Made by a program: the position numbers and the translations under genes. Under the pieces are notes generated by a model. It searched no databases. It was not told where the DNA came from and saw nothing but the letters and a program-made list of their open reading frames with translations. Source: Halanaerobiaceae bacterium (GTDB lineage Bacteria; Bacillota; Halanaerobiia; Halanaerobiales; Halarsenatibacteraceae). Taken from it: a DNA stretch of 34,139 nucleotides. The stretch spans positions 1 through 34,139 of the forward strand of contig SLSL01000169.1 in NCBI GenBank assembly GCA_007130465.1, in the 5' to 3' direction. This document shows positions 1-34,139 of the stretch, piece by piece (the stretch's first letter is position 1; each line of letters begins with the position of its first letter).

Positions 1-199
1 CATAAGTATTACTTTTGTTGTTCGGCATTGGTAATTGAACCTCCTGAATATTTTAGTAATTGGATCTCTTGAATGTTTTAGTGAATTAATCAACAATATT
101 AATTATATCTTATTTTTATAAAAAATACAATATAAAATTGACATTAAACCTGGACAGGAGTATAATTTGTTGTAGGGATTCATTAATCTTATTCTAAAT

Positions 200-225
200 A
201 AAAAAGCCTGCCAGTGGCAGGTTTT
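200..225 (-). terminator. Intrinsic terminator downstream of tRNA-Leu
   Basis: Hairpin CCTGCC-AGT-GGCAGG (207-221). On the - strand it is followed by CTTTTTTAT, i.e. a T-run in the direction of the tRNA. Confidence 0.75.
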
Positions 226-245
226 ATCTGTTACTTATATAAAAA

Positions 246-333
246 TGGTGCCGAGGGTGGGACTCGAACCCACACAGGCCTAGGGCCCACAGCGCCCTCA
301 ACGCTGCGCGTCTGCCAATTCCGCCACCTCGGC
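246..333 (-). tRNA. tRNA-Leu (anticodon GAG), CCA encoded
   Basis: Reverse complement GCCGAGG...CCTCGGCA-CCA. Anticodon arm CAGCG-TTGAGGG-CGCTG, long class II variable arm, T-arm GTGGG-TTCGAGT-CCCAC. Confidence 0.95.
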
Positions 334-345
334 AATACAATAAAT

Positions 346-373
346 ATTATATCATAATTTTGCTAGCTGTCAA
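346..373 (-). promoter_or_regulatory. Sigma-A-type promoter for tRNA-Leu
   Basis: On the - strand: TTGACA, 16-nt spacer, TATAAT, just upstream of the tRNA 5' end. Confidence 0.75.
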
Positions 374-420
374 CTCTAATTTTAAAGTTTTTTATAAATA
401 AAGACTGAGGAGGAAATGGT

Positions 421-1824
421 TTGTCATCAAAAAGAAATATCTTTTATAATTTAAGTCCCCTTGACCACAGGTATAGTCGCGGAGATAATTTTCAGCTTTT
501 GAGCCAATATTTTTCTGAGGAGGCCAGGTTCAAATGGGAGGCCAGGGTTGAACTTGCATTAATTGAGACTCTGGTTGAATTTGAAATTGCTCCTTCTGAG
601 GCTGTAGAACAGATGAAGGAATCAGTTGAATCAATAACAGCAGAAGAGGTTTATAAAGAAGAAGAAAAGACGAAACATAATACAAGAGCTTTAGTTAATT
701 GTCTAAGGGAAAAGGTTGACTCTGAATATAGACAGTATATTCACTTAGGTGCTACTTCCTTTGATATTGTTGATACTGCTGCTATTTTGAGATATAAATT
801 CTTTAATGATCAGGTTTTAATTCCTGCTCTGAAAGAATTGATTAGGAAAATCTCTGAAGTAGCTTATCGGGAAAGGAAAACTGTTCAACTTGGTAGGACC
901 CATGGCCAGGCAGCTGTACCAGTGACTTTTGGTTATTATATTGCTGGCTTTGTTAGTCGGTTAGGCAATAGGCTGGAAAGCCTTGAAAAGTTTAGCAATG
1001 AACTTACAGGCCAGTTTTCTGGTGCTGTTGGTGCTTATAATTCGCTATCTTTACTCGTTGATGATCCCATTGAATTTGAAACTGTTTTACTTGATAAGTT
1101 AGAGCTTAAGAGATCTGAACATTCGACTCAGATAATTCCTCCAGAAAAACTTACTGATTATATTCATGGTATTGTTTCTACTTTTGGAGTGATTGCTGAT
1201 TTAAGTGATGATTTCAGACATTTGCAGAGATCAGAGATAAGTGAGACCGGCGAGGCTTTTTCTGAAGATCAGGTTGGTTCATCAACTATGCCGCAAAAGA
1301 GGAATCCAATAAATTTTGAAAATATCAAAAGTTCCTGGAAGGTAACGGTTCCTAAGATATTAACAGTGTATATGGATCAGCTCTGTGAGCATCAGAGAGA
1401 TTTAACTAATTCATCTTCAGCCAGATATTATCCTGAAATTATTAGTCATTTATTTTTAGCTATAAAGAGACTGGATAAGGTAATGGCAAGACTTGTAGTT
1501 GATCATGAAAATTTAAAAAGAAATCTTGATAAACATAAAGATATGATTCTTGCTGAGCCATTGTATATTATGTTTGCAAGAGAAGGCCATCCTGATGCCC
1601 ATGAGGCTGTCAGGAAGTTAACTTTAAAATCTGAAGAGACTGGCAAAAAGGTTTTACAGTTAGTGAAAGAAGACAAAGACTTAAGTAATTATTTTGATAA
1701 ATTGTCAACTGTTGAAAAAGGTATTTTAAATAATCCGGCTAATTATACTGGGGCAGCAATTAATGAAACTTTGAAGATAGTTAATAATTGGTCAGATAGA
1801 TTAAATATAGAAAGGGCGTGGTAA
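421..1824 (+). CDS. purB: Adenylosuccinate lyase
   Basis: 467-aa ORF with TTG start after GGAGG-like SD. Fumarase/lyase signature GSSTMPQKRNP; LGRTHGQAAVPVTFG. Confidence 0.95.
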   Translation: MSSKRNIFYNLSPLDHRYSRGDNFQLLSQYFSEEARFKWEARVELALIETLVEFEIAPSEAVEQMKESVESITAEEVYKEEEKTKHNTRALVNCLREKVDSEYRQYIHLGATSFDIVDTAAILRYKFFNDQVLIPALKELIRKISEVAYRERKTVQLGRTHGQAAVPVTFGYYIAGFVSRLGNRLESLEKFSNELTGQFSGAVGAYNSLSLLVDDPIEFETVLLDKLELKRSEHSTQIIPPEKLTDYIHGIVSTFGVIADLSDDFRHLQRSEISETGEAFSEDQVGSSTMPQKRNPINFENIKSSWKVTVPKILTVYMDQLCEHQRDLTNSSSARYYPEIISHLFLAIKRLDKVMARLVVDHENLKRNLDKHKDMILAEPLYIMFAREGHPDAHEAVRKLTLKSEETGKKVLQLVKEDKDLSNYFDKLSTVEKGILNNPANYTGAAINETLKIVNNWSDRLNIERAW

Positions 1825-1825
1825 G

Positions 1826-3409
1826 GTGTCAAATATTAAGAGGGCTTTAATTAGTGTAGCAGAAAAAGATGGAATCGTAGAGTTTTCTAAAAAATTGTCA
1901 GAGGATGGAGTAGAGATAGTTGCAACCGGGGGGACAGCTGATAAACTTAAGAGTGAGAATATTGAGGTGATTGGTATATCTGATCTTACTGGATATCCTG
2001 AACTCCTTGCTGGCCGTGTAAAGACATTACATCCAGCAGTAATGGCCGGGATATTGGCAAGAAGAAGTAATGAAAAAGATATTGAGGAGCTTAAAGATAA
2101 TGATATTGAGCCAATCGATTTGATAGTATGTAATCTTTATCCCTTTGAAGATAAAGTTGAAAATAATCCAGATGATCATTCTGGAATTTTAGAAGAGATT
2201 GATATAGGAGGACAGACTTTAATTAGATCAGCTGCTAAAAATTATCAGGATGTTCTAGTTTTAACAGATCCTGAGCAGTATGATGCTTTTATAGATACAT
2301 ATACAGAAGGTAATATTGATAAAGATTATCGGCTTGAACTTGCTGGTAAAGCCTTTAAATATATTGCAGATTATGATAATTTAATTTCAGAGTATTTTAG
2401 TAAGCAGGGAGATAAGTCAGATGCTGAAGCAACTTTTAAGGCTAGTTTTGAGATTAAAGCTGAGCTTGATAGGGTGTTAAAATATGGGGAAAATCCTCAT
2501 CAGAAGGCTGCTGTTTATAAGAGTAAAAACTTATTATCAGGGACATCATTATTAGCTGCCAGACAGTTAAATGGTGCTGAACTTTCATATAATAATATTA
2601 ATGATAGCCAGGCAGCACTTGATTTAATTTTAGAATTTAAAGAAAATGCGGCAACAGCGATTATTAAACATACTAACCCCTGTGGCCTGGCAATAGCCCA
2701 TTCACCTGTTGTAGCTTTCAGGAAGGCTTACGCCGGGGACCCTCAATCAGCCTATGGCAGCATTGTTGCATTTAACCGAGAAGTTGGTGGTAGTGTGGCC
2801 CGGGAGATGATTGGCGGCAGGAAATATATTGAGATAATTTTAGCCCCTTCATATACTGATGAGGCGGTTGAAGCTTTAGTTGATCGCTGGTCGGATATAA
2901 AGCTTTTAGAATTAGATGATATGAGAATTGCTGAAAAAAACGATTATGAAATAAAATCGATATCTGGTGGATTTTTATTGCAGGAGAAAGATATAGGGAT
3001 TGATGATCTTGCTGATTTAAAGCAGGTTGCAGGCCCGTATAAAGATAAAGAGATTAAAGAGAAAGAGTTAAAAGAATTATATCTTGCTACCATGGCTGCT
3101 AAACATGTGAAGTCTAATGCTATTGCTCTGGCCAGAGGTGAAGCTATTGTTGGTATCGGAGCAGGACAGATGAGCCGGGTTGATGCAGTTAGGCTGGCAG
3201 GGAAAAAAGCTGCCGGCAGGCAGTTTGGTGGAGTACTTGCTTCAGATGCCTTTTTCCCATATCCAGATGCAATTGAGATAGCTGCTGAAAATAATATTAA
3301 ATCTATTATTCAGCCAGGTGGTTCTATTAGGGATGAAGATGTTATTAAAGCCTGTGATGATAATGGTATTAAGATGTACTTTACCGGATATCGTCATTTT
3401 AAACATTAA
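1826..3409 (+). CDS. purH: Bifunctional AICAR transformylase / IMP cyclohydrolase
   Basis: 527 aa, GTG start directly after purB. N-terminal MGS-like domain (RALISVAEKDGIVEF; GRVKTLHPAVMAGIL) and AICARFT motif IIKHTNPCGLAIA. Confidence 0.96.
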   Translation: MSNIKRALISVAEKDGIVEFSKKLSEDGVEIVATGGTADKLKSENIEVIGISDLTGYPELLAGRVKTLHPAVMAGILARRSNEKDIEELKDNDIEPIDLIVCNLYPFEDKVENNPDDHSGILEEIDIGGQTLIRSAAKNYQDVLVLTDPEQYDAFIDTYTEGNIDKDYRLELAGKAFKYIADYDNLISEYFSKQGDKSDAEATFKASFEIKAELDRVLKYGENPHQKAAVYKSKNLLSGTSLLAARQLNGAELSYNNINDSQAALDLILEFKENAATAIIKHTNPCGLAIAHSPVVAFRKAYAGDPQSAYGSIVAFNREVGGSVAREMIGGRKYIEIILAPSYTDEAVEALVDRWSDIKLLELDDMRIAEKNDYEIKSISGGFLLQEKDIGIDDLADLKQVAGPYKDKEIKEKELKELYLATMAAKHVKSNAIALARGEAIVGIGAGQMSRVDAVRLAGKKAAGRQFGGVLASDAFFPYPDAIEIAAENNIKSIIQPGGSIRDEDVIKACDDNGIKMYFTGYRHFKH

Positions 3410-3414
3410 AATCC

Positions 3415-3443
3415 TTGACTTTAAAATTAAGATTTAATATAAT
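3415..3443 (+). promoter_or_regulatory. Promoter of the thrS T-box transcript
   Basis: TTGACT, 17-nt spacer, TATAAT. Confidence 0.8.
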
Positions 3444-3473
3444 ATTCTTAAGTTATAAAATATAGCAAAAAGC

Positions 3474-3727
3474 TTTGATAGGGAGAGTAGGCTAATTTAA
3501 AAACTCATCAGAGAATGGTGCCTTAGGCTGAAAGCACTTAGTTTTAGATTAGTTGAAGACCACCCTTGAGTTGATTCTGGGAAAGCAGTTATTGTTATTA
3601 TCAGGTTCCGGTTATCATCCGTTATAATGGTTAGAGTGGAGGGTGAGTATATCCTCTGAAATAGAGTGGAACCGTGTGCGAATATTTCGTCCGCCTCTAG
3701 TTTTTCTAGAGGTGGGCTTTTTTATTT
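3474..3727 (+). ncRNA. T-box riboswitch leader of thrS (specifier ACC, Thr)
   Basis: AGTA bulge, Stem I GGCTAATTTAAAA/TTTTAGATTAGTT, specifier loop GAAG-ACC-A (3559-3561), T-box AGAGTGGAACCG, terminator GCCTCTAG-TTTTT-CTAGAGGTGGGC-TTTTTT. Confidence 0.9.
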
Positions 3728-3756
3728 TAGTTAAATTTATTAGGAGGTTGATATTA

Positions 3757-5688
3757 ATGGTTCAGATTACATTGCCTGATGGTTCAACAAAGGATTATGA
3801 AGAGAAAGTTACTGTTGAAGGTGTGGCCTATGATATTGGGAGAAGGCTTGGTAAGGACGCAGTTGCTGGGATTGTTGATGGTAAAAAAGTTGATACTTAT
3901 TATGAGATTGATGAAGATGTAGAACTTGCTATAATCACAATTGATTCAGAGGAAGGCCTTGATATATTAAGACATACTGCATCTCATATTATGGCTCAGG
4001 CTGTTAAAGAGTTGTTTGATGATGTAAGTATTGCTATTGGGCCTATAATTGATGATGGTTTTTATTACGATTTTGACTTAGAGGATTCAATTTCAAAAGA
4101 GGATTTTGATGATATTAGAGGGAGGATGCAGGAGATTATAGATGAGGATTTACCGGTAAGGAAATTTGTTTTGCCAAAGGCTGAGGCAATAAAATTAATG
4201 AAGGATAGAAATGAGCCTTATAAAGTTGAATTAATTGAAGAATTAGATGATGAAATGATCAGTCTTTATCGCCAGGGAGATTTTGTTGATCTCTGTCGTG
4301 GCCCTCATCTTCCTAGAACTGGAATGGTTGAAGCCTTTGAGCTATTAAATGTTGCAGGTGCTTATTGGCGTGGCGATGAAAATAATGAGATGCTGCAGAG
4401 GGTTTATGCTACTGCCTTTGCTGACGAGAAAGAATTAGAAGAATATCTCGAGCAGAGAGAAGAGGCTAAAAAGCGGGACCATAATAAACTTGGTAGACAA
4501 TTAGATTTATTTATGACTTCTGATTTGGTTGGTCAGGGTTTGCCTTTATTAAAACCAAAGGGTGCTAAAATTATTCAGATTTTGCAGAGATTTATTGAGG
4601 ATGAAGAAGAAAAACGGGGATATCAGAGAACTTTAACCCCCTATATGGCCAAAAAAGATCTATATGAAACTTCAGGTCACTGGCAGCATTATAAGGATGA
4701 TATGTTTGTTATTGGAGATGAAGATAAAGATGAAGAGGTCCTTGGCATGAGACCGATGACCTGTCCATTCCAGTTTATGATTTATAATTCTAAATTGAGA
4801 AGTTATAGGGATTTACCAATTAGATATGCTGAAACTTCAACACTTTTTAGAAATGAAGCTTCTGGTGAGATGCATGGCCTGATAAGGGTCAGACAGTTCA
4901 CTATCTCTGAAGGGCATCTGATCTGTACTCCAGAACAGCTTGAAGAAGAGTTTTTAGGAGTTGTTGATTTAGTTAATTATGTCATGGAGACTATTGGAAT
5001 TGAAGATGATATCTGGTATCGTTTCTCTAAATGGGATCCTGATAAGAAGGGTAAATATATTGATAATCCTGAAGCCTGGCATGATACTCAGGAGAAGATG
5101 GGAAATATTTTAGAAAAAATGGATCTTGAATATGAAGTTGCAGATGGAGAGGCTGCTTTTTACGGACCGAAATTAGATATTCAGTTTAAAAATGTTCATG
5201 GCAAAGAAGATACAATAATTACAATTCAGATAGATTTCAGTCTGCCTGAAAGATTTGATATGACTTATATAAATAGTGAAAATGAGAAGCAGAGACCTTA
5301 TATAATTCACAGAACTTCTATTGGTTGTTATGAGAGGACTCTGGCAATGTTAATTGAAAAATATGCAGGGGCTTTTCCTACCTGGCTGGCACCGGTACAG
5401 GCTAAAATAATTCCTGTATCTGATGATCAGAATGATTATGCTGATCAGGTCCAGGAAGAACTTCAGAAATACGATATCAGAGTAGAGGTCGATAAGCGTG
5501 ATGAACAGGTTGGTTATAAGATTCGTGAAGCTCAGGTTGAGCAGGTTCCTTATATGTTAATCGTTGGTTCCAGGGAAGAAGAGAGTGGTAATGTTTCTGT
5601 CAGGGATCGGCGTGAAGGAGATCAGGGTCAGGTTGATCTTCAGGAGTTTATCAATAATATAAATAAAGAGATTGCTGAGAAAAGTTAA
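3757..5688 (+). CDS. thrS: Threonyl-tRNA synthetase
   Basis: TGS domain, HTASHIMAQAVKELF, class II motifs MRPMTCPFQFMIYNS, anticodon-binding domain. ATG at 3757 follows TAGGAGG; the ORF-track start at 3643 lies inside the T-box. Confidence 0.96.
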   Translation: MVQITLPDGSTKDYEEKVTVEGVAYDIGRRLGKDAVAGIVDGKKVDTYYEIDEDVELAIITIDSEEGLDILRHTASHIMAQAVKELFDDVSIAIGPIIDDGFYYDFDLEDSISKEDFDDIRGRMQEIIDEDLPVRKFVLPKAEAIKLMKDRNEPYKVELIEELDDEMISLYRQGDFVDLCRGPHLPRTGMVEAFELLNVAGAYWRGDENNEMLQRVYATAFADEKELEEYLEQREEAKKRDHNKLGRQLDLFMTSDLVGQGLPLLKPKGAKIIQILQRFIEDEEEKRGYQRTLTPYMAKKDLYETSGHWQHYKDDMFVIGDEDKDEEVLGMRPMTCPFQFMIYNSKLRSYRDLPIRYAETSTLFRNEASGEMHGLIRVRQFTISEGHLICTPEQLEEEFLGVVDLVNYVMETIGIEDDIWYRFSKWDPDKKGKYIDNPEAWHDTQEKMGNILEKMDLEYEVADGEAAFYGPKLDIQFKNVHGKEDTIITIQIDFSLPERFDMTYINSENEKQRPYIIHRTSIGCYERTLAMLIEKYAGAFPTWLAPVQAKIIPVSDDQNDYADQVQEELQKYDIRVEVDKRDEQVGYKIREAQVEQVPYMLIVGSREEESGNVSVRDRREGDQGQVDLQEFINNINKEIAEKS

Positions 5689-5723
5689 TAGAGATAGCAG
5701 AGGAAAATTAATCAGGATTTTTG

Positions 5724-5752
5724 TTGACTCAGATTAAAATCTCTGATATACT
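5724..5752 (+). promoter_or_regulatory. Promoter of the infC-rpmI-rplT leader
   Basis: TTGACT, 17-nt spacer, TATACT. Confidence 0.75.
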
Positions 5753-5759
5753 TTATTTT

Positions 5760-5936
5760 AGTGACAATAAAGTAGGAGCGCCTGCTTCTCACCAGTAATA
5801 GGATTACTGGTTAATAACTACTAATTTGGAACTTTATTTAGGTTCTGCTCTGGGATTAGAATATCTTCTCAGAGATTATTAGGTAGTATTTATTTGTTTA
5901 TTTGCGGGCGGTCCAGAAATGGGTCCCCGCTTTTTG
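5760..5936 (+). ncRNA. infC-rpmI-rplT 5' leader with attenuator (L20-leader-like)
   Basis: About 190-nt untranslated region between promoter and infC. Contains hairpin CCAGTAATAGGATTACTGG and terminator GCGGGCGGTCC-AGAAAT-GGGTCCCCGC-TTTTTG (5904-5935). Position matches known L20 autoregulatory leaders in Firmicutes. Confidence 0.65.
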
Positions 5937-5964
5937 TTTTTAAATATATTAGGAGGTGGATAAA

Positions 5965-6480
5965 ATCGTAGAAGATTTACGGGTTAACCAGCAGATTAGA
6001 GCCCGAGAGGTTAGGTTGATTGATCAAGAGGGTGAGCAGATAGGAATTAAATCCATTGATGAAGCTATGAGAGCTGCAGAAGAAAAAGGTATGGATTTAG
6101 TAGAGGTTGCACCTCAGGCTAATCCTCCAGTCTGTCGTATTATGGATTATGGAAAATATAAATATGAACAGGCCAAAAAGGAGAAAGAAGCCAAAAAGAA
6201 TCAGAATGTAATGAATGTGAAAGAAGTTCAGATGGGTGTAAAGATTGATGATCATGACTTTGATGTTAAGTTAAAGCAGGCTAGAAGATTCCTGAATGAT
6301 AAGGATAAAGTTAAAGTAAGGCTTAAATTTAGAGGCCGGGAAATGATGCATCAGGAAATCGGACATGAATTAATGGAAAGATTGATTGAAGGCACTAAAG
6401 ATTTAGGTTCTGTTGAGAGCGGGCCTAGAATGGAAGGCCGCAATATGATGATGTTTATAACACCTGATAGTGATAAGTAA
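5965..6480 (+). CDS. infC: Translation initiation factor IF-3, probable AUC start
   Basis: Product VEDLRVNQQIRAREVRLID...IMDYGKYKYEQ is IF-3. The ORF-track GTG (5956) is within the SD AGGAGGTGG; ATC at 5965 lies 8 nt after AGGAGG. Confidence 0.9.
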   Translation: MVEDLRVNQQIRAREVRLIDQEGEQIGIKSIDEAMRAAEEKGMDLVEVAPQANPPVCRIMDYGKYKYEQAKKEKEAKKNQNVMNVKEVQMGVKIDDHDFDVKLKQARRFLNDKDKVKVRLKFRGREMMHQEIGHELMERLIEGTKDLGSVESGPRMEGRNMMMFITPDSDK

Positions 6481-6508
6481 TTATTATATAGCTTAGGAGG
6501 TTTTGATT

Positions 6509-6706
6509 ATGCCTAAAATGAAAACACATAAAGGTATTAAAAAGAGAGTTAAGAAGACTGGTAAAGGTAAATTAAAGAGAAAGAAAGCCTTTAATAGTCA
6601 TCTGCAGACAAAAAAGAAAGCTAAAAGAAAGAGAAATTTAAGTAAACCTGTACTTGTAAATGACACACATGCCAAAAAGTATAAACATTTATTACCATAT
6701 GAGTAA
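6509..6706 (+). CDS. rpmI: 50S ribosomal protein L35
   Basis: MPKMKTHKGIKKRVKKTGKGK; ATG at 6509 after TTAGGAGG. Confidence 0.96.
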   Translation: MPKMKTHKGIKKRVKKTGKGKLKRKKAFNSHLQTKKKAKRKRNLSKPVLVNDTHAKKYKHLLPYE

Positions 6707-6752
6707 ATTTAAAATATTATAATTGTTAAGTTTGAAAGGGAGTGAATGATCG

Positions 6753-7112
6753 ATGCCACGTGTAAAAAGAGGTAATAAAGCTAGAAAAAGGAGAAAGAAA
6801 GTTTTAAAAAATGCCAAGGGATTCTTTGGCTCCAGAAGTAAACTTTTTCGTCCTGCAAATGAAGCTGTAATGAAATCCCTTGATTATGCCTATAGAGATA
6901 GAAGGAGAAAGAAGAGAGAGTTCCGTCGTCTCTGGATTACAAGGATTAATGCAGCAGCAAGGCAGAATGGTCTTTCTTATAGTCGTTTTATTAATGGTTT
7001 AAAGCAGGCTAATGTAGAGATTGATCGCAAGATTCTTGCTGATATGGCTGTTAATGATAAAGATGGCTTTGCTGAGTTAGTTGAATTGGCTCAGGAACAG
7101 TTAGCAGGTTAA
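6753..7112 (+). CDS. rplT: 50S ribosomal protein L20
   Basis: [33 protein letters not shown], canonical L20. Confidence 0.97.
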
Positions 7113-7127
7113 ATTATATTATATATC

Positions 7128-7156
7128 AGGCCTGGGGGGGTCCTCCAGGTCTTTAT
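7128..7156 (+). terminator. Intrinsic terminator after rplT
   Basis: AGGCCTGG-GGGGGTCCT-CCAGGTCT followed by TTATTC; 8-bp stem. Confidence 0.6.
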
Positions 7157-7186
7157 TCATCTTTTGAAGATGAAAGGGGTTTGAAA

Positions 7187-7990
7187 ATGGCCGGAAATAC
7201 TTTCATAGAGTTGAGCAGCAATCAGAATCAAAATATTAAAAGAATTAGAAAGTTAAAGAGGAAAAAATATAGAGAAGAGTTTCAGGAATTTATTTTAGAA
7301 GGCAGCCAGATTATTGAAGCAGCAATAAGTATGGCAGGAAATATAAAAGAAGTTTACATATCAAAAGAAGTTTATAGAGATGAGAACATCCAAAAGCTTA
7401 TTGATTTATTTGATGAGTCTGTAGATATTTATATGTTAGAACCAGGATTATTTGCTGAAATTTCAGAGACTGTTAATAGTCAGGGGGTTATTGCAGTTGC
7501 CGGGATAAGAGATTATGCCCTGGAAAGTTTAATTGCGTCAAATTCTCCCCTATTATTACTGGCAGGTTTGCAGGACCCTGGTAATGCTGGAACTTTAATC
7601 AGATCGGCTTCAGCAGCTGGTTTTACTGGGGTTATTGCTTTAAAAGGAACTGTTGATATCTACAATCCTAAAGTTATTAGAGCTTCAATGGCTGGTGTTT
7701 TTGATTTAGAGTTGATTAAAAATGTTGAGATTGAAACTCTTAAGAGAAAACTTAATTATTCATCGAGAAGGCTAATTCTGGCTGAACCAGATGCAGAGAA
7801 AACATATTATGATTTTGATTTTAGAGAAGATGATATTTTAGCAATAGGTAATGAGGCAAGAGGTATTTCTGATGAATTATTTGGGCTGGATCATCAGAGC
7901 ATTTCTATTCCGATTAGAGGGAAGATAGAATCGATAAATGCTGCTATGGCCGGGACTATATTGATGTTTGAAATGGTTAGAAGTATTTAA
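7187..7990 (+). CDS. TrmH/SpoU-family RNA 2'-O-methyltransferase
   Basis: SpoU motifs LQDPGNAGTLIRSASAAGF, IGNEARGIS and SIPIRGKIESINAAMAGTILMFE; N-terminal substrate-binding region KYREEFQEFILEG. ATG at 7187 after AAAGGGG. Confidence 0.9.
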   Translation: MAGNTFIELSSNQNQNIKRIRKLKRKKYREEFQEFILEGSQIIEAAISMAGNIKEVYISKEVYRDENIQKLIDLFDESVDIYMLEPGLFAEISETVNSQGVIAVAGIRDYALESLIASNSPLLLLAGLQDPGNAGTLIRSASAAGFTGVIALKGTVDIYNPKVIRASMAGVFDLELIKNVEIETLKRKLNYSSRRLILAEPDAEKTYYDFDFREDDILAIGNEARGISDELFGLDHQSISIPIRGKIESINAAMAGTILMFEMVRSI

Positions 7991-8012
7991 TATGTTAATA
8001 GGTTGTTCTTTG

Positions 8013-8041
8013 TTGTCAATCAAAATTTCTTATGATATAAT
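8013..8041 (+). promoter_or_regulatory. Promoter of the pheS T-box transcript
   Basis: TTGTCA, 17-nt spacer, TATAAT. Confidence 0.75.
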
Positions 8042-8079
8042 TTAATAAATGAGTTAATATAAAAATTATATATTCAAAA

Positions 8080-8308
8080 GCAGAGAAGGAGAAAGTAGCC
8101 GTCAATATTTTTTCAGGGAATAACTGTCTTAGACTGGGAGCAGTTTAAAAATATTCGGCTAAATTCACTCTGGAGCTGGTGGCTGAAATTAAGTAGGTTT
8201 TCCCAGGAGTTAACCTGTTATAAATCAACTGAGAGATCTGCTGTAGCTTAGCGGATAATTAGGGTGGTACCGCGAACCTTCGTCCCTTTTAAGGGACTTT
8301 TTTTTATG
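8080..8308 (+). ncRNA. T-box riboswitch leader of pheST (specifier TTC, Phe)
   Basis: CAGAG...AGTAGCCG paired with CGGCTAAATTCACTCTG; specifier TTC at 8164-8166; T-box AGGGTGGTACCGCG; terminator CGTCCCTTTTAAGGGAC-TTTTTTTT. Confidence 0.92.
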
Positions 8309-8343
8309 GAATAGGTTTTAAATATATTCGGAGGTGGAGATAA

Positions 8344-9369
8344 ATGGATATAAAAGAAACAATTAATGGAATTTTAGAAGAGTTTCAGGAGGAATACTCT
8401 GATGCCAATGATTTAGATGCTTTAGAAGAATTAAGAATTAAGTATCTTGGGAAGAAAGGCGAAGTTCAGAACTTATTTAATAAGATGGGAAGTATTCCTG
8501 CAGAAAAACGGCCAGTATTAGGAAAAGAGGCTAATATTTTAAAACAGAAAATTGAAGCAGAATTAAATGAAAAGAAGGAAAAATTTGAAGCTGAAGCTAA
8601 GGCTAAAAAACTGGCAGAAGAAACTATTGATGTTACTCTGCCTGGAAGAACTATTAAACAGGGAGCCAGACACCCTCTGTCTGTTGTTACTGAAGAGTTA
8701 GAGGATATTTTTATTGGGTTAGGTTTTGAGATTGCAGAAGGTCCTGAATTAGAGGATGAATATCATAACTTTGAAGCTTTAAATATTCCTGAGAATCATC
8801 CTGCTAGAGATTTACAGGATACTTTATACTTTAATGATAGCTTTTTGTTAAGGACTCATACTTCACCTGTTCAGGTAAGAACTATGGAAAACACTGAACC
8901 CCCAATAAGGATAATTGCTCCTGGTAGGGTTTATCGAGCTGATGAATTAGATGCTTCCCATTCTCCTGTATTTCATCAACTGGAGGGGTTAGTGATTGAT
9001 GAGAACATAACATTTGGTGATTTAAAGGGTACGATAAGAGCAATGGTTGAAGAAATTTATGGCAAGGAGCAGGAAGTTAGATTTCGCCCCAGTTATTTCC
9101 CTTTTACTGAACCCAGTGCTGAGGTTGATGTTTCCTGTATAGTCTGTCAGGGGGAAGGTTGCAGTCTCTGTTCAAGGACTGGCTGGCTTGAGATAATGGG
9201 TTCTGGCATGGTCCATCCTAATGTTCTAAGAATGTCAGGAATTGATCCTGAAAAATATAGCGGGTTTGCTTTTGGAATGGGAATTGATCGGATAACTTTA
9301 TTAAAATATGGAATTAATGATATTAGATTATTATTTGAAAATGATCGTCGTTTCTTAAAACAATTTTAA
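8344..9369 (+). CDS. pheS: Phenylalanyl-tRNA synthetase alpha subunit
   Basis: Class II core: GRTIKQGARHPLS, LLRTHTSPVQVRTM, FHQLEGLVID, GSGMVHPNVLRMSG, FAFGMGIDRITLLKYGI. Confidence 0.97.
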   Translation: MDIKETINGILEEFQEEYSDANDLDALEELRIKYLGKKGEVQNLFNKMGSIPAEKRPVLGKEANILKQKIEAELNEKKEKFEAEAKAKKLAEETIDVTLPGRTIKQGARHPLSVVTEELEDIFIGLGFEIAEGPELEDEYHNFEALNIPENHPARDLQDTLYFNDSFLLRTHTSPVQVRTMENTEPPIRIIAPGRVYRADELDASHSPVFHQLEGLVIDENITFGDLKGTIRAMVEEIYGKEQEVRFRPSYFPFTEPSAEVDVSCIVCQGEGCSLCSRTGWLEIMGSGMVHPNVLRMSGIDPEKYSGFAFGMGIDRITLLKYGINDIRLLFENDRRFLKQF

Positions 9370-9392
9370 GCTGGCAGGGAGGAGAATAAATT

Positions 9393-11783
9393 ATGCAAAT
9401 ATCACATAACTGGTTAAAATCATATATAGATCTACCTTATACACCGTTTGAACTGGAGAAGAAATTAACTATGGCTGGCCTGGAAGTTGAAAAATTAGAG
9501 TTTTTAGGTTCTGGACTTGAAGATATAATTATTGGTAAGGTTCTTGATGTAAAGGAACATGAGAATGCTGATAAATTACATGTCTGTCAGGTTGACTGTG
9601 GAGAAGAAGGGGTTTATCAGATCGTTTGTGGAGCAGATAATGTAAGAAAAGATTTAAAAGTTCCAGTTGCTTTACCTGGGACCACTTTACCAGATGGAAT
9701 GAAAATTGGAAAAACAAAATTAAGAGGTGTTAGCTCCAACGGCATGATCTGTTCGGCAGATGAGCTTGAACTTGCTGAAGAGAGACAACCTGGGATCATG
9801 GAATTGTCTGATGACTTTACTATTGGAGCAAAGTTTATTGATGAATATATGCTAAATGATTATGTTTATAAATTAGATTTAACACCTAATTATTCAAGAT
9901 GTCTGGGAATGCTAGGGGTAGCCAGAGAACTTTCTGCTTTAGCAGATGAAAAATTAGAAATTAATTATCCAGATAATAAGCTTGATTCAGAAGAGGATTT
10001 GCCTGTAGAAATAGAAATAGAAGATGAAAAGCTCTGCAGCAGATATACAGCAAGACTTATTAAAGGAATTGAAATTGGCCCGTCTCCAATCTGGATGCAA
10101 AGGTATTTAAAGGCTGCCGGGATTAGACCGATTAATAATGTAGTTGATATCACCAATTTTGTTATGCTTGAATATAATCAGCCTCTTCATGCTTTTGATT
10201 ATGATAAGGTTTCAGGAGATAAAATAATAGTACGTAGAGCTGAGAAAAACGAAGAATTAATAACTCTGGATGGACAGAAACGTGAATTAGATGAAGATGT
10301 TTTAGTTATAGCAGATGAAAATAAAGCTATAGGACTTGCTGGTGTAATGGGTGGAGAAGAGACAGAGGTTACGGCTGAGACAGAAAATATCCTTCTTGAA
10401 ACAGCTTCTTTTGATCCTGTTAATATCAGAACAACTGCCCGAAAATTTGCTTTACCTAGCGAATCTTCCCATAGATTTGAAAGAAAAATTGATATTAAGG
10501 CTATTGATGAGGTCTCCAGGCGGGCTGCAAATCTTTTTGTTAATTATGCTGGTGCTGAAGTGGTTGGAAATCTTAATGATGAGTATCCATCTCCAGAAGA
10601 TAAGTTGGTCTTATCTATAAGTCCTGAAAAAGTTAATGGTCATTTAGGCATTGAAATCGATATAGAGGAAATAAAAAATATGCTCGAAGCTCTAGGATTT
10701 TCTGTTAAAATTCAAAATGATAAATTAAAAGTAGAGGTTCCTTCTTTTAGAACAGATGTTGAATATCAGGCAGATTTGATCGAAGAGGTTGCTAGAGTTT
10801 ATGGTTATAATAATATTCCATATACAAGACCGGCCAGTAAAGGTTCAGGAGGCAGGAATGAGAAGCAGAAGAAAGAACTTACTTTAATGAAACTGCTTCA
10901 GGGCCAGGGTCTTGATGAGGCTAAAACTTTTAGTCTCTGGGAAAGTAATAATAAATTTTTAGAATTACTTCCTGAAGATAAAGCAATAGAGTTAAGATTA
11001 AAAAATCCTCTTAGTGAAGCATTTGCTGATTTAAGAACAACTCTAGTGCCTGGCTTAATTAATGTTTTAGCAAATAATTCGAGAAAACAGGTTAAAAATA
11101 TGGCTGTTTATGAAATAGGCAGGGTGTTTTTTGATCGTGGTAATGAGAAACCTGGTGAGAAAAATATGCTGGCAATGGCTAGTATGGGTGCTAATGTTGA
11201 GAGCTGGGATTTGGATGCTCCAGATTTCTTTTATTTAAAAGGGATACTTGAAAATCTATTTGATTATTATAAAATAAAAAGTTATAGCTTTGAGAAAGCA
11301 GCTTATGAAATTTTTCATCCAGGCAGGGCAGCTAATATTCTGATAAATAATAAAGAATGTGGTATGATTGGAGAAATTCATCCTGATGTTCAGGGAGATG
11401 AAGATTTACCAGCAAGAACTGCTATAGTTGAATTAAATCTGGACAGGTTATTTGAACTAACTGGAAGAGATTCAATAAGATATGGTGAGGTTTCCAGATA
11501 TCCATCTACTGAAAGGGATCTGGCTCTAATAGTTTCAGAAGAGGTTACTGCTGGAGCTATAATCAAGACGATTAAAAATAATTCTGGTAAGATTCTGGAA
11601 AAGGTCGATTTATTTGATTATTATAAAGGCAGCCAGATACCTGAAGGCAAAAAGTCACTGGCATTAAAGTTGACCTATCTGGATAAAGATAAAACGATTA
11701 AAGAAGAAGCGGTAACTGAAGAGATTAAAAAGGTAATTAAAGAGTTAAAATCTAGTTTTAATGTAGAAATTAGAGGTAATTAA
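9393..11783 (+). CDS. pheT: Phenylalanyl-tRNA synthetase beta subunit
   Basis: 796 aa. MQISHNWLKSYIDLPYTPFELEKKLTMAGLEVE, tRNA-binding domain, B5 and C-terminal anticodon-binding domain (SRYPSTERDLALIV). Confidence 0.97.
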   Translation: MQISHNWLKSYIDLPYTPFELEKKLTMAGLEVEKLEFLGSGLEDIIIGKVLDVKEHENADKLHVCQVDCGEEGVYQIVCGADNVRKDLKVPVALPGTTLPDGMKIGKTKLRGVSSNGMICSADELELAEERQPGIMELSDDFTIGAKFIDEYMLNDYVYKLDLTPNYSRCLGMLGVARELSALADEKLEINYPDNKLDSEEDLPVEIEIEDEKLCSRYTARLIKGIEIGPSPIWMQRYLKAAGIRPINNVVDITNFVMLEYNQPLHAFDYDKVSGDKIIVRRAEKNEELITLDGQKRELDEDVLVIADENKAIGLAGVMGGEETEVTAETENILLETASFDPVNIRTTARKFALPSESSHRFERKIDIKAIDEVSRRAANLFVNYAGAEVVGNLNDEYPSPEDKLVLSISPEKVNGHLGIEIDIEEIKNMLEALGFSVKIQNDKLKVEVPSFRTDVEYQADLIEEVARVYGYNNIPYTRPASKGSGGRNEKQKKELTLMKLLQGQGLDEAKTFSLWESNNKFLELLPEDKAIELRLKNPLSEAFADLRTTLVPGLINVLANNSRKQVKNMAVYEIGRVFFDRGNEKPGEKNMLAMASMGANVESWDLDAPDFFYLKGILENLFDYYKIKSYSFEKAAYEIFHPGRAANILINNKECGMIGEIHPDVQGDEDLPARTAIVELNLDRLFELTGRDSIRYGEVSRYPSTERDLALIVSEEVTAGAIIKTIKNNSGKILEKVDLFDYYKGSQIPEGKKSLALKLTYLDKDKTIKEEAVTEEIKKVIKELKSSFNVEIRGN

Positions 11784-11856
11784 GCCTTTTTTGCAGGAAT
11801 TTATAGATTTATAATGAATATTATATCTAACTAATAGTTAATTGGGGGATAAAAAT

Positions 11857-12198
11857 ATGGCTCAAGATAAGAAAAATAAGTTTAAAATTAATATTTTAGG
11901 TGAGTCGCATCCGGTTACTACTGATCAACCCCAGGGATATATTCATGAATTAAGTGATATTATAAATCGGATAGGCGCTGATATAAAAAATGCCTATCCG
12001 TATATTCCTAAAAGAAGATTAAATGCTTTAACCTTAGTTAATCTTGCAGATTTAAAGTATAAGGCTGAGCAGAAAAAAGATGAGGTTATTAAAGAAAGGG
12101 ATAGGTTAGCTCAAGAAAAGGAAGAATTGGAAAAAGAAATTAATAAATTGAGACAGGATAATGATGAATTACTAGAATTATTACAGGAGGTTGAATGA
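11857..12198 (+). CDS. zapA: Cell division protein ZapA
   Basis: KINILGESHPVTTDQPQGYIHELSDIINRI plus C-terminal coiled coil; ATG at 11857 after TTGGGGG; upstream of cvpA/polX/mutS2. Confidence 0.82.
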   Translation: MAQDKKNKFKINILGESHPVTTDQPQGYIHELSDIINRIGADIKNAYPYIPKRRLNALTLVNLADLKYKAEQKKDEVIKERDRLAQEKEELEKEINKLRQDNDELLELLQEVE

Positions 12199-12201
12199 TA
12201 A

Positions 12202-12690
12202 TTGCCTGCTCTATCTCTGCTTGATATAATTATCGGTATTCTACTATTATTCTTTTTGATTACCGGTTATAAGAAAGGTTTTGTAAGGCAGACAGCTACT
12301 ATCTTAGGGCTTCTGATCTCTGTATATGTCTCTGTTTATTTTTATTTAGATTTTGTAATTTTTCTTGAGCGGTTTTTAGATCTGTCGCCAACAGTTTTGC
12401 AGTTTATTAGCTTTGCAATTATATTTATTGTTTTGAATGTTGTAATCCATTTATTAGGAGAGTCATTTAAAGCATTGCTTGATAAACTATATTTAGAAGC
12501 AGCTGATAGAGCTGGTGGAATTTTATTTGGGGGGCTTAAAGGTATTGCTTTAGTCTATTTTCTTGTTGTGATTTTAAATCAGATACCAATCCCTGAAGTT
12601 GAAACAATGGTTAATAATTCATACTTAGCTCTCTGGTTGCTTGATCTTACACCTATATTTCAAGAAGCGATAAATGATATCTTAAATTAA
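12202..12690 (+). CDS. CvpA family membrane protein
   Basis: 162 aa, multiple TM segments, SLLDIIIGILLLFFLITGYKKGFVRQ; TTG start; synteny zapA-cvpA-polX-mutS2. Confidence 0.82.
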   Translation: MPALSLLDIIIGILLLFFLITGYKKGFVRQTATILGLLISVYVSVYFYLDFVIFLERFLDLSPTVLQFISFAIIFIVLNVVIHLLGESFKALLDKLYLEAADRAGGILFGGLKGIALVYFLVVILNQIPIPEVETMVNNSYLALWLLDLTPIFQEAINDILN

Positions 12691-12753
12691 GACGGCCAGT
12701 TGACTGGCCGTCTTATGCAGTCATATAGTTATAAAATTTTTAGGAGGTTGGAT

Positions 12754-14490
12754 ATGGAAGATTTAACAGCAAAAGAAGTTGCTGCCATGCTTAATGAACT
12801 TGCTGATTTAATGGAAATTAAAGGGGATAATCCCTTTAGAATAAGGGCTTATCAGAATGCTGCCAGATCAATTACCAGTCAGTCAGAGAAATTAATTGAT
12901 ATAGTTAAAGAAGAAAGATTACAGGATATAAAAGGAGTTGGCGAAGGGCTTGCTGGAATTATTACTGAGATCTTTGAGACAGGGACTTCCAGTCAGTTAG
13001 AGGAATTAAAAAGAGAGCTTCCAGCAGGGATCTCTGAACTACTGAATATTCCTGGACTTGGCCCTAAAAGAGCCCACCATTTATATTATGAGTTGGAAAT
13101 CAATAATATAGATGATCTGAAAATAGCTTTAAAGGAAAATCAAGTTCAGACTTTAAAGGGTTTTGGTCCAAAGACTGAAAGCAAGTTATTAGATGCTCTA
13201 TTAGAATATGAGAGCTATCAGGGTTTAATGACTATTGGTCGGGCTGATAAGATTGCTAAGAGGCTGGAAGAATATTTTAATCAATCAGATGATTTATGGG
13301 AGAAGATGGCTTTTGCTGGTAGTTTAAGAAGGAGAAAAGAACTTATTAAAGATATCGATATAATTTTTGTTCCGGCAGAAGATAAATTGGAGGAACTTAA
13401 AGAATATATAAATAATTATTCTGAGGTCGAGAAAGTTGAATCAGCTGGTGACACCAAGATAACGCTGCAGCTAGAAAATGGGATAAAAGTTGATTTTAGG
13501 TTACTGGAGGAAGAAAGTTTTCCATTTGCCCAGCAACATTTTACTGGTTCAAAAGAGCATAATGTTGTAATCAGAAGGCTGGCTAAGGAAGCCGGTTATA
13601 TTTCCAATGAATATGGCCTTTTTGACAGAGAGACTGACGAGAAAGTTACTGGTATCAATAGTGAAGCTGGTATATATGAATTTTTAAATTTATCTTATAT
13701 AATTCCGGAGCTCAGAGAGGATAAAGGTGAGATTGAAGCTGCCAGGGATAATAAATTGCCTGAATCTGTGGAATTAGAAAATATTAAAGGTGAACTCCAT
13801 CTTCATACAAAATATAGTGATGGAGCCTGTTCAATTGAAGAGATGGTTGAAGCTGCTATAGCTCAAGGCTATCAATATATAGCAATTACTGATCATTCTG
13901 AATCGTTGAGAATTGCCAGCGGTTTAACAGTAGAAGATTTAGAAGAACAGGCTGAAGAGATAGCTGAAGTTCAGGAGAAATATCCTGATTTTAAAATACT
14001 CTCAGGTATCGAGGTCGATATATTAATTGATAATAGTCTTGATTTCAATGATGAAGTTCTTGAAAAACTTGACTTAGTAATAGGTTCAATTCATAGTGGT
14101 TTTACTCAGTCAGAGTCTGAGATTAATCAGAGGATTATTACTGCCATGGAAAATCCAAATGTTGATATTATTGCCCATCCTAGAGGCAGGCTTTTAGGCA
14201 AACGGGAGGCATATCCTGTTGATATAGATAAAATTATTAAAGAGGCTGCTAGAACTGGGACAGCTTTAGAGATAAATGCATCGCCATCGCGACTGGATCT
14301 TGATGATTATTATGCTAGAAAGGCAAAAGAGGTCGGAGTTAAACTGGCCATTAATACTGATGCCCATCATACCAGAGAATTAAAGGATATGGAATTAGGT
14401 GTATCAGTGGCCAGAAGAGGCTGGCTGGAAAAGGGAGATATAATAAATACAATGACCCCTGATCAGTTAGTTGATTATCTAAATAATTAG
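12754..14490 (+). CDS. polX: DNA polymerase/3'-5' exonuclease PolX
   Basis: N-terminal HhH/Pol beta-type domains (FRIRAYQNAARSI, GSLRRRKELIKDIDII) and C-terminal PHP domain (GELHLHTKYSDGACSIEEMV). ATG 12754 after TAGGAGG; ORF-track start at 12700 lies in a hairpin. Confidence 0.93.
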   Translation: MEDLTAKEVAAMLNELADLMEIKGDNPFRIRAYQNAARSITSQSEKLIDIVKEERLQDIKGVGEGLAGIITEIFETGTSSQLEELKRELPAGISELLNIPGLGPKRAHHLYYELEINNIDDLKIALKENQVQTLKGFGPKTESKLLDALLEYESYQGLMTIGRADKIAKRLEEYFNQSDDLWEKMAFAGSLRRRKELIKDIDIIFVPAEDKLEELKEYINNYSEVEKVESAGDTKITLQLENGIKVDFRLLEEESFPFAQQHFTGSKEHNVVIRRLAKEAGYISNEYGLFDRETDEKVTGINSEAGIYEFLNLSYIIPELREDKGEIEAARDNKLPESVELENIKGELHLHTKYSDGACSIEEMVEAAIAQGYQYIAITDHSESLRIASGLTVEDLEEQAEEIAEVQEKYPDFKILSGIEVDILIDNSLDFNDEVLEKLDLVIGSIHSGFTQSESEINQRIITAMENPNVDIIAHPRGRLLGKREAYPVDIDKIIKEAARTGTALEINASPSRLDLDDYYARKAKEVGVKLAINTDAHHTRELKDMELGVSVARRGWLEKGDIINTMTPDQLVDYLNN

Positions 14491-14520
14491 AAGTATGAAT
14501 TTACTGAGGTGACTTTATAA

Positions 14521-16911
14521 ATGCATCGTCCAAGTTTAGAGGTTTTAGAGTTTAACAAGATAAAAGAGATGGTAGCAGAGCAGGCTAGAACATTTCCTGG
14601 AAAAGATAAGGTGAGAGAGCTGATTCCTTTTAAATATAAGGATCAGGTTCAGTATAAGTTAAAAGAAGCCGGGCAGGCTGCTGCTTTAATAGAAGAGTTA
14701 GGTCGGCCTCCTTTATTATGCCCTGAAGCTATGCCGGCTATTTTAGAACGGGCAAATAAGGAGATTGTATTGCAAATTAGTGAGATAGGTAAAGTGGAAA
14801 GATTGATTAGATCAACAGGCAATACTTTAGGTTATTTTAAAGATTTAAAGGATTTAGAGGAGAAATTTAAATCTGGTGATAATTTGATTATTGATGGTCC
14901 TCTGCTTAAATATGCTGAAAATCTTGAGCGGCAGGGAGAGTTATTAAATGAAATCAATAAAATTATTGATGAAAATAATGAAATAAAGGATACTGCTAGT
15001 AATAAATTGAAAAATATCAGAAATAATATTGATAGCACTGAAAACCAGATAAGAAATAAATTAGATAGTATTATAAGAGATACCGGTAAACAGAAGATGC
15101 TTCAGGATACTATTGTTACTAGAAGGGAAAACAGGTTTGTCGTTCCAGTTAAGCAGGAATATAAGAATACATTTTCTGGTATTATCCATGACCAGTCTTC
15201 CAGCGGCTTAACAGTCTTTATGGAACCTGTGGAAGTTGTTAAGCTAAATAATAATTTGCGAGAACTGCAACAGGATGAGAAGGCTGAGATTCAAAGAATC
15301 TTAAGACAATTAACCCTGAAAATTGCAGCCTCTTATCAACCTTTAAAGAAGAATTTTAGTATTCTTGTAAAGATCGATGAAATATTTGCTAGAGGTGGAT
15401 TTTTAAATGAGTTTGATGGTACTGTCCCAGCAGTTAATAAGTCTGGATATATTAAAATAGTTCAGGGTAGACATCCTTTATTAGGTGATCAGGCTGTTCC
15501 TATTGATATTCATGTTGGTGGGAAATTTAGAACACTTTTAATTACCGGGCCAAATACAGGTGGTAAGACTGTTGCCTTGAAAACTTTAGGATTATTTGTT
15601 TCACTGGCAGGAAGTGGGATTCCAGTTCCTGCAGATGATGGAACCAGAATTTCCATCTATGATTCGGTCTTTGCTGATATAGGAGATGAACAGAGTATTG
15701 AACAGAATTTAAGTACTTTTTCTTCTCATATGAATAAAATTAATATGTTTTTATCTGAAGCTGGGCCTAAGTCATTGGTACTGTTAGATGAGATAGGAGC
15801 CGGAACAGATCCGCGGGAGGGTGCTGCTTTAGGGATTGCCCTTTTAGATGAATTTAAAGCTAAAAATGCTGTTACTGTGGCTACTACCCATTACAGTCAG
15901 TTAAAAAGTTATGCTTATAGTAATGAGGGGGTAGAGAATGCTTCTGTTGAATTTGATCTTGAAAGTTTAAGTCCTACCTATCGATTGATAATGGGCGTTC
16001 CTGGGGGCAGTAATGCCTTTGAGATAGCTTTAAGGCTTGGACTACCTGATAAGATTATTAAGCAAGCCAGAACCCTTCTAGATGATGATGAGTTGGTTGT
16101 GGAAGAGATTATCGCAGATCTGAATGATAAGAGGCGTTATTATGAAGAGAAAAATATTGAACTTGAAAAATTAGAAGCTAGATTGAAAAAAGAGAAAGAG
16201 GAATTAGAGAAAGAAAAAGCAAGATTAGAAGAAGATAAGAAAAAGATCTTAGAAGAGACCAGGGAACAAGCCAGAAAAGAGCTACGACAGGCCCAGGCTA
16301 AGGCTAAAAGAATATTATCTGAGTTAAAGAATAAAAATTTTGCCAATCGGCCAGAGGTTGATAGACTTGAGACTGAGATTAATCAGGAAATAAAGGGTAT
16401 GAATGAAAAGTTTAAGCCTGAAATAGATGAAAAAGATAAAGACAAAGAAATTGTCCATGATTTTCAGCCTGGTGAAGAGGTTAGGATTAATAGTTTATCT
16501 CAGACAGGTGAGATTATTGAATTAGATGATTCTAAAAAAGAGGCAACTGTTCAGGCAGGTATTATGCAGGTAACAGTTGACCAATCAGATCTTTCACCAA
16601 CTCATGATGAAGATGCTGATGATAAAAAGACCTTTAAAAAGTATCAGGTTAAGAAAAATAAGTCTGTTTCAAATAGTCTTGACATAAGAGGCAAGAGATA
16701 TGATGAGGCGCAGCAGAAAGTTGATAAGTATCTTGATGATGCATTCCTAGCCGGTTTAACTGAGGTTGAGATTATCCATGGAAAAGGCAGTGGGGCTTTA
16801 AGAGAAGCTGTTGCTGAATTATTAGAAGAATCTTCCCATGTAAAAAGTTATAGAACCGGAGGAGAAGGAGAAGGGGGATTAGGAGTTACGATTGCTAAAA
16901 TTGGCAAATAA
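14521..16911 (+). CDS. mutS2: Endonuclease MutS2 (Smr domain)
   Basis: Walker A ITGPNTGGKTVALKT, LLDEIGAGTDPREGAALG, long coiled coil, C-terminal Smr domain LDIRGKRYDEA...VEIIHGKGSGALREAV. Confidence 0.96.
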   Translation: MHRPSLEVLEFNKIKEMVAEQARTFPGKDKVRELIPFKYKDQVQYKLKEAGQAAALIEELGRPPLLCPEAMPAILERANKEIVLQISEIGKVERLIRSTGNTLGYFKDLKDLEEKFKSGDNLIIDGPLLKYAENLERQGELLNEINKIIDENNEIKDTASNKLKNIRNNIDSTENQIRNKLDSIIRDTGKQKMLQDTIVTRRENRFVVPVKQEYKNTFSGIIHDQSSSGLTVFMEPVEVVKLNNNLRELQQDEKAEIQRILRQLTLKIAASYQPLKKNFSILVKIDEIFARGGFLNEFDGTVPAVNKSGYIKIVQGRHPLLGDQAVPIDIHVGGKFRTLLITGPNTGGKTVALKTLGLFVSLAGSGIPVPADDGTRISIYDSVFADIGDEQSIEQNLSTFSSHMNKINMFLSEAGPKSLVLLDEIGAGTDPREGAALGIALLDEFKAKNAVTVATTHYSQLKSYAYSNEGVENASVEFDLESLSPTYRLIMGVPGGSNAFEIALRLGLPDKIIKQARTLLDDDELVVEEIIADLNDKRRYYEEKNIELEKLEARLKKEKEELEKEKARLEEDKKKILEETREQARKELRQAQAKAKRILSELKNKNFANRPEVDRLETEINQEIKGMNEKFKPEIDEKDKDKEIVHDFQPGEEVRINSLSQTGEIIELDDSKKEATVQAGIMQVTVDQSDLSPTHDEDADDKKTFKKYQVKKNKSVSNSLDIRGKRYDEAQQKVDKYLDDAFLAGLTEVEIIHGKGSGALREAVAELLEESSHVKSYRTGGEGEGGLGVTIAKIGK

Positions 16912-16928
16912 ATAGTTTGTGAAATATG

Positions 16929-16980
16929 AAGAGAGATACCGGCAGGTAACTGTCAGGTAACCAGCAGGTATCTCTCTTTA
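16929..16980. terminator. Bidirectional terminator between convergent mutS2 and PBP gene
   Basis: Inverted repeat AAGAGAGATACC (16929-16940) / GGTATCTCTCTT (16967-16978), between convergent genes. Confidence 0.75.
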
Positions 16981-16986
16981 TTGTAT

Positions 16987-19545
16987 TTATTCGTCTGATG
17001 GAGATAATCTGTCGAGAAGACTATCTATTGTACTTCTCCGTTCCTCTCTAGTTTTATCTTCTTCTTCAGAATCTTCTTCTTCATCAGGATAATCCTCTGT
17101 ATCTTCATCTATTTCATCTTGCTCAAGACCTTCAGTATCTTCATCCTGTTCACCTAAAGGAAAGAGCTGATCTCGATCATCACTTGAGCTATCAGCAGGT
17201 TGATCAAGGGCACTGCCTCCATGTTCGCTGCAATATTCATCAGGGACTGTTTTAAAGACTAAATTGCCATTATTATCCCGATTTGGGATGCCAGTTTCAG
17301 GGTCTATTTCAATTAAGGGCATTCCTTCACGGGCCTGATATCTGCCTGTGATTGCCTGTCTACCGCCGCCAGGAGAGCTAGACTGCCGGAATCCAATATC
17401 ATCTGGTCCTAACATAATGCCACTATCAACTAAATATTCCCTGGAGACTATATTGTCTTCTGGACAATTATCTGTAGCTATCTGACCGGTACTGCGATCA
17501 ATTCTTACAGTTGAAGTTTCTCCAGAGAAATCACTTGTATCAGAGGGAGTATTATCCTCTCTAAATACTTCATCGATTGCCCTTGGATTATTGCCAGATG
17601 GTAATTTAGCTGTTATTGGATCTATCTCTAAAGAGACAATACTTTCTGGTCTATCGAAAGTAGTTTCTGGAATATCTACAATTGCTTTATCCATAAACTT
17701 TCTCCAGATCTGCACTGCATTACCACTGCCTATTCTGCCTGTTCCTGAATAGTTCATTGTCCTTGGGCTATCTTCACCTATCCAGACTCCAGTTACTAAT
17801 TCTGGAATAAAACCAACAAACCAGGCATCTGTATACCTGTTGGTTGTTCCTGTCTTGCCTCCAACTTCTCGGCCAAGATCTGCTCGCCAGCCAGTTCCGT
17901 CCTCTATAACTGATCTAAGCATACTTTGAATCAAATAATTATCTTCTTCATCAAAGACGACTCTTTTTTCTGGATTTGCCTGGTATAAAACATTGCCATC
18001 TCTATCTCTAACTTCTTTAATAGCATGGGGTTGAACCCAGACGCCATTATTGGCAAAGATTCCGTAAGAGGATGTAAGTTCTAAAGGAGTTACACCTCTG
18101 GTCAAACCACCTAATGCTAGTGAAAGGTGGTCATCAAAATAATCTGAAGGTGCAAAGGTTGAAATACCCATTTCTTCAGCTGTATCAGTGGTTGCCTCAA
18201 CGCCGATTTCTTCAATTAGATTAACAGCGGCGACATTTAATGATGATGCTAATGCCTGTCTTAATGAAACAAGGCCATGATATTGATGATTAAAGTTTAC
18301 AGGCCAGATTTCAAAATTTGTGTTATTACTTGGAGCTGGTCTTGGAATATCTTCAACCAGTGATGCCGGAAATTTACCCTGTCTGATTGCTTCTGCATAG
18401 ACAAAGGGTTTAAATGCTGAGCCAGGCTGTCTGGCTGCCTGGGTAGCTCTATTAAATTCATCGTCGCCACGACCACCGATCATTGCCCTGATCTCACCTG
18501 TTTTAGGTTCGATAGAAATAGAAGAAAACTGGGGCTGGATATTAGCTATCTCTGTCTCTCTGTCAATAGATGGTATAATACCCTCATCTAAAGCTTCCTG
18601 AATACTTTCTTCAGCTTTTCTCTGTTTATCCAAATCGATTGTTGTATAAACTTCTAAGCCGCCGCCATAGACGGTCTGAGCTCCAAACATTCTTATAAGC
18701 TGATCCCTTACATATCTGACAAAATAAGGAGCACTTTCATCAATTGTTCTTCCGTCTGCATTTAATTTTACTTCTTCCTCATGGGCTGTATTTCGCTGGT
18801 TTTCATCTAAATACTCTAACTGATACATTCTATTTAGAACAATGCCTCGCCGTCTAACTGCTTCTTCCATATTGTTGTATGGAGAGTAATAATTAGGTGC
18901 TCTGGTCAAGCCTGCAATCAGGGCGGATTCGCTTAGATTTAATTCTGAAACTGATTTGCCAAAGTATTGTTGAGATGCTGACTCAACTCCGTAAGAACTA
19001 TGGCCTAAAAATATTTCATTTAAATACATTTCTAAAATTTCATCTTTTGTATATAATCGTTCAAATTGCAAGGCCAGATAGGCTTCCTGGAGTTTTCTAT
19101 AATATGTTTTTTCCTGGCTCAATAAAGCACTTCTAGCTAACTGCTGTGTAATTGTACTTCCACCCTGGGCTCTTCGCCCTTCAATTATATTAGTAATTAG
19201 AGCTCTTCCGATACCGACTAAGTCAACACCGTGATGATCATAAAAATTATGATCTTCAATTGCTATAAAAGCATTCTGAAGCTCCTGCGGAATTTCATCA
19301 AGGGTTACATATACACGATTTTCCTGATAGAGACTATTAATTAAATCGCCATCATTGCTGTAAATCATAGTTGAGAGGCTGCCACCACGATAATCAGAAA
19401 TATCTGGGGTGTCCTGAATTATCCAGGTTAAACCTCCTAAAAATAGTCCTGTTATAAAAAAGAATAATATTAAAATAACTGCGAAAATATATTTTTTATT
19501 TGTTTTCTTTTTAGAGCTTTTTTGCTCATTATTCTTTGCAGACAA
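16987..19545 (-). CDS. Class A penicillin-binding protein (PBP1A family)
   Basis: GT51 motifs EDHNFYDHHGVD, GGSTITQQLAR, LNEIFLGHSSYGVESASQQYFGK; transpeptidase SAFKPFVYAEA, SSLN, GKTGTT. Start probably TTG at 19545, because the GTG at 19554 overlaps the SD AGGAGGTGG. Confidence 0.94.
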   Translation of the reverse strand: MSAKNNEQKSSKKKTNKKYIFAVILILFFFITGLFLGGLTWIIQDTPDISDYRGGSLSTMIYSNDGDLINSLYQENRVYVTLDEIPQELQNAFIAIEDHNFYDHHGVDLVGIGRALITNIIEGRRAQGGSTITQQLARSALLSQEKTYYRKLQEAYLALQFERLYTKDEILEMYLNEIFLGHSSYGVESASQQYFGKSVSELNLSESALIAGLTRAPNYYSPYNNMEEAVRRRGIVLNRMYQLEYLDENQRNTAHEEEVKLNADGRTIDESAPYFVRYVRDQLIRMFGAQTVYGGGLEVYTTIDLDKQRKAEESIQEALDEGIIPSIDRETEIANIQPQFSSISIEPKTGEIRAMIGGRGDDEFNRATQAARQPGSAFKPFVYAEAIRQGKFPASLVEDIPRPAPSNNTNFEIWPVNFNHQYHGLVSLRQALASSLNVAAVNLIEEIGVEATTDTAEEMGISTFAPSDYFDDHLSLALGGLTRGVTPLELTSSYGIFANNGVWVQPHAIKEVRDRDGNVLYQANPEKRVVFDEEDNYLIQSMLRSVIEDGTGWRADLGREVGGKTGTTNRYTDAWFVGFIPELVTGVWIGEDSPRTMNYSGTGRIGSGNAVQIWRKFMDKAIVDIPETTFDRPESIVSLEIDPITAKLPSGNNPRAIDEVFREDNTPSDTSDFSGETSTVRIDRSTGQIATDNCPEDNIVSREYLVDSGIMLGPDDIGFRQSSSPGGGRQAITGRYQAREGMPLIEIDPETGIPNRDNNGNLVFKTVPDEYCSEHGGSALDQPADSSSDDRDQLFPLGEQDEDTEGLEQDEIDEDTEDYPDEEEDSEEEDKTREERRSTIDSLLDRLSPSDE

Positions 19546-19602
19546 ACTATCCACCTCCTATATCAAATCTATTATAACATAAATTTGTTCATCTGACACC
19601 CC

Positions 19603-19631
19603 TTGTTAGTGAAAAACCATTCTGTTATAAT
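19603..19631 (+). promoter_or_regulatory. Promoter of tyrS-alaS
   Basis: TTGTTA, 17-nt spacer, TATAAT. Confidence 0.65.
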
Positions 19632-19692
19632 TATATCATGTATTATAAAACTTTAAATATTAAGAAGTGATTTTGATTATAAAGGAGGTGGC

Positions 19693-19714
19693 TATCTGAC
19701 TTAAATGTCAGATA
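19693..19714 (+). promoter_or_regulatory. Perfect hairpin between SD and AUG of tyrS
   Basis: TATCTGAC-TTAAAT-GTCAGATA, 8-bp stem. SD GGAGG at 19684-19688, ATG at 19722. Confidence 0.6.
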
Positions 19715-19721
19715 CATAATA

Positions 19722-20945
19722 ATGAATATTAAAAAACAGTTAGAGATTTTAACTCAGGGAGTAGCAGATTTAATTACTAAAGAGGAATTAGAAGAGAGAT
19801 TAAAAGAAGCTGAAAAAGAGGGCAGGCCATTAAAGGTTAAGCTGGGGCTTGATCCTTCAGCACCAGATATCCATTTAGGTCATACTGTTGTTTTAAATAA
19901 ACTTAAACAGTTTCAGGATTTAGGCCATGAGGTTCACTTAATAATTGGTGATTTTACTGGAATGATAGGTGATCCTAGTGGTAAATCAGAGACTAGAAAT
20001 CAATTAACAAGAAAAGAAGTAGAAGAGAATGCTAAGTCTTATCAGGAGCAGTTTTCAAAGGTTCTTGATAAGAAAAAGACTAAACTTCATTTTAATAGTA
20101 GTTGGCTTGGGGAATTAGATTTAGAGGATATTCTAAATTTGGCTTCTAAATATACTGTTGCCAGAATGCTGGAGAGAGAAGATTTTGCATCCAGAATGGA
20201 AGCTAATAAACCGATTTCAATTCATGAGTTTTTTTATCCATTGATGCAGGGATTTGATTCTGTTGCACTTGAGGCAGATATAGAGTTAGGTGGTACAGAT
20301 CAGAGGTTTAATCTTCTGGTAGGCCGACGATTACAGAAAGAATATGGCCAGGAGCCTCAGCTGATTATGATGCTTCCACTTCTGGAGGGACTCGATGGCG
20401 ACAGAAAGATGAGTAAGAGTTTAGATAATTATATAGGGATTGAAGAAGATCCAGTTACAATGTATGGAAAAGTTATGTCGCTGCCTGATGAATTAATCGG
20501 TAGATATTTTGAATTAATTACTGATGTTAACCCTGAGAGATTAGAAGAGATAAAAGAGGATTTGGCTGATGAGTCAGTTAATCCTATGGGCTTAAAGAAA
20601 GAACTGGCAGCCTGGGTTGTAGAAAGGTTTCATGACCAGGCAGCAGCTGAGAAGGCAGCTAAAGAATTTACCAGGGTGTTTTCTCAGGGAGAGCAGCCGG
20701 AAGATATGCCTGAAGTTGTTATACCTGAAGAAGATTTAGAAGACGGGAAGCTCTGGATTGTCAAATTAATAGCGGCAACCGATTTATTAGATAGCAATAG
20801 TCAGGCCAGGAGAATGATAAAACAGGGTGCTGTGACAATTGATGATGATAAGATAGAGAAAATTAATATAGATGTTCCAGTGGAAGATGGCATGGTTATT
20901 CAAATTGGCAAGAGAAGATACGCTCGAATTAGAAGGGGGAAGTAA
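19722..20945 (+). CDS. tyrS: Tyrosyl-tRNA synthetase
   Basis: KLGLDPSAPDIHLGHTVVLNKL (HIGH-like), GGTDQRFNLLVGRRLQKEYGQ, KMSKS, C-terminal S4 domain. Resembles the TyrZ-type subfamily. Confidence 0.95.
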   Translation: MNIKKQLEILTQGVADLITKEELEERLKEAEKEGRPLKVKLGLDPSAPDIHLGHTVVLNKLKQFQDLGHEVHLIIGDFTGMIGDPSGKSETRNQLTRKEVEENAKSYQEQFSKVLDKKKTKLHFNSSWLGELDLEDILNLASKYTVARMLEREDFASRMEANKPISIHEFFYPLMQGFDSVALEADIELGGTDQRFNLLVGRRLQKEYGQEPQLIMMLPLLEGLDGDRKMSKSLDNYIGIEEDPVTMYGKVMSLPDELIGRYFELITDVNPERLEEIKEDLADESVNPMGLKKELAAWVVERFHDQAAAEKAAKEFTRVFSQGEQPEDMPEVVIPEEDLEDGKLWIVKLIAATDLLDSNSQARRMIKQGAVTIDDDKIEKINIDVPVEDGMVIQIGKRRYARIRRGK

Positions 20946-20946
20946 G

Positions 20947-23571
20947 ATGTTAACTGATGAAATTAGGCAGTCTTATCTTGATTTTTTTGCAAAGAAAGGT
21001 CATAAGATTGCAGATAGTGCACCTTTAGTTCCTAAAAATGATCCAACTCTGCTCTGGATAAATGCAGGTATGGCTCCATTTAAGCCATACTTTAGTGGCA
21101 GTAAGGAACCTCCTTCAAAAAGAATGGTTTCCAGCCAGAAATGTATTAGAACTAATGATATAGAGAATGTTGGCCGGACAGCCAGGCATCATACATTTTT
21201 TGAGATGTTAGGTAATTTTTCATTTGGAGATTATTTTAAAGAAGAGGCTGTCGCCTGGAGCTGGGAATATGTGACCGAGGTTTTAGACCTTCCAGAGGAT
21301 AGGCTGATTATAACAATTTATAAAGATGATGATGAGGCCTTTGATATCTGGCATGATAAGATTGGCCTACCAGAAAATAGGATTGTCAGAATGGGGAAAA
21401 AAGATAATTTCTGGCAGATTGGCACTGGCCCATGTGGTCCATGTTCTGAGATTCATATTGATCGGGGACCTGAATTTGGCACTGGTCCTGAAGATGTGTT
21501 AGGCGGAGAAGGTGACCGTTATTTAGAACTCTGGAACCTGGTTTTTACTCAGTATGATTATACTGAGGCTGGCGAATATATTGAATTGCCTCAGAAAAAT
21601 ATTGATACTGGAATGGGTTTAGAAAGAACTGCCTCAGTATTACAGAATACAAAATCTAATTATGAGATAGATACAATTTATCCATTGATTAAAGCAGTAG
21701 AAGAAAAATCAGGCCAGGAATATAAAGGTGACTGGAAAGCTAAGATGCCTCACAGAGTAATAGCTGATCATGTAAGAGGTGTTTCTATAGCAATCTTTGA
21801 CGGGGCCTTGCCATCGAATGAAGGCAGAGGCTATGTTTTGCGGAGGTTAGTCAGGCGAGCTGTCCGTTATGGCCAGAAACTTGGACTTGAAGGTCCTTTT
21901 CTTTATGATTTTGTCGATGAGGTTAATGAATTGATGGCTGGCGGCTATCCTGAATTGAGTCAGAGATCTGATCATGTAAAGCATGTGATTAAATCAGAGG
22001 AAGAGAGTTTTTTACAGACTTTAGATCAGGGCATGAAGATTGTTGAAGATATTAAGAGTGAATTAAAGGCTAAAGGAGAAAAAGTCCTGGCCGGGAAAGA
22101 AGCTTTTAAATTATATGATACTTATGGATTCCCTCTTGATTTAACTGAAGATATTATGGCTGAGGCAGGTCTGGAAGTTGATACTGAGGGTTTTAAGGAA
22201 GAGATGGCCAAGCAGAGAGAAAGGGCCAGAAAAGCAAGAGATGAGGGTGGTTTTGCATCATCTCATGATCTATATGAAGAGTTGGCCTCTGAATTAGATA
22301 GTACTACTGATTTTATAGGTTATCATAATCTTAAAACAGAAGCTGAAATTAAAGCTATTATTGTCGATGGCAAAAAAGTTAAAAGAGTTAGTGAGGATCA
22401 GAAAGCTGAGATAATTCTTAATAAGACGCCGTTTTATGCAGAAAGCGGTGGTCAGATAGGCGACAAAGGAATTATTAATTCTGTTACTGGTGATGCTACT
22501 TCTGAGGTGAGTGATGTAAAAGAGAGAGCTGGATTGATTATCCATATAATTAATCAAAAAAGTGGCAGTTTAGAGGTTGGTGAAAAGGTAGAATCTATTG
22601 TCGATAAAGATCTTAGAAGTTCAACTGCCAGAAATCATACAGCTACTCACTTACTCCACCAGGCTTTAATGAATCAACTTGGAGATCATGTCAGCCAGTC
22701 TGGTTCTTTAGTATCACCTGATAGATTGAGGTTTGATTTTACTCATTTTGAAGGATTGGATAAAGAAGATATCATAAAGATAGAGAGAGAAGTCAATAGA
22801 AAGATAGTTGATAATTTAAATGTAGAGACATTTGAAACATCAGTTAAAGAGGCGAAAGAGATGGGGGCTCAAGCTCTATTTGGCGAGAAGTATGGTGAAT
22901 CTGTTCGGGTGGTAAAGACTGGTGATTACAGTTTAGAATTATGTGGCGGTACCCATGTTGAATCTTCTGGTGAAATCGGTCTCTTTAAAATTAGCCAGGA
23001 GAGCAGTATTGCTGCTGGAGTTAGAAGGATTGAGGCGGTTACAGGGCTGGCAGCACTTGATTATATTGAAAAGCAGGAAGAGATAATTAATGAGGCAGCC
23101 AGTCTATTAAAGGGCAGTCCTGGAGAAATAGTTGATAAAATAGAGCAGCTTAAGAACTCTAAAAAAGAGCTGGAAAAAGAAATGAAGTCTTTGCAGGATC
23201 AGCTGGCTGATTCAAAAGCAGGAGATTTATCTGAAGAAGTTGAAGAAGTTAATGGCATTAAAACTATTATAAAGGAAGTTGATCTTGATCAGGATGGTAT
23301 CCGGAATCTTGCTGATGAATTAGTTAAAGACTTAGGCTCAGGTATTGTTATATTAGCCAATAGTAATTCCAACAAAGTTTTTTTTGTAGCCAAGATTAGT
23401 AAAGATTTAGTTAAAGAGGGCTTTCATGCCGGTAATATTGTTGGAGAAATTGCCAGAATTACAGGAGGCGGCGGCGGAGGCCGTCCAGATATGGCTCAGG
23501 CCGGTGGAAGCCAGCCAGATAAGTTAAATGAAGCTTTAAAAAGGGCCAGAGAATTAATAGCTTCTCAATAA
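20947..23571 (+). CDS. alaS: Alanyl-tRNA synthetase
   Basis: MLTDEIRQSYLDFFAKKGH, GNFSFGDYFK, editing-domain HTATHLLHQAL and CGGTHVESSGEIG, C-Ala GGGGGGRPDMAQAGG. ATG 20947 follows GAAGGGGG; the ORF-track start overlaps tyrS. Confidence 0.97.
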   Translation: MLTDEIRQSYLDFFAKKGHKIADSAPLVPKNDPTLLWINAGMAPFKPYFSGSKEPPSKRMVSSQKCIRTNDIENVGRTARHHTFFEMLGNFSFGDYFKEEAVAWSWEYVTEVLDLPEDRLIITIYKDDDEAFDIWHDKIGLPENRIVRMGKKDNFWQIGTGPCGPCSEIHIDRGPEFGTGPEDVLGGEGDRYLELWNLVFTQYDYTEAGEYIELPQKNIDTGMGLERTASVLQNTKSNYEIDTIYPLIKAVEEKSGQEYKGDWKAKMPHRVIADHVRGVSIAIFDGALPSNEGRGYVLRRLVRRAVRYGQKLGLEGPFLYDFVDEVNELMAGGYPELSQRSDHVKHVIKSEEESFLQTLDQGMKIVEDIKSELKAKGEKVLAGKEAFKLYDTYGFPLDLTEDIMAEAGLEVDTEGFKEEMAKQRERARKARDEGGFASSHDLYEELASELDSTTDFIGYHNLKTEAEIKAIIVDGKKVKRVSEDQKAEIILNKTPFYAESGGQIGDKGIINSVTGDATSEVSDVKERAGLIIHIINQKSGSLEVGEKVESIVDKDLRSSTARNHTATHLLHQALMNQLGDHVSQSGSLVSPDRLRFDFTHFEGLDKEDIIKIEREVNRKIVDNLNVETFETSVKEAKEMGAQALFGEKYGESVRVVKTGDYSLELCGGTHVESSGEIGLFKISQESSIAAGVRRIEAVTGLAALDYIEKQEEIINEAASLLKGSPGEIVDKIEQLKNSKKELEKEMKSLQDQLADSKAGDLSEEVEEVNGIKTIIKEVDLDQDGIRNLADELVKDLGSGIVILANSNSNKVFFVAKISKDLVKEGFHAGNIVGEIARITGGGGGGRPDMAQAGGSQPDKLNEALKRARELIASQ

Positions 23572-23604
23572 TTTAATCAAAATATTTTGCAGGGAAGTGA
23601 TTAA

Positions 23605-23874
23605 ATGAGTAAAAAGAATAATAATCATGACGAGACGGTAAAGTTTGATTTTGATCTCAGTGAAGAGGTTAGTGAAGCAGGCTATATTTTAAAGCGAGTC
23701 TATCATGCCTTAGAGGAGAGAGGCTATAATCCTGTTAACCAGATTGTTGGTTATTTGATATCTGGAGATCCTGCATATATTACCAGTTATAAGGATGCCA
23801 GAACTATGATAAGAACTGTTGATAGAGATGATATCCTTGAAGAGTTGATTTCCAGTTATATTAATAAAAAATAA
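23605..23874 (+). CDS. ireB: IreB family regulatory phosphoprotein (DUF965)
   Basis: 89 aa, [10 protein letters not shown]...[32 protein letters not shown]; located after alaS as in other Firmicutes. Confidence 0.92.
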
Positions 23875-23885
23875 TTAGAGTTTTG

Positions 23886-23925
23886 GCCTGACCTGGAGCT
23901 AATTAAATCCAGGCAGGTCTTTATC
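23886..23925 (+). terminator. Intrinsic terminator after ireB
   Basis: CCTGACCTGGAGCTAATTAAATCCAGGCAGG hairpin followed by TCTTTATC. Confidence 0.5.
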
Positions 23926-23963
23926 ATTCTTAATAATTATGTTTAACTATAAAATTGAGATAC

Positions 23964-23992
23964 TTGCATTATATTTCAGTAAGATATATAAT
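23964..23992 (+). promoter_or_regulatory. Promoter upstream of ruvX
   Basis: TTGCAT, 17-nt spacer, TATAAT. Confidence 0.65.
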
Positions 23993-24055
23993 GTATTATT
24001 AGGATGTTATGCTTTATTAAAGTTATATAAGATATATATGTAAAGGAGGAGGCCA

Positions 24056-24475
24056 TTGCGAGTATTAGCTATAGATTATGGCCAAAAAAGAGTTGGGCTG
24101 GCAATAAGCGATAGACTTGGGATAACTGCTCAACCATTTAAAACGATTATAAATGAGTCGAGGGAAGAGTTAATTGCTGAGTTAGAAGAAATTATTGAGG
24201 AAAATGATATTACAGAAGTTGTAATAGGCCTACCTCTTCATATGAATGGTACTGAGGGAGAAAGAGCTGAGAAAAGCAGAGTTTTAGCAGATGAATTAGG
24301 GGATGAACTAAATATATCAGTATATTTGCAGGATGAGAGATTAAGTAGTGCTGAAGTTGAAAAAGTTATGCTGGCAGGAGATTTAAGCCGTGCAAAACGA
24401 AGGGAAAAAAGGGATAAACTGGCAGCTTCTATTATTTTAAGAACTTATCTTGCCAATAGAAAGGGAGGATATTAA
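24056..24475 (+). CDS. ruvX: Holliday junction resolvase RuvX/YqgF
   Basis: RVLAIDYGQKRVGLAISDRLGITAQPF, VIGLPLHMNGTEGERA, DERLSSAEVEK; TTG start after AGGAGG. Confidence 0.93.
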   Translation: MRVLAIDYGQKRVGLAISDRLGITAQPFKTIINESREELIAELEEIIEENDITEVVIGLPLHMNGTEGERAEKSRVLADELGDELNISVYLQDERLSSAEVEKVMLAGDLSRAKRREKRDKLAASIILRTYLANRKGGY

Positions 24476-24476
24476 A

Positions 24477-24767
24477 ATGTCGAATACAGATAAAGAACCA
24501 ACATATTGGTATGACACTGATAATAAGGAATTAGTTTTAGAGGAAGACGATAAGGAATATAGATTTTATTTGCAGGATAAATTTGAGTTTGAAGGTAATG
24601 AGTACTGTATTTTAACTTCCTCTGAATCAAAGGCTGAGGAAGAATCTCTTTTAATGAGGGTTGAGAAAGAAGATGACAGAGATATACTAGTTGTTATTGA
24701 AGATGATAAGGAGTTTGAAAACGCATCCAGGCATTATTATTCTAATCAATCAGATAATGACAACTAA
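24477..24767 (+). CDS. DUF1292 family protein (YrzB-like)
   Basis: Small acidic protein between ruvX and mltG, as in Bacillus/Clostridia synteny; ATG 24477 after GGGAGG. Confidence 0.75.
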   Translation: MSNTDKEPTYWYDTDNKELVLEEDDKEYRFYLQDKFEFEGNEYCILTSSESKAEEESLLMRVEKEDDRDILVVIEDDKEFENASRHYYSNQSDNDN

Positions 24768-24789
24768 TTGAGAAGTGGAGGCATCTAAT

Positions 24790-25770
24790 TTGAAGAAAGC
24801 TGCCATATTATTATTACTAGCAGTTTTAATTGCTGGAGCTTATTTTAAATTTGATTATCTTGCAGAACCTACTTACCCTGAAAAAGCTGAATTATTTGTG
24901 ATAGAATCAGGTAGTTCTGTCAGGGCTATTGCCAGGCAGTTAGAGGATGAAGGCTGGATTAGGTCGGCAAGATTATTTGAAATATATGTTATAATTAATG
25001 ATTATCAGGGAGGCTTGCAGGCCGGAACCTACCAATTTGAAGTTGGAGATGATCTTTTCCAGATTGCAAATCAGATTGTATCTGGACGTGCCGCTAGTTT
25101 TCGAGTAACTATACCTGAAGGTTTTACTGTTAATGAGATTATAAAGAGGCTATCTGAATTTGACCACATTGATCAAGAGGATTTAGTTCAGGCACTTGAG
25201 GATGATAGGATTAAGAGAGATTATTTTCCTGATAGTTCGGAGGTTGAATGGCCCCAGGAAGGGTTTTTATTTCCTGACACCTATAATTTATCTTATGAGA
25301 TGGATTCAGTGGCTATTTTAAATGTTATGATTAATAGATTTGAGAATTACTGGCTTGATAGTCTTGAAAATAATGAAACTGACTATAGTATTAATGAATA
25401 TGTTACCCTGGCATCTCTGGTTGAAAAAGAGGCACAGTTATCTGAAGAAAAGCCTTTGATTGCCGGTGTTATTTATAATAGGCTGGATCAAAATATGAGA
25501 TTGCAGTTAGATGCCACAGTTCAGTATGCTTTAGAAGATAGAGTGTCAAGGGTTCTTTATGGCCACTTAGAGGTTGATTCGCCATATAATACTTATTTGA
25601 ATTCAGGATTACCGCCAGGACCTATTGCCAGTCCAGGAGATAATGCTTTAGCTGCAGTTTTAGAACCTGAGGAGTCAGACTATTTATTTTATTTTGCAAG
25701 ACCAGATGGAAGCCATATCTTTACTAAAACTTATCAGGAACATCTGGAAAGATTAAGGGAGTTTCGTTAA
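24790..25770 (+). CDS. mltG: Endolytic transglycosylase MltG (YceG-like)
   Basis: N-terminal TM, VTIPEGFTVNEIIKRLSE, EGFLFPDTYNL, ASLVEKEAQLSEEKPLIAGVIYNRLDQNMRLQLDATVQYAL. TTG start at 24790; the GTG at 24775 is part of the SD GTGGAGG. Confidence 0.94.
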   Translation: MKKAAILLLLAVLIAGAYFKFDYLAEPTYPEKAELFVIESGSSVRAIARQLEDEGWIRSARLFEIYVIINDYQGGLQAGTYQFEVGDDLFQIANQIVSGRAASFRVTIPEGFTVNEIIKRLSEFDHIDQEDLVQALEDDRIKRDYFPDSSEVEWPQEGFLFPDTYNLSYEMDSVAILNVMINRFENYWLDSLENNETDYSINEYVTLASLVEKEAQLSEEKPLIAGVIYNRLDQNMRLQLDATVQYALEDRVSRVLYGHLEVDSPYNTYLNSGLPPGPIASPGDNALAAVLEPEESDYLFYFARPDGSHIFTKTYQEHLERLREFR

Positions 25771-25786
25771 TATGGAGGTTAATAAG

Positions 25787-27019
25787 ATGAAAATTCCGGA
25801 ATTACTTGCTCCAGCAGGTAATTTAGAGAAGTTAAAGATAGCTATTGACTATGGGGCAGATGCAGTTTATTGTGCTGGAAAAAGTTTTGGACTTAGGGCT
25901 AAAGCTGACAATTTTACAAAAGAAGAATTAGATATTGCGATTAATTATGCTCATCAGCGGGGGAAAAAGGTATATCTAACTTTAAATATTATTGCCCATA
26001 ATAGTGATTTAGATAAGTTAAAGGATTATTTTGATTATATTGATAGTATTGATATAGATGCTTTAATCGTTTCAGACCCAGGGATTCTTTACCTGATAAG
26101 AGAGGAAGGTTTAGATGTTCCTATTCATTTAAGCACCCAGGCCAATACAGTTAACTGGGCTTCTGCTAAATTCTGGGAAGATTATGGACTGGAGAGGTTG
26201 ATTTTAGCCAGAGAATTATCTATTGCAGAGATTAAAGAAATTAGAGATAAGACTGATATAGAACTTGAGACCTTTGTTCATGGTGCTATGTGTATTTCAT
26301 ATTCTGGACGCTGCCTGTTGAGTAACTATATGACTGGCAGAGATGCCAATCGAGGAAATTGTGCCCAACCATGCCGCTGGGAATATAATTTAGTTGAAAA
26401 TAAAAGGCCAGGGCAGTTCTGGGAAATAGATGATGATGGTGATAGAGGCAGTTATATAATGAATTCTAAGGATCTTAATTTATTTGATTATCTGCCTTCG
26501 ATAATAAATGCAGGGGTAAATTCCTTGAAAATAGAAGGAAGAATGAAGAGTTTGAATTATGTTGCGACAGTTACTTCTGTTTACAGGAAAGCCTTAGATA
26601 ATATTTTAGTAGAAGGTGAGAAATATCAAACTGATCCTGAACTGGCAAACCAATTAAACAAAATAAGCCACAGGCCTTATACTACAGGCTTTTATGCAGG
26701 AAAACCAGGAACAACTGGACAGAATTATTCATCTTCTTCGTATATTAGAGATTATAAGTACCTAGGGATTGTTAAAGGTTATTTACCTGAATTAGGGCAG
26801 GCTATTGTCCAGGTCAAAAATAAGATTAATATTGGAGATAATGTTGAGTTTTTTGGCCCTGGTGCAGATTGTTTTGAGCAGAAGGTCACTAATATTTATT
26901 CAAATGATGGAGAAGCGTTAGAAGTTGCAAATCATCCTGAAAGTATTGTTAAAATTCCTGTTTCTAAAGAGATTAGTGAGAATTATATAATAAGGCGGCG
27001 TGAAAATGAAGAGAATTAA
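25787..27019 (+). CDS. Peptidase U32 family protein (TrhP/YrrO-like)
   Basis: ELLAPAGNLEKLKIAIDYGADAVYCAGKSFGLR and U32 signature ETFVHGAMCISYSGRCLLSNYMTGRDANRGNCAQPCRW. ATG 25787 after GGAGG. Confidence 0.92.
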   Translation: MKIPELLAPAGNLEKLKIAIDYGADAVYCAGKSFGLRAKADNFTKEELDIAINYAHQRGKKVYLTLNIIAHNSDLDKLKDYFDYIDSIDIDALIVSDPGILYLIREEGLDVPIHLSTQANTVNWASAKFWEDYGLERLILARELSIAEIKEIRDKTDIELETFVHGAMCISYSGRCLLSNYMTGRDANRGNCAQPCRWEYNLVENKRPGQFWEIDDDGDRGSYIMNSKDLNLFDYLPSIINAGVNSLKIEGRMKSLNYVATVTSVYRKALDNILVEGEKYQTDPELANQLNKISHRPYTTGFYAGKPGTTGQNYSSSSYIRDYKYLGIVKGYLPELGQAIVQVKNKINIGDNVEFFGPGADCFEQKVTNIYSNDGEALEVANHPESIVKIPVSKEISENYIIRRRENEEN

Positions 27020-27251
27020 TGATACACTAGAGATGAAGGTTTTAATTCCTCAAGAAGAAATTGTATTTGTTGATATGGTATTTAAGTCTTATGAGGGAAT
27101 TGCTATGCTTAATTTAGATAATAAGAGAGAGGGTCTGGTAGTCCTGGATTATACGCCTGGTACCAGAAAGATTGTCAAAGAGGTCTTAGCTGATCTTGGA
27201 GAAAAGTTTGAAGTGGAAATAATTGAAGATGAATATGATCAATTAAATTAG
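27006..27251 (+). CDS. DUF4911-like small protein
   Basis: 81-83 aa, overlaps the U32 gene end by 14 nt from the ATG; pattern VFVDMVFKSYEGIAMLNL...REGLVVLDYTPG. Confidence 0.6.
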   Translation: MKRINDTLEMKVLIPQEEIVFVDMVFKSYEGIAMLNLDNKREGLVVLDYTPGTRKIVKEVLADLGEKFEVEIIEDEYDQLN

Positions 27252-27270
27252 TTTTAATTGCGGTGATATA

Positions 27271-27789
27271 ATGCTTTCTTTTATAAAAAAATATTTACAA
27301 CCAGATTATCATTTTAATTGTATGAGTGATATAGATTTAAAGTTATTTAGGGAATCTAATATTAAAGGTCTTATTATAGATATAGATAATACAACGATGC
27401 CTTATTCTTCAAAAAAATTACAGGTTGTAATAAAAGATTGGATAAATAAAGTTGATAATGAGGATTTTGAAATTACTTTTGTTTCTAATACTATCCCAAA
27501 GAGGGCTGATTTTGTAAGTAATTATTTTAATAAGCCTGCATATGGCTATGCTGCTAAGCCTTTTGGATTTGCTTTTAAAAGGGCTATAAAGAGCATGGAT
27601 TTATCGAATGAAAAGATTGCAATTATTGGAGATCAGATATTTACTGATATTTTAGGTGGAAATCTGGCAGGCTTTATGACAATATTGGTTGAACCAATAG
27701 AGAGTAAGGACTTTTTCTTAACCAATATATTTCGCTGGTTTGAAAGTTTGTTTTATGATAGGAATAAAGGTTTAATGCAAAGGGAGTGA
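27271..27789 (+). CDS. YqeG family HAD IIIA-type phosphatase
   Basis: LIIDIDNTTMPY, VSNT, IIGDQIFTDILGGNLAGFMTILVEPI. Confidence 0.88.
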   Translation: MLSFIKKYLQPDYHFNCMSDIDLKLFRESNIKGLIIDIDNTTMPYSSKKLQVVIKDWINKVDNEDFEITFVSNTIPKRADFVSNYFNKPAYGYAAKPFGFAFKRAIKSMDLSNEKIAIIGDQIFTDILGGNLAGFMTILVEPIESKDFFLTNIFRWFESLFYDRNKGLMQRE

Positions 27790-27793
27790 TTAA

Positions 27794-28483
27794 ATGAATA
27801 AGTTTAAAATGTTACTTGGTCTTGTATTGATGCTTCTAGTCTTTGTAGCTGTTGCAGCTGAAGAGATTCAGGCTGAACAGAATTTGCATTTAGGCGAAAG
27901 AGTATTAAGAAATGGAGATCAGGGTGGCGATGTTGCTGTTTTACAGAGGATACTACAGGATGTTGGGGTTTATAATGCGAGAATAGATGGATTATTTGGT
28001 CCGAATACTGAGAATGCAGTTAGAAAATTTCAGGAAGAAAATGGTTTAGCAGTTACTGGAGAAGTTGGTGATGAAACATTAAATCATTTGCCTGACTCAG
28101 ATAGTATTTCAAGTATTATAGATGTATCAAGAGACGATATTATGTTGCTGGCAAGAATTATTTATGCTGAAGCTAGAGGAGAAGCCTTTAAAGGTCAGGT
28201 TGCTGTTGGCTCAGTAATTGTTAATCGGGTTGAAGATGGGAGGTTCCCGGATAGCATCAGAGCGGTTATTAATGAACAGGGCCAGTTTAGTTCACTGCTT
28301 GATGGGCAGGCAAATTTATATCCTGACCAGGAAGCAATTGATGCTGCTAAAGGTGCACTATTGGGATATGATCCTACTTATCAATCGATATTCTTTTACA
28401 ATCCAGCTGTAGCTACTAATTTAGCCTGGCTTTCTAATAGACCTGTTGTAAGACATATTGGTGGACATGTTTTTGCAAGGTAA
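27794..28483 (+). CDS. SleB-like cell wall hydrolase (signal peptide, PG_binding_1, Hydrolase_2)
   Basis: Signal peptide; PG-binding repeat GGDVAVLQRILQDVGVYNARIDGLFGPNTENAVRKFQEENGL; LLARIIYAEARGEAFKGQVAVGSVIVNRV. Confidence 0.9.
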   Translation: MNKFKMLLGLVLMLLVFVAVAAEEIQAEQNLHLGERVLRNGDQGGDVAVLQRILQDVGVYNARIDGLFGPNTENAVRKFQEENGLAVTGEVGDETLNHLPDSDSISSIIDVSRDDIMLLARIIYAEARGEAFKGQVAVGSVIVNRVEDGRFPDSIRAVINEQGQFSSLLDGQANLYPDQEAIDAAKGALLGYDPTYQSIFFYNPAVATNLAWLSNRPVVRHIGGHVFAR

Positions 28484-28488
28484 AAATT

Positions 28489-28514
28489 AAGCAGCACCTT
28501 GAGGTGCTGCTTCA
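28489..28514. terminator. Bidirectional terminator between sleB-like gene and abrB
   Basis: AAGCAGCACCT-TG-AGGTGCTGCTT perfect hairpin with flanking A/T tracts, between convergent genes. Confidence 0.85.
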
Positions 28515-28520
28515 ATTAAA

Positions 28521-28775
28521 TTATTTTTTAATTAATTCTGTTTGCATTTTATCAATACAGCTTTGACAAATTATTTTCTCTTCAAAATCAGAAGTCTGTT
28601 TAGCGCTACCGCAGAAGATACAGGCCGGTTCATATTTTTTAAGTATGATCCTATCTTCTTCGACAAAAATTTCCATAGGATCTTTTTTATCGATATTCAT
28701 TGTTTTTCTAAGTTCGATTGGGATGACCATCCGACCTAAATCGTCTACTTTTCTGACAATGCCAGTTGATTTCAT
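28521..28775 (-). CDS. abrB: AbrB/MazE/SpoVT-family transition-state regulator with CxxC...CxxC tail
   Basis: MKSTGIVRKVDDLGRMVIPIELRKTMNI...IILKKYEPACIFCG...CQSCIDKM. Confidence 0.92.
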   Translation of the reverse strand: MKSTGIVRKVDDLGRMVIPIELRKTMNIDKKDPMEIFVEEDRIILKKYEPACIFCGSAKQTSDFEEKIICQSCIDKMQTELIKK

Positions 28776-28835
28776 TTAAATATACCTCCTGTATAAGTAT
28801 TTAGAACACGATTCGACAAAATTCTCTTACTTGAT

Positions 28836-28864
28836 ATTATAATACTTTTTTCGATAATAGTCAA
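28836..28864 (-). promoter_or_regulatory. abrB promoter
   Basis: On the - strand: TTGACT, 17-nt spacer, TATAAT. Confidence 0.75.
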
Positions 28865-28936
28865 CATTATTTTTAAAAATTTTTACATTCTTATTATTTA
28901 TTACTTTCTTACTTTTTTTTCAAGGGGCTGATAATC

Positions 28937-29389
28937 TTGCAGAATCTTTTAGCAGAGTATCATGATAAGCTTTCCAGGAACAATTATAAGCTGACTTCGC
29001 AGAGGAAAGATATTCTAACTGTTTTAATTAATAATAAAGAACAACATTTTTCTGTAGAAGATTTGTATAATGAAGTTAAAAAGATTAATCCAAATGTTGG
29101 TCTGGCAACAATTTACCGCAATTTAGAATTATTTTGTAGATTAAATATTACTCATATGCTTGAATTTGAAAGTGATTATAAACATTATGAACTTATTTCT
29201 GAAGATGACCATCACCATCATTTGATTTGCATGAATTGCGATAAAATAATTGAATTTAATGATGAAGATTTAATAGAGTTTGAAGATAGGTTAGCTAAAG
29301 ATTATGATTTTGATATGGTTAAGCATTATATTAAATTTTATGGTTATTGTAATGATTGCCAAAATAGTGATGATAAGGAGTTGAAATAA
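28937..29389 (+). CDS. Fur family transcriptional regulator (Fur/PerR/Zur type unresolved)
   Basis: KLTSQRKDILTVL, VGLATIYRNLELF, DDHHHHLICMNCDKIIEF, CNDC. TTG start. Confidence 0.93.
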   Translation: MQNLLAEYHDKLSRNNYKLTSQRKDILTVLINNKEQHFSVEDLYNEVKKINPNVGLATIYRNLELFCRLNITHMLEFESDYKHYELISEDDHHHHLICMNCDKIIEFNDEDLIEFEDRLAKDYDFDMVKHYIKFYGYCNDCQNSDDKELK

Positions 29390-30078
29390 TGGAACCTACT
29401 AAAAATTGTTTAAAAGACTTATCTGTATTTTCTTTATTAGATGGAGATGAAATCCAATCTATCTGCCAGAATGGTTATCTTAAAGAATATCGTAGAGGAG
29501 AAATAATATTTTTTGAAAATGATAGTGAAAAAAAACTTTACTTACTTGTAGATGGTCAGGTTAAATTATCAATGTTATCAAGTGAAGGTCGTGAAAAGGT
29601 AATGACGATTTTGCAGGCCGGTGATATATTTGGTGAAATTTCATTATTTGATCATGATCCTCACCCTTTGACTGCTGAAGTTCTTGAAAAGGCAAGACTT
29701 ATGATTTTAGATTGGAATGATCTAGAAGAAATAATTATGGAACAGCCCAGACTTGCCTTAAAAATTATTGAGGCTTTATCGAAAAAAACTAGATTATTAA
29801 CAAGTCAGGTTAGAGATTTAGTTTTTCATGATGCTAAAGGGCGCCTGGCTAATCTCTTAATAAGATTTGCTAAAGATTTTGGTCAGAAAGTTGATGAAGG
29901 GACAATGATTGAGATAATCCTGACTCATCAAGAGATAGCTAATTTATTAGGTGTTTCTAGGGTTACAGTGACCAAAACATTAAATAAATTAATCGATGAA
30001 GGAATTATTAAAATTAAAGAAAGAAGAATTTATATACTGGATAATGAGGGATTAAATGAACTGGTTAAGGATATTTAA
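29389..30078 (+). CDS. Crp/Fnr family transcriptional regulator
   Basis: cNMP-binding fold (GEIIFFENDSEKKLYLLVDGQVKL, GDIFGEISLFD) and HTH LTHQEIANLLGVSRVTVTKTLNKL. Confidence 0.92.
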   Translation: MEPTKNCLKDLSVFSLLDGDEIQSICQNGYLKEYRRGEIIFFENDSEKKLYLLVDGQVKLSMLSSEGREKVMTILQAGDIFGEISLFDHDPHPLTAEVLEKARLMILDWNDLEEIIMEQPRLALKIIEALSKKTRLLTSQVRDLVFHDAKGRLANLLIRFAKDFGQKVDEGTMIEIILTHQEIANLLGVSRVTVTKTLNKLIDEGIIKIKERRIYILDNEGLNELVKDI

Positions 30079-30926
30079 TGATGGATTATAGTATTGATTT
30101 TTTTCTTGGTTTAATTGGTAGTGATGTTGATAAAAGTTTATCTCCATATATTCATAATACGGTTTACAGAAAAAGAGAGCAGAAGGCTTTTTATAAAGCT
30201 TTTTCGTTAAGAGAAGAAGAGGTTTTAGAAGCAGTTAAGGCTCTAGCTATTTTTTCATTTAAAGGGATTAATATTACCAATCCATATAAGGAGCTGGCTT
30301 TTAATAATGTTGATCTTTTATCGAAATCTGCTGAAGAAATTGGGGCAATTAATACGATAAAGGTTTTAGAAGATGGTATTTTAAAGGGTTATAATACTGA
30401 CTTTTTAGCTGTAAAGGAGATTTTAAAAGAAAGTTATGATAATCAAGGATTTCCTTCTGCTTTAATATTAGGTGCCGGCGGGGCTGCAAGAGCTGTCTTA
30501 TATGCTTTACTTGATTTAGAATTTGAAGAGCTGACTATTGCTAATAGAACTAAATCTAAGGCAGTAAAACTGGTCTCTGAATTTAGTGATTATAAGCAGG
30601 ATAGATCTGGCATTGAAATTATTGAATGGGATGAGAATAATATTGGTAGAGCAGTAATTGATTCTGAAATAATAATAGATACTACTGGTTTAAGCTGGAG
30701 TGATAAATCATTCCCAGGTTATAATAATATTAGCTCGGATAATTTTATTTTTGATTTAAGCTATCCAGACTTTAATTCCAAATTAAAGATTAAGGCTGCT
30801 GAAGTTAATGCAGAGTATATTGATGGCAAAAAAATGTTGTTATACCAGGCAAGGGAAGCTGATAAGATTTGGTTTCCTGAATTTAATGATGATGATAGGA
30901 AAAAATTATTTGAGTTAAATCTTTAA
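30078..30926 (+). CDS. aroE: Shikimate dehydrogenase
   Basis: SLSPYIHNTVYRK, FKGINITNPYKELAF, GAINTIK, GYNTDF, LGAGGAARAVLYAL, ANRTKSKA, D-L-S-Y. 1-nt overlap (TAATG) with the crp/fnr gene. Confidence 0.92.
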   Translation: MMDYSIDFFLGLIGSDVDKSLSPYIHNTVYRKREQKAFYKAFSLREEEVLEAVKALAIFSFKGINITNPYKELAFNNVDLLSKSAEEIGAINTIKVLEDGILKGYNTDFLAVKEILKESYDNQGFPSALILGAGGAARAVLYALLDLEFEELTIANRTKSKAVKLVSEFSDYKQDRSGIEIIEWDENNIGRAVIDSEIIIDTTGLSWSDKSFPGYNNISSDNFIFDLSYPDFNSKLKIKAAEVNAEYIDGKKMLLYQAREADKIWFPEFNDDDRKKLFELNL

Positions 30927-31047
30927 TTTTTATTTGCTTGCACTAGACCGGTATATTTTAATAATTTTTTTGATATTATATTGATAAAAGTTGAAATTTT
31001 AAAATAAATCAACTTTTAGAAACTTTGATTAAATATGAGGCTGATCT

Positions 31048-31152
31048 GGCATAAATATGGAGTTAACTGGATTTTTCTCGGATATAAGCCGGAGGATTCC
31101 CGGAGGATTCCCGGAGGATTCCCGCAGGATTGCCGGAGGATTCCCGGAGGAG
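31048..31152 (+). repeat. Array A: 11-bp tandem repeat, consensus CCGGAGGATTC
   Basis: Five near-identical full units plus a partial: 31089, 31100, 31111, 31122 (CCGCAGGATTG), 31133, 31144 (CCGGAGGAG). A degenerate GG-containing lead-in at ~10-11 bp spacing starts near 31048. Confidence 0.95.
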
Positions 31153-31202
31153 ATCTGTAGATGGTCTGGGGCGGAATTTGATTTATATTTATAAAAACTT
31201 GT

Positions 31203-31301
31203 CTGGACCGAGATTAAACCGTATTTAAACCGAATTTACAGCGAAGTTGAACCGAAGCTAGACCGAAGGATGCCCAAATTTAGGCCTAGTTTGAATCGAA
31301 T
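31203..31301 (+). repeat. Array B: degenerate 11-bp repeat, approx. TTRAACCGAAG
   Basis: Nine consecutive 11-mers: CTGGACCGAGA TTAAACCGTAT TTAAACCGAAT TTACAGCGAAG TTGAACCGAAG CTAGACCGAAG GATGCCCAAAT TTAGGCCTAGT TTGAATCGAAT. Confidence 0.85.
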
Positions 31302-31343
31302 CAGTTTAAGAATAAAATCAAATAATATTAATAGAAATTAGTT

Positions 31344-31381
31344 ATCTCAACTGGAATTATCTTCTGGTTGAGATTTTTTTA
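31344..31381 (+). terminator. Orphan intrinsic terminator downstream of the 11-bp arrays
   Basis: ATCTCAAC-(15 nt)-GTTGAGAT followed by TTTTTTT; no annotated gene in the ~420 bp upstream. Confidence 0.65.
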
Positions 31382-31489
31382 TTATAAATAAATAAAAAAT
31401 TTGGAAATCATGCAGGAGTTTTACATCCGATGTAGAAATAGAAAACTATTCCATTAAAATAAAAATTTACTTGATTGGAGTTGACAGTT

Positions 31490-32566
31490 ATGTTTGGAGG
31501 AAGTCAGGTAATAAATCAGTTGAAAAATCTGATTGAGGAAGCTAAAAAAAATGATGTTAGTGATATCCATCTGGAGTTGATTGGTATAAAGGGGCGGATA
31601 AGGTATAGGATTGACGGTCTTTTGCAGACAAAATTAGAGTATAGCAAAGAGATGTTAGAATCAATTATTTCTAGAATAAAATATCTGGCTAATCTGGATA
31701 TTACTTTAAAGAATAAGATTCAGGAGGGATGTATTATTGGTGGTGAGCTTGATAGTGATGATATTAGAGTTTCAATAATACCGACAGTTTTAGGTGAAAA
31801 AGCAGTTCTTCGAATTAGAAATAATAAAAATTATCTTGATTTAAATAAGATTGGGTTTAATCACTATAATAAAAAGTTGTATATGGATTTACTTGAAAAT
31901 AATAATGGCATTATTCTGTTTACTGGGCCAACTGGTAGTGGTAAGAGCACAACTCTGCTGGCAACTATTTCTGAATTAAGTAGTCCTGATAAAAATATTA
32001 TTACTTTAGAGGATCCTGTAGAAATATTGATCTCTGGAATTAATCAGATATATGTTAATACCAATGCAGGCCATAATTTTGCAGAATATTTAAGGGCTAT
32101 ATTAAGACAGGACCCTGATATTATTATGGTTGGAGAGATTAGGGATTATGAAACTGCCAGTATGACAACCAGGGCAGCTCTTACTGGCCATTTAGTTTTA
32201 AGTACTGTCCACGCTGATAGTTCGATTGGAGCAATAACTAGATTATTGGAGATGGGGATTCCCTCATATTTAGTTGCATCAACTATAAAAGGTGTTATAT
32301 CTCAAAGGTTAATTAGAAAATTTTGTTTGAGATGTGGAGGAGAAGGCTGTTTAGATTGTTATGGAACTGGCTTTAAAGGCAGAAAAGCTATCCATGAGAT
32401 TATTACAATTAATGATCTTATTAAAGATGGGATTATACGAGGTTTAAGTGAAAAGGAATTATTGGATATTGCAGATGAATCTGGCTTTAAGACTTTGAGA
32501 AATAATTTTGAAGAAGAAATTGCTAATAGTCTTACTAGTAAAGCAGAAATGGCCAGGGTATTATAA
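31490..32566 (+). CDS. GspE/PilB/ComGA-family secretion ATPase (short form)
   Basis: Walker A FTGPTGSGKSTTLLATI, LEDPVEI, RQDPDIIMVGEIRDYETA, STVHADSS, CxxC Zn motif CLRCGGEGCLDCYGTGFKGRKAIHE. ATG 31490 after TTGGAG. Confidence 0.94.
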   Translation: MFGGSQVINQLKNLIEEAKKNDVSDIHLELIGIKGRIRYRIDGLLQTKLEYSKEMLESIISRIKYLANLDITLKNKIQEGCIIGGELDSDDIRVSIIPTVLGEKAVLRIRNNKNYLDLNKIGFNHYNKKLYMDLLENNNGIILFTGPTGSGKSTTLLATISELSSPDKNIITLEDPVEILISGINQIYVNTNAGHNFAEYLRAILRQDPDIIMVGEIRDYETASMTTRAALTGHLVLSTVHADSSIGAITRLLEMGIPSYLVASTIKGVISQRLIRKFCLRCGGEGCLDCYGTGFKGRKAIHEIITINDLIKDGIIRGLSEKELLDIADESGFKTLRNNFEEEIANSLTSKAEMARVL

Positions 32567-33603
32567 TGAGATATAATCCAGGCTTAATTTCTGAAATAGC
32601 TAAAAACTGGAATATATACCTTAAAGGCGGTTATACACTTATTGATGCTATAAAATATAGCCAATCTGATTATTACCCAGCAAAATTTAATAGGGTGACT
32701 CTGCTTTTAATTGATGATTTAGAAAGAGGGGTATCTCCAGAGATTGCTATTAATAGATTTAAAGATATTTTACCTGATTTTTTTATTAATATATTTATTA
32801 CCGGTGTTTTGAGCGGGAATGTTGAGATTATTTTAGAAGATTTATATAAGTTTTATAGCTGGGAACAGGCAGAGAGGGACCAGATTAAATCGAAGTTATA
32901 TTACCCTTTAATCATTATAACTATATTCTGTTTTTTATTGGCTTTTATAGTGCTTTATTTATTACCAGAATTTACGGTATTATATGATGCCTTAGGACTT
33001 AATATAAATAATATTACTTATTTTTTAATAGAGGCTGGTAATTTTCTAAGAGCAAATTTCTTTTTCTTAATATTATTGATTTTATTTTTTATATTAGCTA
33101 TTTATATATTTCTTTTGAAGATGAATAAACTGGAATATTTTAAATTAAAGATTCCAATTTATAATAAGATCATTAACTGGTTGGCATTTAATAGATTTTT
33201 TATGAGTCTGGCTATCCAGGTTTCATCTGGGATGGAGATTAGTCGGTCTATAAAAATAGCTTCAGAGGTATCCGGTCATCCTTTAATCAAAAAGAGAATA
33301 TCCAATATTAGTGAAGATATCTCTAGAGGCGATAATTTAATTGAAGCATTAAGGAGGTGGTTAAAATTTGAAGAGCGGATATATAATTTATTGGTAGCAG
33401 GGGAAAGGTCAGGTGGATTAGTGGAAAGTCTTGAATTTTCAGCGGAAATATACAGGTATAGTCTGGTTCAATATATTAAGAGGATAAATCAGTTAGTTGA
33501 ACCGGTTATCTTAGTTATTTTGACGATAATGATTGGTTTCCTTGCTTATCTGTTGTTGAGTCCTATTTGGTCTATATTTAGTAACGGGTTTTTACAATTT
33601 TAA
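32566..33603 (+). CDS. Type II secretion F / PilC / ComGB-family membrane protein
   Basis: Paired T2SSF-like domains, C-terminal LLVAGERSGGLVESLEFSAEIY...LVEPVILVILTIMIGFLAYLLLSPIWSIF; TAATG overlap with the ATPase gene. Confidence 0.9.
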   Translation: MRYNPGLISEIAKNWNIYLKGGYTLIDAIKYSQSDYYPAKFNRVTLLLIDDLERGVSPEIAINRFKDILPDFFINIFITGVLSGNVEIILEDLYKFYSWEQAERDQIKSKLYYPLIIITIFCFLLAFIVLYLLPEFTVLYDALGLNINNITYFLIEAGNFLRANFFFLILLILFFILAIYIFLLKMNKLEYFKLKIPIYNKIINWLAFNRFFMSLAIQVSSGMEISRSIKIASEVSGHPLIKKRISNISEDISRGDNLIEALRRWLKFEERIYNLLVAGERSGGLVESLEFSAEIYRYSLVQYIKRINQLVEPVILVILTIMIGFLAYLLLSPIWSIFSNGFLQF

Positions 33604-33618
33604 TTTGGAGGTAATAAA

Positions 33619-34011
33619 ATGAAAATTTTAAAGTCTGATCAGGGTTTTACTTTAGTGGAGATGTTACTTGTTTTAGTTGTGATTGGGATCTTAACCAGTG
33701 TCTCGATTCCAGGGTTGGCCGGGGTGAGAAATCAGGCAGATTCTACTGCTATTCAGATGGAGATGTCAGGGATTAAGAATCTTTTAGAAATAGAGTATAT
33801 GAATAATGATAATCTCTATCCTGAAAATCAGACTGAATTTGAGAAATTAAGTATTGATAATGCAGAACGTTTTGAATATGAATCAAATAATTTTAGAAAA
33901 GATTATTTGCTGAAATCTAAAGCTGATAGTGATGGATATTATTATGAAACTACTGGCTTAAATATGGGTATTATTAGACAACATGATCCAGATTCAGTTG
34001 TTACTGAGTAG
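33619..34011 (+). CDS. Type IV prepilin-like protein (GspG/ComGC-like)
   Basis: N-terminal prepilin motif DQG|FTLVEMLLVLVVIGILTSVSIPGL; SD TTGGAGG. Confidence 0.9.
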   Translation: MKILKSDQGFTLVEMLLVLVVIGILTSVSIPGLAGVRNQADSTAIQMEMSGIKNLLEIEYMNNDNLYPENQTEFEKLSIDNAERFEYESNNFRKDYLLKSKADSDGYYYETTGLNMGIIRQHDPDSVVTE

Positions 34012-34139
34012 ATTCTTCAGATTCAGACAACTAAGAATAAGGGCTGAAGGTGGTTATATGAGTTTAATGGAAGTTATGTTATCGCTTTTAATTATTGCTA
34101 TTCTATTAGGCTCTGGAATGTCAATAGGAGGCTATCTTA
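33998..34139 (+). CDS. Second prepilin-like protein, truncated by window end
   Basis: Open frame reads LLLSRFFRFRQLRIRAEGG|YMSLMEVMLSLLIIAILLGSGMSIGGYL, which fits a prepilin cleavage site (G|Y with E at +5). Start uncertain: TTG 33998, or ATG 34058 if the leader is not translated. Confidence 0.6.
   Translation, partial: MLLSRFFRFRQLRIRAEGGYMSLMEVMLSLLIIAILLGSGMSIGGYL

Follow-up and report, generated by a model that had tools for sequence, protein, structure and literature searches.

A genus-restricted family of intergenic elements with two 11-nt repeat arrays, probably non-coding RNA genes, in the Halarsenatibacteraceae

We analyzed a window of 34,139 nucleotides, contig SLSL01000169.1 of a Halanaerobiaceae bacterium (GenBank assembly GCA_007130465.1), in which aroE and a gene for a PilB/GspE-type pilus ATPase, both on the plus strand, flank a gap with two arrays of short direct repeats (Table 1). 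Both arrays had been described in an initial annotation, and both are real. TRF reported array A at 31089-31151 (period 11, 5.7 copies, 92% matches, consensus CCGGAGGATTC), and its 11-nt autocorrelation was 48/52, against 13.5 ± 3.7 in dinucleotide shuffles (z 9.3, 0/5000). Array B was reported at 31214-31267 (4.9 copies, 76% matches) and also exceeded its shuffled control, the comparison proposed in the annotation, scoring 55/91 over 31200-31301 against 22.9 ± 4.2 (z 7.7; 0/5000, also with any period from 5 to 25 allowed to compete). The nine units that had been counted in array B could be phased, and read, in order, CCGAGATTAAA, CCGTATTTAAA, CCGAATTTACA, GCGAAGTTGAA, CCGAAGCTAGA, CCGAAGGATGC, CCAAATTTAGG, CCTAGTTTGAA, and TCGAATCAGTT. 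The two arrays have a CCGRAG core in common at strict 11-nt spacing, and their first CCG positions are 119 bp apart, both as annotated.

Two further features of the window were recorded. A Sigma-H-like promoter (GCAGGAGTTTT...GTAGAAATAG) lies at 31400-31480, upstream of the pilus operon, and the orthologous gaps of genomes G001 (the sister species), G002, and G005 have similar sequence. TRF found another 11-bp period at 16938-16970 (ACCGGCAGGTA x3); it falls within a terminator-like palindrome, flanked by convergent mutS2-like and penicillin-binding-protein genes, and is not a family member.

Table 1. Features of the aroE-pilus gap and its flanking genes in the window
Feature	Position	Strand	Basis
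aroE (shikimate dehydrogenase), upstream gene	30078..30926	+	Shikimate_dh_N, E 1e-21
TTGCACTA box, ~6-7 nt upstream of the -35 region	30938..30945	+	conserved in complete copies
Predicted sigma70-like promoter (TATATT, 16 nt, TATTAT)	30952..30979	+	alignment of 16 upstream regions
Predicted 5' leader	30986..31088	+	start site inferred from the -10
Array A, six 11-nt units (CCGGAGGATTC x4 plus variants)	31089..31154	+	TRF, autocorrelation, unit table
Linker, 53 nt, out of register in the window copy	31155..31207	+	
Array B, nine degenerate 11-nt units (CCGAATTTAAA / CCGAAGCTAGA type)	31208..31306	+	TRF, autocorrelation, unit table
A/T-rich tail, 37 nt, conserved TAATTTAATAG-like motif	31307..31343	+	last-unit-to-stem distance
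Intrinsic terminator, 13-bp stem ATCTCAACTGGAA/TTCTGGTTGAGAT, 5-nt loop, U-tract	31344..31380	+	pattern scan
PilB/GspE-type pilus ATPase, downstream gene	31475..32566	+	T2SSE, E 4e-101

The extent first given to the repeats, 31048-31301, proved too small, as the element runs from about 30938 to 31380. Complete copies have the order promoter, leader, array A, linker, array B, tail, and intrinsic terminator. The family promoter consensus is TTGCACTA-N-TATTTAC-N-TGATATAAT, and the TTGCACTA box and promoter were found upstream of the arrays at 16/31 array loci. In the window copy the -35 is weak, and a generic promoter scan did not list this promoter. At five loci (L016, L017, L029, L040, and L042) the promoter lies directly 3' of the upstream gene's own terminator. 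In the window copy the leader has degenerate in-phase units immediately 5' of array A (CTGGATTTTTC, TCGGATATAAG). In complete copies generally, the tail contains TTAATTTAATAG. Most loci have 36-39 nt between the last B unit and the terminator stem; four others have 47-50 or 58 nt, longer by one or two 11-nt units. Over 21 loci, pairing in the terminator stem reaches 96%, and 7 of its 11 pairs show two-sided changes (0/500 shuffles); this covariation is lost when the partner is shifted by 1-3 columns.

We also searched both genomes of the genus with the promoter pattern alone. This yielded six further intergenic loci (L160-L163, L167, and L168), all of which continue into array A, array B, and a terminator; the remaining new matches that were read are coding or unrelated sequence. 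At the level of sequence, the search is thus an independent confirmation of the unit. About a third of positions have array A alone and no recognizable promoter; they lie between two genes or ahead of a convergent gene (e.g., L022/L032, L024/L037, and L013/L043).

The two window arrays are one copy of a dispersed family with about 25 copies per genome in the genus. Across the two available genomes of the genus, the array pair, or one array of the pair, occupies 25 intergenic positions, a census that rests on pattern and model searches. The window's own genome (2.19 Mb, 296 contigs) has 73 matches to the two-unit pattern CCGRAGN5CCGRAG, on 18 contigs, versus 1 for the reversed control. Contigs of this assembly end in or near arrays at L013, L018, L020, L021, and L181; the repeats are therefore a probable cause of assembly breaks, and the copy count may be too low. 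Type A units follow C[CT]GGAG[CG]A[ATG][TA]C (196 units) and type B units [CG]CG[AT]A[GT][CT]TA[GA]A (153 units). Variants of the B unit recur in the same order at different loci (CCGTAATTAAA, CCGAATTTAAA, ..., CCGAAGCCAGA, CCGAAGAATGA, GCGTATTTATA), which marks the B copies as paralogs of one element rather than independent expansions. Seven candidate loci (L030, L164-L166, and L169-L171) were rejected as false positives, being coding or unrelated sequence.

No homologs were found outside the genus, among 61 genomes searched by pattern and 38 genomes of the order searched by two patterns and a covariance model. The three-unit pattern occurred, among 60 relatives, only in the other genome of the same genus, and among the 38 genomes of the order only in the two genomes of the genus. 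The covariance model, which covers the B-end, tail, and terminator, scored up to 113 bits in the genus (most copies 46-113), and its best matches outside, at or below 38 bits, were ordinary terminators or unrelated sequence; those that were read had no 11-nt periodicity. Orthologous gaps in three sister genera held no arrays (L182-L193). Elsewhere in GTDB, CCGRAG 11-mers come mostly from Bacteroidota and high-GC Actinomycetota and are mixed coding and non-coding minisatellites with no fixed orientation. In Chryseobacterium and relatives, CCGAAG units at 11-nt spacing run outward from a terminator-like inverted repeat, CTTCGG...TTCGGAAAAAA-GATG-TTTTTTCCGAAG...CCGAAG (L050, L058, L080, L086, L103, L118, L130, and L146). 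Core and spacing are the same, but the element is a separate one.

Within the genus, the copies keep their places and their strand. The arrays in the aroE-pilB gap are present in the sister species (L161), where the annotation had suggested looking, and the same holds for every position initially detected in the window's genome: 18/18 orthologous gaps of that species carry arrays. Seven positions were first found in the sister species: two are also occupied in the window's genome (L180 and L181), one is without arrays there (L179), and four were unscored, the gene being missing or at a contig end. The L179 gap (G000:C279) is the window genome's ortholog of the L034 gap and has neither array; its reverse strand appears transposase-like. 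Arrays run with the genes at all 19 distinct co-directional positions and are never found between divergent genes (p 2e-6); five positions are convergent and carry no information on strand.

Shared positions and fixed orientation, together with conserved promoters and terminators on either side of the arrays, speak against a minisatellite family, neutral or selfish, that slippage or a mobile element had spread. Such a family would fit the changes in unit number, which differs by whole units between orthologs, and the visible local homogenization, since the window copy has four identical GATTC units and its ortholog L161 has none. However, there are no near-identical copies and, apart from the absence at L179, no strain-specific insertions, and the 11-nt register is kept through linkers whose sequence is saturated. 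We regard this origin as highly improbable. The decaying, strain-specific minisatellite considered in the annotation is not supported, as all 18 positions are common to the sister species, and a recent mobile element was rejected because the positions are shared and the copies diverged.

Sequence comparison between orthologs placed the promoter, both arrays, and the terminator above shuffled background in most pairs, with leader and linker at background. Despite this drift, arrays A and B have the same 11-nt phase at 11 of the 18 loci with separate arrays (exact cores only; p 6e-8), or at 7/11 with each position counted once (p 1e-5). The annotation had the arrays out of phase, which describes the window copy but does not extend to the family; L161, the ortholog of the window copy, has A and B in register. 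Within arrays, 140/140 exact A cores and 131/132 exact B cores hold to one phase per locus, and at two loci with the order B-A the arrays abut in phase. Linkers, leaders, and tails have a weaker 11-nt rhythm in composition, to which uncalled degenerate units beside the arrays add. From promoter to array there is no common phase across loci.

A strict 11-bp spacing, a register maintained across saturated linkers, and positions always downstream of genes would all suit a DNA-binding protein that polymerizes along one helix face, for example to organize or insulate the ends of transcription units. A DNA platform would have no need, however, of a dedicated promoter and a covarying RNA terminator around the arrays, nor of a strand fixed relative to transcription, and at 10.5 bp per turn twenty 11-bp units would drift by about one full turn. 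The phased DNA platform put forward in the annotation is thus improbable in our estimate, as these features favor RNA instead.

Promoter, terminator, and fixed strand point to RNA rather than DNA. We conclude that the window gap probably holds one member of a multi-copy family of intergenic non-coding RNA genes that is specific to the genus and was inherited vertically. The family, its anatomy, orientation, register, terminator, and vertical inheritance are backed by sequence; transcription is what we infer from them. The transcription unit is well supported in this way and the transcript is predicted, as two hallmarks of small-RNA genes are present, a conserved upstream promoter (weak in the window copy) and an intrinsic terminator under selection. 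Each complete copy would be its own transcription unit, with a predicted RNA of ~300-400 nt. Coding was rejected for both arrays: consensus B units (e.g., CCGAAGCTAGA and CCGAATTTAAA) give a stop in each frame per 33 nt, and array A has an open frame but its start codons are not shared. The annotation recognized no described element, and Rfam agrees, with no match in the window region even at E <= 1 and no family match at gathering score in the element at 18 loci. Searches of openly licensed papers likewise turned up no description of the element. The sole Rfam match in the 18 loci is a THF riboswitch (RF01831, 67 bits) elsewhere on its contig (L021:1149-1244).

Array B folds less than its shuffles in 22/24 cases (mean z +1.27, n = 24), which is expected of direct repeats with a non-self-pairing unit and so describes the RNA without being proof of selection. 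Array A is near neutral (mean z -0.57, n = 27); it is moderately foldable, through CCGG/CCGG mini-hairpins, and not clearly single-stranded. A stable fold of the arrays was rejected, since they fold no better than shuffles. Of the structured RNA suggested in the annotation, the transcription unit with its covarying terminator stands, but folded arrays do not, array B folding worse than shuffles.

The copies with array A only may be 3'-UTR modules of mRNAs. Extended to the whole family, this would mean a cis effect of the arrays on the upstream mRNA, through its stability, through a block to exonucleases, or through Rho loading at evenly spaced C-rich units. The arrays are always sense and downstream of a gene, the A-only copies lack a promoter of their own, each A unit has UCCC and each B unit CC, and rho is present in both genomes of the genus. 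Complete copies, however, have a shared promoter and come after the upstream gene's own terminator at the five loci named above. Rho would leave the conserved GRAG part of the core unexplained, and it was rejected as the cause of the limit to the genus, as rho was found in 10/10 genomes tested, including every tested relative without arrays. A cis-acting role for the family as a whole therefore seems to us unlikely.

For the RNA genes, the best overall explanation, which we favor with some reserve, is an RNA family whose arrays are repeated sites for an RNA-binding protein. On this view the two arrays would be rows of single-stranded sites that keep to one shared 11-nt register and offer multivalent binding, as a platform or sponge, to a protein whose subunits step along the RNA every 11 nt. 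Perhaps a single protein would serve both arrays, because CCGRAG is common to A and B units. This multivalent mechanism is tentative; protein binding, and what is regulated, we infer from the layout of the arrays. As a lead only, the diverged Hfq of the genus may be a clue to the binding protein. It is a single copy of 68 bits (L196:945-1181 and L197; G000:C204 and G001:C2), whereas sister genera g2 and g3 have stronger copies (102-104 bits; miaA-linked in g2) and further paralogs, and g4 has none.

A more specific proposal is that the arrays are a sponge for CsrA or a similar protein, with the GGA that recurs every 11 nt in array A titrating CsrA as CsrB or RsmZ would. Every intact A unit has this GGA, and csrA is present in the sister species (G001; PF02599, E 8e-26). 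PF02599 was not found, however, in the window's own genome (G000, 95% complete, so that absence is not absolute), where the arrays are kept; array B is without GGA, and in array A the GGA is paired in CCGG/CCGG or GGA/UCC mini-hairpins rather than displayed in a conserved loop. A CsrA sponge is therefore very unlikely. Neither csrA nor rho explains the limit to the genus, since rho is in all ten genomes and csrA was not found in one carrier.

The family still resembles CsrB/CsrC and RsmX-Y-Z: it would consist of intergenic small RNAs of a few hundred nucleotides that end in a terminator and repeat a short motif, here including GGA, many times. It is proposed to work alike, by titrating a protein. 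It differs in its strict 11-nt direct-repeat register, its two different arrays, its ~25 copies per genome, and its lack of loop-displayed GGA. LhrC and the streptococcal csRNAs, like the family, come as several paralogous sRNA genes that have a promoter element in common and end in intrinsic terminators, but they are short base-pairing RNAs with a few C/U-rich sites; we know of no multi-copy sRNA family of this type with long 11-nt arrays. REP/BIME elements are also multi-copy, intergenic, and on the 3' side of transcription units, but they are palindromic hairpins in either orientation, whereas the family has non-palindromic direct repeats in one orientation. By layout, the closest published analogue is the TAACTGA heptamer direct repeats in intergenic regions of Beggiatoaceae, Cyanobacteria, and Bacteroidetes, for which an RNA-binding protein was proposed as the reader (PMC4679880). 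Like these and the cyanobacterial STRR, the family consists of dispersed short tandem direct repeats, intergenic, mostly in one orientation, and changing by whole units. In those repeats, however, the unit is 7 bp, the usual place is just 5' of a start codon, and the distribution spans phyla; the units described here are 11 nt long, lie downstream of genes in an element with a promoter and terminator of its own, and are restricted to a single genus.

A bolder reading, which we consider rather doubtful, is a new class of regulatory RNA. About 25 paralogs per genome, each keeping a single 11-nt register all the way from leader to tail, would nucleate an ordered protein filament on single-stranded RNA, one subunit per 11 nt; the two unit types would be two binding modes, and the common promoter would switch the whole set.

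If these are small RNAs, the genus devotes about 25 loci to a single RNA family, one that is absent from RNA libraries. The copies form an unusually clean natural series, in unit number, type, and register, for finding the 11-nt reader. A register that survives linkers drifted to background is a hard physical clue that the ligand would measure 11 nt along the molecule, and the shared promoter box means that the whole set can be tested as a regulon.
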